DNA of 49,938 nt from a virus, in IMG/VR virus record IMGVR_UViG_3300031251_000030, positions 1 to 49,938 of that record; one strand, 5' to 3'. Below, one piece after another: positions 1-49,938 of this stretch (the first letter of the stretch is position 1; each line of letters starts with the position of its first letter). A program made the translations under genes and the position numbers. The notes under the pieces were generated by a model, which had not been told where the DNA came from, made no database searches, and saw nothing but the letters and a program-made list of their open reading frames with translations.

Positions 1-101
1 TGTGCGCCGAAGAACAACTCGACCATCAGCATCGAGATGCCAATGAAGCCACGCTTTCCGCCAGAAGGAGTCTGGCGGTGCTTGTTGTCGAAGTAGGTCA
101 T
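1..101 (-). CDS. Partial unknown protein (5' end only)
   Basis: An ATG at 101 opens a frame that runs off the left edge after 33 codons. It starts MTYFDNKHRQTPSGG and continues into a hydrophobic stretch (about residues 19-33). The ATG overlaps the TGA of the upstream LAGLIDADG-like gene (TGATG), the same coupling seen throughout the window, which is the main reason to believe it. Too little is visible to name a family. Confidence 0.5.
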   Translation of the reverse strand, partial: MTYFDNKHRQTPSGGKRGFIGISMLMVELFFGA

Positions 102-1267
102 CAGAGCTTCTTCCTCTTGATGAAATGAACCGGAGCGTTCTTGATCACCTCGTCGGCGTTGTGAACGTCGGTGAACAGTTCCGGCATCGACGCGATGTCT
201 AGCGCCACTTCATTAGGTTCGAAGCTGAGTTCGAACACGAAGTCGCCGAGCGCCGCTTCACCTTCGCCTTCGAAGATGGTTGCCTCGTGCGTGCCAGCCG
301 GCTCGATGGACACAGCCTGATCGAGGTAGTCTCCGAGCGGATCATCGTGCCCGGGACCGTTGATGTAGTCGCGATCCCAATGGGACAGACCAGCATCCTG
401 AACCTTCAGGTAATGCCGGCGCGGGATAAGCAGGGCGTGGAAGTTGATGGCCTTGGTGGTCCATAGCACCTTCGGCTCGTGCGGATTGATACGCAGCTCG
501 GTGGGGATGGCAAGGTCTTCGAACAGGAGCTGGTTGATCTCGCGCAGGAAGCCACTGTTGCGGTGAACGATCAGACGGCCTTCCGGGACGTCGAGAGCGC
601 CGGCTAGGAGCCCAGCCATGAAAGCGGAATAGGTCCTGTGATAGGTCATGTTGTGGAGGAAGGACCAATCAGGCTCCGACGCGCGCGCGATGATGCGATT
701 ACCCCACGTCGAGGTGATGGGAAACTCGGCGTCCGCAAGGCGATTGATGATTATGTTGATCACCTTACCGGACAGCGTAGCTATGTCGCGCACCACGTTG
801 ATGGTGAGTGACGGCGGGCGACCGGCGCGCATTTCCAAGGCGTTGCGGATCGGTTGCTCAACCGTCTCGAAATATCGCGTCAGGAAGGCGTGAAGCTGCT
901 CAAGTTCCCACTCGCGGTGCTTGGGAAAATAGATCGCGGCGGCGTGGGTTGGGTGCGTCGGTAGGATTCCGGTGCTAACTACCAGCCCGGCAATATACCA
1001 ATAGCGCGGGTCCGATGCGTCGAAGGTATCGGAGATAGGCCCGGTGAATAGCATGGGCTTCAGCGCTGGAACGGCGCGGTTTGGGCGAATTACCGGAGAG
1101 CCGTCGACCTTCTTCAAGGCGAACAGGCTCTCTGGCGTGAGGACAATCTGGCGTCCGCCCTTGGTGGTCAGTCGCACCATCTCCAGCGGTTCTGGTAGGA
1201 TGGTGGCGTTCAGCAGCGGAGACAGCCTGAGTGGATCGATGCCATCTACGGATATAATCGGGTGCAT
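101..1267 (-). CDS. Degenerate LAGLIDADG-like (intein-endonuclease-like) protein
   Basis: 388 residues from the ATG at 1267, chosen over an upstream start because GAGGGA lies 8 nt before it. Two LAGLIDADG-type helices can be recognised: IAGLVVSTG (92-100) and MAGLLAGALD (217-226). The second is followed by SGFLREINQLLFEDLAIPTEL-type sequence (238-258), which matches the pattern after the second helix of intein endonucleases. Both helices lack the acidic residue that binds the catalytic metal. The segment near 31-51 (VRLTTKGGRQIVLTP) recalls a Hint block B, but no intein ends (Cys1, His-Asn) are present. It lies directly downstream of the ribonucleotide reductase gene and has its own promoter. 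Most likely a domesticated or dead homing endonuclease. The family assignment rests on motif resemblance only. Confidence 0.5.
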   Translation of the reverse strand: MHPIISVDGIDPLRLSPLLNATILPEPLEMVRLTTKGGRQIVLTPESLFALKKVDGSPVIRPNRAVPALKPMLFTGPISDTFDASDPRYWYIAGLVVSTGILPTHPTHAAAIYFPKHREWELEQLHAFLTRYFETVEQPIRNALEMRAGRPPSLTINVVRDIATLSGKVINIIINRLADAEFPITSTWGNRIIARASEPDWSFLHNMTYHRTYSAFMAGLLAGALDVPEGRLIVHRNSGFLREINQLLFEDLAIPTELRINPHEPKVLWTTKAINFHALLIPRRHYLKVQDAGLSHWDRDYINGPGHDDPLGDYLDQAVSIEPAGTHEATIFEGEGEAALGDFVFELSFEPNEVALDIASMPELFTDVHNADEVIKNAPVHFIKRKKL

Positions 1268-1293
1268 TCGGGTATCCCTCGTTGATGTCAGGA

Positions 1294-1322
1294 TACCTAG
1301 CAGCACCCGATTATGATGTCAA
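1294..1322 (-). promoter_or_regulatory. Promoter for the LAGLIDADG-like gene
   Basis: TTGACA (1317-1322), 17-nt spacer ending in TGC, TAGGTA (1294-1299). Expected start near 1287, 20 nt before the ATG. A short hairpin that overlaps the nrdJ stop codon (about 1320-1341) sits just upstream. Confidence 0.7.
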
Positions 1323-1336
1323 GCAGGCTATCAAGC

Positions 1337-3454
1337 CTACTTAATAGGACACGCTCCGGTGGAGCACGCGGTCAGTTCCGTGAGCCCGTCCTGCTCGGTG
1401 TCGTCGGACAGGTCAATCGGCAGCAACTGCGCTACGTAGCGACGATAGTGGTCCTCGCTGATGGCTTCCTGCGGAAGATAACGGAAGCCAAGGTCCGCCG
1501 CCGTCTTGGTCGGATCGACACGGTGCATGAACGACACGCCGATGTAGTTGTCCCAATTGTGGTAGAGCCAATCGACGATGCCAGCGATCTCGCTTTCGTC
1601 GAAGCTGATCGTGATCGAGCAATTGTGCTGGACCCAATTGCGCATGAGGCGCGCATAGCGCTCCAACTGATCGATTGCCGATTCCGTCGAGACCTCGGCG
1701 ACCTCGCCATTCGACAGCGTGACCTTCTTGTAGATCGACGACGCGGGATAGGCTACCGGCAGCGCGATCACCACCGACTCTGATTGCGTCGGATGGTCGA
1801 ACACGGTGTAGTTCGCCGCGCGCGCCTTCTCCACCAGCGGGTCGTGGCGCGAGAAGTTGACGTTGTTCAGCAGGAAGCGCGTCGGCGAAGCGTGCGCGCC
1901 TTCCTGGACTTCGTCGCCTTCCTCGCCAAGCACCTTGGAGCCGGTGCCGGACGGCTGCACCTGCGTCACGAGCGCCGGGCGATTCTGGCCAAGCTCGTCA
2001 GCCATGGAGTTCGCGCCGTCGATAGCGACAGCCTTCAGGATGCTCTGCTTGTCGTCGTCGAATTCCAGGTCGGAGCCGACGATGCCGGTCGGTGATACGC
2101 CACACAGGCGTAGCAGCCGGTTATTGTCGTCCCACTGGAGCTGGAGCACGCCATCGCGCATCGACACGAGCGTCTGGCGGTAGTTCGCGCGCGCCATGAT
2201 GCGGGTGGCGCGAGCCAGCCCTTCAAAGTTGCCGTTGAAGCGCGACCAGACGACCTGGACGAGGTTGCAGAAGCCATTGGACGGCAGCCTGATCTCTCCG
2301 CAGGGGTTGGTGCCCTCTACCCATGGCGCGCCACGCCGGGCGGCTTGGAGGTTGTAGAGGCCCGGCTCACCACCCTTCAGGACGTTGCGCAGGAGACGGT
2401 TCAGCTTTTCCTTCGACGGACGATGATTGAAGCCAATCGAGTTGTTCGATTGCTCACGCCAGCTACCGGCGATGACGTTGCCTTCCGCGTCGCGATTCTT
2501 GGCGGTGATGAATTCTTCCAGGTCCGGCGAGTTGTCTTCAAGCAGCCAAATCTGGGCTGAGCGACGCGACGACAACACGGTGCCGAGGGCGTTGACGGAG
2601 TCGCCGATGTCGATGGAGGTGAGAACCTGCCCAGCGCGCTTGTTGAGCACGTCGGTGATCACCTTCAGACCGCCCGGCTGCTTCGGATTGGTGCCGGCGA
2701 ACGGCAGCCAGCCAGACGAAATCCAACCATAGCCACGCAGGCGCAGCCCAGCGGGACGGAGTTGCGTCAGGTCTAAGACCAAGCGCTTCGCGCGATACTT
2801 ACTGGCGAACAGCTTGCCGACGCCCTTGGCCCAGCCCTTGGCGGAGTCGCCGAAGCGGATCGTCCAGGTCTCGCCGTCGAAGGTCTCGATGGTCTTCTCT
2901 CGACCGCCGCGCGTGGTGCGCGTGGACGGGATGATCTCGATTTCCATCTGCTGGGCGAAGCCAGTCAGGAGCCCTGGCTTGGGCTTGAAGCCGACGCCGC
3001 AGCCCTGGAGCAGCAGCCAGAAGATGTCCACCATGTCGGCGGGAATCCGCACGTCGGTGAACGAACAGTTGAACGCCGACGCCGAGCGTTCCTTGATCAC
3101 GTCGGTGCCAGCCATCCACTTGACGCGACCGGACAGCGACGCCTTGCGATTGGTGATCAGCGCGCGCAGCTCGTCGAGTTCGGAGTTCTCGACGGTGTCG
3201 AGCCGGATGTTCTTGCGATACTGATTGAAATAGTCGCCCGCGAGCGGACCATTGCCGGCGGCGACCGCCTCCTCGGCGAGGACCTTCAGATACTTGAATT
3301 TAGCCTTCTTGGCGTTCACCCAGAGATAGCGCTGATGCTCAATCTGGCGGTCGAGCGCCATTTCCGGCGTCTCGAAATGTAGCCCCTCGTCATCGATGGG
3401 GCGAAGGTAGGTGCGGCGCTCGATAAGCTTGGCGCGCAGCGATTGGGCATTCAT
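1337..3454 (-). CDS. nrdJ: Class II (adenosylcobalamin-dependent) ribonucleoside-triphosphate reductase
   Basis: 705 residues, close to the monomeric B12-dependent reductase of Lactobacillus leichmannii (about 740). It reduces ribonucleotides to deoxyribonucleotides. Visible catalytic parts: NPCGEI with the thiyl-radical Cys385 and Glu387; the redox pair Cys130 (FNCSF) and Cys396 (FCNLVQ); the flexible C-terminal shuttle CSTGAC (Cys697 and Cys702). Start ATG at 3454 has AGGAGA about 9 nt upstream. It forms a nucleotide supply set with ThyX, dNMP kinase and the HD nucleotidase. The 80-nt leader holds a small hairpin (3486-3505) but no B12 box. No intein is present, although reductases of this type often carry one. 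Confidence 0.95.
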   Translation of the reverse strand: MNAQSLRAKLIERRTYLRPIDDEGLHFETPEMALDRQIEHQRYLWVNAKKAKFKYLKVLAEEAVAAGNGPLAGDYFNQYRKNIRLDTVENSELDELRALITNRKASLSGRVKWMAGTDVIKERSASAFNCSFTDVRIPADMVDIFWLLLQGCGVGFKPKPGLLTGFAQQMEIEIIPSTRTTRGGREKTIETFDGETWTIRFGDSAKGWAKGVGKLFASKYRAKRLVLDLTQLRPAGLRLRGYGWISSGWLPFAGTNPKQPGGLKVITDVLNKRAGQVLTSIDIGDSVNALGTVLSSRRSAQIWLLEDNSPDLEEFITAKNRDAEGNVIAGSWREQSNNSIGFNHRPSKEKLNRLLRNVLKGGEPGLYNLQAARRGAPWVEGTNPCGEIRLPSNGFCNLVQVVWSRFNGNFEGLARATRIMARANYRQTLVSMRDGVLQLQWDDNNRLLRLCGVSPTGIVGSDLEFDDDKQSILKAVAIDGANSMADELGQNRPALVTQVQPSGTGSKVLGEEGDEVQEGAHASPTRFLLNNVNFSRHDPLVEKARAANYTVFDHPTQSESVVIALPVAYPASSIYKKVTLSNGEVAEVSTESAIDQLERYARLMRNWVQHNCSITISFDESEIAGIVDWLYHNWDNYIGVSFMHRVDPTKTAADLGFRYLPQEAISEDHYRRYVAQLLPIDLSDDTEQDGLTELTACSTGACPIK

Positions 3455-3540
3455 TCAACTTGTCTCCTGGGCACGGAAAGGCGTTCGCTGAATCGGGGCT
3501 CAGCGCTGGGAAGGTCTATTTTGAAGAGTCGAGGTTTGGA

Positions 3541-3569
3541 ATTCTAACTCGTTTGGTTAACGATGTCAA
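3541..3569 (-). promoter_or_regulatory. Promoter for nrdJ
   Basis: TTGACA (3564-3569), 17-nt spacer, TAGAAT (3541-3546). Expected start near 3534, which gives an 80-nt leader. The 139-nt gap 3455-3593 holds nothing else apart from a CGCTGA/TCAGCG hairpin at 3486-3505. Confidence 0.75.
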
Positions 3570-3593
3570 GAATTCTGACGCTGCGGATCAAAA

Positions 3594-3962
3594 TTAGGGG
3601 TCGTCTGGAATGACCAACCCAGCCGCCCTGGCGAGCGTGTCGATCCTCACCGGGCGACCATCCAGGAGGTAGCCGCGATAGTCCTCGGAAAGTCGCTTGC
3701 CGAGGATCACGCGAGCCTTCTCAATGAGCGTCAGGCCGTCGTCTTCACCAATCGCACGGCGTTGTTCGGTCCTGCTGCGGGCGCGGACATGCGCTTGTCG
3801 AGGCTCAGACGTCGCCTTGATGTCATGGTGTTGAATCCAGCGCTTCACGCGCGACAACGACACCTTGTAATAGGCAGCGATCTCGTCGCGGTTCTTGCCG
3901 CCGTCGCGCAGCGCTTCCAGCTCTTCCTTCGGAGGCGGTTCGATCTTAACCCTGCGCGTCAT
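3594..3962 (-). CDS. Small helix-turn-helix DNA-binding protein
   Basis: 122 residues from ATG 3962 (a longer open frame upstream lacks a good start). Residues about 24-46 (NRDEIAAYYKVSLSRVKRWI) form a typical helix-turn-helix. A basic segment and a second conserved part with IEKARVILGKRLSEDYRGYLL follow. Probably a transcription regulator of this early operon. Its start overlaps the end of the preceding gene by 17 nt, and the operon promoter is not visible here. Target unknown. Confidence 0.65.
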   Translation of the reverse strand: MTRRVKIEPPPKEELEALRDGGKNRDEIAAYYKVSLSRVKRWIQHHDIKATSEPRQAHVRARSRTEQRRAIGEDDGLTLIEKARVILGKRLSEDYRGYLLDGRPVRIDTLARAAGLVIPDDP

Positions 3963-4218
3963 TATTTGATCCCGCGTCAAGCCGAGAAGAGCGCATAAGG
4001 GTCGGACCCATGTCGACGCCAAATTTCTCGCTGATGGTCCTGTTCAAGGTTCCATCGTTGAAGAGCGCATAGGCGGCAGCAGCGGACAGAGCCGCCGCCG
4101 ACACCGTGGCGAACCCGGGATTCAACTCGTCGGTGACGAGCGTCGCGCCCAGGATGGTCTTGCCGTCGTCGGTCTCGTGAAGTTGAAAGACGACGGATGC
4201 TTCGAAAAGCAGCTTCAT
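3946..4218 (-). CDS. Unknown small protein downstream of thyX
   Basis: 90 residues. The ATG at 4218 overlaps the thyX stop (TAATG), so it is translationally coupled. An Ala-rich hydrophobic stretch (about 38-50) is flanked by polar sequence. No family recognised. The frame is open further upstream inside thyX, but the coupled ATG is the better start. Confidence 0.65.
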   Translation of the reverse strand: MKLLFEASVVFQLHETDDGKTILGATLVTDELNPGFATVSAAALSAAAAYALFNDGTLNRTISEKFGVDMGPTLMRSSRLDAGSNNDAQG

Positions 4219-5168
4219 TACAGAATGGCCTCCTCGATGGCTTCGTTTGGCATGATGGCGCGAAATTGTCGCCAACCATGATAGTTCTTGGTGATTGCTG
4301 GCACACACATCTTGTGCTTCAACGGGAAGGCGACGTGCTCCATCGGCGAGGCGTGCAGCGGATCGCTCGCGAGCTTCTTGAAGGTCGCGTGATCCTGGGC
4401 AAGCGTCGGGATCGAGTCGGTGTCGAACGTCTTGTAGGAGAGCCGGCAACAGCGCGCGACCGACATCATGATCAGCGTGCGCACTTCTGGACTCATCAGG
4501 AACGGCTTACTAGCCGAGTGCGACGGATATGCCGAAGGAATTTCGGCGGGACCATCAAAGCCACGATCAATGACGTGATCTCGCACCGTGTCCCAATCAT
4601 ATCCGGTGATGTATGGCAGGTGCCATCCAGCGCACGGGTCATCTGCCGACCGCGAAATGAAGTCTGCCTTTTCGAAAGCGTCCTTCATCTGCGCGGCAAG
4701 TTCGCGGAATTCCGGCAGCGCGTCCTTGTGGTCGCGCAGCTTGAAGAAGTTCGCCCAGCGCGTCGAAGAAACCAGCGTCTTGGTCATCAGCCACGGCTCA
4801 AGCAAGCGATTGACGTATTGCTTCGACGCACCAACGCTGTTCAAGCGTTCCGCCTGCTTGATGTTGAACTCCATCGTCTCCAACCACACCGCTTCGCAGA
4901 AAGCGGCGTCGTCGTCCGTCATGACTTCGGTCGCGGTCATTCCTGGCTGGTTCTTCAGCCATTGCAGCGGCGAGTGATGATTGGCGCGCATCGCGTCGAC
5001 CATGCGCTGGAACGGAACGGCGCGGCTCGATTGTCCGTTGCGGCTGAAGACGCGATGCGTGTTGAATTCCGCCAGCGCGACGCGGGGATATTCCAGCTCC
5101 ATCGTGGCGAGCTTGACGCCGCTCTCCTGACCGATGGAGGCGGCGATCACCTTGACGTTAATTTCCAT
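4218..5168 (-). CDS. thyX: Flavin-dependent thymidylate synthase
   Basis: 316 residues. Converts dUMP to dTMP using methylene-tetrahydrofolate, FAD and NADPH. The ThyX signature appears as THRVFSRNGQSSRAVP, a variant of RHRxxSxNxxSxR in which the first Arg is Thr, as in the diverged phage type. The C-terminal half keeps the pattern RWANFFKLRDHKDALPEFRELAAQM, matching the flavin-binding helix region of the family. It is followed by a coupled small gene and preceded by dNMP kinase with a 12-nt gap. Confidence 0.9.
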   Translation of the reverse strand: MEINVKVIAASIGQESGVKLATMELEYPRVALAEFNTHRVFSRNGQSSRAVPFQRMVDAMRANHHSPLQWLKNQPGMTATEVMTDDDAAFCEAVWLETMEFNIKQAERLNSVGASKQYVNRLLEPWLMTKTLVSSTRWANFFKLRDHKDALPEFRELAAQMKDAFEKADFISRSADDPCAGWHLPYITGYDWDTVRDHVIDRGFDGPAEIPSAYPSHSASKPFLMSPEVRTLIMMSVARCCRLSYKTFDTDSIPTLAQDHATFKKLASDPLHASPMEHVAFPLKHKMCVPAITKNYHGWRQFRAIMPNEAIEEAIL

Positions 5169-5180
5169 AGCGGGAATTCC

Positions 5181-5759
5181 TCAAAGGTTAGAATTATCAA
5201 CAGCCTCAGACAAAATGAGAGCGGTTGAGTGCAGATCGGCGATGGTCCCGAAGTTGAAAATCTCACCATCGACGTCGAGCGTGTCGACGAGGGTCTCGGA
5301 CGGATGGTCGGAGAAGCCGTTAGGCGGAGCCTTTCCGACGACGCGGAACACCTTACCGCCGAGGCCGTGGATGAAATCCACCTCGTGCGGGAAGCGACAA
5401 TCGGTGATGATCACGCCGTGCGCGCCGCCGCGCGCCATGTTCTTGAGACGAGAGTCGGTGATGCCGGTCCACAGATTGGTGGTCATCATGTCGCGCCATT
5501 CGGTGCCGAGGCTTTGCATGGCGAAGCGAGGCGTCTTGCCGCCAAGGAACGGGTATTGCAATTCCTTGGAATCGCCTTCGATCATGTTCTCGATCTGCGT
5601 CGGAGAGCAGCCGGCGTCGCGAAACAATGAGCGCAGCATGTTCTTCAGCGGGTCGGCGAACTTGACCAGATTGAACTGACCTTCGTTCTCGATAAGCAGC
5701 GGATGGGCGAAGGTGTCTTTCCCCGCGCCCTTACGTCCTGCGATGGCAATCAGCTTCAT
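5181..5759 (-). CDS. Deoxynucleoside monophosphate kinase
   Basis: 192 residues. The P-loop GRKGAGKDT at residues 8-16 and the MQSLGTEWRDMM segment (about 83-94) match phage dNMP kinases (T4 gp1 type). These phosphorylate dNMPs to dNDPs, the step between ThyX and polymerase substrates. The start ATG at 5759 lies 1 nt from the stop of the HNH gene. It shares the operon with thyX. Confidence 0.85.
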   Translation of the reverse strand: MKLIAIAGRKGAGKDTFAHPLLIENEGQFNLVKFADPLKNMLRSLFRDAGCSPTQIENMIEGDSKELQYPFLGGKTPRFAMQSLGTEWRDMMTTNLWTGITDSRLKNMARGGAHGVIITDCRFPHEVDFIHGLGGKVFRVVGKAPPNGFSDHPSETLVDTLDVDGEIFNFGTIADLHSTALILSEAVDNSNL

Positions 5760-5760
5760 G

Positions 5761-6273
5761 TCAGTTCTCCAGACGCTGGCATTTCCAGCCTTTATATTGA
5801 GATTGTTTACCGGCTGCTACTAGCCACATGGTTCCACGATGTAATCCTTGTTCTTTACAGAAACGTCCTAGATTGTTGATCAGGTATTCCATTCCATCTG
5901 GATCAACAACCTTGATGCTTGCTGACTTGTCTCTGTATTTAACGTCAGATCGTTGTAGGCAGTTGCTTGAAGCGCTTACCCATTCGAGGTTATCTGACCA
6001 ATTATCGGTCTTTACTTCATTCTTGTGATTTACCTCTTCATTTTCCAGTGGCTTCCGGATGAATTCATAGGCAACAATAACGTGGACTGAATGAGCCTTT
6101 CGAAACCCATCCTTGTATAAGTGAACCTGAACGTAACCGTCGTCAGTCACCCAAGTCTTCAAGATGATGCTTTTTCTGCGGAATTTCTTTGGGAGAGACT
6201 TGACTCTCCCAAAGTTTGAGACCTCATAAAGGCCGACGTATCCGCTTACGGCTTTCCAAACCTCACCGTCCAT
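5761..6273 (-). CDS. HNH homing endonuclease (NUMOD4 type)
   Basis: 170 residues from ATG 6273. The N-terminus (EVWKAVSGYVGLYEVSNFGRVKSL) is a NUMOD4-type DNA-binding module. The HNH core is VNHKNEVKTDNWSDNLEW (about 102-119). A repeat-like C-terminal DNA-binding part follows. The reading frame is visibly richer in A and T than its neighbours and overlaps the helicase stop by 11 nt, both signs of a transposed free-standing homing gene at an operon junction. Its likely target is the allele lacking it. Confidence 0.9.
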   Translation of the reverse strand: MDGEVWKAVSGYVGLYEVSNFGRVKSLPKKFRRKSIILKTWVTDDGYVQVHLYKDGFRKAHSVHVIVAYEFIRKPLENEEVNHKNEVKTDNWSDNLEWVSASSNCLQRSDVKYRDKSASIKVVDPDGMEYLINNLGRFCKEQGLHRGTMWLVAAGKQSQYKGWKCQRLEN

Positions 6274-7603
6274 TGTCGGTAACCACCGTGAGGGTTTCAG
6301 ACGCGCGGGTGATGCAGGTGTAGAGCCACTCTTTTTCCTGCTCACGGAACACCGACGACTCGTCATGAACGCACACGTCACGCCACTGAGAGCCTTGCGA
6401 CTTATGTCCCGTGATGACGTATCCCCAATCGATCAGGTGACATTCCTTGTCGCCCATGGCATTGATCACCGAACCCTTCGAAGCGGTCCACGTTTTCGCT
6501 CCAAGGTAGTTCTCTTCAAGAATTCCCTGGATCGCGGTGAGCGCGTAGGGCATCTTATCTTCGTCAGTTGCATAGATGCGACAGGTGACATCGCCGGAAT
6601 GCAGCTCTCCGGTGTCGCTGGTGATCATCAGCATCGTGCCGTTGACGAGGTTCGGATGCTTCTGGCTGTTGCGCGTGACGATCATTACCTCGCCAACGCT
6701 TGGTCCAGCAGCGTAGAGCCCACAGGCTTCACGCAGCTTACGCGTCATGCGATGACGAGTAGCGTTCTTGCCGACGATGATTTGCACATCGCGGTTCTGA
6801 TCGAACGTCACGTCGTCTTCGTTACGCCGCAGAACGCGTAAGGCACCTCCTCCGTGAGAACCATATTGCAGAGACCTCCCTTCACGGACGTCCTTGCTAG
6901 CGCGAATGATCGGGCTTTCCAGTGCCTGACGGTGAATTTCGGTAAGGCGGTTGTCTGGCTCACGGATCATGAACCCTGGAGTATCACCGACCGGTTGAAG
7001 CTGACCTGAATCGCCGATTGCAAGGATTGGCGTGCCGAACGAAAGTAGGTCGTCGGCGATATGCTCACCGACCATCGACGCTTCGTCGACCACGACGAGC
7101 TGGACTCCGCGCACGGCTGGTGCCGCAGGGTCCAATTGAAACGATGGAGCATGTCGGTCGTAAGCGCGGTCCAAATCCTTGTAAAGGATTTTCAGGTGAC
7201 GCCCGAGTTCAATCTTCTCCGCCGGACCAACGGTCTCGATCAGTTCCTTGATCTGCTTGATCTGCGATTCGATGGCGACATGCTTGAGACCCTTCGGCTT
7301 GTAAATCGCCCTGTGGATCGTGGTCGCCTGCTTGTTGATGCCTTGGTCACGCAGTTTCGCGGTCATGACCTTGGCGGCTTTACCGGTCGGCGCGAGGAAC
7401 GCCACGTCGGTCTCAACCTTCAACCCACAAGCTTCAATGAAGAAAGGTAGGATGGTGGACTTGCCGGTGCCGGCGAAGCCTTCTTGCAGCCAAAATGGTG
7501 CGATGTCGTCGGTGCCAGCTCGCTTGAACGGCGAGGCGACCTCCTCATGCCATTTTTGAAAACCGCGCACGGCGGATTCTTGTTGTGGGCTCAGAGTGAC
7601 CAC
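6263..7603 (-). CDS. Dda/RecD-like SF1B DNA helicase
   Basis: 446 residues. Motif I GFAGTGKST (42-50), motif II VVVDEASMVGE, motif III GDSGQLQPVGD, motif V/VI VITGHKSQGSQW and YTCITRA. This order is that of the 5'-3' helicases Dda of T4 and RecD. Probable role: unwinding and remodelling at phage forks and in recombination. The gene follows a strong terminator (7634-7657), so it may have its own weak start. The HNH gene overlaps its 3' end. Confidence 0.9.
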   Translation of the reverse strand: MVTLSPQQESAVRGFQKWHEEVASPFKRAGTDDIAPFWLQEGFAGTGKSTILPFFIEACGLKVETDVAFLAPTGKAAKVMTAKLRDQGINKQATTIHRAIYKPKGLKHVAIESQIKQIKELIETVGPAEKIELGRHLKILYKDLDRAYDRHAPSFQLDPAAPAVRGVQLVVVDEASMVGEHIADDLLSFGTPILAIGDSGQLQPVGDTPGFMIREPDNRLTEIHRQALESPIIRASKDVREGRSLQYGSHGGGALRVLRRNEDDVTFDQNRDVQIIVGKNATRHRMTRKLREACGLYAAGPSVGEVMIVTRNSQKHPNLVNGTMLMITSDTGELHSGDVTCRIYATDEDKMPYALTAIQGILEENYLGAKTWTASKGSVINAMGDKECHLIDWGYVITGHKSQGSQWRDVCVHDESSVFREQEKEWLYTCITRASETLTVVTDNGR

Positions 7604-7633
7604 AGCCGGTGTCCTTCAGGAATGTCGGGAGAA

Positions 7634-7657
7634 GGGACCTTCCCGAAGGAAGGTCCC
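7634..7657 (-). terminator. Strong hairpin with UUCG tetraloop
   Basis: On the minus strand GGGACCTTCC, loop TTCG, GGAAGGTCCC: a perfect 10-bp stem closed by an extra-stable UUCG loop, then TTCTCCC. It lies 23 nt after the ssDNA-binding-like gene and 30 nt before the helicase start. Terminator or mRNA-stabilising element; the T-run is weak. Confidence 0.75.
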
Positions 7658-7680
7658 GTTGGTGATCGCGTCGGGAACGA

Positions 7681-8472
7681 TCAGAGGCTGCGGCGGCGCG
7701 GGCCGGCGGCGGGCGGCGTCGTTGCCTTCGGAGGAGCCGCCGGCTGCTTCTGGGGCGGCGGAGGAGCGGGCTGCTCGACCTGCGCCTCTTCCTGGCCCTC
7801 ATAATCCCCGGCGTCATCGCCGCCTTCGCCGCCGCCCTGCTGATAGTCGCCAGCGTTCTCGCCGAACTGAGCGAGCAACGTGTTCTCGTCGAGCCACTCG
7901 ATGATTTCGAGCTTCGGCGCGTATTTCTTGCCCCACTTCTTGTTCTTCGGAATGAACGAAGAAGTGTCGAGCGCGACGATGGGCAACTCGCCCGGGTGGT
8001 TCTTGTAGTCGCGCCCATACGCCTTGAGAAGCGTGCCCAGGCCGCGAATCGCCGACGCCGAAGTGACCTTGAAGATGAATTCCTTGCCGGTCTCGATGTC
8101 GCGGAAGTTCACCGCCACCTGCTCGGACCAACCGTCCTTGCGCTCATCGTTCACGACGTAAGGGCCGTGATCAGTCAGCTCGGACTTTTCCGGAGGACGA
8201 CCGTCGATGACAGACACCATGATCTCCTCGACCACGGCCTCGTCCTTCCAGCAAACCCAACCGCGCCGGAACGAGTTCATGTCCACCGCCAGCTTGGTGC
8301 CGAGCGCAAGCTCCTCGGCGTCCTGGCCATAGGTGTATTCACCCGAGTTGCCATTCAGCTTGAGGTAAACCCCGTTCGAACCGCCAAGCTCCTCGCCAGC
8401 CTGGGCGAAGGGATCATAAGCCGGCGCGGTGGCGAGTGCGGTCTTCGTATTCGCTTTCACAAGTGCGTTCAT
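7681..8472 (-). CDS. Putative phage single-stranded DNA-binding protein
   Basis: 263 residues. A compact N-terminal part (about 30-205) has alternating hydrophobic strands (YLKLNGNSGEYTYG, GWVCWKDEAVVEEIMV, FKVTSASAIRGLGTLL). A long disordered tail rich in Gly, Glu, Pro and Ala ends RRRSL. I recognise this layout from conserved phage proteins next to replication genes. An OB-fold ssDNA-binding role with a protein-interacting tail is plausible but not proven: the tail is acidic in the middle, while the extreme end is basic, unlike bacterial SSB. An extended -10 (TAGGAA, 8511-8516) lies upstream. Confidence 0.5.
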   Translation of the reverse strand: MNALVKANTKTALATAPAYDPFAQAGEELGGSNGVYLKLNGNSGEYTYGQDAEELALGTKLAVDMNSFRRGWVCWKDEAVVEEIMVSVIDGRPPEKSELTDHGPYVVNDERKDGWSEQVAVNFRDIETGKEFIFKVTSASAIRGLGTLLKAYGRDYKNHPGELPIVALDTSSFIPKNKKWGKKYAPKLEIIEWLDENTLLAQFGENAGDYQQGGGEGGDDAGDYEGQEEAQVEQPAPPPPQKQPAAPPKATTPPAAGPRRRSL

Positions 8473-8526
8473 TCTACTTTACCTGTCTCTTTCTCGTCTT
8501 CGTGCTACGTTTCCTAACACTTCAGG

Positions 8527-9807
8527 TCAAAGTTCATCCGTGTCGGGCTCGGTGAAGGTCATCTTGAGAACCTCGAAGGGGTCTCCAGCTTTCATCCACG
8601 TTGCCATGCTGTCGAGGCGCAGCACTTCGTCCTCGACACTCTCAACGCCAATTTGGCGCAGAACTTCATCCACCTTGTCGCCAAGGCCAGCTTCTTCGGC
8701 GATGCGCTGTATCTCGACCATCGCAAGTTCGAGGCGTCCCTGGTCGAGCGTCTCACGCCCGGGACTCATCGAATAACTCAGCGACCACTCACCATCCTTG
8801 GCGCGCCGTTCGCCGAATTCGCGGAGGACCGCCTTCAGCTCTTCCTTGACCAGCGCGTCTTCCTTCTCGGCCTTTTTCTTGGTGGCGCGCGCCTTGTGAG
8901 CGCGTTCCATCACCTCGTTGAGGCGCTCGATCATCGCCGGATTTTGTCCAGCCTTCTTGCGCAGCTTCTCCTCTTCCTTGGTCGGCTTCGCCGGCATCGC
9001 TGCGACGGTAGTTGCGACACAGGCGGACCAGAACGGGCAGTAATCGCAGGACTTGTCGATGACGCCTTCCCGCATTAGGAGGGCAGGCGACTTGGTTTCG
9101 TAAACGATATGGGATCGCTTCTTGGCGATCTCATATTTCTTCGGATCGAACTCGACGACGAACACGTGCATGTCGTCGAAGAACGACGCGTTGACGTAAA
9201 GGATCACTGCGTAGTGCGGCTCGAACTTCGTGTTCTCGCGCACGATGCCCATCTGAATTTGCGTCTGTCCGTGATGGATCGACTTCTCTTCAGAGAGATC
9301 AACGCGAGGATCGATGGACTTGATTTCGAACATGACGCAGTCGGACTTGATGTCCTTGACGCCATAATTCTCCAGCCAGTTGCGCGGGATGCCGTGGATC
9401 AAACCGTCAGGCGTGACTGACATCGGAACGCCATCGCAGAACAGCGTCTGCTGATTGGTGCCGGTGTAATCGATCTTGAATCCATAGTTGTTTGCAGCCC
9501 AACCCATCGCAGGCACGACATGATAGTTCTCGATCAGGTCGCCGCGACGCGTTGCGCCCCAGGACTCCTTGTAATCAGCGTCCTTCGGCGTTCCATGGCG
9601 CGCATACCACGCCTTGCGAATGCAGCCAAAAACCTCCGAGCTGCCGAGCGTCTTGGTGCGGTCGTGACCCCATTGCTTCTTCGTCGAGTCGATGAACCCG
9701 TTGAAGAATAACTGGAAGTCAGCCGGCTCGATTAACGGCGCGGTTGGCTTCAACGCAACCGGCATCTTTCGGCGGAAGCCGGGTGAGACTGGAGCTTGAT
9801 CGACCAT
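8527..9807 (-). CDS. Cas4-like PD-(D/E)XK exonuclease with Fe-S cluster
   Basis: 426 residues from ATG 9807, which overlaps the upstream TGA (TGATG). A GTG 3 nt earlier is an alternative. Nuclease core: Asp134 (TPDG), Glu161 and Lys163 (FEIKS), and QTQIQM as the QhxxY-like motif. Cysteines 62, 254, 257 and 263 (C...CDYC...C) match the four ligands of the AddB/Cas4 iron-sulfur cluster. A lysine/glutamate-rich coiled coil (about 280-330) follows. Probable recombination exonuclease acting with the helicase and ssDNA-binding protein of the same operon. Confidence 0.8.
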   Translation of the reverse strand: MVDQAPVSPGFRRKMPVALKPTAPLIEPADFQLFFNGFIDSTKKQWGHDRTKTLGSSEVFGCIRKAWYARHGTPKDADYKESWGATRRGDLIENYHVVPAMGWAANNYGFKIDYTGTNQQTLFCDGVPMSVTPDGLIHGIPRNWLENYGVKDIKSDCVMFEIKSIDPRVDLSEEKSIHHGQTQIQMGIVRENTKFEPHYAVILYVNASFFDDMHVFVVEFDPKKYEIAKKRSHIVYETKSPALLMREGVIDKSCDYCPFWSACVATTVAAMPAKPTKEEEKLRKKAGQNPAMIERLNEVMERAHKARATKKKAEKEDALVKEELKAVLREFGERRAKDGEWSLSYSMSPGRETLDQGRLELAMVEIQRIAEEAGLGDKVDEVLRQIGVESVEDEVLRLDSMATWMKAGDPFEVLKMTFTEPDTDEL

Positions 9808-10439
9808 CACGCCGCCTCGTAAAGCACGTCGTTGAGGGCGTCGGTCGTGTCGGCAAGTGCAAAGAAAATCTTCTTGCAGGCGATCACGTCGACCATGGCG
9901 TTATGTGCGCCTGGAAGGTCTTCGCCGGTGAAGTGCTTCAGCGCCTCAACTAGCTTTGGCCAAGCGTATTCACCACCCGACGAGCGCTTGCCTTTCTTCT
10001 TCACGATGGGAGTGGACTTCATCATCGTGCAGACGAACTTGTTCTTCGGCAGCCAAAGGTCCTGGACCTCCTGACCGAAGGTGAGGTCGACCATGGCGCT
10101 GGCGCGCTCCATGATGATCTTGTCGAACTTGACGTTATGTGCCACGCACAAGTCGGCTGCGGCGAGCATGTCACGGAACGGCAGCACAGCACTTTCCAAC
10201 AGCACACCGCACTCCTCAGCCTTCTCGGTCGTGATCTTGTGGACGTTGGCGGCTCCATCCGGAATGGTCCATTGACCATTCGGCGTGATGATCAGGTCTA
10301 GCGCCGCGATGTCCTCGCGGGTTTCGAGATCGACCAGCAGTGCGCCGAGTTGAACGAGATTAGGTTGCTCCGGAGAAACTGATGGCTTTCCCCAATTTGC
10401 AATTCCCGTGGTCTCGGTATCCCAGAATAGTGCCTTCAT
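9807..10439 (-). CDS. DnaQ-like DEDDh 3'-5' exonuclease
   Basis: 210 residues. Exo I DTETTG (Asp8, Glu10), Exo II CVAHNVKFD, Exo III GAHNAMVD with the His and Asp of the DEDDh class. Proofreading or nucleic acid trimming exonuclease related to polymerase III epsilon. The polymerase in this window has its own exonuclease domain, so this one may serve recombination or degradation. Overlaps the HNH gene by ATGA. Confidence 0.88.
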   Translation of the reverse strand: MKALFWDTETTGIANWGKPSVSPEQPNLVQLGALLVDLETREDIAALDLIITPNGQWTIPDGAANVHKITTEKAEECGVLLESAVLPFRDMLAAADLCVAHNVKFDKIIMERASAMVDLTFGQEVQDLWLPKNKFVCTMMKSTPIVKKKGKRSSGGEYAWPKLVEALKHFTGEDLPGAHNAMVDVIACKKIFFALADTTDALNDVLYEAA

Positions 10440-10912
10440 GTTTCAGCTTTTCCTTCTAGCTTCTTCAAGTCTCTAAATACAGCTTCAAGTTCGGAAGCCG
10501 TCGCATTACTTTTGATAGTGTTGGCTCTGTGCGATATTACTCTGATGTTTCCTTTAACATATCCAAGAGTAGGGTTTATCTTATCCAAAGAAGGTGAGTT
10601 TGGCCCGGTTACCTTTTCATTAAGTATCAAAGGTATCTTTAGAACAGGGCACTCCTCCGGTATAACTATGTCTGACCACTCAATATCGAATGGCAGCCAT
10701 TTCAACTTTGCGCGTTGCCTTGCAGCATTAACCAGAGACCTTTCTGGGTTGTTTCGACGATGTTCTTTGTGCTTAGTTCTGGCACCTTCCGGATCACGAT
10801 CTCTGATCTTCTGCATTCCGCCGCGCTTCGAGCAGATTGGGGAGCAATAAATCGCCTTCTTATTTCTCGAAGGTGGAACTTCTTGCTTGCAGTGCGGGCA
10901 TACGCGCGTCAT
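10436..10912 (-). CDS. HNH endonuclease with N-terminal zinc finger
   Basis: 158 residues. CPHC (5-8) and CSPIC (about 23-27) make a zinc ribbon. The C-terminal half has SLDKINPTLGYVKGNIRVIS, the endonuclease VII/HNH pattern common in phage homing genes. AT-rich compared with its neighbours. It is the first gene behind promoter 10951-10979 and overlaps the exonuclease by 4 nt. Confidence 0.85.
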   Translation of the reverse strand: MTRVCPHCKQEVPPSRNKKAIYCSPICSKRGGMQKIRDRDPEGARTKHKEHRRNNPERSLVNAARQRAKLKWLPFDIEWSDIVIPEECPVLKIPLILNEKVTGPNSPSLDKINPTLGYVKGNIRVISHRANTIKSNATASELEAVFRDLKKLEGKAET

Positions 10913-10950
10913 GTCGGAGATGGTGTCTTTCGCTTGTTCTGATGTTAGGG

Positions 10951-10979
10951 AACCTAGCAGCCTGTCTTAACCGTGTCAA
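10951..10979 (-). promoter_or_regulatory. Promoter for HNH-exonuclease-Cas4-like operon
   Basis: TTGACA (10974-10979), 17-nt spacer ending TGC, TAGGTT (10951-10956). Expected start near 10944. It sits in the 105-nt gap behind the small membrane protein gene. Confidence 0.75.
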
Positions 10980-11017
10980 GAAAAATAGCAAGGACTGGCG
11001 TTGGAATTTACCGTTCG

Positions 11018-11287
11018 TTAACCACTGATCGGACGGCCCCGGAATTTCAGGACCAATCCGATCTGGACAGCGTTCATCAGCATGATCCCCCACGCTCCGA
11101 GCGTGCTCCACCATTGCCCGACCGCCGGGTAGAAGACGAGGTTCCAGAGCCCCCAGGCGGTGAAGAATGCCAGCGCGGTCAGCGTCTGTCCGGCGACGGC
11201 CTTCTTCTTCCAGATGTCCCAGGCGTTCAGCGCAACGAAGATGCCGCCTGAACACTCGAAGACCGCGTTGATGAAGTCGTAACTCAT
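11018..11287 (-). CDS. Small membrane protein
   Basis: 89 residues, AAGGAAAC before the ATG. Three hydrophobic segments (about 10-25, 33-52, 60-80) rich in aromatic residues suggest an integral membrane protein. Lies 7 nt after the polymerase gene, so it is co-expressed with it. No family recognised. Superinfection or envelope roles are possible but unsupported. Confidence 0.65.
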   Translation of the reverse strand: MSYDFINAVFECSGGIFVALNAWDIWKKKAVAGQTLTALAFFTAWGLWNLVFYPAVGQWWSTLGAWGIMLMNAVQIGLVLKFRGRPISG

Positions 11288-11294
11288 TGTTTCC

Positions 11295-13400
11295 TTAGTG
11301 CGTTTGAGCCCAATTCAGCCCGATCTTCGACTCGGCGGCGACCGGCGCGGCATAGTCAAAGAATTCGCCGGCTTCCTTCGCGCATTGCTTGCACAGCTCG
11401 GCGGCGTGCTCGGCGATCTCTCGCGTGCGGCAGGCGGCTTGAACCTCATCGTGAACCCAGGCGCAAAGGCCCCAATCGACGCCGTAGACGTAGCCAGCCT
11501 CTGTCATCAAATCATAGAAGAAGATCACCCAGACCTTCGAGATCAGCGCCGCATCGGATTGCAATTGCAGGTTCAATGCAGCGTGCTTAGAGCGGACCCA
11601 AAGCTTGCGTCCGTCAAGCCCGTCGAGATACTTGCGCCCGGCGAGGCGACCGACCTTCTTGATCAGCTTGCCGAAGGCTGGAATACCGTTCTGAAGGTTT
11701 GCCTTGAGCTGCTTTCCGCGAGCACGCATGGCATCGGCGGAGGCGTTGGGAGGAAGGACGATAGAACCAACCTTGAGATCGCCACCTCCATACATGATCG
11801 CATAGAGGCAAGTCTTTGCGTTATCTCGGGAGTCGAGCTGGAAGGCGATCTGATTTTTAGTGTGTGGGTCACCGTCGAGAACGACGTTGACATATTCGCC
11901 TCCGTCGAATTCAGCGAGGCGCGCGGCGAGGCATCGAAGTTCGATGCCAGATAGATCGCAGCCCATGAGCCACCAATCAGGTGGCGCGGTGAACAGGGAG
12001 CGGCACTCAAAGCCATATTTTCCAGCCCTACCGAAAAGGATAGTCTTCTTCTTTGGATTGCCTTGATCGTCCAGCGCATAGGCGAAAGGTTTGCCGGTCT
12101 TCTTGTCGATGATCTTCTTGTTGAAGCTGCCGTCGTCGCGCAGCACATTCGTCGACGCGACCTTCGGAACTTGCCCCTGGTTCGGAGACAGATGCGACGC
12201 GCGACCGGAGATCGTGCCGCCGACGTTGACGTAGCCGTGAATCTTGCCGTCAGACTTGACCAGCGCCAGCCATGCGTTGTCGCCATTGACAAGCATGCCC
12301 AGGAGCTTGTTCAGGAAGAACAGCTCGGCGAGGTCCTCGCAGATCGGGATTGACGGCGCGAGCGTGCGCAACACGTCGTCGTTGACTTCCGGATTACCTT
12401 TTTCGGTGAAGTCGACCGGCTCCCAATTGTAGATCGTGGTGAGGCGGTCGATGATTTGAGTGCGCGAGTTCGGGTTGAATTCCCTGATAATGACCGGGCA
12501 GCACGGCGCGTCAGGCGATTGCTCAGAGATGATCGTTTGACCGAGGACTTCAGTCCTAACGTTCATCTTCTTCTTGTAAACGTTGACGTCAGCCCAAACC
12601 TTGCGGCTGGAGTCCTCACCAAAGTGTTCACGTGGTTGGAGCTTGTAATTCTTCTTCGGCGCAAACCATCGACCGAAGTGCTTGACGACTTCGGCGCGCA
12701 GCTCGTTGTATTCGTTGGTCAGGTTCTCGGCGAGTTCTTGCGCCTTGTCGATGTCGAACTGAAATCCGAACTGTTCCTGAAGGAACATGATGTAATGGAT
12801 GCGGTGCTCGACGCGTAGCGCTTGTTCGCTCCAGTTCATCGCGGAAAGATTGTTCCACAACGCCAGCGTAACGCGAACGTCCTGTTCGCAGTATTCCACC
12901 ATGGAGTCGTTGCACTCGCCCCAGACATACTCCCTGATTTCTTCTTTTGACGTTATGCCTCGCTCACGTGCTTCTTGTTCTCGGCCCTTTGCATAGTCTC
13001 CCTTATGCAGCCGCATCCTCTGCCCCCACGCTTCAAGCGTGTGGGTGCCGATCAGGCGACCTTCTAGGATACCCTGCTCAAATGCGCGATAATCTCCATC
13101 CTTGACGTTACTCTTCATCATGCGAGACATGACCAACGTGTCTCGGATTAAGATATTTTCAGGAAGCTGCCAATCAGGATATATTTTCTCCAGAGCAGGT
13201 AAGTCGAATGACAAAATGTTATGACCTACTAACACATCAGCGCTTGACAATAAATCAAGAGCATCTTGCATCTGGTCTTGGCGGAACGAAATAATATCTG
13301 AAACGACGTCGTTTTCGACGACTGCTGCGCACAAACAATGCACGCGATCCATTTGATCAAGGAATCCATTGGACTCGATGTCGAAAAGTATCGTCTTCAT
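11295..13400 (-). CDS. Family A DNA polymerase (T7-like)
   Basis: 701 residues from ATG 13400, which overlaps the HNH stop (ATGA). The N-terminal 3'-5' exonuclease has Asp7 and Glu9 (FDIESNG), Asp66 (GHNILSFD) and Asp174 (EYCEQD). Polymerase motifs: TISGRASHLSPNQGQVP, motif A GCDLSGIELR (Asp482), motif B KTCLYAIMYGGG, motif C WVHDEV (Asp651, Glu652). Replicative polymerase of the phage. No 5'-3' exonuclease domain. It works with the primase-helicase at 23626, the ssDNA-binding-like protein and the ligase. Confidence 0.95.
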   Translation of the reverse strand: MKTILFDIESNGFLDQMDRVHCLCAAVVENDVVSDIISFRQDQMQDALDLLSSADVLVGHNILSFDLPALEKIYPDWQLPENILIRDTLVMSRMMKSNVKDGDYRAFEQGILEGRLIGTHTLEAWGQRMRLHKGDYAKGREQEARERGITSKEEIREYVWGECNDSMVEYCEQDVRVTLALWNNLSAMNWSEQALRVEHRIHYIMFLQEQFGFQFDIDKAQELAENLTNEYNELRAEVVKHFGRWFAPKKNYKLQPREHFGEDSSRKVWADVNVYKKKMNVRTEVLGQTIISEQSPDAPCCPVIIREFNPNSRTQIIDRLTTIYNWEPVDFTEKGNPEVNDDVLRTLAPSIPICEDLAELFFLNKLLGMLVNGDNAWLALVKSDGKIHGYVNVGGTISGRASHLSPNQGQVPKVASTNVLRDDGSFNKKIIDKKTGKPFAYALDDQGNPKKKTILFGRAGKYGFECRSLFTAPPDWWLMGCDLSGIELRCLAARLAEFDGGEYVNVVLDGDPHTKNQIAFQLDSRDNAKTCLYAIMYGGGDLKVGSIVLPPNASADAMRARGKQLKANLQNGIPAFGKLIKKVGRLAGRKYLDGLDGRKLWVRSKHAALNLQLQSDAALISKVWVIFFYDLMTEAGYVYGVDWGLCAWVHDEVQAACRTREIAEHAAELCKQCAKEAGEFFDYAAPVAAESKIGLNWAQTH

Positions 13401-13978
13401 CTCGCGAATGCCATTCCATGAGAGCCGCGAACACATCGTTTACGAAGTGTTCTAGGAGATATTTCAATCTCTTCTGCAAGCTCTACTAGCTTGTAGATTT
13501 CTCCATTGTAAGTTACAAAGCATGTTTTCCTTGTATTCCTGTTCTGCTCAGTAATTGTTGCCCAAACACAGTTGTCTGGATCGTAATTACCATTAACATC
13601 CTCGCGCTCAATAGAATGTTTTGACGATGGACGCGGTCCCATGTCTTCAAAGAAGTTATCAAAAGACGACCAGCGTTCGCATACAGTAATACCTCGCTCG
13701 CCGTAGTCTTTATATGATTCGTTATTAGGGTTTTCACAGCGATAACGCATAGAGCGCCACGCCATATGTTCTGGCGTTCCACTCAATCCGTGAGTTAGGC
13801 GATTTTTTCGCAAGCAACCGCAAGAGGTGGATGTTCCATTACGAAGCTTGTCAGATCGAACTGTTTTAACTACTCCGCAGCCACAGCGAGACAACCATTT
13901 ATAGTCTCCAGCATAGGACTCGACAGTCCAGTTACCGAACACCATTCCTTCCAGATTGTAGCGCTGCGGCTGCGGCAT
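13397..13978 (-). CDS. HNH homing endonuclease next to the polymerase gene
   Basis: 193 residues from ATG 13978. N-terminal cysteines (CGCG ... SCGCL) form a zinc module. The core SIEREDVNGNYDPDNCVW followed by TEQNRN is the HNH motif of phage homing enzymes. A C-terminal helix-turn-helix (LVELAEEIEISPRTLRKR) binds DNA. AT-rich, overlapping the polymerase start by 4 nt. The ATG directly follows TTAGGATTCCTGAC, the recurrent -10 type motif, so a leaderless start is possible. An upstream start at 14008 would overlap rlpA. Confidence 0.85.
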   Translation of the reverse strand: MPQPQRYNLEGMVFGNWTVESYAGDYKWLSRCGCGVVKTVRSDKLRNGTSTSCGCLRKNRLTHGLSGTPEHMAWRSMRYRCENPNNESYKDYGERGITVCERWSSFDNFFEDMGPRPSSKHSIEREDVNGNYDPDNCVWATITEQNRNTRKTCFVTYNGEIYKLVELAEEIEISPRTLRKRCVRGSHGMAFAR

Positions 13979-13988
13979 GTCAGGAATC

Positions 13989-14456
13989 CTAACGTCCGAG
14001 AACAGCAATATGCACGTAACCGGTGCCAGCCAGGATCAGCCCGAGCTGCTCGGCGGCGTGACGCGAAAGGTCGAGCGAGCGCCCGGTCCACGCCGCCGGG
14101 CCGCGATCATTCACGGTCACGACGACGTGGCGTGGTCCGCGCGATACGAGCAGCTTGGTGCCCAGCGGAAGCGTTCGGTGCGCGGCGGTAAGTCCGCCAG
14201 CTCGAAACACGTCACCGTTAGCGGTGTGGCGCTTCAGGCCCTCACGTTTTCCGCCGCCACCGTAGTAGCTGGTGAGGACCGTCCCGCCGCCCTGCGCGCG
14301 CGCCACGCCATGTCGATGGTGCTTGCCGTGAGGCGCGTGCTGGGCGGTCTGAACCGGAATACCGAACAGCGCTTCGCTGAGCGACCACGCCGAAGCAGGC
14401 GTGCTGAAGGCTGCGCTCGCGATGATCGCGGCGCTCGCAATGGTTCTGAAGTTCAT
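13989..14456 (-). CDS. RlpA-like double-psi beta-barrel exported protein
   Basis: 155 residues from the second ATG (AGGAG 5 nt upstream; the first ATG is too close). Signal peptide about 1-22 ending ASA. The RlpA-type barrel contains TSYYGGG, TANGDVF, LTAAHRTLPLGTKL and VTVNDRGPA, with the conserved Asp of the domain. RlpA family members are septal lytic transglycosylases acting on denuded peptidoglycan. A periplasmic role in lysis or cell wall processing is likely. Confidence 0.85.
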   Translation of the reverse strand: MNFRTIASAAIIASAAFSTPASAWSLSEALFGIPVQTAQHAPHGKHHRHGVARAQGGGTVLTSYYGGGGKREGLKRHTANGDVFRAGGLTAAHRTLPLGTKLLVSRGPRHVVVTVNDRGPAAWTGRSLDLSRHAAEQLGLILAGTGYVHIAVLGR

Positions 14457-14474
14457 CATTTCTCCTTGGTTAAA

Positions 14475-14699
14475 TCAAACGACACCGAATACCTTGGTGC
14501 CGTCAGGAGCGCCGTAGTATTCGGGGATGTCCCGACCGGTCAGCTCACTGATAGATTCGAGCGGTGCATATCCCTCGTGGAAGTGCTGCTCGATAGTGGA
14601 CGCGTTGTCCCGCATTAGGCTCGCGGCGTCCCATTCGTTCCACTTCAATCGAAGCAGAAGAATTGCTTGCATTGCTGCAATAAAGTCAGGAAGGTTCAT
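14475..14699 (-). CDS. Unknown small protein
   Basis: 74 residues, starts MNLPDFIAAMQAILLL. Overlaps the upstream gene by ATGA. It contains WNEWDAASLM followed by an acidic GYAPLESISEL segment, weakly similar in layout to the WNDNEADSYV part of the next gene upstream. The two may be diverged relatives. Function unknown. Confidence 0.6.
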   Translation of the reverse strand: MNLPDFIAAMQAILLLRLKWNEWDAASLMRDNASTIEQHFHEGYAPLESISELTGRDIPEYYGAPDGTKVFGVV

Positions 14700-14923
14700 T
14701 GATAGGCTCCATCACCATCGGCGTCGTGAACGCCGTGGAAGTTCAGATCGGAATCGACGTATTCGGAGGGCGATATACAGTCGCACCATGCACCCTTGAA
14801 CTGGTCTTCGTCGGCGACGTAGCTATCAGCTTCGTTGTCGTTCCATCCGAGACCGTTCGTCAGATATTTGTGGACTGCATCCACGTAGGCTTGTAAGGAT
14901 TTGTAGCGATTGCGTCGCGCCAT
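14696..14923 (-). CDS. Unknown small acidic protein
   Basis: 75 residues with LGWNDNEADSYVADEDQF and an acidic C-terminus. The ATG is preceded directly by TAGGTTTCTTGAC, the recurrent -10 type motif ending at the start codon, so it may be translated from a leaderless mRNA. First gene of a pair, ending by overlap with the next. Confidence 0.6.
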   Translation of the reverse strand: MARRNRYKSLQAYVDAVHKYLTNGLGWNDNEADSYVADEDQFKGAWCDCISPSEYVDSDLNFHGVHDADGDGAYQ

Positions 14924-14936
14924 GTCAAGAAACCTA

Positions 14937-15545
14937 TCATCGTCCGGCGTAGTAAAGGCGTGGTCCGCCCTGTCGTTTCACCATCGGGCGCTCTCCCCAG
15001 AGATACCATGCGTAGTTGAAGCGTGGACCATTGTCGCCCTGCTTCTTCTCGAACCAGCGTGGACGCCATGTCAGGACGATCTTGCCGACATATTCAGGGC
15101 AGTTGCCGAAGAGGTGCGCACGGTCCCTGCCAGACGTGTCCAGCTCGTTGCGACCGAGCATGGCGGCGAAGATCGCGTTGCCCTGGCGAATGTGATAGAC
15201 CCCGCGATCCATGAAGTCGGTGACGAGATCGCCGAACGGCGGGTTGGTGATGATGGCGTCGAAGCCGAGGGAGGGGGTTGAGTTCAGAAAGTCCAGTTGA
15301 TTGATGTTCGCAGCCTGCGGCTCGATGTCGCTTCCCCAGACGTTGTCGAAATGCTGCTCCAGCACGCGACCCATTGCCCAATCACCAGCCGCGCATTCCC
15401 AGATGGTGTCGCGCTTGGTCAGATAGCCCTCGGCGAGGAGAACGCGCGCCAGGGCGTGCGTCACGTTCTCGTCAATCGTAGGATACCAATCTCGTGGCGC
15501 GCGAGGATGCTGGGACACACCCAGCATGGCAGGATCGGCATGCAT
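14937..15545 (-). CDS. Putative DNA methyltransferase (NPPF type)
   Basis: 202 residues from ATG 15545, coupled to the upstream stop (TGATG). SAM-binding motif I-like segment IWECAAGDWAMGRVL with the acidic follow-up GSDIEP. Catalytic motif IV ITNPPFGD, typical of N6-adenine or N4-cytosine amino methyltransferases. Short for a DNA methyltransferase and without an obvious target recognition domain. Possible role: protection of phage DNA from restriction, or CcrM-like marking that a GcrA-like protein could read; the latter is speculation. Confidence 0.7.
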   Translation of the reverse strand: MHADPAMLGVSQHPRAPRDWYPTIDENVTHALARVLLAEGYLTKRDTIWECAAGDWAMGRVLEQHFDNVWGSDIEPQAANINQLDFLNSTPSLGFDAIITNPPFGDLVTDFMDRGVYHIRQGNAIFAAMLGRNELDTSGRDRAHLFGNCPEYVGKIVLTWRPRWFEKKQGDNGPRFNYAWYLWGERPMVKRQGGPRLYYAGR

Positions 15546-16183
15546 CAAACAAGCGCTCCATAGCGGACACGACTTCCGCCGTTCAAGGTGAAGAAGGTGC
15601 GAAGAAATTCCTCGCTGGCGGTGCGATGATCCCACGCCGTGTGATTGGCAAAGTGCGGAACGAACCCCTTCGGAACCCACCGACGCGGGATGCCGATCTC
15701 GACGCCGCTCTGCGTGGTTTCGACGCCATCCATGCCGCAGCGAATAGCGTCCGACCAGAGCATCTCGGTGTCTACATGCTTGACGTGACCATGGTGCTTA
15801 TCGATCAGTTCGAGAGCGCCAACCGCTTCCATTACGGCCTGATGGATCGGCTGTTCGAACAAGCGGAACGCATCGCCGAGCGCATGTTTGGTCGGCGACG
15901 GGACGTCAAGGAGATAGGCTTCGTGTGCATCATGCATCAAGCAGGCGTAAGCCTTGTCCAGCCGTTCCGGATCATCCTTGTCGGTGATCTCCAGTGACAG
16001 CTCGGCGCACTCGACGGAATGCTGCGCGACCGAAAAGAAACTGCGGGTATGTCCGCCAAAGCGGCAAAGATTACTCAGCGCGTGAACGACGTCAGTGATA
16101 GCGACGTCGTCGGCGCTGGGAAGGCGAAGATCAAACACACGACCCGAACGGGTCGTGAGAGCCGTCTTAGAATGTTCAGCCAT
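15545..16183 (-). CDS. HD-domain 5'-nucleotidase (YfbR-like)
   Basis: 212 residues. RFGGHTRSFFSVAQHSVECA and CLMHDAHEAYLLDVPSP give the H...HD...D metal ligands of HD hydrolases, in the arrangement of YfbR-type dNMP 5'-nucleotidases. Likely trims dNMP pools or salvages host nucleotides next to the dNTP synthesis genes. First gene behind promoter 16208-16236. Confidence 0.82.
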   Translation of the reverse strand: MAEHSKTALTTRSGRVFDLRLPSADDVAITDVVHALSNLCRFGGHTRSFFSVAQHSVECAELSLEITDKDDPERLDKAYACLMHDAHEAYLLDVPSPTKHALGDAFRLFEQPIHQAVMEAVGALELIDKHHGHVKHVDTEMLWSDAIRCGMDGVETTQSGVEIGIPRRWVPKGFVPHFANHTAWDHRTASEEFLRTFFTLNGGSRVRYGALV

Positions 16184-16207
16184 TTTCTGTCTCCAAAAGT
16201 GTCATTG

Positions 16208-16236
16208 AACTTAGCGATTGTTAGGATACCTGTCAA
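16208..16236 (-). promoter_or_regulatory. Promoter for HD nucleotidase and methyltransferase
   Basis: TTGACA (16231-16236), 17-nt spacer, TAAGTT (16208-16213). The start is expected near 16201, giving a leader of about 18 nt. It overlaps the helicase 3' end. Confidence 0.65.
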
Positions 16237-16238
16237 GG

Positions 16239-18776
16239 CTAATCGAGCGCAAGTTCGGATATTTCCATCTTGCGGATCAGTTTCAGGATCATGGAATCGT
16301 CCAAAGACCCTTCAACAACAAGGTGATGCGCCCAGACGGTGTCCCAGATTTCCGAACCGATGCGGTGGAAGCGATCCTCCGCCTGAAGCAACTGGTCAGC
16401 GCCGTAGGTCAACTCCGCCGCGACGAAGTGGTTGCCTTTGGTTAGGGTCCAGCCGGTGCCAGCGGCGGTGTATTGACCAATGAACCAGCGGCACGCCGGA
16501 TCATCTTGGAAACGATCCTGCTGCGCCTGACGCGTGCGCGGCGGGTCGCCCTTGTGGTTCATCGGCGTCTTGCCGTAGATGCAGGCGGCTTTTGGGAAGG
16601 CGTCGAGTAGGCCCTCGATCACAGCTTGGTGATAACCGAACATGCCAACCTTCACGCCTTGCTCGACGAGGTTGCCAACATATTCGATGACCATCGGCAG
16701 CTTGGCGATGGCGAGGTCCTGGCGGGCGCTGGCGAGGCGCGTGAGAGGTAGCTGCACGCTTTCCATGTCGCCGTCGACCATCCGCGCATATTTCTCCCAG
16801 GTCTCTGGGCGGATACGAAAGACTGCGTTTACCAAGTCCTCGTCTGACATTTCCTTGCGGACGCCGATCATCTTCTCATACATATCGAGCAGATCGGTCA
16901 TCGCCTGCCGCTCGGCTTCGATCTTTTTCTTCAGTCCGTCCGCTGGCAGTGGGATGATCTGGCGGATTTTCGGCGGGAGGTCCTTGAGCACCTCGTGCTT
17001 CAGCCGCCGGATCATGAACCGCTCTTTCAAGAGCTTGTTCAGCTCGGCGAGCATCGCCGGGTCTGGTTCGCCATTGGTGACGAACTTTCCGCTCATGTCG
17101 TAGAACGCGCCGCAATAGCGCTTGTGGAACGTCTCGAAGTCGCGACCGAGCCCGTGGGGGTCGGCGGCGGCGACCGTCGTCCACAGGTCTCCGGTGCGGT
17201 TTGGTAGTGGAGTTCCTGACAGCATCAGCAGGCGCTTCGCCGGTATCGGCTCAATGCGCACCTTCGTCTTGCGATTCTTGTTTGCTGGGTCGGCGATCTT
17301 GACGACGCCGCCGTGCAGCTCAATCGTGCGCTTCGCCGTGGGGTTCTTGGCGTAATGGTGCTCGTCCGGAACCACCAAGTCCCACACACGCTCGCGAAGC
17401 TTCTTGTGATGCCGCGCCAGTATGTCATAGTTGATGATCACCACGTTGGAATTTGGGAAGTAGTCGCCGTCGCAGATGTCGACCGACATGCTCTTGTCTA
17501 CCAGCCATTTGGTCATCTCGCGCAGCCAGTTCTTTTTCAGCGACGCGGGCGGGATGATCAGAGCGTTCTGGACCTGCGGCAGCGCATTGACGAGCCCGAC
17601 CGCCTGGACTGTGTTGTGCGTGACGATGAAGTGCTCGGCGGTATAGAGGTTGCCCGGGCCGTCTACTTTGATGCAGCGCACCTGCTCACGACCGGACGGC
17701 ACCACGTTGATGATGGCGCGCTGCGGCACCTCGCCTACAAAATTCTTCCAGCGGCGATTGCGCCGCAGCTTCGGCGCGTCATATCCGAAAGATGCCCACG
17801 CAATCCCTTCAGGCAGATAGATGCGCAGGCGGTAGCGACGGTAGCGCTCCTCGACGAAGATCAGTCCGCCGAGCGCGCGGACGCATTGTGTGATCGTCCA
17901 GACGAGATCGTGAGACTCAGGCTTGCGAACGATGTTGACTTGGATATGCCCATCGTCGCCACGAATGCGTGCAACCGACGAGATGATCCCCTTCAGGAAT
18001 TCCATAGACTGGTGAGGCGCGGCTAGGGCGTAGTCGCGCACATCATAGACGAGCTTTTCCGGATAGGCGTAGAAGTTGCCGACGTCGATGCAATGCGAGC
18101 GCGCTTGATCGATGCCGGCGACGAGTGGCGGCATCTTGAACAGCTTGACGTCCAGTTGTGCTGGCTCAAGCAGGGTAGGAATCGACAGCAGCTCACCGGC
18201 GTCCAAGCGCCTGATCAGATCGAGCGTGCCGATGGTCATCAGACGACCACCATCCTCGTCATCCTGGCAGACAGTCCACAGATGGTCGGCGTCGCATTTG
18301 ATCGACACGCCGTCGCTGAAATTGACTGTGAAGACGGGCAGGATTCCTCGGTCGAAGATGCCGGTGACCGGGATAGGCTTGCCGAACCATCCGATCACCT
18401 TGTCGCCGTGCTTCAGATCACCAATCGGGACCCAGCCGCCGGGCGTCAGGATTGGTGTCGATAGCGGGTGCCCTTTGCCCAGGCCCGGGACGTCGGCGAT
18501 CAGCGTGCGCGAGCGGCGGCGCGCGAAGTCAATTCCGGCTTCCTGGAACGGCAGATATTCCAAACCATCCGGAACGGGGATGCGCTGGTTTAGTCCGAGC
18601 GACGTCTGCGCAGCCTGAGTCAGTTTATCCTGCCCAAGTGAAACCGCGACGCCATGATCGCGGGTCACCCAGCGCTTTAGGTCGGCGGACCATTGAAAGC
18701 CCGCCGCCCGAGGAATTAGGCGCTCTTCAAACGTGCATGAGACGATGAATAGGCCGTCGCGACAATCAACCTGCAT
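16239..18776 (-). CDS. SNF2-like SF2 helicase interrupted by a class 3 intein
   Basis: 845 residues before splicing, about 558 after. ATG 18776 overlaps the previous gene by 11 nt; a TTG two codons earlier is an alternative. Extein motifs: the split Walker A PGLGK/T (intein inserted after Lys101), VVPDEHH (motif II), LLSGTPLPNR (motif III), and a C-terminal RecA lobe with QAEDRFHRIGS (motif VI), as in SNF2/SMARCAL1-type translocases. The N-terminal about 60 residues hold a HARP-like strand-rich part (AAGFQWSADLKRWVT), consistent with fork remodelling. The active site cannot form without splicing. Confidence 0.9.
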   Translation of the reverse strand: MQVDCRDGLFIVSCTFEERLIPRAAGFQWSADLKRWVTRDHGVAVSLGQDKLTQAAQTSLGLNQRIPVPDGLEYLPFQEAGIDFARRRSRTLIADVPGLGKGHPLSTPILTPGGWVPIGDLKHGDKVIGWFGKPIPVTGIFDRGILPVFTVNFSDGVSIKCDADHLWTVCQDDEDGGRLMTIGTLDLIRRLDAGELLSIPTLLEPAQLDVKLFKMPPLVAGIDQARSHCIDVGNFYAYPEKLVYDVRDYALAAPHQSMEFLKGIISSVARIRGDDGHIQVNIVRKPESHDLVWTITQCVRALGGLIFVEERYRRYRLRIYLPEGIAWASFGYDAPKLRRNRRWKNFVGEVPQRAIINVVPSGREQVRCIKVDGPGNLYTAEHFIVTHNTVQAVGLVNALPQVQNALIIPPASLKKNWLREMTKWLVDKSMSVDICDGDYFPNSNVVIINYDILARHHKKLRERVWDLVVPDEHHYAKNPTAKRTIELHGGVVKIADPANKNRKTKVRIEPIPAKRLLMLSGTPLPNRTGDLWTTVAAADPHGLGRDFETFHKRYCGAFYDMSGKFVTNGEPDPAMLAELNKLLKERFMIRRLKHEVLKDLPPKIRQIIPLPADGLKKKIEAERQAMTDLLDMYEKMIGVRKEMSDEDLVNAVFRIRPETWEKYARMVDGDMESVQLPLTRLASARQDLAIAKLPMVIEYVGNLVEQGVKVGMFGYHQAVIEGLLDAFPKAACIYGKTPMNHKGDPPRTRQAQQDRFQDDPACRWFIGQYTAAGTGWTLTKGNHFVAAELTYGADQLLQAEDRFHRIGSEIWDTVWAHHLVVEGSLDDSMILKLIRKMEISELALD
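17613..18473 (-). mobile_element. Class 3 intein in the helicase P-loop
   Basis: 287 codons, residues 102-388 of the precursor. The first residue is Gly (codon GGG) rather than Cys or Ser. The class 3 WCT set is present: Trp167 after the block B His (DADHLW), Cys368 in block F (VRCIKVD), Thr386 in block G (IVTHN), then Asn388 and +1 Thr. The middle (FLKGIISSVARI and ALGG) looks like a LAGLIDADG endonuclease that has lost its acidic residues, so the intein probably splices but no longer homes. Confidence 0.85.
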
Positions 18777-18969
18777 CGTCAAAGTTTCTCTTGTGCCCTA
18801 CCGGAATCCGCAACGCCTGTCCGCCGACTGTGTAATGCGTCTCGTATTCCCATCCAGGAACGTCTCGACCATCGGTTACTGGTCGGACGAATCCTTGGTC
18901 ATCGCGCTCGACCTCGGTTGCGTTACCGAGGCCGATTTCGCGGATTGGAGGCAGTCCGCGCTCCGTCAA
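18766..18969 (-). CDS. Unknown small protein between rIIB-like gene and helicase
   Basis: 67 residues starting at a TTG whose last bases overlap the upstream stop (TTGA). An ATG start further up would lie deep within the rIIB-like gene. The sequence RDDQGFVRPVTDGRDVPGW and TVGGQALRIPVG looks like a small beta-rich fold. It ends inside the helicase start. No family recognised. Confidence 0.6.
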   Translation of the reverse strand: MTERGLPPIREIGLGNATEVERDDQGFVRPVTDGRDVPGWEYETHYTVGGQALRIPVGHKRNFDDAG

Positions 18970-20075
18970 CGCTTCCGGCCCTCGCCGTCCTTGATCAGCG
19001 CCAGCCAACCCTGGATGGTCGTGCGCGGGATGCCGGTCAGCGCCGCGAAGCCGCGCTGTCCTTGCGCCTTGATCTGCTCCAGCAGGTAGCCGGCGGTGTA
19101 GGTATTGCCATTCTTGGCGGTGAACTTCTGCTCGCTCGTGGTATTCGAGACGAACGACTGAGCCTTCTTCGCCACCTTGATGTTCTTCTTCTCGGTCTTG
19201 GTGCGCCCTTTCGCCGCCTGCTTGGCGACCTGGGACGACCTGCCCTCGGTCTTCTTCGAGATGCGCCCGTTCTTCGCCGCCGTCTCCAGCACGTCTCCCT
19301 CGGGAGAATGTGCGACCATGAACGGCAGGAATGCGTCCAGCGTTTCCGGCTTGGAAATCTGAGCGTAAACAAACAGGCGCTTTACCCTCATCTTCCCTTC
19401 GCCGGCATCCGCACGATAAAAAATCGTATCGGCTGGATTCACCTTAACAATCCAATGAGCATCGCCGGTGCCGCCATACCAGTTCACGTAGTTGCGCCCG
19501 CCAATGTGAAGGCCGGTGCTGCATTGCGTGTTCTTGTCAGGATTGGCGTTGGTGACGTGTAGATATTCACCAATGCGATAGCGGACGGTGCCGGTGTGCT
19601 TGTCTAGCCCATCAGGTCGAGTAGCCTTGAAGGCAAGGAAATCACCATCATTATGAATCGGCAGCTTGTTGTTCACCACGAAGCTGTAGAGAATATCGGC
19701 CTCCGCAGCGTCGCGGTTCGACAGCGCCTTCAGCATGAAGTTGCGGAGCGGGACGAAGTCGTTGCCGGACTGATAATGGTCGAGGATGAGATCAGACAGC
19801 TTCGAATTGATCTCCTCGCCTTTGAAGAAGATGCCGACCGCGCCGCTCGATTCGTTGATGCGAATCTCGAACCCTGCCTCGGCGGCGACGGCCTTGATCT
19901 GCACCGCCGGGGTCAGGACCTTGGCGATCTCCTCGAACGGAGCCTGCTTGCGCAGGAGCTGGACAAGCGCGTCGAAGTTCGGGGCGTCGGCTGGCAGATT
20001 CGTCGTGTTGCCGTCATGGGTGACGGACAGGCTCTCGCCGGGGATTATCAGGGCGGTGTAATTAAGCGGTGGCAT
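18966..20075 (-). CDS. RIIB-like protein
   Basis: 369 residues. The central part (about 130-245) has the RIIB pattern GDFLAFKATR, NTQCSTGLHIGGRNYVNW, IVKVNPADTIFYR and MRVKRLFVY. A Lys-rich linker (about 270-310) leads to a C-terminal helix-turn-helix-like unit QRGFAALTGIPRTTIQGWL. In T4, RIIA and RIIB act together at the membrane in exclusion and lysis control, with mechanism unsettled. Located directly downstream of the riiA-like gene with its own promoter. The HTH tail suggests DNA contact. Confidence 0.82.
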   Translation of the reverse strand: MPPLNYTALIIPGESLSVTHDGNTTNLPADAPNFDALVQLLRKQAPFEEIAKVLTPAVQIKAVAAEAGFEIRINESSGAVGIFFKGEEINSKLSDLILDHYQSGNDFVPLRNFMLKALSNRDAAEADILYSFVVNNKLPIHNDGDFLAFKATRPDGLDKHTGTVRYRIGEYLHVTNANPDKNTQCSTGLHIGGRNYVNWYGGTGDAHWIVKVNPADTIFYRADAGEGKMRVKRLFVYAQISKPETLDAFLPFMVAHSPEGDVLETAAKNGRISKKTEGRSSQVAKQAAKGRTKTEKKNIKVAKKAQSFVSNTTSEQKFTAKNGNTYTAGYLLEQIKAQGQRGFAALTGIPRTTIQGWLALIKDGEGRKR

Positions 20076-20099
20076 CGGGTTTCTCCAAATTGGTCAGTT

Positions 20100-20128
20100 T
20101 TCCTAGCAGATGTGAACGAAGCTGTCAA
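20100..20128 (-). promoter_or_regulatory. Promoter for rIIB-like gene
   Basis: TTGACA (20123-20128) overlaps the rIIA stop codon; 17-nt spacer ending TGC; TAGGAA (20100-20105). Expected start near 20093, with GGAGAAA close to the ATG. Confidence 0.75.
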
Positions 20129-22320
20129 GCAGCTTCGCACGCGTCAAGAAAACTAGCGGCGCGGGCCGCGCGCATGGCGGTAAGCCCCATGATGTAGATC
20201 GCAGCTTCCTCACCGTCGCTGCGCAGGTAGTTGTTGAGGCGAGGATAGACTGCCTTGACGTTGTGCCACGCCGCCGCCAGTTCGGGATGCCCCATCGTAT
20301 CCGGACGGGCGATTTGCTCGCCAGTGACCAGCAGCAGCAGGAACTTCGTATCGTCGAGGGACGGCCCGGTTTCGATCAGCTTGTGCAAGATCGTCTTGCG
20401 GCGAATCTGGACACGCTCGGCGTTCTCGACGGCGCGATAGAGGCGCTCCATCGGCGCTGGCGTCGTGGGCAAGTGATCCTCGATCATCCACTTCAGGCGG
20501 TTGGCCTCGCCTGCAATATAGTCAATGTCGGAAAGCTCATTGTCGTGGAACGTCTTGATGCGTTCCTTCAGCTCGTCGACCGGGAAGAAGTCGTTGCTAA
20601 ACACTTCCTTGTAGCTGGTCCAAGCCGGGTCGAGCTTCAGGAACTTCTTGAAGTTAGACTTTGGCACGCCGATGATTTCTCCGACATTCAGACCAGCATA
20701 CCTCTTGACAAGGTCCTTTATCTTACGTGGTTCGATGTCGGGGCGGAATTCGTGCCCGTCCAGCTCGAAGACGATGTTTAGCCTGTCCTCGACCGGCTCG
20801 ACGCGGCAGATCGACCACTTCGTCTTGCCATAGGGATTGTTGTAGATCGTGATGGTTGAATGCTCGCGATTGTAAACCAGCTTCTCAGGTTCCGGGAGCT
20901 GATCCTGGTAGAGCACAACCGGGCAGCCATACTCGGCGATCTGCTTCAGCAGCTTCTCGCGCGTCGTCTTGGCATGCTCATAGGTGTTCGCCAGTGCGGC
21001 CTTGCGAGCCTTGCGGTCGGCGAACGCCTTCATCAGGTGTTCGCGCTTCGACGCGACCGACGACTTCGGGTCAGGAAGATTGATGACCACCGCCTCGTCA
21101 ATGTCGTTCGCCTTCATGTGAGCGAAGATGCGGCGATTCGGAGCGGAGACGCCCGGCTTGGCAGCGTCGAAGACATAGACAGCGGTGTTGTTGTCACGAT
21201 AAAAGGTAAGGGCGCGCTTCTTGATCGTCATCGTCATGATCCGACGCGTGGCGTTGACGTAGTCCGAGACGGCGCTATCGAAGGCATAGTTTGCCAGCTC
21301 GCCGAAGGTGCCCCACGGCGTGCTGGTGTTCTTGGCGAGGCTGTAGAACGGACCAGAAGACCGCATGGCGCGCCACTTCGAGGCAGCGGTCCAGACGTCG
21401 GGAATGGTTGAGAGCAGAGCGCTAACCTGTCCCTGGAGCTTGGCATAAGCAGCGGCGAGCAGCTTGGTCAGATTGGCGACAGTCTTGGGCGTATATTCCA
21501 GGGACTCGCGAGAAGGCGTGATGCCAATATCGCCAATGGACGAGCGAAGGACGAAAGAGCGGTCGCCGAAGATATGGGCGAATTCCTTGCAGTCCGGAAG
21601 CTGGTCGAAGTCGATCTTATACCAGACAGGGCCGATCTGGACCATCGGACCCTTGGCGTCGCCGGTGAAGAAGAATAGGTTATCGTCGCGGACGATCTGC
21701 GCCGAGCGCACGTCGTCGAGATTCGACTCGAAGCACGGATAGTAAGGAAGGCCAACCCAGCGGATGGCGGTATGGAAGGCGTCGATGTCTTGCGTCTTGG
21801 CATCGAACCGCACCTCGACGCCTTGCTCCTCCTCGGTCACCCACGTCTCGCGCAGGACGATCTGCGGGATGCCGTTCTCGTCGATGTGGTAGGAGTAGAT
21901 GCGCTTCTCGCCGTTCAGGATGCAGGAAAGCGTGAACTGGCTGGTGTAAGCGAATGGGCTCTTCATGCCGTAGCCGAACGTCCCGACTTCGAGATTCGAC
22001 TTTTCCTTCGACGACCAGCCCATCTGCGAGCAGTATTCCATCACCGTTTCGTGATCGATGGAGGCGCCATAGTCGCGCACCGAGAACCAAGGCTCCCAGC
22101 GGGTCGGCGCATGGACGAAGAACGGGCGGTCGGTGTTGCCGCGCTTGGCGTGACCGTCTCGGGCGTTGCTGACGATCTCGCGACAGATCGACTCGATCTT
22201 GCGGGAATAGAGACCGGAGATCAGCGTGTAGAAGACCTTGCCGCTGGCGGCGATGGTCATGGCTTTGGATTCTGTGACGCCGATCAGTTCGACGGTCTTG
22301 GCGGGAACGGTCATTTCCAT
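20125..22320 (-). CDS. RIIA-like GHKL ATPase
   Basis: 731 residues. N-terminal GHKL ATP-binding fold: N-box REIVSNARDGH (Glu48, Asn52), G1-type VRDYGASI, WSSKEKSNLEVGTFGYGMKSPFAYT as the lid and G2 region. The remaining two thirds match RIIA only in general layout. Forms a gene pair with the RIIB-like protein. Possible second ATG at residue 3. Expressed from promoter 22347-22375. Confidence 0.85.
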   Translation of the reverse strand: MEMTVPAKTVELIGVTESKAMTIAASGKVFYTLISGLYSRKIESICREIVSNARDGHAKRGNTDRPFFVHAPTRWEPWFSVRDYGASIDHETVMEYCSQMGWSSKEKSNLEVGTFGYGMKSPFAYTSQFTLSCILNGEKRIYSYHIDENGIPQIVLRETWVTEEEQGVEVRFDAKTQDIDAFHTAIRWVGLPYYPCFESNLDDVRSAQIVRDDNLFFFTGDAKGPMVQIGPVWYKIDFDQLPDCKEFAHIFGDRSFVLRSSIGDIGITPSRESLEYTPKTVANLTKLLAAAYAKLQGQVSALLSTIPDVWTAASKWRAMRSSGPFYSLAKNTSTPWGTFGELANYAFDSAVSDYVNATRRIMTMTIKKRALTFYRDNNTAVYVFDAAKPGVSAPNRRIFAHMKANDIDEAVVINLPDPKSSVASKREHLMKAFADRKARKAALANTYEHAKTTREKLLKQIAEYGCPVVLYQDQLPEPEKLVYNREHSTITIYNNPYGKTKWSICRVEPVEDRLNIVFELDGHEFRPDIEPRKIKDLVKRYAGLNVGEIIGVPKSNFKKFLKLDPAWTSYKEVFSNDFFPVDELKERIKTFHDNELSDIDYIAGEANRLKWMIEDHLPTTPAPMERLYRAVENAERVQIRRKTILHKLIETGPSLDDTKFLLLLVTGEQIARPDTMGHPELAAAWHNVKAVYPRLNNYLRSDGEEAAIYIMGLTAMRAARAASFLDACEAA

Positions 22321-22346
22321 TGGTCATCTCCGTGGTTGATGTCAGG

Positions 22347-22375
22347 ATGAATAACATTTTGAGCCACGATGTCAA
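22347..22375 (-). promoter_or_regulatory. Promoter for rIIA-like gene
   Basis: TTGACA (22370-22375); a spacer of 16-17 nt leads to TATTCA/ATTCAT (22347-22353). It is back to back with the plus-strand promoter at 22381 (5 nt apart), forming a divergent switch point. Confidence 0.65.
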
Positions 22376-22380
22376 CTCGC

Positions 22381-22409
22381 TTGACAGGAAAATGGTTAAT
22401 GTGAGATTC
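22381..22409 (+). promoter_or_regulatory. Divergent promoter for the plus-strand unit at 22417
   Basis: TTGACA (22381-22386), 17-nt spacer, AGATTC (22404-22409). The expected start coincides with the ATG at 22417, so the mRNA would be leaderless. The -10 is weak. Confidence 0.55.
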
Positions 22410-22416
22410 TCCGCGC

Positions 22417-22620
22417 ATGACAGACTCTCAAGACTCCTGCACCTGCAAGAACCGCTCGCTCCGCCTGGACGAGGCGATTATGTTTATCCGTCCGAACCTT
22501 ACCGGATTCATCACCGCCAAGGATTGCCCCCTGCACGGGATGCGCGACCTCACAAATTATAGCACGCACGAGCCGACTGTTAACCTTCCTGTCGTCAGGA
22601 CAGTTGACGAATCCCTTTAG
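22417..22620 (+). CDS. Small Cys-rich protein, probable zinc binder
   Basis: 67 residues. CTC near residue 8 and KDCPLHG near residue 36 give possible metal ligands; similar CPxHG ends occur in small phage proteins. No Shine-Dalgarno sequence precedes the ATG, in keeping with a leaderless mRNA from promoter 22381-22409. Function unknown. Confidence 0.55.
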   Translation: MTDSQDSCTCKNRSLRLDEAIMFIRPNLTGFITAKDCPLHGMRDLTNYSTHEPTVNLPVVRTVDESL

Positions 22621-22632
22621 TGGCGGTAGCTT
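22604..22632 (+). promoter_or_regulatory. Promoter for the small recombinase
   Basis: TTGACG (22604-22609), 17-nt spacer, TAGCTT (22627-22632). The start near 22640 gives a leader of about 27 nt with GTGGAGAAA before the ATG at 22667. A small stem TCCTG/CAGGA lies just upstream. Confidence 0.6.
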
Positions 22633-22666
22633 CTTCACGTCAACAAACGGAACGTGGAGAAAAACA

Positions 22667-23257
22667 ATGGCTAACGGTGTTGTGAAGCGCGCCAACGTGC
22701 TCGACGAAGCGGCGATCAACGAAGTTCTTGGCTATATCGACGACCATTCCGCGCAGCCGTTGCGCGACCGCTTGATGCTCATCCTCACATGCCGGCTGGG
22801 TCTGCGCGCCCAGGAAGTGGCGAAGGTCTATGTCGAGGACATCTTGGACGCTCGCGGTCGCCTGAAGGACTCCTTGTTCGTGTCTAAGCGCGGCGCGAAA
22901 TATGGCAAGGAACGCACGCTACCGATGCGCGACGACGTTAAGGTAGCTCTCCAGGCATATCTCAACGAATACAAGCAGATAACCAGCGGGCCGTTGTTCT
23001 TCAACCAATATGGCGAGCCGCTGGAGTCGACCGCCGTGCAGAAGCAGCTCAAGCGCCTCTATGGCTTCGTCGGGTTGCGTGGTTGTTCGTCGCACTCCGG
23101 TCGCCGCACGTTCGGGACGCGCGCCGCACGCGCCGTTACGAAGATGGGCGGGACGCTGAAGGATGTAATGCGCCTGATGGGGCACGCCAGCATTGAGACG
23201 ACCGAGATATATGTCGAATTCACGCCAATTGAGCGTGAATTGGTCGCCATGATCTGA
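22667..23257 (+). CDS. Minimal tyrosine recombinase (catalytic domain only)
   Basis: 196 residues from ATG 22667 with GGAG upstream. The catalytic set is complete: Arg in CRLGLRAQE, Lys in SKRGAKYGKERT, HSGRR (HxxR), LMGHASIETTEIY with His and the nucleophilic Tyr. It lacks the N-terminal core-binding domain (about 100 residues) of usual integrases. Such short recombinases occur in large phages and may resolve genome multimers or invert segments. The real integrase is probably the longer gene at 31323, beside attP. Confidence 0.85.
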   Translation: MANGVVKRANVLDEAAINEVLGYIDDHSAQPLRDRLMLILTCRLGLRAQEVAKVYVEDILDARGRLKDSLFVSKRGAKYGKERTLPMRDDVKVALQAYLNEYKQITSGPLFFNQYGEPLESTAVQKQLKRLYGFVGLRGCSSHSGRRTFGTRAARAVTKMGGTLKDVMRLMGHASIETTEIYVEFTPIERELVAMI

Positions 23258-23267
23258 GGAGTGGAAC

Positions 23268-23534
23268 ATGCTTCTCGAAATCGCTGCAACCTATGGAGTG
23301 TTGCGATTCATCTCGGATGTCCTAAACTCATTAAAAGGCAACAAATTCAAAAAGGTAGAGAAAGCAGCAGCCGAAAAATACGGGTTGGTCCCGGTGAAGA
23401 ATGAGCCTGGGGTCTACCAGGACCGGGAGACCGGGGATAGGACCAGGATGGCGTTCGACGGGCGTGAGTTTTTCCCGTCGTCGATGACCGAGTTCGAGAT
23501 TTATGTGAAGGGAAGGACCTATAATTTTAACTGA
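23268..23534 (+). CDS. Unknown small protein
   Basis: 88 residues, strong GAGGAG before the ATG. An amphipathic N-terminal helix is followed by a lysine-rich helix and a mixed C-terminal half with FDGREFFPSSMTEFEIYVKG. In an operon with the small recombinase (10-nt gap). No family recognised; an accessory role for recombination would be a guess. Confidence 0.6.
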   Translation: MLLEIAATYGVLRFISDVLNSLKGNKFKKVEKAAAEKYGLVPVKNEPGVYQDRETGDRTRMAFDGREFFPSSMTEFEIYVKGRTYNFN

Positions 23535-23571
23535 TCGCGGCTTTCTGGTTACGAGCCGCTCGTTAGGATGC

Positions 23572-23600
23572 TTGACATGGAGGGGCAGAAAAATTAACAT
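23572..23600 (+). promoter_or_regulatory. Promoter for the primase-helicase gene
   Basis: TTGACA (23572-23577), 17-nt spacer, TAACAT (23595-23600). The start near 23607 lies within the right arm of an inverted repeat. Confidence 0.7.
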
Positions 23601-23610
23601 CTGTCCCTCC
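23579..23610 (+). promoter_or_regulatory. Inverted repeat across the primase promoter (operator candidate)
   Basis: GGAGGGGCAG (23579-23588) and CTGTCCCTCC (23601-23610) pair over 10 bp with one G-T. The arms lie on either side of the -10 box, so a dimeric repressor bound here would block the promoter. In read-through RNA it would be a hairpin. Confidence 0.5.
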
Positions 23611-23625
23611 ACAACCGAGGTCCTC

Positions 23626-26600
23626 ATGTCCCAGCATCTAATTCCCCTGCTCGCCGCCGTGTTCGGTGGAGTGAGCGGCGAACTCCAGTTTACTGCCGAA
23701 AACGACGATCTTACCTCCCGCGATCTGGACGAAATCGAGGCTTTCCTAGCTGGGAAGGGCTGCGAGGCGTTCGTCTCCACCGCGACTTCAGGCGGTAACG
23801 GGGCTGGGCGGGCGTTCTTCTTCAGCAACGAGGACAACCTGTTCGAGTTCGTCGATACCTTTGGCTACCCTAATTTCGTCTTCACTTTCAACGGTAAGTT
23901 GCGCTTCATCCTCTATACCGAGACGTTGGCGCTCGAAGGCCGTTTCGGTTCCGAGACTGACTACTTCCCACTGCCTGGATATGGTGGCTGGGAACTGACA
24001 GCCGCGTCCATCGCCAAGCTGCCGCCAGACGAGCCAGAGCCGGTCGCTGACGAGGCCGAGCAGCCTCCTGTGGACGAACCCACCGCCGAAGCGGAAAGCG
24101 CGTCAGAGGAGCCTTTCCAACTCAACGACGCCATGGTGATCGGCGAGATTCCGCAGAACGTCCTCGACCTATCGCTGACGCTCGGCTGCGGTCGCAACGA
24201 GCAGGACAAGCGCTGGCCAGCGCGCCAGATGACCTGGGCGCAACTGGTCGGCACGCTGTCGAAGCACGCCGTTGGTCCCAAGGAAGGGACCGCCTTCCTG
24301 CAAGGGTCGGCAATCGACAACATGCGCAAGGCGAATGCCATCGACTCCCTATACATCATGGGCCTTGATGTCGACGCTGGCGTGCAATTTCAATGGGCCG
24401 TGGACCGCATCAAGGGGCTTGGCCTGTCGGCGGTGCTCTACACGACGCATAGCCACATGAAGCCAGAGACCTTCGTCCTGGAGTCGAGCTTCGGGCAGTT
24501 CGCGCGCCGCAATAAGCTCGACGCCTTCCCGACCCTGGAGAACATGAGGCGCTTCCTGAAGGAAGAGCGCCATTGGGAGCAGTGGGTTGTCGACACCATA
24601 GAGCTGGACGACGACCCGGGACAGACTGTCCTTGGCAAAGGCTTCGCGCTGAAGCATGCACCGATTCCAAAGTTCCGGATCATCTTCCCGCTCGACACTC
24701 CATTCGTGATCGCCAAGCAGCGCATGTCGCAGGCTGACGCCATCGATCTTTGGAAGTCGAAAATTGTAGGGCTCTCGAAGGTCATCGGGCTGCCTATTGA
24801 TGAAGCAGCGCTGGACCCATCAAGATTATTTTTTATGCCACGACACGGTAACGGCAGGCCATTCCATGTGACGGTGACCGGCGGCTACGCACTGGACTTC
24901 GATGGAATTCCCGAGGGACGCACGAAGCGTGGCGAGGCCAAGCTTGATGACAACGTGTTCTCGGAAGCGGCGAAGGACCTTGGCGCGACCGGCATGTCGA
25001 TGAACCTTGGCGACTTCAATCTCAAGCGCTGGGCGCGCGAGGTCGCGGTGGATTTCGACATCGCCAAGCTGTTCCGCGAAGCTTCGCCGAGCCATGTCCG
25101 CGCCGACGACAACACGTCGAAACTGGCGGTCGACTGCCCGTTCGATGGGTTCCATTCGAACGCCGGTGATCCCGACGACCGAGGGGCGTTTGTCCAGAGC
25201 CCATCGGCGGAGTTTGGCGTAAACAGTTTCGTCTTTGCGTGCTCGCATAATTCGTGCAAGGGTCGCGACCGCCTGGAGATGATCGCCGAGGCGGCGGAGC
25301 AGGGATGGTTCACGCGTGACGATCTCGCCGACGAGCGCTTCCTGGTGTTCCGCGCCGGTGAGCAGAAGCAGTTCTTCGACACCGACAAGATGGTCGCCGA
25401 CGCCTCGGAGTTCCTGGCTACGCTCAGTCCTAAAAGGCCAGTAGAGGCAACGAAGGAAATCACGCGGCTCTTCACCGAGCTGATGAAAGCCGGTGCGAAC
25501 AGCACCCAGATCAACAGCCTCGCCGATGATGTCAAGACCCGCAAGTTGCTTGCCGCCTCGCGCATCAAAGATGTTTTGAAGCTTGCCAAGACTGCGTCGA
25601 CCGAAAAGATGTCGGACGACGAGCGCAAGGACAGCGTTTTCAAGCAGAACAACATCAAGTCGGACGGTGCGAAGGCGCTTATTCTGTTCCCGGAGAACGG
25701 CTATGTGCAACAGCGCGAAGCGGTTATTGATTCGCTCGGAGACATGAACAAAAACTCTCCGACGATGTTCGATTTCGGTCGGCGCAAATACAGTGTCGAG
25801 CGCCAGGAAGAACTTGAAAACGTCGCGGTCACGCCGCTGACGCAGGACCACCTTGCCAATAAACTGAACGCTCCAAACGGACTGTTCTTCTTCCGTCAGA
25901 TCGACGAAAAGATCGTGTCGGTGTCGATCCCGAGCCGGGTCCTCGGCGAGGTGCTGGTCAACGAGCAGTGGCATTGCCCGAAGCTGAAAGGCTTCGCCGA
26001 GCTGCCGTTTTTCAACGCCAAGGGCGAGCTGGTCAGCAAGATCGGATATGATGCGGATTCGGCGATGTATCTCAAGCCGTCCAGCATTGCCGCTGAGTTG
26101 CAGGTCCCGGTCAAACCCACCAGCGAGGAGATCGACGCGGCGAAGGAACTGCTGCTGAACAACGTGTTTTATGACTTCCCGTTCTACGATGGTCCAGATC
26201 ACGAGGAACAGCAGGGTGCCGGCTCGCGCTCGCATTTCGTGGCGATGATGCTGCAACCATTCATCCGCGAGCTGGTCAATGGCCCGACGCCGATCTATCT
26301 CGTCTCGAAGCCGACCGCCGGCACCGGCGGCACGAAGCTGGTCGAGAACGCGCTGTTCATCACGTCAGGCAAGAAGCCCAGCACGAACACGCACAAGACC
26401 AGCGAAGAGGAGCAGCGCAAGGACATCACGTCGCAGTTCATCGCAGCGAAGACGTTCTATTGGATCGACAACATCAAGGGAACGCTGGCGTCGCCTGCTT
26501 ACTGTAACCTTGCGACCGGCGAGGTGTGGGAAGACCGAGTTCTTGGAAAAAGCGAGGCGGCATCGTTCATCAACTTGATGATGTTCATCATCAGCGGCAA

Positions 26601-27225
26601 TAACCCTGGCGGCACCTACGAGGTCATGCGCCGGTGCCTTCCGATTCGTCTCGACGCCAAGGGAGACCCACGCAAGCGCGACGAAAGCGCGTTCAAGCAG
26701 CCGAAGCTGAATGAGTTCGTGCAGGCGCACCACAAGGAGCTGGTCGAGGCCGTCCTGACGATCATCCAGGGTTGGGTGGCGGACGGAATGCCGAAGTTCA
26801 CCGGCAAGCCACTACTGTCGTTCGATTCCTGGTCCGAGGTGACCGGCGGCATCCTGGAGTTCGCTGGAATCCCTGGCTTCCTGTCGAACCTTCACCTGAC
26901 GCAGAAGTATGCCGACGACGAGACGTCTGGTTTCGAGTCGCTATTCCACATCATCGGCACCAGGATGTCCAAGGTCGATCAGCCGTTCACGACGCGCGAG
27001 CTGGCCAACTATTTCCTGGAGAAGGACGAGGAGTTCCCGTCAATCGGCTGCAACTTCACCGACAACGCCCACATGCTCGCCAGCCGCCTCGACCGCGTGC
27101 TGAAGGAAAAGGCCGGCGCGCCTTACGACTTCACCAGCCTGGAAGGTCGCCACATGCAACTGTGCCTGAAGCGTGAGAAGGACGCGGCGACGTCCGCCAC
27201 CAATTATCGACTCGTGGAGATGTGA
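23626..27225 (+). CDS. Fused primase-polymerase and D5-like helicase
   Basis: 1199 residues from ATG 23626 (GAGG upstream). The N-terminal about 190 residues are unknown. An archaeo-eukaryotic primase-like core follows: GLDVD (about 246-250), FRIIFPL, and DPSRLFFMPRHG (about 396). A zinc-ribbon type segment has CPFDGFH (about 503) and FACSHNSC (about 537-545). The C-terminal part is D5/DUF5906-like: P-loop region PTAGTGGTKLVE (about 896), YWIDNIKG as Walker B, SGNNPGG, RRCLPIRLD, and FDSWSEVTGGIL. The usual P-loop Lys is Gly (GTGGT for GTGKT), with a Lys two residues on. Likely synthesises primers and unwinds at the phage fork. Confidence 0.85.
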   Translation: MSQHLIPLLAAVFGGVSGELQFTAENDDLTSRDLDEIEAFLAGKGCEAFVSTATSGGNGAGRAFFFSNEDNLFEFVDTFGYPNFVFTFNGKLRFILYTETLALEGRFGSETDYFPLPGYGGWELTAASIAKLPPDEPEPVADEAEQPPVDEPTAEAESASEEPFQLNDAMVIGEIPQNVLDLSLTLGCGRNEQDKRWPARQMTWAQLVGTLSKHAVGPKEGTAFLQGSAIDNMRKANAIDSLYIMGLDVDAGVQFQWAVDRIKGLGLSAVLYTTHSHMKPETFVLESSFGQFARRNKLDAFPTLENMRRFLKEERHWEQWVVDTIELDDDPGQTVLGKGFALKHAPIPKFRIIFPLDTPFVIAKQRMSQADAIDLWKSKIVGLSKVIGLPIDEAALDPSRLFFMPRHGNGRPFHVTVTGGYALDFDGIPEGRTKRGEAKLDDNVFSEAAKDLGATGMSMNLGDFNLKRWAREVAVDFDIAKLFREASPSHVRADDNTSKLAVDCPFDGFHSNAGDPDDRGAFVQSPSAEFGVNSFVFACSHNSCKGRDRLEMIAEAAEQGWFTRDDLADERFLVFRAGEQKQFFDTDKMVADASEFLATLSPKRPVEATKEITRLFTELMKAGANSTQINSLADDVKTRKLLAASRIKDVLKLAKTASTEKMSDDERKDSVFKQNNIKSDGAKALILFPENGYVQQREAVIDSLGDMNKNSPTMFDFGRRKYSVERQEELENVAVTPLTQDHLANKLNAPNGLFFFRQIDEKIVSVSIPSRVLGEVLVNEQWHCPKLKGFAELPFFNAKGELVSKIGYDADSAMYLKPSSIAAELQVPVKPTSEEIDAAKELLLNNVFYDFPFYDGPDHEEQQGAGSRSHFVAMMLQPFIRELVNGPTPIYLVSKPTAGTGGTKLVENALFITSGKKPSTNTHKTSEEEQRKDITSQFIAAKTFYWIDNIKGTLASPAYCNLATGEVWEDRVLGKSEAASFINLMMFIISGNNPGGTYEVMRRCLPIRLDAKGDPRKRDESAFKQPKLNEFVQAHHKELVEAVLTIIQGWVADGMPKFTGKPLLSFDSWSEVTGGILEFAGIPGFLSNLHLTQKYADDETSGFESLFHIIGTRMSKVDQPFTTRELANYFLEKDEEFPSIGCNFTDNAHMLASRLDRVLKEKAGAPYDFTSLEGRHMQLCLKREKDAATSATNYRLVEM

Positions 27226-27228
27226 CAA

Positions 27229-27260
27229 AGAAAAGCCCGGCGAAAGCCGGGCTTTTTCTT
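27229..27260 (+). terminator. Bidirectional intrinsic terminator
   Basis: AAAAGCCCGGC, loop GAAA, GCCGGGCTTTT: an 11-bp perfect stem (27231-27256) with A-run and T-run on both sides. It ends the primase transcript on plus and the tRNA-Pro transcript on minus. Confidence 0.95.
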
Positions 27261-27267
27261 GAAGTGA

Positions 27268-27343
27268 TGGTCGGGGTGACCGGACTCGAACCGACGATCT
27301 CCTGAACCCAAATCAGGCGGGATACCAACTTCCCTACACCCCG
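27268..27343 (-). tRNA. tRNA-Pro (TGG)
   Basis: 76 nt including an encoded CCA. Acceptor CGGGGTG/CACCCCG, D arm GGGA/TCCC, anticodon loop TTTGGGT (anticodon TGG, reads CCA), T arm with TTCGAGT. All stems pair. It follows the pre-tmRNA terminator by a few bases and precedes terminator 27229-27260. Confidence 0.95.
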
Positions 27344-27344
27344 A

Positions 27345-27375
27345 ATAAAAGGAACCCCGCCGAAGCGAGGTTCCT
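27345..27375 (-). terminator. Terminator between pre-tmRNA and tRNA-Pro
   Basis: Minus strand AGGAACCTCGC, loop TTCG, GCGGGGTTCCT then TTTTATT: 11-bp stem with one mismatch and a T-run that reaches the first tRNA-Pro base. Ends the tmRNA precursor, or is read through to give the tRNA. Confidence 0.75.
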
Positions 27376-27399
27376 CTCTGCTCTTTCTGTTGCTAGGCC

Positions 27400-27545
27400 G
27401 AGCAGGCCCCGGAGATTACGCCGCGAGGCGCATTTCTCCAGCGAAATTGTCATTTGCGACAGTTTCATTTTGCCCGCCGATATGTTGCCGGGCCGCACAA
27501 GTTGCAACTCCCCTTAGCCCCACCTGTCGATCCTATTTCGCCCCC
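27400..27545 (-). ncRNA. ssrA: tmRNA coding piece (permuted two-piece ssrA)
   Basis: 5' end GGGGGCG at 27545-27539, then ATAGGATCGAC in the D-loop position. The tag frame runs 27457-27416 with resume codon GCA preceded by TGTC and encodes ANDNFAGEMRLAA followed by TAA. The tag begins and ends like known degradation tags (ANDN...LAA). GGGGGCG pairs with CGCCTCC of the acceptor piece upstream in the same transcript (one G-U). The order acceptor piece, 120-nt spacer, coding piece is that of permuted alphaproteobacterial ssrA. The 3' boundary (about 27400) is estimated. The RNA rescues stalled ribosomes and tags the products for proteolysis. Confidence 0.92.
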
Positions 27546-27665
27546 ATCAGATGGACACTCAACCGAAGATACGACGCAGACGCCGCCCACGGCCTAGCTG
27601 CAACCAACTCGCAGACCATTGCATTGCAGTGCAGTGCAAGAGGGACTGCTTCGAGAGTGCCCATG
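27546..27665 (-). ncRNA. Intervening segment of pre-tmRNA
   Basis: 120 nt between the CCA of the acceptor piece and the 5' G of the coding piece, expected to be cut out during maturation. It contains direct repeats around GCACTGCACTGCAATGCAATG (27618-27638) and no reading frame of note. Confidence 0.75.
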
Positions 27666-27745
27666 TGGTGGAGGCGGCGGGGTGCTGCCCCCCGCGTCCA
27701 GAATGGTATTGTGGTTTGCTATCGAGACGACAACGCGCGAGACAC
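27666..27745 (-). ncRNA. ssrA: tmRNA acceptor piece
   Basis: Ends CGCCTCC-A-CCA (27676-27666). CGCCTCC pairs with the first seven bases of the coding piece. The T-arm position holds a GCGGGG/CCCCGC stem with loop GGCAGCA, which lacks the usual TTC. GGACGCGGG before it matches the run before the T-loop in other tmRNAs. The 5' end is estimated from the size of about 80 nt known for Caulobacter. Confidence 0.85.
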
Positions 27746-27839
27746 GAGACCACTAGGTAGACCAGTTTCGGGGATCAGCCGGCTTTGTCTGCTTCGTGCC
27801 TGATCAGGGAAGACCCGTGCCTCTCGCGTTGGCGTCTCG
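27723..27839 (-). ncRNA. Leader hairpin B upstream of the tmRNA acceptor piece
   Basis: Arms 27723-27742 and 27822-27839 are complementary (CGAGACG...CAACGCG type) with small bulges. Inside, GATCAG (27773-27778) pairs with CTGATC (27800-27805). Directly abuts hairpin A. No protein reading frame of credible composition crosses it. Confidence 0.6.
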
Positions 27840-27934
27840 GAGGCGGTAACGCAGAGATCAAAGAGCTTATCAGTTTCCTGGTTAGCGGCCTGGACCTGAT
27901 TAAAGGGACCCCTTGATCTCGGCGTTACCGCCTC
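27840..27934 (-). ncRNA. Leader hairpin A: 22-bp stem at the start of the pre-tmRNA
   Basis: Arms 27840-27861 and 27913-27934 pair over 22 positions with one mismatch, enclosing 51 nt with an inner ATCAG/CTGAT stem. It begins about 10 nt after the expected transcription start, so it is the first thing transcribed. Not a known part of tmRNA that I can recognise. Confidence 0.65.
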
Positions 27935-27949
27935 AACAACCATGACCGA

Positions 27950-28210
27950 TTATCTAACACGCACCTTTTTCCGTGTCAACAATCCTGGCGAACTTTTTCT
28001 GCCTCTCATGCGATTTAATTTTCCGATCACCGCATTCGTGGTCAGAAGCACAGGCTGGCGGAATTCCTTGTTGAGGATTTCCACCGCTACCTTCGCCTGG
28101 ATGTCGGAGCTGTCCAGCGCCATCAAGCGCTGTTCAGCCTCCGGAGTCCAAATGAAGTGCTTCCCCGGGTAGTCGTCCGGCCCCGGGATCACGCGAGCGA
28201 CCGTAGCCAT
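27950..28210 (-). CDS. GcrA-like regulator
   Basis: 86 residues. FIWTPEAEQRLMAL and LLTTNAVIGKLNRMRG match the two conserved ends of the GcrA DNA-binding domain (W-x-x-E ... RNAVIGKxxR). GcrA is an alphaproteobacterial sigma70-associated activator sensitive to GANTC methylation by CcrM. A phage copy could redirect host cell-cycle transcription. Only the DNA-binding part is present; the C-terminal sigma-binding region is missing. Its last codons contain the tmRNA promoter. Confidence 0.72.
   Translation of the reverse strand: MATVARVIPGPDDYPGKHFIWTPEAEQRLMALDSSDIQAKVAVEILNKEFRQPVLLTTNAVIGKLNRMRGRKSSPGLLTRKKVRVR
27951..27979 (-). promoter_or_regulatory. Promoter for pre-tmRNA
   Basis: TTGACA (27974-27979), 17-nt spacer, TAGATA (27951-27956), all inside the 3' end of the gcrA-like gene. 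Expected start near 27944. Confidence 0.8.
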
Positions 28211-28791
28211 CAGCCCAGCGTTTCCCGCACCTCGACCCGGTCGTTCACCTCCTCCTCGACCGCGTCGACGGACTCTTCCAGGCTGGCGGCGTCCTCGATG
28301 CGCTGCAAGCCGGCGGCTTCCTCGGCGGTGACCGCGTTCGGATTGATCAGCTCCACGACCTTCAACGCCTTAACTTTCTCTGGAAACGCAATAATCACCT
28401 TGCGTCCGTCCGTCATGAGCCGCAGCAGGATCGCATCGACGACGATCTCGCCGGTGAGCAGATGCGCGCGGTCGGCGTCCGGCGGCAGGTCAGCGACGGC
28501 GTGCTCGATGTTGGTATGAAATCGGAAGCCAGACAGCTTACCGATGGGAGCCGCGCGATAGACACGCACCGGCTTGCCGCGCCTCAGCTTGGCGACCATC
28601 CAGTCCATCTCGTCGTCGGTCATCGCCTCCAGGCGCGTCCGGTCCTCGCAGCGGGCACGGTTGACGATCTTTCGGATGGTCTCGCTGTGCTGGTCGAGGT
28701 CTGGGCCGAGTTCGAGCACGGCGTTGGTGAAGCGCTCCCAGAAGGTTGGATTGTCAATTTGCGCATCGATCAGATTTTCCAAGTCCGACAT
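28210..28791 (-). CDS. Unknown protein, possibly ADP-ribosyltransferase-like
   Basis: 193 residues, AAGGAG before the ATG, TGATG coupling to the gcrA-like gene. The middle (KPVRVYRAAPIGKLSGFRFHTNIEHAV) and the later KVIIAFPEKV resemble the R...S/F.....A pattern of small phage ADP-ribosyltransferases, but the key E-x-E is not evident, so this is only a hint. The acidic C-terminus is rich in Glu. Confidence 0.6.
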   Translation of the reverse strand: MSDLENLIDAQIDNPTFWERFTNAVLELGPDLDQHSETIRKIVNRARCEDRTRLEAMTDDEMDWMVAKLRRGKPVRVYRAAPIGKLSGFRFHTNIEHAVADLPPDADRAHLLTGEIVVDAILLRLMTDGRKVIIAFPEKVKALKVVELINPNAVTAEEAAGLQRIEDAASLEESVDAVEEEVNDRVEVRETLG

Positions 28792-28818
28792 TTCTTCTCC
28801 TTATGCTCGGATTTGTGT

Positions 28819-28847
28819 CTTTTAGCATGACAGCTTTCTTGACACAA
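28819..28847 (-). promoter_or_regulatory. Promoter for the gcrA-like operon
   Basis: TTGTGT (28842-28847), 17-nt spacer ending TGC, TAAAAG (28819-28824). Its -35 overlaps the -35 of the divergent promoter 28839-28867, so polymerase binding should be mutually exclusive. Confidence 0.6.
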
Positions 28848-28867
28848 GCTCGAAGCTGTGATCTTTT
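28839..28867 (+). promoter_or_regulatory. Promoter for the ligase operon
   Basis: TTGACA (28839-28844), 17-nt spacer, weak TCTTTT (28862-28867), then CCTGACATC. Good AGGAG before the ATG at 28892. Confidence 0.55.
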
Positions 28868-28891
28868 CCCTGACATCAGAGGAGAAGAGAC

Positions 28892-29149
28892 ATGGCTGAA
28901 CCTATTGAATTTGCTGAAGCTAACGCAACGTTCAAGGGAGACGGGACTAAGAGGCTGAAGGACCTGCGCTGCCATATCGATGGCAACGTGACGATCTCGT
29001 GCTGGAAGTTGAGCCCAGAAGAAATCGCGGAGATCGTCAAGACCGGCGTCGTCTGGCTCGGGCAGATGAATTACGGGAAGCAGCTCCAGCCACAAGCCGT
29101 TTGGGGAGATAGTCCCTTCCGCGTCCCGGTTGCGGAGGGTCAAGCCTGA
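28892..29149 (+). CDS. Unknown small protein
   Basis: 85 residues with AGGAG upstream. VTISCWKLSPEEIAEIVKTGVVWLG followed by LQPQAVWGDSPF is a layout I have seen in small conserved phage proteins of unknown role. Stop overlaps the HNH start (TGATG). Confidence 0.65.
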   Translation: MAEPIEFAEANATFKGDGTKRLKDLRCHIDGNVTISCWKLSPEEIAEIVKTGVVWLGQMNYGKQLQPQAVWGDSPFRVPVAEGQA

Positions 29150-29694
29150 TGTCGACGTTCATGCCGCCAATCTCTTGGCTTCGTGAGCGCTTCTATCTCG
29201 ACAGCGATGGAATCCTGCGCCACGCCAAGACCATCGGCAAGTCGAAGCTCGGCGCACGCGCCGGGCGCATGCTCGACGAAGGTTATTGGTTCGTCGACGT
29301 GATGCATGATGGTGTCCGCAAGAAGCTCGCCGTGCATCGCATCGTCTGGTCGCTAGATAAGGGCAGGGCGGTGCCGGACTCATTAGACGTTGATCACCGC
29401 GACCGCGACCGATCCCATAATTTACCAGGAAACCTGTTCGCTGTTACCCAGCGTGTTAACCAGCTCAACAAAGAGAAGCGCGGAACCGGCGTTTCGACTT
29501 GCGGAAATCGCCATCGTGCTAGAATATCTGTCCATGGGATCGACATCGACCTCGGCACCCACGACACGTGGAAAGAGGCGAACGACGCTTACGAGTTGGC
29601 CCGCAAGGGTCGTCATCCGAAGGTGACGCGCGACATGCTGCGCAGCAAGTATTACATGAAACTGATCGTCGAGGGACCACAATATGCTCAGTGA
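29149..29694 (+). CDS. HNH endonuclease with AP2-like domain
   Basis: 181 residues. LDVDHRDRDRSHNLPGNLFAV is the HNH_3 core (about 77-100). RHRARISVHGIDIDLGTHDTWKEANDAYELA (about 122-152) resembles the AP2-like DNA-binding unit common in these homing enzymes. Overlaps the ligase start by 11 nt. Less AT-rich than the other three HNH genes. Confidence 0.85.
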   Translation: MSTFMPPISWLRERFYLDSDGILRHAKTIGKSKLGARAGRMLDEGYWFVDVMHDGVRKKLAVHRIVWSLDKGRAVPDSLDVDHRDRDRSHNLPGNLFAVTQRVNQLNKEKRGTGVSTCGNRHRARISVHGIDIDLGTHDTWKEANDAYELARKGRHPKVTRDMLRSKYYMKLIVEGPQYAQ

Positions 29695-30748
29695 ACCAAT
29701 CTTTCACCGCGACTCCAAAGGCAAGGTGCGATCCTGGCGCTATGAGGTCGACGGCCCGCGCTGGCGAACGATCTCAGGTCTCGTCGATGGCGAGAAGGTC
29801 ATCACCGGCTGGACGGTCAGCATCGCTAAGTCGCAAGACACGGACGAAGCCCAGGCCATGTTCGAGGCTCGCGCGGAAGAGCAGAAGAAGCTAGACCGCA
29901 AATATGCACGGTCGCTAGGCGACATCGACGAGGTGAAGGCTGCCGGCGTCAAGCCAATGCTCGCCCACAAATATGAACGCTGGGTTGGACCGTGCTTCTC
30001 GCAACCGAAGCTCGATGGTATCCGCAACCTTGCAGCTCGATCCGGTTTGTGGAGCCGCACCGGTCAACCAATCGTCTCGTGTCCGCATATCCTAGAAGCG
30101 CTGCAACCGTTCTTCGATGAATTTCCGGACGCCGTTCTGGACGGGGAGTTGTATTCGCACGAGCTGCGAGAGGACTTCAACGAGATCACGTCGCTCGTCA
30201 AGCGCACCAAGCCAACGTCCGAGGACCTAGCAGAGTCAGCGCGCGTGATTCAATATCACGTCTATGACTTCGCCAGTCACGACGGGCTGTTCGGCGAGCG
30301 TGACGAGGCACTAGCGGCACTGCTTCCGGAGCACAAGTCCATCGTCAAGGTCCAGACCCTTCCAATCGACCATCCGTCCATGCTGGACAAGATATATGGG
30401 ATTTACCTGGAGGCAGGCTACGAGGGACAAATCGTCCGTCTCAACGGTCCCTACGAGCAAAAGCGCTCAAAGCAGCTCCTGAAGAGGAAGGAATTTCAAG
30501 ACGACGAATTCCCGGTCGTCGGCATCGAAGAGGGCAACGGTAATTGGTTCGGCTACGCCAAGCGGGCGATATTACGCCTTCCTGACGGTCGCGAGTTTGG
30601 CGCTGGCATCAAGGGCGACCAGACCTATTGCGCTAAGCTCCTATTACAAAAATGGGACACGGCGACCGTTCGCTATTTCACTCCAACTCCTGACGGCGTG
30701 CCACGCTTCCCGGTCGCAGTCGCGTTTCATCAAGGGGAGCGGTTGTAG
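29684..30748 (+). CDS. ATP-dependent DNA ligase
   Basis: 354 residues. Nucleotidyltransferase motif I KLDGIR with the adenylated Lys (about residue 109), motif III DGELY, motif IV EGQIVR, motif V LLKRK, and a C-terminal OB fold. The N-terminal 75 residues resemble a WGR-like module (KVRSWRYEVDGPRWRTISG), as in other phage ligases. Seals nicks during phage replication and recombination. Overlaps the convergent small membrane protein gene by 19 nt. Confidence 0.93.
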   Translation: MLSEPIFHRDSKGKVRSWRYEVDGPRWRTISGLVDGEKVITGWTVSIAKSQDTDEAQAMFEARAEEQKKLDRKYARSLGDIDEVKAAGVKPMLAHKYERWVGPCFSQPKLDGIRNLAARSGLWSRTGQPIVSCPHILEALQPFFDEFPDAVLDGELYSHELREDFNEITSLVKRTKPTSEDLAESARVIQYHVYDFASHDGLFGERDEALAALLPEHKSIVKVQTLPIDHPSMLDKIYGIYLEAGYEGQIVRLNGPYEQKRSKQLLKRKEFQDDEFPVVGIEEGNGNWFGYAKRAILRLPDGREFGAGIKGDQTYCAKLLLQKWDTATVRYFTPTPDGVPRFPVAVAFHQGERL

Positions 30749-30984
30749 GAACTCTCCGCAACCTGCGCCGGCTTCCCAAATGACCATCCAGCGACCTTGT
30801 CGCCCCTCCACGGGTCGGCGAGGTCGTTTCCTTTTAGGACGACCGGCTGATGCTCAAGCTTGGCGTAGATCGCTGGAGCGCTGCTTCCTTCGCGCGGCGC
30901 GCCCTGGGTCGTGACAACGAAGCCGGTCACGACCACGCCAATGGTCAAGCCAGCGATTACGAAAGAGCGTCCTAACAGTCCCAT
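30730..30984 (-). CDS. Small membrane-anchored protein
   Basis: 84 residues from ATG 30984 (GGAGGG upstream). One N-terminal hydrophobic helix (about 6-25), then a soluble part with GNDLADPWRGDKVAGWSFGK. Probably exported and anchored. Convergent with the ligase gene. Function unknown. Confidence 0.6.
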   Translation of the reverse strand: MGLLGRSFVIAGLTIGVVVTGFVVTTQGAPREGSSAPAIYAKLEHQPVVLKGNDLADPWRGDKVAGWSFGKPAQVAESSYNRSP

Positions 30985-31083
30985 GGTTCCCTCCATTGAC
31001 TGCCAGCGATTATAGCATGGGTGGTGATTTTGGTAAACAAAACAAGCATGGCGGCTCAAAGAGAACAAACCGGAACGCCAGAT

Positions 31084-31107
31084 CATGGTCCCGTTATGGT
31101 CCCGCTA
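31084..31107 (+). repeat. Integrase arm-type repeat, left
   Basis: 24-bp unit with two ATGGTCCCG steps 10 bp apart, identical to 31302-31325. The two copies flank the attP core (about 100 bp left, 46 bp right), as expected for arm sites of a tyrosine integrase. Confidence 0.7.
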
Positions 31108-31203
31108 AACGTGAACAAACGTGGAATTTAGTGTAAATAAGCGTATGAAAGCGTATTGGTAACTGGTTGAAAAACCTTGAAAATCTTGAATGTTGACATG
31201 AGC

Positions 31204-31256
31204 CAACAACCTTGCCAAGGTTGGGGTCGAGGGTTCGAATCCCTTCGCCCGCTCCA
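31204..31256 (+). other. attP core: 3' half of tRNA-Gly (GCC)
   Basis: Holds anticodon stem-loop CAACC-TTGCCAA-GGTTG, variable region, T arm GAGGG-TTCGAAT-CCCTT, acceptor strand CGCCCGC, discriminator T and CCA. The D arm and 5' acceptor strand are absent, so this is not a tRNA gene but the piece that would restore the host tRNA after integration. The integrase gene ends 67 bp away. The gap 30985-31322 holds only this site and its repeats, including GAACAAAC at 31063 and 31113. Confidence 0.88.
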
Positions 31257-31301
31257 GTTTCTTCAAGGACTTACGGTGAATTTTGGTCTGGTCCGCCAAT
31301 T

Positions 31302-31325
31302 CATGGTCCCGTTATGGTCCCGCTA
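31302..31325 (+). repeat. Integrase arm-type repeat, right
   Basis: Identical to 31084-31107 over 24 bp. Its last three bases form the stop codon of the integrase gene on the other strand. Confidence 0.7.
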
Positions 31326-32489
31326 CGCGTCGGCGGTCTCCCGCAGATAGTTAGGCGAGTGGTGACCATAGACGCGCTCGATCATCGCCACCGTCATGCC
31401 CAGGAAGCCGGCGACCTCCCATGCCGGGCGTCCGCGCTGCATCAACCACGTCGCGCAGGTGTGTCGCAGGACGTGTGGCGTCACCGAGCGGTCGAGGCCG
31501 GCGCGCGCCACGGCGCGGCTGAAAGCCTTGTGGATGCGTTTTTGGCGCGCGTCCTCATGACCAGTAGCCGAAACAACGAACAGGCTATCAGACAGCCGTT
31601 TCCAGCGCGGTAGGTGCCGCGCCAAGCTCTTGGGGATCGGCGTGGGGGTCTGGCGCTTCTTCGTTTGAGCTTTTCCCGACGCGGCGCGAAACATCATCTG
31701 ATTCTCCAGATCGAAGAATCCTCCGGAGAGATGCTGCCGCCAGCCGAGGGCGAGAATGGCGTCGTGACGCGTTCCAGTGCGCAATCCAATTAGGATGAAG
31801 CGACAGATGTGGCGACTGGTCACCTCTGGCGCGCGCCGCCAGATGGTCCATCTCTCGGTCCTGGATGCAAGACTGCTGCACGGCGCGAGGATGAATCCCA
31901 TAGCGCCGAGAAGCAGTCGAGCCGCTTCCGAACGCGTCAGCCATCGGTCGCGGGGAGGTCCGGCTTGCGGCAGCGTGATCGGAATTTCTATGGAGAGCTT
32001 GCGTGACTTCCAAGCGTGGCGCAACGCCGATTGCAGGTCCACCAATTCACGGCGCGCGGTGACGGTTTTGACCGCTCGATCTCGGCGTGGCGGTTCATTA
32101 TGCTTGACGCCGCCGGCATGGGTGCGCCAACGCTCATACGCCTTGGTGGTCGATGGCGTGATCTCTTCGCAGGCCATGTCGCCAAAAAATTCGACGATGC
32201 GCATGGCGCGCTGCGCGGCTTCCTCTGGTTTCTTTTGCGACGGGATGCAATCCTCCGCATACAGGATCATCACCTCGGCGACGGTTAGCGCCGTGGCTTC
32301 CTGCTTGGCGAAATTGGATCGAGTGATGTCCTTGGAAAGATAATCGGTCAGCGCTTGGCGAGCGCCGTCAGCGTCTTCAGCGCCGACGCCCGTGGCGATC
32401 CTGCTGCTGCCGTCTTGGATATACCAGAGGGCTTGCGCGCCCTCCCGCTTGCGGAGTTTGAGGTAGGGGCCTTTTGCAACTCTCGGCAT
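31323..32489 (-). CDS. int: Phage integrase (tyrosine recombinase)
   Basis: 388 residues from ATG 32489. N-terminal arm-binding part (1-60), core-binding helices (65-170), catalytic domain with Arg237 (GLRTGTR), Lys274 or 277, His339 and Arg342 (HVLRHT), and Tyr374 (ERVYGHH). The second His position is LGM, as in related alphaproteobacterial integrases. Lies beside attP and would recombine it with a host tRNA-Gly gene. Overlaps the excisionase-like gene by 142 nt. Confidence 0.92.
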   Translation of the reverse strand: MPRVAKGPYLKLRKREGAQALWYIQDGSSRIATGVGAEDADGARQALTDYLSKDITRSNFAKQEATALTVAEVMILYAEDCIPSQKKPEEAAQRAMRIVEFFGDMACEEITPSTTKAYERWRTHAGGVKHNEPPRRDRAVKTVTARRELVDLQSALRHAWKSRKLSIEIPITLPQAGPPRDRWLTRSEAARLLLGAMGFILAPCSSLASRTERWTIWRRAPEVTSRHICRFILIGLRTGTRHDAILALGWRQHLSGGFFDLENQMMFRAASGKAQTKKRQTPTPIPKSLARHLPRWKRLSDSLFVVSATGHEDARQKRIHKAFSRAVARAGLDRSVTPHVLRHTCATWLMQRGRPAWEVAGFLGMTVAMIERVYGHHSPNYLRETADA

Positions 32490-32692
32490 CGCTCTCTCCA
32501 CGCCTTAATGTCCGCTGGCGTCGTGACAAGCTTCTTGCCGAGTCGTTCGGTGGTCAGTTCCTTGCGCCGCGACGCTTCGAACAGGGTCCGCTCTGACACG
32601 ATACCGCGCAACAGGATACGCGACGCCTCGGCGAGAGTTAACGGCGTGTCGTCGTCGAAGTCAAGATTGCTAGCTGGCTGTGCGGAAGTCAT
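32348..32692 (-). CDS. Excisionase-like helix-turn-helix protein
   Basis: 114 residues. TLAEASRILLRGIVSERTLFEASRR and LVTTPADIKAWRERC form a MerR/Xis-type winged helix-turn-helix (about 15-70). The last about 45 residues are low in complexity and are encoded in the region shared with int. Probably the recombination directionality factor. ATG follows TAGGCATCCGGTC directly, so the mRNA is predicted to be leaderless. Confidence 0.7.
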   Translation of the reverse strand: MTSAQPASNLDFDDDTPLTLAEASRILLRGIVSERTLFEASRRKELTTERLGKKLVTTPADIKAWRERCRELQKAPTSNSASGRARKPSGISKTAAAGSPRASALKTLTALAKR

Positions 32693-32699
32693 GACCGGA

Positions 32700-32728
32700 T
32701 GCCTAGCAGGATGAGTCCAGAGCGTCAA
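32700..32728 (-). promoter_or_regulatory. Promoter for xis-int
   Basis: TTGACG (32723-32728), 17-nt spacer ending TGC, TAGGCA (32700-32705). Expected start at 32693-32692, on the start codon. Confidence 0.75.
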
Positions 32729-32736
32729 GTATCCTG

Positions 32737-32772
32737 GCAAAAGAAAAGGTCAGGATGATTAACATCCTGACC
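32737..32772 (-). terminator. Terminator of the tRNA cluster
   Basis: Minus strand GGTCAGGATG, loop TTAAT, CATCCTGACC (32748-32772), then TTTTCTTTT. Perfect 10-bp stem. Separates the tRNA transcript from the xis promoter. Confidence 0.9.
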
Positions 32773-32803
32773 TCTCTCCGTCCCGCTACGCGGGCTCCAC
32801 ATT

Positions 32804-32863
32804 TGGCGAGGTGGTCGGCCTTTCACCGACTCCGGTTACACCGGCGCTAACTCGCTTCACCTC
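32804..32863 (-). ncRNA. 60-nt tRNA-like mini-cloverleaf ending in CCA
   Basis: Acceptor GAGGTG/CACCTC (6 bp, perfect), a short D-like arm (GC/GC only), middle hairpin CCGG-TGTAA-CCGG, T-like arm GTCGG-TGAAAGG-CCGAC, then G-CCA. No U33 and no TTC loop, so a normal decoding tRNA is unlikely. It sits 4 nt downstream of tRNA-Ile and would be processed with it. Confidence 0.5.
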
Positions 32864-32867
32864 TAAC

Positions 32868-32943
32868 TGGTTGTCGGACTTGGACTTGAACCAAGGACCT
32901 GACGGTTATCGACCGTCTGCTCTACCAACTGAGCTATCCGACA
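32868..32943 (-). tRNA. tRNA-Ile (GAT)
   Basis: 76 nt with encoded CCA. Acceptor TGTCGGA/TCCGACA, D arm GCTC/GAGC, anticodon arm GACGG-TCGATAA-CCGTC, T arm CTTGG-TTCAAGT-CCAAG. All stems pair fully. Confidence 0.95.
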
Positions 32944-33037
32944 AAACTGGTCTCGACGGGACGTCAACCATCTTCCAGGTATGTAGTCCCGCCGAGTGTC
33001 CGAACCGACTGACGAAACAGTGGGCTCGAAGTCGAAA

Positions 33038-33255
33038 ACGCATAATTCCGAGAGGGTCGGATTTTGCTGGATTTGGAGTCCAGTAACCGACAATTTGGTA
33101 GGTAGCCACCCGAACCTGTTAGAGGACCTTTCCTTCTACCCCCGGCAGCTACCCCGGTTCGTTCAGGACCTTCTCAATCAGGTTACCAAGCCTGACAGTT
33201 CGATTGCACTCCATGGCCTTCACTTCATGCCACTGCGCCTCTCAGAATTATGCGT
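33038..33255 (-). ncRNA. Structured RNA closed by an 18-bp stem, unassigned
   Basis: Arms 33038-33055 and 33238-33255 are complementary over 18 positions with one G-U-type mismatch. Inside: GTCGG/CCGAC (33056-33060/33087-33091) around a CTGGA-CTCCAAA-TCCAG hairpin that looks like a tRNA-Trp anticodon arm; GGTAGC/GCTACC (33101-33106/33148-33153); TCAGG/CCTGA (33178-33182/33191-33195). A GTG/ATG frame of 21-24 codons inside is not convincing. The strand is inferred from the flanking tRNAs. Confidence 0.5.
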
Positions 33256-33270
33256 TCTCTAAATATGAAA

Positions 33271-33341
33271 CTGGAGGGGCGGGGATCGAACCCACGACCG
33301 TCACGGCTCCCGCCGCCGCTCTACCACTGAGCTACCCTCCA
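33271..33341 (-). tRNA. tRNA-like element with unpaired anticodon arm (pseudo-tRNA?)
   Basis: Acceptor TGGAGGG/CCCTCCA, D arm GCTC/GAGC and T arm GTGGG-TTCGATC-CCCGC are normal. The anticodon region (GCGGC GGGAGCC GTGAC) does not pair, has G at position 33, and no CCA is encoded. Either a decayed tRNA or one adapted to another use. No amino acid can be assigned. Confidence 0.6.
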
Positions 33342-33355
33342 GCATTCCTAACCCT

Positions 33356-33431
33356 TGGTTGCGGGAGCGGGACTTGAACCCGCGACCTTAGCCTTATGAA
33401 GGCTCTGCTCTACCAACTGCGCTATCCCGCG
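33356..33431 (-). tRNA. tRNA-Met (CAT), initiator-like acceptor
   Basis: 76 nt with encoded CCA. Anticodon loop TTCATAA. Acceptor CGCGGGA/TCCCGCA leaves C1 opposite A72, the hallmark of initiator tRNA, although the anticodon stem lacks the three G-C pairs of typical initiators. T loop TTCAAGT. Could also be a tRNA-Ile2 if C34 is modified. Confidence 0.9.
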
Positions 33432-33445
33432 CCAAGGGTAACCAT

Positions 33446-33796
33446 TTACGCCGTGAGCGCCTCGAAGTCAGTCGCCTGCTCGCCGCCGACCGGCTCGTAA
33501 TCGTCCTCGGTGGCGTTCTCGTCGATGAACGCTTCGAGCTTGTCGACGATCTCCTGCGGAGCCTCGGTGATCCGTCCCGTGTCGAGATCGGACTCGATGG
33601 CGTTCAAGGTCAGCGCGGCGCTGCGAACACCGTAGAAGCGATTGATCTCGTTGAATTCCGCGAGAAAATCCTCGAACAGCTCGTTCAGGTCCGACGCGAG
33701 ATTGCCTTCGAGTGCCTTGAACGTGGTGATGATCCGATGTCGCTCTTCCATCTGTTCGACGGATGGGAGGCCATGATTGAACTTGGGCCGAGCCAT
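33446..33796 (-). CDS. Unknown acidic protein
   Basis: 116 residues, GAGGAAAG before the ATG. Mostly helical and acidic, with EQMEERHRIITTFKALEGNL and LNELFEDFLAEFNEINRF. First gene behind promoter 33839-33868. The tRNA-Met gene starts 14 nt after its stop, so both may share a transcript. No family recognised. Confidence 0.6.
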   Translation of the reverse strand: MARPKFNHGLPSVEQMEERHRIITTFKALEGNLASDLNELFEDFLAEFNEINRFYGVRSAALTLNAIESDLDTGRITEAPQEIVDKLEAFIDENATEDDYEPVGGEQATDFEALTA

Positions 33797-33838
33797 TAAC
33801 TTTCCTCTTTTCCTTCGGTTGCACTTCAGTGTGGGCGG

Positions 33839-33868
33839 ACCCTACACCTGTTTTTCGATCCGTGTCAA
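33839..33868 (-). promoter_or_regulatory. Promoter for acidic protein and tRNA cluster
   Basis: TTGACA (33863-33868), 18-nt spacer, TAGGGT (33839-33844). The likely origin of the transcript that runs through the tRNAs to terminator 32737-32772. Confidence 0.65.
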
Positions 33869-33912
33869 GAAAAATAGCAACACGGGTCAGAATTATTTTC
33901 ATTGATGGAGGG

Positions 33913-33976
33913 TGGTGCAAACTCGGACTCGCACCGGCGCTTCCCACCCTCCTGCCAATGAACGAGCTACGCTCGC
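33913..33976 (-). ncRNA. Short tRNA-like element (possible degenerate tRNA-Pro GGG)
   Basis: About 64 nt from GCGAGCGTAGCTC to TTTGC-A-CCA. GCGAGC pairs with GTTTGC through two G-U pairs. A GTGGGAA loop with T33 would give anticodon GGG. T loop TGCGAGT on an imperfect stem. It competes with a perfect 8-bp stem GGAGGGTG/CACCCTCC (33907-33914/33945-33952). Weak. Confidence 0.35.
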
Positions 33977-33982
33977 CAAGCC

Positions 33983-34228
33983 TTACAGAACCTCCGAGCT
34001 GATCATGACCCCTTTGAGGTCGTGACCGGAATACATGATAGCTGTCATAACAGCTTTTGCGGCGGCGTCAAGATTGATAGCGCCGGTCTCCGTGTAAATG
34101 TTCACGATCACCACTCCGTCGTCGCGCGTCACCTTGCAGCCGACCGGGCGCATGGCGAGCTTGTAGGTGCCAGGGCTGTCAGTGCTGATCAGGTCGGCTC
34201 TGAAGGTGAACTTGATGTCGATGTTCAT
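33983..34228 (-). CDS. Unknown small protein
   Basis: 81 residues. Beta-rich start (NIDIKFTFRADLI) and VTRDDGVVIVNIYTETG, then a helix DAAAKAVMTAIMY. In a run of small early-type genes, 7 nt after the next gene upstream. Function unknown. Confidence 0.6.
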   Translation of the reverse strand: MNIDIKFTFRADLISTDSPGTYKLAMRPVGCKVTRDDGVVIVNIYTETGAINLDAAAKAVMTAIMYSGHDLKGVMISSEVL

Positions 34229-34235
34229 TGGAGCC

Positions 34236-34508
34236 TTAAAGGTTGAAGAGTTGTCCGTCAGGTAGGAGCTTGATTTCGACGAAGCGCAGCCACTCCAGGT
34301 AGTGCGCTCGGTCCCTGTCGCTGTAGAAGATGCGCCGGTTGAAGATGATGATGCGCTTGAAGTTCCAGCCCAGCATAGGGTCTCCGGGAATCACGTAGCG
34401 TGCCTTGATCTGTAGCGCCTCGGCTAAATTCTGGCGATGTCGCCAGTCATGGCAGACGATCAGCGTGTCGATGCCGTCCGCGCCGAGCGGGAATTCCTTG
34501 GGGTTCAT
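34236..34508 (-). CDS. Unknown small protein
   Basis: 90 residues with IDTLIVCHDWRHRQNLAEAL and RYVIPGDPMLGWNFKRIIIF. This recalls a single Rossmann-like half but shows no catalytic motif. Overlaps the upstream gene by ATGA. Confidence 0.6.
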   Translation of the reverse strand: MNPKEFPLGADGIDTLIVCHDWRHRQNLAEALQIKARYVIPGDPMLGWNFKRIIIFNRRIFYSDRDRAHYLEWLRFVEIKLLPDGQLFNL

Positions 34509-34819
34509 TCAGGCATCTCCCAGCCCGGGCACGTCGTTCCTTGCGACGGTTTCACCGGCTCGCGTTCGCGGTTCGCGAAACCCGCCATGGACTCCGGTAG
34601 CCGCTCCCTCGGGAACGTGCAGGAGCCACAAGAATCCAGATCGTCGAAGTCGACCCATTGAGAGTCGAACCATTTGCATGTGCCGCAGCGCTTCTCGCAG
34701 CCGGCTTTGATCACCGCCTCGATGGCGTCGAGCGCCACGTCGAGGTCACGCGGGCCTTCAAGACCGTCCTTCGCGACGATCTCCAGGATGCGCGCCAGCT
34801 CGTCTCGGTCGATCCTCAT
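34505..34819 (-). CDS. Cys-rich, probably zinc-binding protein
   Basis: 104 residues. An N-terminal helical part is followed by CEKRCGTCKWF, DSCGSC and TTCPGWE, a set of cysteines as in small phage zinc-ribbon proteins. Coupled on both sides by 4-nt overlaps. Function unknown. Confidence 0.6.
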   Translation of the reverse strand: MRIDRDELARILEIVAKDGLEGPRDLDVALDAIEAVIKAGCEKRCGTCKWFDSQWVDFDDLDSCGSCTFPRERLPESMAGFANREREPVKPSQGTTCPGWEMPE

Positions 34820-35004
34820 GACTTCCGCTTTCCTTCCTTGGCGATTACTTCCCTGAAGGCATCAGCGATTTGCCACCAATCGATGCCATCAAGGTTCATG
34901 ATGAAGTCGGAAGCTTCATCCTGTGTGTCGAATCCTGCTTTGAAGTCACGCCATCCACCATTCGGATAGAAATTGGACCCAGCAAACACCAGATAGCGTT
35001 TCAT
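34816..35004 (-). CDS. Unknown small protein
   Basis: 62 residues from ATG 35004 (AAGG and GGAG upstream). A TTG at 35022 overlapping the previous stop is an alternative start. Begins MKRYLVFAGSNFYPNGGW; similar short domains with a Tyr/Gly-rich strand and a DEASDFI helix occur in phages. No function known. Confidence 0.6.
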   Translation of the reverse strand: MKRYLVFAGSNFYPNGGWRDFKAGFDTQDEASDFIMNLDGIDWWQIADAFREVIAKEGKRKS

Positions 35005-35018
35005 CGCCTTACACTCCG

Positions 35019-35144
35019 TCAAATCTTCAGGGGAAGGTCGCTTCTCGGCTTGCGCTCCACGTTGCCTTCCTTACGACGCCTGCCGCCGGCTCGATCCAGA
35101 GCGAGTAGGTGATTTTTACCGGTAGTCGCCCGGCTTCCCTTCAT
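35019..35144 (-). CDS. Possible 41-residue basic protein
   Basis: ATG 35144 to TGA 35019. Very basic (many Arg and Lys), coupled to the next gene by TTGA overlap. No clear Shine-Dalgarno. An extended -10 TGCTAGGTT at 35211-35216 and a CCTGCC/GGACAGG-type stem lie upstream. Without it the gap 35023-35213 would hold only hairpins such as AGCCCG/CGGGCT near 35162-35180. Confidence 0.35.
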   Translation of the reverse strand: MKGSRATTGKNHLLALDRAGGRRRKEGNVERKPRSDLPLKI

Positions 35145-35213
35145 CGGTCACCCACACCGACTAGCCCGTGACTGCCGGGCTCGTCCGAATTCCTGTCCCT
35201 TATGGCAGGAAAC

Positions 35214-35501
35214 CTAGCAACGCACAACATGAACATGCGCTGCATTTGCCGCATGGTTACCAGCACCCAGGCTTTCGATGATGCGCCGGGCGACAGCGAT
35301 GTTGTTCTTGGCCCCACGCATGGTGTCGCCAGCGGTGTGCGGGACGATCAGGTCGCGTTCAATTCCACAGCGTTCTAGCGTGAAATAGACGTGCCCGCCG
35401 CCGGTGGGGCCGTAGTCGACGACGCGGGCGTCGTGGTCGGCGGCGAGGGTGTTGAGTGCAGACCGGAACTCGCGCAGCGGTTTGCTCAGCTTGAAGCTCA
35501 T
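35214..35501 (-). CDS. Unknown HicA-like-fold protein
   Basis: 95 residues. TGGGHVYFTLERCGIERDLIVPHT followed by NNIAVARRIIESLG has the strand-strand-helix layout of HicA-type dsRBD-like proteins with the GGH motif. No HicB-like antitoxin gene is adjacent, so a toxin role is not supported. Confidence 0.55.
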   Translation of the reverse strand: MSFKLSKPLREFRSALNTLAADHDARVVDYGPTGGGHVYFTLERCGIERDLIVPHTAGDTMRGAKNNIAVARRIIESLGAGNHAANAAHVHVVRC

Positions 35502-35884
35502 GTCGCAGCGCCTTTCAGATTGTTGATCCAGTTATCGATATGGCGGAGCACCTTCGGCGCGTTTTCCTGGAGCATTGACAGTCCGGTGCCAAGCCCGTCC
35601 TCCGGGACCACTATGAGCGTGCTAAAGCGCGCCTGCCACACGTCATTGAAGTCCTCGTCGATCATCTTACACGCCTCTGGATACTGCTTGTCGTGGAAGA
35701 AGTCAGCATAGGACATGCCGGGACGCCACTTGGTGCGGATTCCGCGAGCGTTTGGCTCCCCGCGCATCTCGCCAGCTTGTCCGCCAAGTCCAACACGTTC
35801 GTCGTTGTCGCCGAAGAGATAGAGCACATTAGGGTTGCTGCGAAGGTCACTGCGGTAAATGCGTTTCTGTGTGATGACTGGCAT
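35498..35884 (-). CDS. Conserved phage protein of unknown function
   Basis: 128 residues. VLYLFGDNDERVGLGGQAGEMRGEPNARGIRTKW and VVPEDGLGTGLSMLQENAP are a strongly conserved pattern I know from many phages (FGDN and GLGTGL motifs). Possibly a nucleotide-binding or macro-like fold. Biochemical role unknown to me. Confidence 0.75.
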   Translation of the reverse strand: MPVITQKRIYRSDLRSNPNVLYLFGDNDERVGLGGQAGEMRGEPNARGIRTKWRPGMSYADFFHDKQYPEACKMIDEDFNDVWQARFSTLIVVPEDGLGTGLSMLQENAPKVLRHIDNWINNLKGAAT

Positions 35885-35990
35885 TTCTTTTTCTCCACCA
35901 ATTTATCGCGAAAGCTATCGCGATCAGAGTTGAACCTGGGGTCACCGTCCATAAGGCGACCGCCAGGATGATCTTGCAGGCGAGCGCCAT
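35847..35990 (-). CDS. Small membrane protein (47 residues)
   Basis: ATG 35990 overlaps the UvrD stop (TGATG) and has AAGGGG upstream. One or two hydrophobic stretches (about 4-17 and 20-30) end in WWRKRN, a positive-inside anchor. Its 3' end overlaps the next gene by 38 nt in another frame. Function unknown. Confidence 0.6.
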   Translation of the reverse strand: MALACKIILAVALWTVTPGSTLIAIAFAINWWRKRNASHHTETHLPQ

Positions 35991-38398
35991 CAGGACCCCT
36001 TCTTAGGAGGCACGGTGACGTCGATCAGTTCCTCTTGAGCACGAGTGGCTGCGACATACATCAGGTTGATTTCTTGAGTCATTTGCCATTCCTGCTTGGC
36101 CCAGGGAGACGGGCAGGTGCCATAACGGTCGAGCCAATAGATGCGTTTCCACTCGCGCCCTTTGCTCTTGTGGATCGTCGACAGGACGAGCATGTTGTCC
36201 ACGTCGTCGGCGAACATGCCGTCGAGGTATTCGAGCACGTCGTCGACGCGGTCCTTGCGCTCCAGGCGGCACTGCTCGCAGATGGTCAGGATCGACTCCA
36301 CCATATCTTCGAGCGTCTGAAGCCACGTCTCGCGGTCCTTGTTGCGCTCGTCCTCTTTCTCCTCTTCCAGGTAACTCGTCAGGCGCTCTTCGAGCGTCGT
36401 GATCGTCTTGACCGAGGTCCAGCGGGTGGCGAGCTTCTTCAGCCCGTTGGCGAGGTCGCGGCCCTCGACGCGCGCCGGGATGCGGCGGCGCAGGAGCTTG
36501 AAGAACAGCTCGATGAGCGGCTTGGTGTTGCGGCAGAGCACCGCCGCGTCTCGGTTGAGGACGCGGATGGGCAATGCCACCATGTCGACCAGCTCCATGC
36601 TCGACACGGAGCCTTCGGGCGCGGTGTCCGCCGCCTGGATATGCGAGACCCATTGATGGGCAAAGTTCACAACCGCCTTCGGGCAGCGATAGGTGATCGT
36701 CAGCGGCAGGCCGATCGCATTGAACTCGCGGCGAATGATGTCGAGCGAATCGTTGTCGGCTCCTGTGAAGCCGTTTATCGCTTGGCAGTTACGCGTAACA
36801 ATTCCATCGGCAACGTAAAGGTGAGTTTCAGCAACATCAAGTGAAACAACGTCTCCATCATAGAATTCACGCGCAACACTGATCGGTAACCAGTCAGAAC
36901 GGTGTGCGTGACTATCATTGATCTTTCGGTTGTATGGCAGAACCTTGACACCGTCAATTAGGTTACATGCACGAACCACAATAGGGCGCTTTATTGTCTG
37001 GTGTTTACCAGTCCCGCGCTCGAACAGAGGATAGCGAATATCTCGTCCAAACGTGGTGAGTGCCGCGTCGGCTTGTCTTGAGTTATCTCCAATATAATTC
37101 CATGCGAAAAACAGTATGTCATCCATTTTATCGCGTGAGTTATTAGAAGTCTTGAATGTTAGCTGCGGAATACCGAAGCGAGCTGAAATAGATTGCTCCC
37201 ACAGAAATGCCTCGTGCTCAGTATTGTAAGCATTTAACAACCAAGCCGCATCTGCGCCTTCTTGGCTCATACGTGCTGGTAGCCCAGAAGCAGCAGATGC
37301 ACTCATGCGGGTCTTACCAATACGATACTGGTTTCCTTTACGCATTATATAGACGGCAAACTTATCACGCAGGTCTGTGAACGACGCATAGCAAAAATGC
37401 GCAGGAGCGTAGCGCGACAGACGTCCATCAGCGGTTCGCACCGCGATAAGATCACCAGAATACGGGCGACGCGTGATGCCATTTACGCGGCGACCGTTGG
37501 GAAGGAACGCAGTGTCATAGGTGTGATAAGACACAACCATGTCGCCTTCTTTGATGTCCTCGATGGCGACAGTTTTCGGAGCGTCAGCGGACCAGCGGTT
37601 CGTCTTCACCGGAACCGAAACCTGAGTCCCAAGTGGCTGACAAGGGTCGCCGACCGCGATCAGTCGACCGGTCTTCTTGAGCATCGCCCTGGCGAGCGCG
37701 CGGCGCGCCGGGTTCGTGTCCTGCGCCTCGTCGATGATCACGACGTCGTATTGGAACATGCGCAGTTTGAGAGCCAGCGGCATGTAGATCATGTCGTCGA
37801 AGTCGATGGTGTCGATGTCCTCGACCGACTTGGCGAGCACGGCGCGCGCCGCCGCGATGATCACGTCGACCGGGGCGCTGTGACCATCCTCGGACTCGGC
37901 GATGATGTCGTAGGTGCCGATGATGTCGAGCCAAGCTTGTGCGTCGTCGACCTTGGCGAAGCCATCGATGCCTATGGCGCGCTGCTTCGCCATGGAGGCG
38001 AGCTTCAGGATCGAGTCCTTGAACGGGAACTCGCGGGTCTTCTCCGGGAACAGCGCGAAGAAGATGTTCCGCAGCTTGCGGTCGCTGACCTTTGCCTGCG
38101 GCTGGTGCTTCATGTAGGCTTTGAAGCCGAACGAATGCACGGTGCCGGCGTTGGCCTTGCGGCTGTCGACGCCCTGGCGCTTCAGCTTGGTCTTGATCTC
38201 CTCGCCGATGCGCTTGTTGAACGCCATGACGGCGACCGTGCCGACCATCTGCTTGGCGGCTTCGATCAGCACTGTGGTTTTGCCAGCGCCAGCGACCGCT
38301 TCGAGGACGCAGGAGCCCTTGCCGGTTTTGGCCCAGCGCAGGAAATCCTGCTGCTGGATCGACCATGTGGGGAGGGAAAGGGCTGTGGCGGCGGTCAT
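35990..38398 (-). CDS. UvrD-like SF1A helicase interrupted by an intein
   Basis: 802 residues before splicing, about 517 after. ATG 38398 chosen because GGAG lies 7 nt upstream; an ATG 12 nt earlier is possible. Motif I AGAGKTT (about 36-42), motif Ia VMAFNKR, motif II VVIIDEAQD, motif III VGDP/CQAINGF (split by the intein), motif V STIHKSKGREW, motif VI VAATRAQEEL. 3'-5' helicase for repair, recombination or replication restart. Followed by a coupled small membrane protein. Confidence 0.92.
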   Translation of the reverse strand: MTAATALSLPTWSIQQQDFLRWAKTGKGSCVLEAVAGAGKTTVLIEAAKQMVGTVAVMAFNKRIGEEIKTKLKRQGVDSRKANAGTVHSFGFKAYMKHQPQAKVSDRKLRNIFFALFPEKTREFPFKDSILKLASMAKQRAIGIDGFAKVDDAQAWLDIIGTYDIIAESEDGHSAPVDVIIAAARAVLAKSVEDIDTIDFDDMIYMPLALKLRMFQYDVVIIDEAQDTNPARRALARAMLKKTGRLIAVGDPCQPLGTQVSVPVKTNRWSADAPKTVAIEDIKEGDMVVSYHTYDTAFLPNGRRVNGITRRPYSGDLIAVRTADGRLSRYAPAHFCYASFTDLRDKFAVYIMRKGNQYRIGKTRMSASAASGLPARMSQEGADAAWLLNAYNTEHEAFLWEQSISARFGIPQLTFKTSNNSRDKMDDILFFAWNYIGDNSRQADAALTTFGRDIRYPLFERGTGKHQTIKRPIVVRACNLIDGVKVLPYNRKINDSHAHRSDWLPISVAREFYDGDVVSLDVAETHLYVADGIVTRNCQAINGFTGADNDSLDIIRREFNAIGLPLTITYRCPKAVVNFAHQWVSHIQAADTAPEGSVSSMELVDMVALPIRVLNRDAAVLCRNTKPLIELFFKLLRRRIPARVEGRDLANGLKKLATRWTSVKTITTLEERLTSYLEEEKEDERNKDRETWLQTLEDMVESILTICEQCRLERKDRVDDVLEYLDGMFADDVDNMLVLSTIHKSKGREWKRIYWLDRYGTCPSPWAKQEWQMTQEINLMYVAATRAQEELIDVTVPPKKGS
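36788..37642 (-). mobile_element. Intein in UvrD motif III, GIY-YIG-like insert
   Basis: 285 codons, residues 253-537 of the precursor. Starts CQPLGTQV with Cys1, ends GIVTRN with Arg instead of His before Asn, +1 Cys. Block B has a His (APAHF). Between the splicing blocks FAVYIMRKGNQYRIGKTR and EAFLWEQSISARFG resemble the VYI...YxIGK and Glu parts of a GIY-YIG nuclease. More AT-rich than the exteins, which suggests later arrival. Confidence 0.85.
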
Positions 38399-38424
38399 GT
38401 CGGTCTCCATCAGTTGATGGAACC

Positions 38425-38453
38425 GTTATGTCAGCTTTCCTGACGACGCGCAA
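38425..38453 (-). promoter_or_regulatory. Possible promoter for the UvrD-like gene
   Basis: TTGCGC (38448-38453), 17-nt spacer, CATAAC (38425-38430). Weaker than the TTGACA class. Confidence 0.45.
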
Positions 38454-38491
38454 GCGGCTTGCTTGGATTTCCGACAGCGATGGTTAATTTG

Positions 38492-38815
38492 TCAGGAATC
38501 CTCACCGGAATCAAGGGTATAGTCGGATAGGATGTCGCGCGCCAGGAGGTGCAGCCCGCTGTGGACCGCGTGGACGTTATGGTGATCATTTAAGGTTTCC
38601 GAGGCGATCATACCGTCCGGCGTCACGCCGACGATCCCAACTGCGACGAACTTGCCCTCTTTCACGTCCTTGAGCCATTGCTCCAGGCATGCGACGAGTT
38701 CTGGGTCGATCTCTGGCTTGTCATCGACCGGCTCGTCCTGATCGACGACAGGAAATTTCAATAATTTGAAAGTCTTACGGCGCTCTTCAGCAGTCTCGGA
38801 AGCAATCTCGGACAT
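38492..38815 (-). CDS. Unknown acidic protein
   Basis: 107 residues. FVAVGIVGVTPDGMIASETL and a following His-rich helix resemble small phage proteins of unknown role. Its ribosome-binding site GGGAGAG lies in a 10-bp inverted repeat (38820-38872). Confidence 0.6.
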   Translation of the reverse strand: MSEIASETAEERRKTFKLLKFPVVDQDEPVDDKPEIDPELVACLEQWLKDVKEGKFVAVGIVGVTPDGMIASETLNDHHNVHAVHSGLHLLARDILSDYTLDSGEDS

Positions 38816-38819
38816 GGTT

Positions 38820-38872
38820 CTCTCCCGTGAAGGATGGCTGCCGGGGTGGTCAGCTATTCTAACACGGGAGAG
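38820..38872 (-). promoter_or_regulatory. Inverted repeat covering RBS and -10 box
   Basis: CTCTCCCGTG and CACGGGAGAG (38863-38872 and 38820-38829), perfect 10 bp. The downstream arm contains the Shine-Dalgarno GGGAGAG of the gene at 38815. Between the arms lies a TGTTAGAAT extended -10 (38856-38861). Read-through RNA would hide the RBS; RNA started inside would not. Confidence 0.6.
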
Positions 38873-38882
38873 CGATTTGGGA

Positions 38883-39161
38883 CTAGATCGGCAGGAAGGT
38901 GAAGCGGTGGAGCACGACGCTGTTGTCGTCGTAGCGGATGATCTCGTCCCACATGGGCTCCGGTCGAGCCCAGATCGTGCTCTGTGGCGCGCCGACCGCT
39001 TGATAAAGGACTAGGATTCCGGCGTCCTCGGTGTGCTTCGCCCAGCCGATCACCTCATATTCGCCACCCTTGTAGTGTCGCCACTTGGTGCCGACGAGCG
39101 GGATGAATGGATCGACGATGGTCGGCTGGAAGTATGCCTGGGGATTTTCCTTTATACTCAT
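38883..39161 (-). CDS. DUF1653-like protein
   Basis: 92 residues from ATG 39161 (ATGA overlap with the upstream gene). TKWRHYKGGEYEVIGWAKHTED, LVLYQAV and IWARPEPMWDEII match the DUF1653 pattern (KYRHYKGxxYxVxxxA...WVRPxxMFxE). Function of the family unknown. The longer upstream frame is not used. Confidence 0.75.
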   Translation of the reverse strand: MSIKENPQAYFQPTIVDPFIPLVGTKWRHYKGGEYEVIGWAKHTEDAGILVLYQAVGAPQSTIWARPEPMWDEIIRYDDNSVVLHRFTFLPI

Positions 39162-39427
39162 AGACTTATCAGTCCTTTCATCATCCGACCGATCTCGGTG
39201 GAGCGCTGCGCCTTGCCAAATTCGATGGCGGTGTCGAGCATGTGGCGCATCTTGCAGAACTTGAACTTGTCCTTGGGCAGCTCGAATTCCCATCGCAGGT
39301 AATGCGGCGACGACCCAAACTCGATCTGGACGCTCGTCGCCTCGGCGGGCTCGTCGCACCAGGACTTTACGTCGCCACGATTGCGCCAGTAGATGACCCG
39401 ATAGGGTTTCGGTTGGTGGTCAGACAT
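39158..39427 (-). CDS. Unknown small protein
   Basis: 89 residues with YRVIYWRNRGDVKSWCDEP and LRWEFELPKDKFKFCKM, followed by a helix. Overlaps neighbours on both sides by 4 and 8 nt, so it belongs to the operon. Not recognised. Confidence 0.6.
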   Translation of the reverse strand: MSDHQPKPYRVIYWRNRGDVKSWCDEPAEATSVQIEFGSSPHYLRWEFELPKDKFKFCKMRHMLDTAIEFGKAQRSTEIGRMMKGLISL

Positions 39428-39626
39428 GCCTCGCCGCCGCCTCCTCTACCATTTCCCGGGTGACCAGCGGATTGCTCAGCGCGACGTTGCCAGAGACGAA
39501 GCTTAGCATGGAGCGCCGCACGGTCTCCTCGCGCTCGGCGGGCGTGGCGTGGTTCCACCAGTCCATCACGATGGCGATCAGGGCGTCGAGGTCGACCTCG
39601 GCGTTCTCGTCCTTGTGCTCGGTCAT
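39420..39626 (-). CDS. Unknown small acidic protein
   Basis: 68 residues from ATG 39626, which overlaps the upstream stop. Helical: VDLDALIAIVMDWWNHATPAEREETVRR. Not recognised. Confidence 0.6.
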   Translation of the reverse strand: MTEHKDENAEVDLDALIAIVMDWWNHATPAEREETVRRSMLSFVSGNVALSNPLVTREMVEEAAARHV

Positions 39627-39814
39627 GAGTTTACCTTCAGGGCGCGCTCTATGGCAGGTGCGTCCATACGCTTGACGACCCAGACATAACCACCATGAAC
39701 GAAGCCATAGGCGTCGGTGATCTGTTCCTTGGTGAGGTAGCAGCCGGCAATATAACCTGCCGCCGCGCCAACGAAGGTGCAGGTAGTGGTAACAATGATG
39801 AAGTCCCACATCAT
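39623..39814 (-). CDS. Small membrane protein
   Basis: 63 residues from the first of two adjacent ATGs (AAGGAAAAG upstream). Hydrophobic helix WDFIIVTTTCTFVGAAAGYIAGCYL (2-26), then a soluble tail. Coupled to the micro-gene upstream. Confidence 0.6.
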   Translation of the reverse strand: MMWDFIIVTTTCTFVGAAAGYIAGCYLTKEQITDAYGFVHGGYVWVVKRMDAPAIERALKVNS

Positions 39815-39891
39815 GCTTTTCCTTCGAGCAGCTTCTGCCATTCGGCAGCCCAGACAGTCCAGGCTGCCATCCAGAGTGAAATCCAGGGCAT
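39811..39891 (-). CDS. 26-residue Trp-rich micro-protein
   Basis: ATG 39891 overlaps the upstream stop (TGATG), and its own TGA overlaps the ATGATG of the next gene. Sequence MPWISLWMAAWTVWAAEWQK and six more residues, with six Trp in an amphipathic or membrane helix. Precise coupling on both sides is the evidence that it is real. Confidence 0.55.
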   Translation of the reverse strand: MPWISLWMAAWTVWAAEWQKLLEGKA

Positions 39892-40202
39892 CAGTGATAC
39901 CCTTCCTTGATGACCGGGAAGCGTGGTTGCTCCTCTTCGGTAGGCTCGATGATCTCCGCCTCCAGCGCACGGAAGCTATTGAGGAAGCCAAAGCGCTTGA
40001 TCAGGAACCGCGAGAAGGCTTCCGGCGAACAGATGATCGTCGCGCCGCCTATCGCCGAGATACGCGCTATCGCTCCGCTCCCGAGCTTGAACACGTCCGC
40101 GACGAGCGCCAGGACGTCGTCACGGCTCAGCGGCTGCTTGGGGTCGTATTTCCCCGAGAGGCGCACCTGCGCCTCAATGTCGAGGGTGAAGCGAACCTGC
40201 AT
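39891..40202 (-). CDS. Unknown small protein
   Basis: 103 residues from ATG 40202 (TGATG). QVRFTLDIEAQVRLSG and a helix with DDVLALVADVFK; acidic C-terminus. Not recognised. Confidence 0.6.
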   Translation of the reverse strand: MQVRFTLDIEAQVRLSGKYDPKQPLSRDDVLALVADVFKLGSGAIARISAIGGATIICSPEAFSRFLIKRFGFLNSFRALEAEIIEPTEEEQPRFPVIKEGYH

Positions 40203-40780
40203 CAAAGCCTCCAGAGGTTGAGAGCAGACGGGGTGCGGCTGGTGTCCGTGAAGCCGAGCACCGGTTCGTCGTTCATGACTGCCTCGGTGAACGCCTCGGC
40301 GGAAGTATCGATCCGCGTCGAACGCCGGTTGCCGCCGATGACATAGTCCTTGAACCACTTAACTTCGCCAGTCTCGGCGAGAGTGTGCAACGCCCCAACA
40401 GCTTGGTTGGGCCTGATCTTTTCCGGAGCGAAGTCTTCCGACGCAATCAGTTCGAGAGCCTGATCCTCGGTGATGCCGAAGATGCGCGCCACGATCTCGA
40501 TCAGCGTGGTCGGAGTCTGGTTGATCACTTCGCTCAGACCGGTGTGATCAAGGGGCTTCTGGCGCTTGCCGCCGTCGAAGAAGAACAGCGCGACCGCATA
40601 GCCGGCGATGTCGGCGACGAACGGACGTTCACGCCCGCTCATGTCGCGGATGTCCTTATCGGCGTTGACCGCGTTGAAATAGGTGTTGTGGCTGTAGCCA
40701 ACGAACGGAATCTCGCCGAATTCGATGGCGTCGGCGACCGCAATGATGGAATCCTTGCGCAACTGCTTTTCCTTATTCAT
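40202..40780 (-). CDS. Unknown protein
   Basis: 192 residues from ATG 40780; the open frame further upstream lacks a plausible start. Helical C-terminal half with PTTLIEIVARIFGITEDQALELI; the N-terminal part contains AGYAVALFFFDGGK. No family recognised. Confidence 0.6.
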   Translation of the reverse strand: MNKEKQLRKDSIIAVADAIEFGEIPFVGYSHNTYFNAVNADKDIRDMSGRERPFVADIAGYAVALFFFDGGKRQKPLDHTGLSEVINQTPTTLIEIVARIFGITEDQALELIASEDFAPEKIRPNQAVGALHTLAETGEVKWFKDYVIGGNRRSTRIDTSAEAFTEAVMNDEPVLGFTDTSRTPSALNLWRL

Positions 40781-40847
40781 CTCTGTGCCCTTACTAGTAA
40801 CGGTGGGAGCGACGCGCCATAGCGCGCCGCCTCGACTGGATGTTGCG

Positions 40848-41219
40848 TTATTCGCGGATGCCGGTGATGAAATAGCCGGTCGAGCCATCCCACGGTGCGG
40901 TAGGAACGATCTGCTCGTAGGTGAGCGTGACGCGCTCGCCGGACTCCAAAGCCGCCTCGATCTTCGGCACGAGCTTCTCGTCCTTGACGGTGAACTCGAA
41001 GGTGTTGGCGGCGTTGTAGGCCGAGACGTTGCCCTTCGCGTCGGTCGAGTAGTTCGTCTTGATGCCGCCGAGATTCATCTCGCCTTCCCAGGTCTTCCAG
41101 ATCGCGCCTTTGTGCGAGAACTTGATGATCTGTCCGGCTCGATCTCCATCGCTGTAGACGCAGCCGCCGAGGAGGGTCGCCGTGATCAAGGCGGCGGGAA
41201 ATAACGCGATCTTCTTCAT
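40848..41219 (-). CDS. Lipoprotein
   Basis: 123 residues. Signal peptide with lipobox LLGGC (Cys20), then YSDGDRAGQIIKFSHKGAIWKTWEGEMNLGG, a pattern known from small lipoproteins of phages, plasmids and bacterial genomes (SEGxRxGxxxKxSxKGxxxKTxEGE). Anchored at the outer membrane by inference. Its function is not established. Confidence 0.8.
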   Translation of the reverse strand: MKKIALFPAALITATLLGGCVYSDGDRAGQIIKFSHKGAIWKTWEGEMNLGGIKTNYSTDAKGNVSAYNAANTFEFTVKDEKLVPKIEAALESGERVTLTYEQIVPTAPWDGSTGYFITGIRE

Positions 41220-41243
41220 GGTTCTTCCTTCAGGTTTCCTGTT

Positions 41244-41573
41244 TCAGTTCACGATCTTGAATCGTCCGCTGCCGATCAGCGCTCGGGCGGCGGCTTCTTT
41301 GTCGCGCGGGACCTCGACGATCAGCCGAGCGGTGTTCTGTTTCTTCAGCCATCGGCGCGCGACGACGACGAGCGATTCATCTTCGCGGTCTCCCGTGCGG
41401 CGGATGGTGCCGGACTTGATGGTAACTACCGAGGAGATAGGGGCTGGATACCCGTCTTCCCAAGGCTTTCCATCGAATAGAAGTTCCTCCTCCTCCATCC
41501 AAGCATCGCCTTCCCACGGCTCCTCGGCGGTCATGAAGTAGTTGAAGTTGAGTCCAGAAAGCTTCACTGCCAT
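41244..41573 (-). CDS. Unknown small protein
   Basis: 109 residues from ATG 41573. EEPWEGDAWMEEEELLFDGKPWEDGYP is acidic and Trp-rich; the C-terminal half is basic, with VVVARRWLKKQNTARLIVEV. Overlaps the upstream gene by 10 nt. Confidence 0.55.
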   Translation of the reverse strand: MAVKLSGLNFNYFMTAEEPWEGDAWMEEEELLFDGKPWEDGYPAPISSVVTIKSGTIRRTGDREDESLVVVARRWLKKQNTARLIVEVPRDKEAAARALIGSGRFKIVN

Positions 41574-41758
41574 TTGCGGTTGATCCAATGATCCACCAAG
41601 GCCAGCAGGGCCGAGACGGAGAACAGGCTGATCAGAACCGACCATGGCTCATGCCAGAACGGCACCGACACGTCCGGAAAGCACTCCCGGGCGTAGACAC
41701 AGGCGTCGTTCCAATCTTCCAGGTATTTCTGCATGTCCGTGGTCATGTCAATTTTCAT
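41564..41758 (-). CDS. Small membrane protein
   Basis: 64 residues from ATG 41758. Soluble N-terminal half, then a hydrophobic helix SVLISLFSVSALLALVDHW near the end. A TTGACA-N17-TATGAA element overlaps the start codon (41754-41782), so the true start could be the later ATG at residue 5 (leaderless). Confidence 0.55.
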   Translation of the reverse strand: MKIDMTTDMQKYLEDWNDACVYARECFPDVSVPFWHEPWSVLISLFSVSALLALVDHWINRKWQ

Positions 41759-41782
41759 AGCTGCCCGCCCTGGCTTTGTCAA
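41754..41782 (-). promoter_or_regulatory. Possible promoter at the start of the small membrane protein gene
   Basis: TTGACA (41777-41782), 17-nt spacer, TATGAA (41754-41759). A second TTGACA lies at 41799-41804, in the stop codon region of the HAD gene. Confidence 0.5.
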
Positions 41783-41800
41783 CTATCCTGTCGTCGATTG

Positions 41801-42250
41801 TCAAAAATCTCCAGGCGCAACCTGGAGGCATCGCACTCCCGCTTCACGCCACGCTGACACGACGCGGTTGCGATCATCGAAAGCCAACCACGGATGGAAG
41901 CCATCGGCGTTCATCGCCGCGATCATTTCAGTCTTGACCACGCTGTCGTCGCGGCGGTCGCCGGTAGGGCGCATATAGAGCTTGAGGAACGGGATGCCGT
42001 GGCTGCGCAGCCAATGGATGGTGTTGGTGCGGTGCGTTTCGTCGCGCCCCGTCGCCAGCACGATGCGATGTCCGGCAGCATAGAGCGCATGAAGAATCGC
42101 CACGATGTCCCAATGCGGCTCGTCATAGACCAGCTCGGCGAAGAAAGTGCCCCAATCCTTGGGGCTCTTATTCAGGTGGTGCTGTCGATTCTTGGTGTCG
42201 GACAGCGTGCCGTCGAGATCGAACACGACGACTGAGAGGGTGGTTCTCAT
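41801..42250 (-). CDS. HAD-family phosphatase (PseT phosphatase-like)
   Basis: 149 residues. VFDLDGTLSD (catalytic Asp10 and Asp12), IVLATGRDE (motif II-like), LAFDDRNRVVSAW (motif IV). The size and motifs match the 3'-phosphatase half of T4 polynucleotide kinase; no kinase domain is present. Likely repairs RNA or DNA 3' ends, or dephosphorylates nucleotides. Confidence 0.8.
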   Translation of the reverse strand: MRTTLSVVVFDLDGTLSDTKNRQHHLNKSPKDWGTFFAELVYDEPHWDIVAILHALYAAGHRIVLATGRDETHRTNTIHWLRSHGIPFLKLYMRPTGDRRDDSVVKTEMIAAMNADGFHPWLAFDDRNRVVSAWREAGVRCLQVAPGDF

Positions 42251-42696
42251 TGATTCACCTTCGTCGCTACCGAGCGGTCGGCGTTTGGTTTTGCCAGATC
42301 GATTCCGACGACGATCACGTTGTCGTCCGCGTCCCGCGCCTCGTTGACCGGGTTCAGCTTGATCGGTTGGCGCTGGTGGAACGGATGCTCAGCCAAGGTT
42401 CCGAGGTGGCATATCGGCTCGTCCTTCGCGATGATGCGCCCGGTGACCGTGCCGCCACCGTAGCGCGTCGCCGCGATCCAAGCGTCGGTGAACACCCTCC
42501 CGTCGTCACCGACGCCGAGGTTCTTGAGAATCGCCTTCAGCTTGCGGCGCTCCTCGACCAGCTCGGTGTTATTGACGAGCAGCTCGGCGATGCGCTTGTC
42601 CTTAGTCTCGGATGATAGCACCAGGGCGGCGTAGCGACGCTCCAGGACGACGAAATCCATTCCTTCGAGGGATGCTTGCTTGACCTTTGAAAACAT
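42247..42696 (-). CDS. Unknown coiled-coil protein
   Basis: 149 residues from ATG 42696. LSSETKDKRIAELLVNNTELVEERRKL (about 24-55) forms a coiled coil; beta-type C-terminal half with DDNVIVVGIDLAKP. Coupled to the HAD gene by ATGA. Confidence 0.55.
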   Translation of the reverse strand: MFSKVKQASLEGMDFVVLERRYAALVLSSETKDKRIAELLVNNTELVEERRKLKAILKNLGVGDDGRVFTDAWIAATRYGGGTVTGRIIAKDEPICHLGTLAEHPFHQRQPIKLNPVNEARDADDNVIVVGIDLAKPNADRSVATKVNQ

Positions 42697-42698
42697 GA

Positions 42699-42938
42699 TC
42701 AGGCCCTTTCGAAACTGCTGTAGCGTGACGTTGGCGCGCCAGCTCCCATCAGAGTCTCCTCCAATGGAGTCATCTCGTGCCAATCTTCGAGGATTTCTTC
42801 CACCCGTGAGGAGTCGACCTTGAGCTGGACCTTGTGGGTTGCGTCACGCTCGACGTATTTCGTCGAGGTGCTTCCAGCCTTACAGGTGACGACATATTCC
42901 TCCGTCACCCGGATGCGCTTGACGAAGCTCTTCGACAT
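42699..42938 (-). CDS. Unknown small protein
   Basis: 79 residues from ATG 42938. KRIRVTEEYVVTCKAG and HKVQLKVDSSRVEEIL suggest a small beta-hairpin plus helix. Overlaps the Tad2-like gene by 1 nt. Confidence 0.55.
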   Translation of the reverse strand: MSKSFVKRIRVTEEYVVTCKAGSTSTKYVERDATHKVQLKVDSSRVEEILEDWHEMTPLEETLMGAGAPTSRYSSFERA

Positions 42939-43267
42939 CAATGACCCTCCCGGGTCTTGTCGTTGGTGTCGACCCAATCGTGCGAGAACTGGTCGAGCTG
43001 GCTCGGCGTGTAAGGGATGCATCCACGCGGAGAGACCTCTTCAAGGTAAGACATCTCGCGCTTGGCGAACGACGCCCGCAGCTTGACGTAGACACCAGCC
43101 TCCCATTCCTCCCGTCGCATGACGCTTCCCTGTTTCATCAGGCGTAGCGCGTCGCTGTAGTCGACGGGATGGGTAAAGTATTCCTCCACCGGCGTATTGA
43201 CTGTCTCGGCGCGAGACTGTTCCTTCAGCCGGGTTCGTTGGAGGTGAACGACGTTGTCTTGAGCCAT
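42938..43267 (-). CDS. DUF2829/Tad2-like protein
   Basis: 109 residues. DYSDALRLMKQGSVMRREEWEAGVYVKL and IPYTPSQLDQFSHDWV follow the DUF2829 pattern (F..AL..mk.G..v.R..W ... PSQ.D....DW). Tad2 proteins of this family sequester the cyclic ADP-ribose signal of Thoeris defence. The residues between the two conserved ends differ, so the anti-defence role is inferred. Confidence 0.6.
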   Translation of the reverse strand: MAQDNVVHLQRTRLKEQSRAETVNTPVEEYFTHPVDYSDALRLMKQGSVMRREEWEAGVYVKLRASFAKREMSYLEEVSPRGCIPYTPSQLDQFSHDWVDTNDKTREGH

Positions 43268-43573
43268 TTACGTTTTGTCCTGTTGGTCTGATCCAGAGCC
43301 TTGCTCTGGTGGGATGCCCTTGATCAGCCACTCGTTCGTGGCTTTGGTTCGCATGAATTCTTGGTGGTCCTTGGTCCACTCCTCGACAGCGCAGTCGAAT
43401 TTACGCCGAGCGCCGGTGAGTTGATCAAAGAACGTGTTTACGAGGAACACGAGAGCATCTTGCTGCCTGCGAAGTAGTTCTATCTCCGCATTCTTGTTCT
43501 CGATGGTGAAGTCGCTGCCTCTCAGACGCTTCACCAGAGTATCTTTATCCAAAGACTCATAGTCGTCCGACAT
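43268..43573 (-). CDS. Unknown coiled-coil protein
   Basis: 101 residues. NKNAEIELLRRQQDALVFLVNTFFDQL is a probable coiled coil; Gln- and Ser-rich end. Coupled to the DUF1643-like gene by TAATG. Confidence 0.55.
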   Translation of the reverse strand: MSDDYESLDKDTLVKRLRGSDFTIENKNAEIELLRRQQDALVFLVNTFFDQLTGARRKFDCAVEEWTKDHQEFMRTKATNEWLIKGIPPEQGSGSDQQDKT

Positions 43574-44130
43574 TAGGCTGCCTTCTCCTCTCGGCGCGAA
43601 CGTCCCGCGTCGCGCATCTGGTAATCAATCAGCGGCGCATTCGCCGGTAGGTAAAGCGGATGTCGAGGGTGACCTTCCTTGGTCACTCCCAGGCATTTTA
43701 GGGTCGCGCCGGACTCGATCATCAACCGCGCGACGTGATCTGCCTGCGGCCCACCGCCGACCGCTCCCCAGGCGCAGATGACCGGAACCTCGCGCCGCTT
43801 GGCGTTGGTCGCCATGACCCGCAGGTAAAGCTCGTTGTCGGGTCCGATTGGATCAGTGCCGAAGATAGCAGCGCGCCGCACGTCGACTGGGTCGGTCGCG
43901 CGGAACGCGAAAAGGTTGGCGACGAATATGCCGCCGTAGCCCTCGCGCTTGGCAAAATTCATGCACCGGCGGATGGTCGGATCATCGATCTTGTCGTCCG
44001 CCATCGACGGATTCAGCATGACGAACGGCAGCATGCCGCGTGAGTATTCCCACACGCGCGTCAGCATGTAGCGATACGCGCCGCATGGCGAGATGATTGC
44101 GTCCTTGTGGACCTCACGAAGCTCGGTCAT
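43573..44130 (-). CDS. DUF1643-like protein
   Basis: 185 residues. FVMLNPSMADDKIDDPTIRRC, GGIFVANLFAFRATDP and GTDPIGPDN match DUF1643, a widespread family of unknown biochemical role. Coupled on both sides (ATGA, TAATG). Confidence 0.82.
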   Translation of the reverse strand: MTELREVHKDAIISPCGAYRYMLTRVWEYSRGMLPFVMLNPSMADDKIDDPTIRRCMNFAKREGYGGIFVANLFAFRATDPVDVRRAAIFGTDPIGPDNELYLRVMATNAKRREVPVICAWGAVGGGPQADHVARLMIESGATLKCLGVTKEGHPRHPLYLPANAPLIDYQMRDAGRSRREEKAA

Positions 44131-44396
44131 GCTGACGTCACTTTTATTGGGCGACGCATCGACGTCACTTCAGGGTATTGGGTGACGCGGGAATGATCCG
44201 CGACCGATTTGGCTAGTGCGGCGGCGAACTCCTCCGCCGAGTCGTAACCGAGCGCCTTGAAGACGGCGGTGCTGACCACGACCTGCTCCTGATAGGGCAG
44301 GTAGACGCGCACGATCTCGTGGGTCTTGTAGTCGATCACGTCGATCTTGATGACGTGTTCTGGTGCGATGTAGATGTCGTCGGTGATTTTGATCAT
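44127..44396 (-). CDS. Unknown small protein
   Basis: 89 residues. DDIYIAPEHVIKIDVIDYKTHEIVRVYL is beta-rich; a helix with SAEEFAAALAKS follows. Three nucleotides after the next gene upstream. Confidence 0.55.
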   Translation of the reverse strand: MIKITDDIYIAPEHVIKIDVIDYKTHEIVRVYLPYQEQVVVSTAVFKALGYDSAEEFAAALAKSVADHSRVTQYPEVTSMRRPIKVTSA

Positions 44397-44399
44397 CTG

Positions 44400-44543
44400 T
44401 CACTCCAACGCAAGTAATACGACGGTAATCAGCAAGAAGAACGTTGCGGCTATTGACGCAACTACTTCGCCAACTTGCGAGCTGGTGGTCGCAGAGGCCA
44501 GGAGGAATCCGACCGTCAGGACTGCGGAGGCGAGCGCTTTCAT
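44400..44543 (-). CDS. Two-helix membrane protein (47 residues)
   Basis: From ATG 44543, overlapping the upstream gene. Two hydrophobic segments (about 4-18 and 24-46) that end the protein. Holin-like in size and shape only; there is no endolysin beside it. Confidence 0.5.
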   Translation of the reverse strand: MKALASAVLTVGFLLASATTSSQVGEVVASIAATFFLLITVVLLALE

Positions 44544-44821
44544 CGACCGCTCCCGATCCGCTCGCCCTCGATCCGGCGGCGTGCGATGCGCAGTCCGATA
44601 TGGGCGGTCTCTTCCATGCGCTTGGCTGGAACTTCCTCTCCCCACGCCATGGTGATGACACCGAACGTGCGACCGAGCTCCAGCTCGCCCAGCAAGTCGA
44701 CCGGAATGTTAGCCAATCGCGTCAGGCGGTTCATCGGCGACGGCAGAGTCCGGAACGCCAACCACAAGAGCACGGCTCCAATGAACGCACGGACGCGGTA
44801 AATGAACGGAACGGACTTCAT
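44540..44821 (-). CDS. Unknown membrane-associated protein
   Basis: 93 residues. One hydrophobic helix (AFIGAVLLWLAF, about 12-23) and a basic C-terminus. Coupled on both sides by 4-nt overlaps. Confidence 0.55.
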   Translation of the reverse strand: MKSVPFIYRVRAFIGAVLLWLAFRTLPSPMNRLTRLANIPVDLLGELELGRTFGVITMAWGEEVPAKRMEETAHIGLRIARRRIEGERIGSGR

Positions 44822-45009
44822 GTCTCGTCCTCCTCGTATCGAGCCTTCGCGTGCTCGCTGCTGCCAAAGAAGTCGGCACGCTTGACGCCGCCGCGATAGC
44901 GCCAGCGGTGGGTGCGCATGGTGAGGTGGCTGAGCGGCTCGGTGGTTGAGTTCAGAATGTGGCGGAGCCGACGAACCTCAGACCGGCGGTGTTCCTTCTT
45001 GGTTGCCAT
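44818..45009 (-). CDS. Unknown basic protein
   Basis: 63 residues from ATG 45009. Lys/Arg-rich N-terminal half (MATKKEHRRSEVRRLRH), which could bind nucleic acid. Carries one copy of the GGTTGAGTTCAGA motif on the plus strand (44944-44956), probably by chance. Confidence 0.5.
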   Translation of the reverse strand: MATKKEHRRSEVRRLRHILNSTTEPLSHLTMRTHRWRYRGGVKRADFFGSSEHAKARYEEDET

Positions 45010-45010
45010 G

Positions 45011-45148
45011 TCAGTGAGCCCACATGGCGATGATCGTCGGAGCGATCTCATGGAAGCCGACCGTGCCGGCGATGCAGATCAGAACGGCGATGATGGCGAA
45101 TTCAAGAGGGGTCGCCGAGCCGTCATTCCCCTGGTCGATGTCCTTCAT
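45011..45148 (-). CDS. Small membrane protein (45 residues)
   Basis: ATG 45148 with GGAGAAGAAC upstream. One hydrophobic helix EFAIIAVLICIAGTVGF (about 16-32). Its TGA lies 1 nt from the next ATG. An extended -10 TGCGCTAGGAT lies upstream near 45250. Confidence 0.6.
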   Translation of the reverse strand: MKDIDQGNDGSATPLEFAIIAVLICIAGTVGFHEIAPTIIAMWAH

Positions 45149-45316
45149 GTTCTTCTCCGTGCCAGTATTCTTCTCTGTGTCGGGTGATGGCGCATCGGGA
45201 ACTTGTCAAAGATTGCCGTGGGTCATCTCGATCTTTTTGTCAGAAATCCTAGCGCACGTCAACAGGTAAAATAGCATTTACGGCAATGAAAATAGCCGAC
45301 ACAATCCCGGGCGCTG

Positions 45317-45357
45317 ACAAAAAGAGAGCCGGCGGCGATTGCTCGCGGCACCGGCTC
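45317..45357 (-). terminator. Intrinsic terminator of the sRNA candidate
   Basis: Minus strand GAGCCGG, 18-nt loop, CCGGCTC (45326-45357), then TCTTTTTG. Confidence 0.75.
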
Positions 45358-45392
45358 AGTTAACCCAACCACAGAATCCTCAGAACGAGGGA
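45318..45392 (-). ncRNA. Candidate small RNA, about 75 nt
   Basis: Transcript expected between promoter 45399-45427 and terminator 45317-45357. No start codon followed by a credible frame. Alternatively a terminated leader (attenuator) for the operon that begins at 45148. The rest of the gap 45149-45460 holds only the extended -10 near 45250. Confidence 0.5.
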
Positions 45393-45398
45393 ACCAGA

Positions 45399-45427
45399 AT
45401 TCTATAACGGCTTCAGGTTTATGTCAA
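45399..45427 (-). promoter_or_regulatory. Strong promoter upstream of the sRNA candidate
   Basis: TTGACA (45422-45427), 17-nt spacer, TAGAAT (45399-45404). Expected start near 45392. Confidence 0.8.
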
Positions 45428-45460
45428 GAAAAATGACAACGCCTCGCGCTTCCCTGCGGC

Positions 45461-46096
45461 TTAGATCGCCTTTATGTTTTTGATGGCCTTCGCCAACACG
45501 GCACCGAACGCCGGGCGCTCGACGCGCAGCAGCTCATACAAGATTTCGAGCCTGACCATCGCGGCTTGGCGTGGCGGTAGACTGTCCACCTCCTGGTCGA
45601 CCAGGAGGTTGAGCTTGTCACTGGCCTCGGCGTAAATCTTATGCGCAACCTCCGCGAGTGGCTCCGCTGGATGCCTCACCGGCGGTTCGATTGGTCGCGG
45701 TGTGGGAGCAGCCGGCGCTGACTGTGGCGGCGCTGGTTGCCCAGGTGTTGCGATCCCCTGGGTGAATCGCTCCATCACCTCGTCGATGGTCGAGATCGGC
45801 CCTATTTCCTTCTCTGGCATAGCGGCTCCCATCCTAGTTCTCATGCGCATCTTCTCAATGACATCAAGTAATTTATTGGCAGCCGAAACCATCTTTACCG
45901 GTGACATTGGGTCTTTGCGTATCTCGGTAGCGTAATTAGCAAGCCAATCAGCCTCTTCTCTACTTAGCTCTACTTCAGGACCCCATTCCTTTCGGTGCTC
46001 TTGAGCGTGCGCCTCGGTTATTTTTCTTGATAAATCATCGCGTTTTCGAGCCAATGACTGCGTAATAGCTAGTGGAATTCTGACAGTTGGTGCCAT
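45461..46096 (-). CDS. Unknown protein with Pro/Ala-rich linker
   Basis: 211 residues from ATG 46096 (GGAGGAG 12 nt upstream). Helical N-terminal domain (SREEADWLANYATEIRKD, VKMVSAANKLLDVIEKMR), Pro/Ala-rich linker (about 120-142), helical C-terminal domain. Lies behind the origin-side gene and may be its partner. Not recognised. Confidence 0.6.
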   Translation of the reverse strand: MAPTVRIPLAITQSLARKRDDLSRKITEAHAQEHRKEWGPEVELSREEADWLANYATEIRKDPMSPVKMVSAANKLLDVIEKMRMRTRMGAAMPEKEIGPISTIDEVMERFTQGIATPGQPAPPQSAPAAPTPRPIEPPVRHPAEPLAEVAHKIYAEASDKLNLLVDQEVDSLPPRQAAMVRLEILYELLRVERPAFGAVLAKAIKNIKAI

Positions 46097-46167
46097 GGTT
46101 TTTGGTCTCCTCCACGCCGAGAGAGTGCCACGGCGAGGAGGTTTAGTCCAGACGTTGTCGTTGAGGT

Positions 46168-47379
46168 TTAGGTTGGGGTTGAGCGCAGATCGGGCCAGCG
46201 GAGGCGGGAGGCTTCCGCGATGGTAATGCCTTCCTTGCCGCTCAACTCGGGGTCGAGTTCGGGACACAAGGTCTGACAATCTTCGCGTAGCTTGTCCCAG
46301 GCAAGAAAGTCGTTGTGGTCATGCTCCTCGGAATCCCTCAAGGTGCCTTTACCGCGCTCATGGAAGCCATAGCAGACGAACCCGTTAAACGACCTCATGC
46401 ACCAGAATGGATTCAGCGAGCGCAGGACGTCGAGCGCCTTGGCGTGCAGCACCTTGATCTCGGAGGTGTTCACCTGGATCAGCGGACCATTCTTCGACAT
46501 CCCACTCTCGCGGTCTGACTCCATGATCCGGTCCCACACGTTCGCTGGCATGTCGGGGTGAGGCATGATGTATTCGCCCCCATTCATCCCCGAGCTGGTC
46601 CACATGAACGCCATCTCGGCGACGCGCCGACTAACGCGCATCGGCACATAATTGCTGTCCGGCTGGAACAGGCTCAAGTCCCGCTCACACTCCCGGCGGA
46701 TATCCGAGCACCACAACGTCACGCGTGACCGAGTGGCGATGATGCCCTCGCCGGGCTCCGCCATCCAGTGCATCAGCACATTGTCGCGGAACGCAATCAT
46801 CGCGCGGTTGGTCGTCGACAGCTTGGTGTCATATTCCGCCGCGATGTGTGGTGCGCTACGATTGATCTTTGCCTCTAGCCGCCAATAGGTGATGACCTTC
46901 TCGCAGGCGGTGTAGACCTCCTGGGCCTCCGCCTTGCTGACGATCTGGAACTTCGGACCCCACCCAAAATCGTTCGGGTCGGTTTCCTCTTTTCCTGCCG
47001 CCACCCGAGCGTCGCGTTGCCGCTCCAGGCGCTTCTGTCGTGACTCCCCTCCATTCTTACTGTGGCGACCACCGGCGGCGCTGGCGGTGCCCTCGGTCGA
47101 GCCGTTGCGCCACTGTCCTGACAGCCCGCCGATCTCACGCTTCTTGACCGCCAGCTTTCTGCGCTCAACCGCCCGCGCCAGTTCCTTCCGGAGCTGCTCC
47201 GACTCGAAACCGAACGCCTCCGGTCGGTCAGCCATCTCCTTATATATGGTAATGGGTATGCGCATCGTCGTCCGAGCGATCTTGTCCTTCTGTTCCTGCG
47301 CGACCATCCTCTCAAACGCTGTCGCCTCGCGTGACGTCATGGTCGCCCTGGTGGGCTCCCGCCAGATTGATGCCGACAT
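46168..47379 (-). CDS. Unknown protein next to the iteron region (Rep candidate)
   Basis: 403 residues from ATG 47379 (GGAGGT upstream); ATG 47340 is an alternative. N-terminal basic helical part (KDKIARTTMRIPITIYKEM, RKELARAVERRKLAVKKR), a low-complexity basic linker, and a larger C-terminal domain with TLWCSDIRRECERDL and EVYTACEKVITYW. No known replication initiator family recognised. The position, own promoter and adjacent iteron-like repeats make an origin-binding role plausible. Confidence 0.6.
   Translation of the reverse strand: MSASIWREPTRATMTSREATAFERMVAQEQKDKIARTTMRIPITIYKEMADRPEAFGFESEQLRKELARAVERRKLAVKKREIGGLSGQWRNGSTEGTASAAGGRHSKNGGESRQKRLERQRDARVAAGKEETDPNDFGWGPKFQIVSKAEAQEVYTACEKVITYWRLEAKINRSAPHIAAEYDTKLSTTNRAMIAFRDNVLMHWMAEPGEGIIATRSRVTLWCSDIRRECERDLSLFQPDSNYVPMRVSRRVAEMAFMWTSSGMNGGEYIMPHPDMPANVWDRIMESDRESGMSKNGPLIQVNTSEIKVLHAKALDVLRSLNPFWCMRSFNGFVCYGFHERGKGTLRDSEEHDHNDFLAWDKLREDCQTLCPELDPELSGKEGITIAEASRLRWPDLRSTPT
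47339..47367 (+). repeat. 29-bp repeat at the Rep-candidate start
   Basis: 27 of 29 bases match 47952-47980. Core CTGGTGG-GCTC-CCGCCAG is a near-perfect inverted repeat. Placed in the first codons of the gene, where an autoregulatory operator would lie. Confidence 0.55.
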
Positions 47380-47423
47380 TTGACCTGTGACCTCCGTTAA
47401 CCAAACGATTGGATTTGTCAGCT

Positions 47424-47452
47424 CCGATAACACGTCTGGACCAAACTGTCAA
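47424..47452 (-). promoter_or_regulatory. Promoter for the Rep-candidate gene
   Basis: TTGACA (47447-47452), 17-nt spacer, TATCGG (47424-47429). Expected start near 47417. Confidence 0.6.
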
Positions 47453-47596
47453 GGAAACTAGAATTCTAACTTCCTGCGGTGCGAATTTAAGACACCTAGC
47501 TGTGCGGGGGGGAGGCCACGCCCGAAAGGGCGCGTCTTGTGTCCTTTTATCCTTTAAGCCTTTAAGTCTCTCTGGTTGTAGTAAAGAGTGGAAATA

Positions 47597-47692
47597 CACT
47601 TCATTTAATATCTTTTCAGGAAAACATAAAACTAATTATTGATATAAGGAAAAGATAAAAACTAACTTCTCAAAAAGATATTAAATGAGGTG
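47597..47692 (+). repeat. 20-bp inverted repeat in the AT-rich segment
   Basis: Arms 47597-47616 and 47673-47692 around CTTCATTTAATATCTTTT, one mismatch, 56-bp spacer. Confidence 0.75.
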
Positions 47693-47796
47693 GATTTGCA
47701 CTTATTAAGCTGTAGAGAAGGCTGAAGACTGAATGGTAGGGAATTTAGATGGGGTGTTTTTTCACTTTAAGGGATACAAGGAGTGACACCCAGCCT

Positions 47797-47942
47797 TAAA
47801 GCACGCAGCAGAAATCCGCTCGGTTGAGCGCAGACCACCAAAGACAGGTTGAGCGCAGAGGTCGACCCCTAAAGCACGCAGCAGAAATCCGCTCGGTTGA
47901 GCGCAGACCACCGAAGACAGGTTGAGCGCAGAGGTCGACCCC
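47797..47942 (+). repeat. Two tandem 73-bp repeats with iterons
   Basis: Copies 47797-47869 and 47870-47942 differ at one base. Each holds two GGTTGAGCGCAGA units 25 bp apart (47822, 47847, 47895, 47920). Diverged GGTTGAGTTCAGA units follow at 47992 and 48048. Confidence 0.9.
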
Positions 47943-47951
47943 CGCGCCCAG

Positions 47952-47980
47952 ATGGTCGCCCTGGCGGACTCCCGCCAGAT
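47952..47980 (+). repeat. 29-bp repeat, origin-side copy
   Basis: Second copy of the element at 47339-47367, with a perfect CTGGCGG/CCGCCAG inverted core, placed right behind the tandem repeats. Confidence 0.6.
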
Positions 47981-48055
47981 AGTCGAGCCCTGGTTGAGTT
48001 CAGACTTCCAATCGCCGGGGTCCAGGCTTCTAATCTACCGGCGAGGCGGTTGAGT

Positions 48056-48298
48056 TCAGAAGGTCTCGACCACTGCACCGTCCTGTATGATGTATGTCGA
48101 CTCGCACCCATCCGGATAGTTGGCCCAGCGCGGAATGCACTTCTCCAGCGTCGGGTGCGCCTTACGCGATCCGTCACGACCGGCGACGTTGGCGATGAAG
48201 CGCCATCCGGACACCTCATTGAGTTGGGTTGCTGTCCCAAGGATGTAGACGGAGCCGCCAGGGAGCCGGCGGATGAATCTGACGGAATTGAGAACCAT
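48056..48298 (-). CDS. Unknown small protein
   Basis: 80 residues, AGGAGG before the ATG. VRFIRRLPGGSVYILGTATQLNEVSGWRF and PRWANYPDGCESTYIIQDG suggest a beta-rich domain. Last bases overlap an iteron-like motif. Not recognised. Confidence 0.6.
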   Translation of the reverse strand: MVLNSVRFIRRLPGGSVYILGTATQLNEVSGWRFIANVAGRDGSRKAHPTLEKCIPRWANYPDGCESTYIIQDGAVVETF

Positions 48299-48312
48299 GT
48301 TGACCTCCTGCG

Positions 48313-48627
48313 TTAAAACGGAATGCCTCCGAGATAGTCGACTTCAACCACCTCGCCCGGCTCGTCGTCATAATCGTCGGCGAGATCGGCATGCTCCGCC
48401 GCCTGCTCCGCCAGATAGTCGTCATAATCGTCGGCGAGATCGGCATGCTCCGCCGCCTGCTCCGCCAGATAGTCGTCATAATCGTCGGCGAGATCGGCAT
48501 GCTCCGCCGCCTGCTCCGCCAGATAGTCGTAACGAGCGTTGAATTCGATCTCCAGTTCCTCCTGGGCCGGATCGCCGTGATAAGACAAACGATCCTCCAA
48601 ATCCGCCCAATAATCTCGACCAGCCAT
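48313..48627 (-). CDS. Acidic protein with three 18-residue repeats
   Basis: 104 residues from ATG 48627 (GGAGGACGCG upstream). YLAEQAAEHADLADDYDD occurs three times (about 34-87) behind a short Trp/Asp-rich head. Strongly acidic overall; it could be a nucleic-acid mimic or a flexible spacer. Function unknown. Confidence 0.65.
   Translation of the reverse strand: MAGRDYWADLEDRLSYHGDPAQEELEIEFNARYDYLAEQAAEHADLADDYDDYLAEQAAEHADLADDYDDYLAEQAAEHADLADDYDDEPGEVVEVDYLGGIPF
48367..48528 (+). repeat. Three tandem 54-bp repeats within a coding region
   Basis: Units 48367-48420, 48421-48474 and 48475-48528, essentially identical at DNA level, which implies recent expansion. Confidence 0.9.
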
Positions 48628-48653
48628 CGCGTCCTCCATCTGTTGACGGGGCG

Positions 48654-48681
48654 AGATTAGCAAAACCTGACCCGGGCGCAA
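48654..48681 (-). promoter_or_regulatory. Possible promoter for the repeat-protein gene
   Basis: TTGCGC (48676-48681), 16-nt spacer ending TGC, TAATCT (48654-48659). Expected start near 48647. Confidence 0.5.
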
Positions 48682-48709
48682 CTAAATCTGAGCCGCATGG
48701 TTAATTTTC

Positions 48710-48739
48710 TTGACAGAGGTCGTCAGGATTTGCAACAAT
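48710..48739 (+). promoter_or_regulatory. Promoter for the resolvase-terminase unit
   Basis: TTGACA (48710-48715), spacer 17-18 nt, AACAAT (48734-48739). The expected start meets the ATG at 48747, predicting a leaderless mRNA. Confidence 0.55.
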
Positions 48740-48746
48740 TCGCGCC

Positions 48747-49247
48747 ATGGCAGAACTCCTCGAACCCCGCCCGAACCATGCAACCGTCGCCGCGACCCTG
48801 GCCATGCCGCCGGTGTTGAAGTGGCTCGCCTCGCACGACAAGGAACCAGTTGGTAAGGAGCATTTCCTGAAGGCGTTGAAGTTCGTCTATGAGCGCGAGC
48901 AGAGCACTTATACCATCGCTAAATACGCCGAGGAGAACTGGAGCTGGCCCAGCGACACCAAGCTCGTGATGATCCTCGAAGAGGCGCGCATCGAGGCGTT
49001 CAGGCTGCACGACGTTGTGGTCCACGATTGGGTCACGCGCACCGGCATTCGGTTCCCGCGTCAGGTTCGTGAAGCCGTGCTGTTCCGCGACGTCGATGGC
49101 GAGCTGTGTCACGGCATCGTCCAAAACGTGTTTCCGACGACCGCCGAGGCCATTGTCGCGGTCATCACCGACATCGACGACCGCTCACGCCAAACACCAA
49201 TGATCAAACTGCGTGCCGAGGAGATAATAGAGCGTGCTCCCATTTGA
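48747..49247 (+). CDS. Unknown protein upstream of the resolvase
   Basis: 166 residues. Helical N-terminal half (PPVLKWLASHDKEP, AKYAEENWSWPSDTKLVMILEEAR), then a beta-rich half with VFPTTAEAIVAVITDID. No Shine-Dalgarno before the ATG. Ends inside the resolvase start. Confidence 0.6.
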   Translation: MAELLEPRPNHATVAATLAMPPVLKWLASHDKEPVGKEHFLKALKFVYEREQSTYTIAKYAEENWSWPSDTKLVMILEEARIEAFRLHDVVVHDWVTRTGIRFPRQVREAVLFRDVDGELCHGIVQNVFPTTAEAIVAVITDIDDRSRQTPMIKLRAEEIIERAPI

Positions 49248-49797
49248 GATCGTCCCGAATGCGTGCGTGATCGGGATCGATCCCGGCATCAACGGCGCGA
49301 TTGCCTTCATGGACACCCAGCGGTGGACCTTGGGCGTGATCGATATGCCCACCATCGACATCGTGGTCAGCGGCAAGGATCGTCGTGAGCCAGCACCGTC
49401 CGCTCTCTCTGGACTCATCCGCGAGATCAAGCCCATCCTGCTGGTCAACGAGAAGCTCCAGAACATGGGCGAGGGATCGCCGGCTTCAGAGCATTCCAAG
49501 ATTCTCATGGGACGTTGGCGCGGTCAGATCGAGGGCATCGTCGCCGCGTTGGAAATCCCGTTCGAGCATCCTTATCCCTCTTCCTGGAAGGCAACCATGG
49601 GGCTGACCTCTAACAAGGAGCATTCCCGCACGCGCGCCTCCGCCATCTTTCCTAACTGTGTCGACTTCTGGCGTTGGAAAAAGGATCACGACCGCGCCGA
49701 GGCGGCGATGCTCGCCTTCTATGGCTGCCTGTCGCTTGGCCTGACGCCAACCAAGCCGGTGCGCCCGATGAAGTCAGCCGTGGCGGGAGGCGAATAA
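49234..49797 (+). CDS. RuvC-like Holliday junction resolvase
   Basis: 187 residues from GTG 49234, overlapping the upstream gene by 14 nt. RNase H-fold motifs: IGIDPGINGAIAF (first Asp), LLVNEKLQNM (Glu), DHDRAEAAMLA (last Asp). Resolves branched replication products before packaging, which fits its place directly before the terminase small subunit gene. Confidence 0.88.
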   Translation: MLPFEIVPNACVIGIDPGINGAIAFMDTQRWTLGVIDMPTIDIVVSGKDRREPAPSALSGLIREIKPILLVNEKLQNMGEGSPASEHSKILMGRWRGQIEGIVAALEIPFEHPYPSSWKATMGLTSNKEHSRTRASAIFPNCVDFWRWKKDHDRAEAAMLAFYGCLSLGLTPTKPVRPMKSAVAGGE

Positions 49798-49938
49798 TGC
49801 CACAGCTCAGCAATCCACGCCACGAGACATTTTGCGCCAACCGAGCAAACGGCCTTGGCGTCTTCGACGCATATATTTCCGCTGGTTTTGAGGGCAATCC
49901 GACCGCCGCGACGCAGATTGAGAAACGCCCCGAGGTCA
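49797..49938 (+). CDS. Terminase small subunit (partial, 5' end)
   Basis: ATG 49797 overlaps the resolvase stop (TAATG). 47 codons visible: PQLSNPRHETFCANRANG, then VFDAYISAGFEGNPTAATQI. The LSNPRHExF start and AYxxAGFxGNxxAA pattern are typical of the N-terminal DNA-binding domain of phage terminase small subunits. Runs off the right edge. Confidence 0.8.
   Translation, partial: MPQLSNPRHETFCANRANGLGVFDAYISAGFEGNPTAATQIEKRPEV

Follow-up and report, generated by a model that had tools for sequence, protein, structure and literature searches.

A circularly permuted tmRNA gene of the alpha type is encoded in the window, a linear IMG/VR fragment of 49,938 bases that derives from a large phage of alphaproteobacteria. 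The sequence-only reading had proposed such a gene, and the assignment is confirmed: two covariance models match, the sequence changes preserve the structure, and related phages conserve the gene. The gene lies on the minus strand, which corrects that reading. We estimate at roughly 85% the probability that it specifies a functional RNA: a two-piece molecule that would be processed by the host, charged with alanine and bound by host SmpB, and that would rescue ribosomes and tag proteins for ClpXP.

Identification of the gene

The Rfam alpha_tmRNA model (RF01849, gathering cut-off 50) matches positions 27738-27385 on the minus strand with 69.7 bits (E 4.5e-17), and the tmRNA_permuted model (RF04321, gathering cut-off 47) matches 27732-27416 on the same strand with 67.9 bits (E 4.8e-11). 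A search with such models had been suggested as a check; both scores exceed the cut-offs, and a chance match to tmRNA models is excluded. The score is low: in five genomes the host genes reach 190-316 bits, and the tmRNA of Mesorhizobium phage Cp1R7A-A1 has 112 bits. ARAGORN did not detect a tmRNA gene in the window, so routine annotation would overlook it.

The conserved core of the gene, from the P2 strand of the acceptor piece to a 3' motif, occupies 27385-27745 on the minus strand, as judged from RF01849, RF04321 and cofolding of the two pieces. The span originally given, 27400-27745, was too short at 27400, because the conserved 3' end is near 27385. Its other limit stands in modified form: the 5' end is placed at or beyond 27745, since the start of the acceptor piece falls within a strong hairpin (27839-27723).

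Anatomy and predicted fold

Read 5' to 3' along the minus strand, the locus comprises leader hairpin 1, leader hairpin 2, a P2 strand, the T-arm, the 3' acceptor strand with A-CCA, an intervening segment, the 5' acceptor strand, the core GAAAUAGGAUCGAC, the tag frame, the motif AGCAACAGAA, a terminator hairpin and a tRNA-Pro(UGG) gene. The 3' acceptor half is therefore upstream of the 5' coding half, with 120 nucleotides between the CCA end at 27666 and the mature 5' end at 27545. Both of these landmarks had been predicted, and are exact by sequence.

The acceptor piece (27666-27740, minus strand) is delimited by sequence, both Rfam models and the cofold. It contains the P2 strand, the T-arm, the 3' acceptor strand CGCCUCC, a discriminator A and an encoded CCA; its T-arm has a 6-bp stem (GCGGGG/CCCCGC) and a 7-nucleotide loop, GGCAGCA. 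The intervening segment (27546-27665, minus strand) is 120 nucleotides long, and its ends are predicted to pair as AUGGGCACUC/GAGUGUCCAU in a 10-bp helix beside the acceptor stem, a terminal helix that viral relatives with long segments generally share. The coding piece (27380-27545, minus strand), recognized by sequence and Rfam match, includes the 5' acceptor strand GGGGGCG, the D-like core, the tag frame and the 3' motif. The two acceptor strands form a 7-bp stem, GGGGGCG/CGCCUCC-A-CCA, with G3-U70, the discriminator A and CCA.

The tag frame (27416-27457, minus strand) reads GCA AAU GAC ... GCG GCG UAA and encodes ANDNFAGEMRLAA, exactly as first described with its GCA resume codon and stop, and the Rfam alignment places the same frame. 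With the charged alanine added, the tag is AANDNFAGEMRLAA. A GCN resume codon, an ANDN start, an end of hydrophobic residue and AA, and a stop codon are all present. The conserved 3' motif (27385-27394, minus strand) is aligned in RF01849, and a similar motif occurs in Cp1R7A-A1 and other phages.

When the mature pieces are cofolded with the acceptor piece beginning at 27740, the 7-bp acceptor stem, the T-arm and an extended P2 are obtained, giving the canonical tmRNA shape in which a predicted P2 helix joins the two pieces. Cofolding predicts that P2 and the canonical fold are lost if the acceptor piece starts at 27722, so the 27745 boundary is approximately a minimum.

Leader, promoter and terminator

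Fold and inverted-repeat analysis reveals two hairpins in the leader, both on the minus strand. Hairpin 1 (27840-27934) has 22-nucleotide arms that are 95% complementary and is directly upstream of hairpin 2 (27723-27839), whose 24-nucleotide arms are 88% complementary. Hairpin 1 follows the possible promoter and precedes the tmRNA, and has no Rfam match. Hairpin 2 has an inverted-repeat score of 20, and none of 60 viral and none of 60 host relatives reaches 18. This comparison rules out a strong leader hairpin as a general trait of the relatives, and indicates that hairpin 2 is peculiar to the window phage. From its position in the RF01849 alignment, hairpin 2 is probably an enlarged form of, or a replacement for, the small 5' hairpin of alpha acceptor pieces. 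Part of its sequence also belongs to the distal P2 strand, with which the hairpin could compete; when the acceptor piece is folded from 27835, the best structure retains hairpin 2 and the proximal P2.

A promoter before the gene and a terminator after it had also been noted. The possible promoter (27949-27979, minus strand) consists of TTGACA (27979-27974) and GATAAT (27954-27949) separated by 19 nucleotides; both elements are present in the sequence, but the putative promoter is weak by consensus, and a consensus scan found none. The probable intrinsic terminator (27344-27375, minus strand) is a long GC-rich hairpin of -22.7 kcal/mol followed by UUUUAUU. It is plain in the sequence and fold, although a consensus terminator scan found none.

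Phage context

Genes on the contig encode RNR, thymidylate synthase, DNA polymerase, helicases, rIIA, rIIB, ligase and two tyrosine recombinases, and the neighborhood belongs to a large tailed phage. These genes, and a block conserved with Cp1R7A-A1, establish that the tmRNA is within a phage genome and not in a host flank. Just downstream of the tmRNA terminator is the tRNA-Pro(UGG) gene (27268-27343, minus strand; Rfam and ARAGORN). The convergent neighbor (23572-27225, plus strand) encodes a primase-like protein (PHROG 10537/19930) and is preceded by a tyrosine recombinase gene (22604-23257, plus strand); the second recombinase is at 31323-32501. A tRNA-like gene at 33270-33342 on the minus strand scores 46 bits with RF00005, and ARAGORN assigns it only a two-base anticodon (gg), possibly reflecting an unusual anticodon loop.

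The DNA polymerase is most similar (50%) to that of Cp1R7A-A1, the nearest cultured relative of the window phage; the next matches are in Microcystis phage Mwe-JY26, in Ruegeria, Phaeobacter and Rhodobacter phages, and in the phiCbK group. A megablast search of the window against named phages gave no match. Cp1R7A-A1 (MT188704) carries a permuted tmRNA at 58677-59062 that is not annotated in its record. As in the window, this tmRNA is convergent with a homologous primase-like gene, a recombinase gene precedes the latter (43% identity), and the 3' half of the RNA is similar. It differs in its higher score, a compact leader and the tag AANDNHFEARALAA.

The primase-like protein had no match in a single-sequence search of viral contigs, and a four-sequence alignment retrieved eight further IMG/VR relatives. 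No tmRNA was found near the primase-like gene in any of the eight, with flanks fetched up to 8 kb, so the adjacency of the two genes is seen only with Cp1R7A-A1. The IMG/VR records of six of these relatives were searched whole, and two contain a tmRNA elsewhere.

Structural constraint in viral and host genes

The absence of UUC from the T-loop had been taken as a peculiarity, but the alpha consensus is GGCGGUA and host T-loops likewise lack UUC: of the 110 scored on a 5-bp stem, each reads GGCGGTA or GGCAGTA. Two Sphingomonas host genes (L138 and L163) also have the 6-bp form of the T-stem. The first pair of the stem is G-C in the window and C-G in 109 of 110 hosts, and the window stem is a compensatory variant of the host stem.

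Covariation was assessed on 40 distinct viral T-arms picked without regard to pairing, because counting genes selected for pairing would be circular. In these arms, with kinship ignored, pair 1 is standard in 97.5% and pair 2 in 95%, compared with about 41% and 40% for shuffled partners, and all four Watson-Crick types occur at these two pairs. On this evidence, the T-stem covaries across the viral relatives. G3-U70 is present in the window and in every gene scored (152/152 viral, 112/112 host). CCA is encoded in the window and, at loci fetched by a common core pattern, in all 104 viral genes scored, versus 92 of 112 host genes (p 1e-6).

The intervening segment has a median length of 83.5 nucleotides in viral genes and 33 in host genes. 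Its terminal helix typically begins 0-1 nucleotide past the CCA and stops 4-5 nucleotides short of GGGG. Among viral genes with segments of at least 60 nucleotides, the longest closing helix averages 10.4 bp, versus 6.7 bp for swapped partners (p 4e-32), and 13 host genes with long segments give the same kind of signal, although weaker. The permuted tmRNA of Sinorhizobium phage Phosso (L249:986-1675), which ARAGORN misses, has an intervening segment of about 400 nucleotides.

In many viral tmRNAs the resume codon also follows the D-like core at a short distance, namely 27-28 nucleotides (for example, L044, L052, L076 and L080), 37 nucleotides, or 43-46 nucleotides (L014, L028, L039 and L069), whereas hosts usually have 62-67 nucleotides. 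It is as if the pseudoknot before the tag had been lost.

Proposed function

A single precursor would be transcribed from the minus strand, and host tRNA-processing enzymes would cut apart its acceptor and coding halves, with the intervening segment perhaps held as a helix that extends the acceptor stem. The two pieces would pair through the acceptor stem and P2, and host AlaRS would recognize G3-U70 and add alanine. Once charged, the RNA would bind the SmpB of the host and free ribosomes that have stalled on broken messages in the infected cell; AANDNFAGEMRLAA would be added to the unfinished protein, and the tagged fragment would be destroyed by the host ClpXP pathway. A search for SmpB found no gene in the window, which is a fragment of the phage genome, and none in nine complete phages that carry tmRNA; the phage RNA therefore presumably relies on the SmpB, AlaRS and proteases of its host.

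That G3-U70, CCA, the resume codon and the LAA tag are all intact suggests trans-translation in its complete form, and ordinary trans-translation during infection is the most likely activity. The phage might benefit because ribosomes stay free when infection yields many broken messages, although hosts already possess tmRNA. There is a precedent for phage growth that depends on ribosome rescue by tmRNA: infection of E. coli by lambda-immP22 falls 10,000-fold when tmRNA or SmpB is lost, chiefly through ribosome rescue, and tagging matters in heterologous settings (PMC2862035).

Alternatively, the phage tmRNA might mainly occupy host SmpB or the ribosome entry site, and thereby inhibit or counteract host tagging. 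An RNA consisting only of the tRNA-like domain is reported to inhibit tmRNA in E. coli (PMC4131195, PMC11915505), and a decoy role has been proposed for the tag-less RNA of DS6A, with counteraction suggested by the authors of the Lacusarx study (PMC5648845). A decoy needs no tag frame, however, and the window gene and nearly all viral relatives keep theirs, together with the resume codon, LAA end, G3-U70 and CCA, which makes this role very unlikely.

Tag sequences

The middle of the window tag had been considered unusual, but a variable middle is normal for the family, and the exact motif FAGEMR was found in no other viral contig. Viral and host tags were compared only at loci fetched by the core pattern, because fetching by tag biases the RLAA fraction across all viral loci. 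Among these core-fetched loci, the tag ends in LAA in 85 of 98 viral genes versus 40 of 110 host genes (Fisher p 4e-14), ends in AA in 97 of the 98 viral genes, and has a median length of 14 residues in viral and 12 in host genes.

Tags of the type ANDNxxxEMRLAA, a pattern with exact spacing, occur in at least 119 viral contigs, of which at most a minority have a known host. Among 120 matches listed, 63 are ANDNFAPEMRLAA, and a recognizable tmRNA core is just upstream in 83. The pattern was found in none of 385 alphaproteobacterial and none of 249 Pseudomonadota genomes; the control host tag ANDNYAEARLAA was found in 3 of 58. Other predicted viral tags include one of 29 residues, ANDNALSNVTFVDFSAPVTAVNEDFALAA, in three contigs (L066, L101 and L117), one of 31 residues, ANDNVAQPKFMKKRNTFARKVGFTKGMALAA, in one contig (L088), and short non-ANDN tags (ANFNEYALAA and ANYNNFALAA) in some permuted tmRNAs.

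This distribution is what might be expected if EMRLAA-type tags sent proteins to another protease or adaptor, or marked phage and host fragments differently. Such retagging for altered proteolysis, which the sequence-only reading had raised, is speculative, and we found no paper on phage tmRNA tags and ClpXP in the open-access literature. SspB and ClpX read the AANDNF and LAA parts of the tag, and the window tag retains both. The tag middle varies widely among hosts as well, and the preserved LAA end, more uniform in viral than in host tags, argues for ordinary degradation; retargeting is thus highly improbable. The chance is close to negligible, and the reading already disfavored, that the gene is a decaying or passive host ssrA copy gained at an integration site and without function: tyrosine recombinases are present and tmRNA genes are often targets of genomic islands (PMC11915505), but the gene is whole and not a 3' fragment, is strongly diverged from host genes yet keeps its pairing, tag and CCA, and has the same location in Cp1R7A-A1.

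A broader conjecture, in our estimate unlikely, is that the tmRNAs of alphaproteobacterial phages form a phage-maintained lineage marked by a tag family of its own, comprising ANDNxxxEMRLAA and further tags that end in LAA, and that selection favors proteolysis whose outcome differs from that of the host tag or is more uniform. If so, the phage would impose during infection a protein-quality-control code of its own. As for why phages carry tmRNA, the near-fixation of LAA in phages together with the absence of EMRLAA from the sampled hosts provides a specific hypothesis to test. Mostly unannotated tmRNAs are present in the phiCbK group and in the nearest cultured relative of the window phage, and because the Caulobacter two-piece tmRNA of the host and the phage are both established laboratory systems, the question is directly testable.

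Comparison with known tmRNAs

Two-piece tmRNAs in phages are already known, and the window gene adds another. An earlier catalog based on ARAGORN lists 53, mostly from marine or aquatic samples (PMC9004378), a 2025 database holds 79 bacteriophage tmRNA sequences of all forms (PMC11915505), and a two-piece tmRNA has been reported for Lacusarx, which is likened to the phiCbK group (PMC5648845). In the open-access literature, we did not find the phiCbK and Cp1R7A-A1 genes, statistics on phage tags, or the helix that closes the intervening segment.

The phiCbK gene (NC_019405, about 103283-103601; L392:13284-13602) scores 71.4 bits, encodes the tag AANDNDVVAFASAREAIAA and is unannotated; permuted tmRNAs also occur in CcrRogue (88.2 bits) and BL57 (70.7 bits). 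The phiCbK tmRNA matches 36 records, of which 26 cover at least 80% of it; these are all from Caulobacter phages, some in two records, and their annotation at the locus is nothing in 25 and a hypothetical protein in one. The phiCbK genome paper reported from Rfam analysis no functional RNA except tRNAs (PMC3556154), a result attributable to the models of 2012.

Further permuted tmRNAs are found in Phaeobacter phage MD18, RcXuper, RcSimone-Hastad, V10, vB_EliS-L02 and Phosso, and are annotated in DSS3_MAL1 and Melnitz. Like the window gene, these and the phiCbK-like genes are phage-encoded and permuted, with a tag frame; unlike it, they have other tags, and several adjoin a GOLLD RNA or a glutamine riboswitch, neither of which was found in the window by Rfam search. 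A GOLLD RNA is just upstream of the tmRNA in MD18 (L245:614-1081), DSS3_MAL1 (L246:771-1234) and Ruegeria phage V10 (L250:704-1137), with a tRNA inside it in MD18 and DSS3_MAL1. An unannotated GOLLD RNA (RF02032, 165.3 bits, L392:12289-12775) is also encoded by phiCbK.

The RNAs of the Bxz1 group, phage G and DS6A are phage-borne ssrA, as is that of the window, and we take the Bxz1-group and phage G tmRNAs not to be of the alphaproteobacterial permuted type. Such genes are described in mycobacteriophage Bxz1 and its relatives, in Bacillus phage G and, without a tag, in DS6A (PMC4131195). The DS6A RNA has no tag frame; that of the window is intact, which sets it apart from a tag-less decoy.

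The closest known system is the two-piece tmRNA of alphaproteobacterial hosts (RF01849, RF04321), exemplified by that of Caulobacter (Keiler 2000, as cited in PMC9004378). The window gene shares with it the acceptor half placed first, the acceptor stem, the GAAAUAGGAUCGAC core, the T-loop without UUC, a tag of the form ANDN...AA and the CAACAGAA 3' motif. It differs in its far lower scores, the 6-bp T-stem, an intervening segment much longer than the host median, the enlarged 5' hairpin, the extra leader hairpin and the EMRLAA end of its tag.
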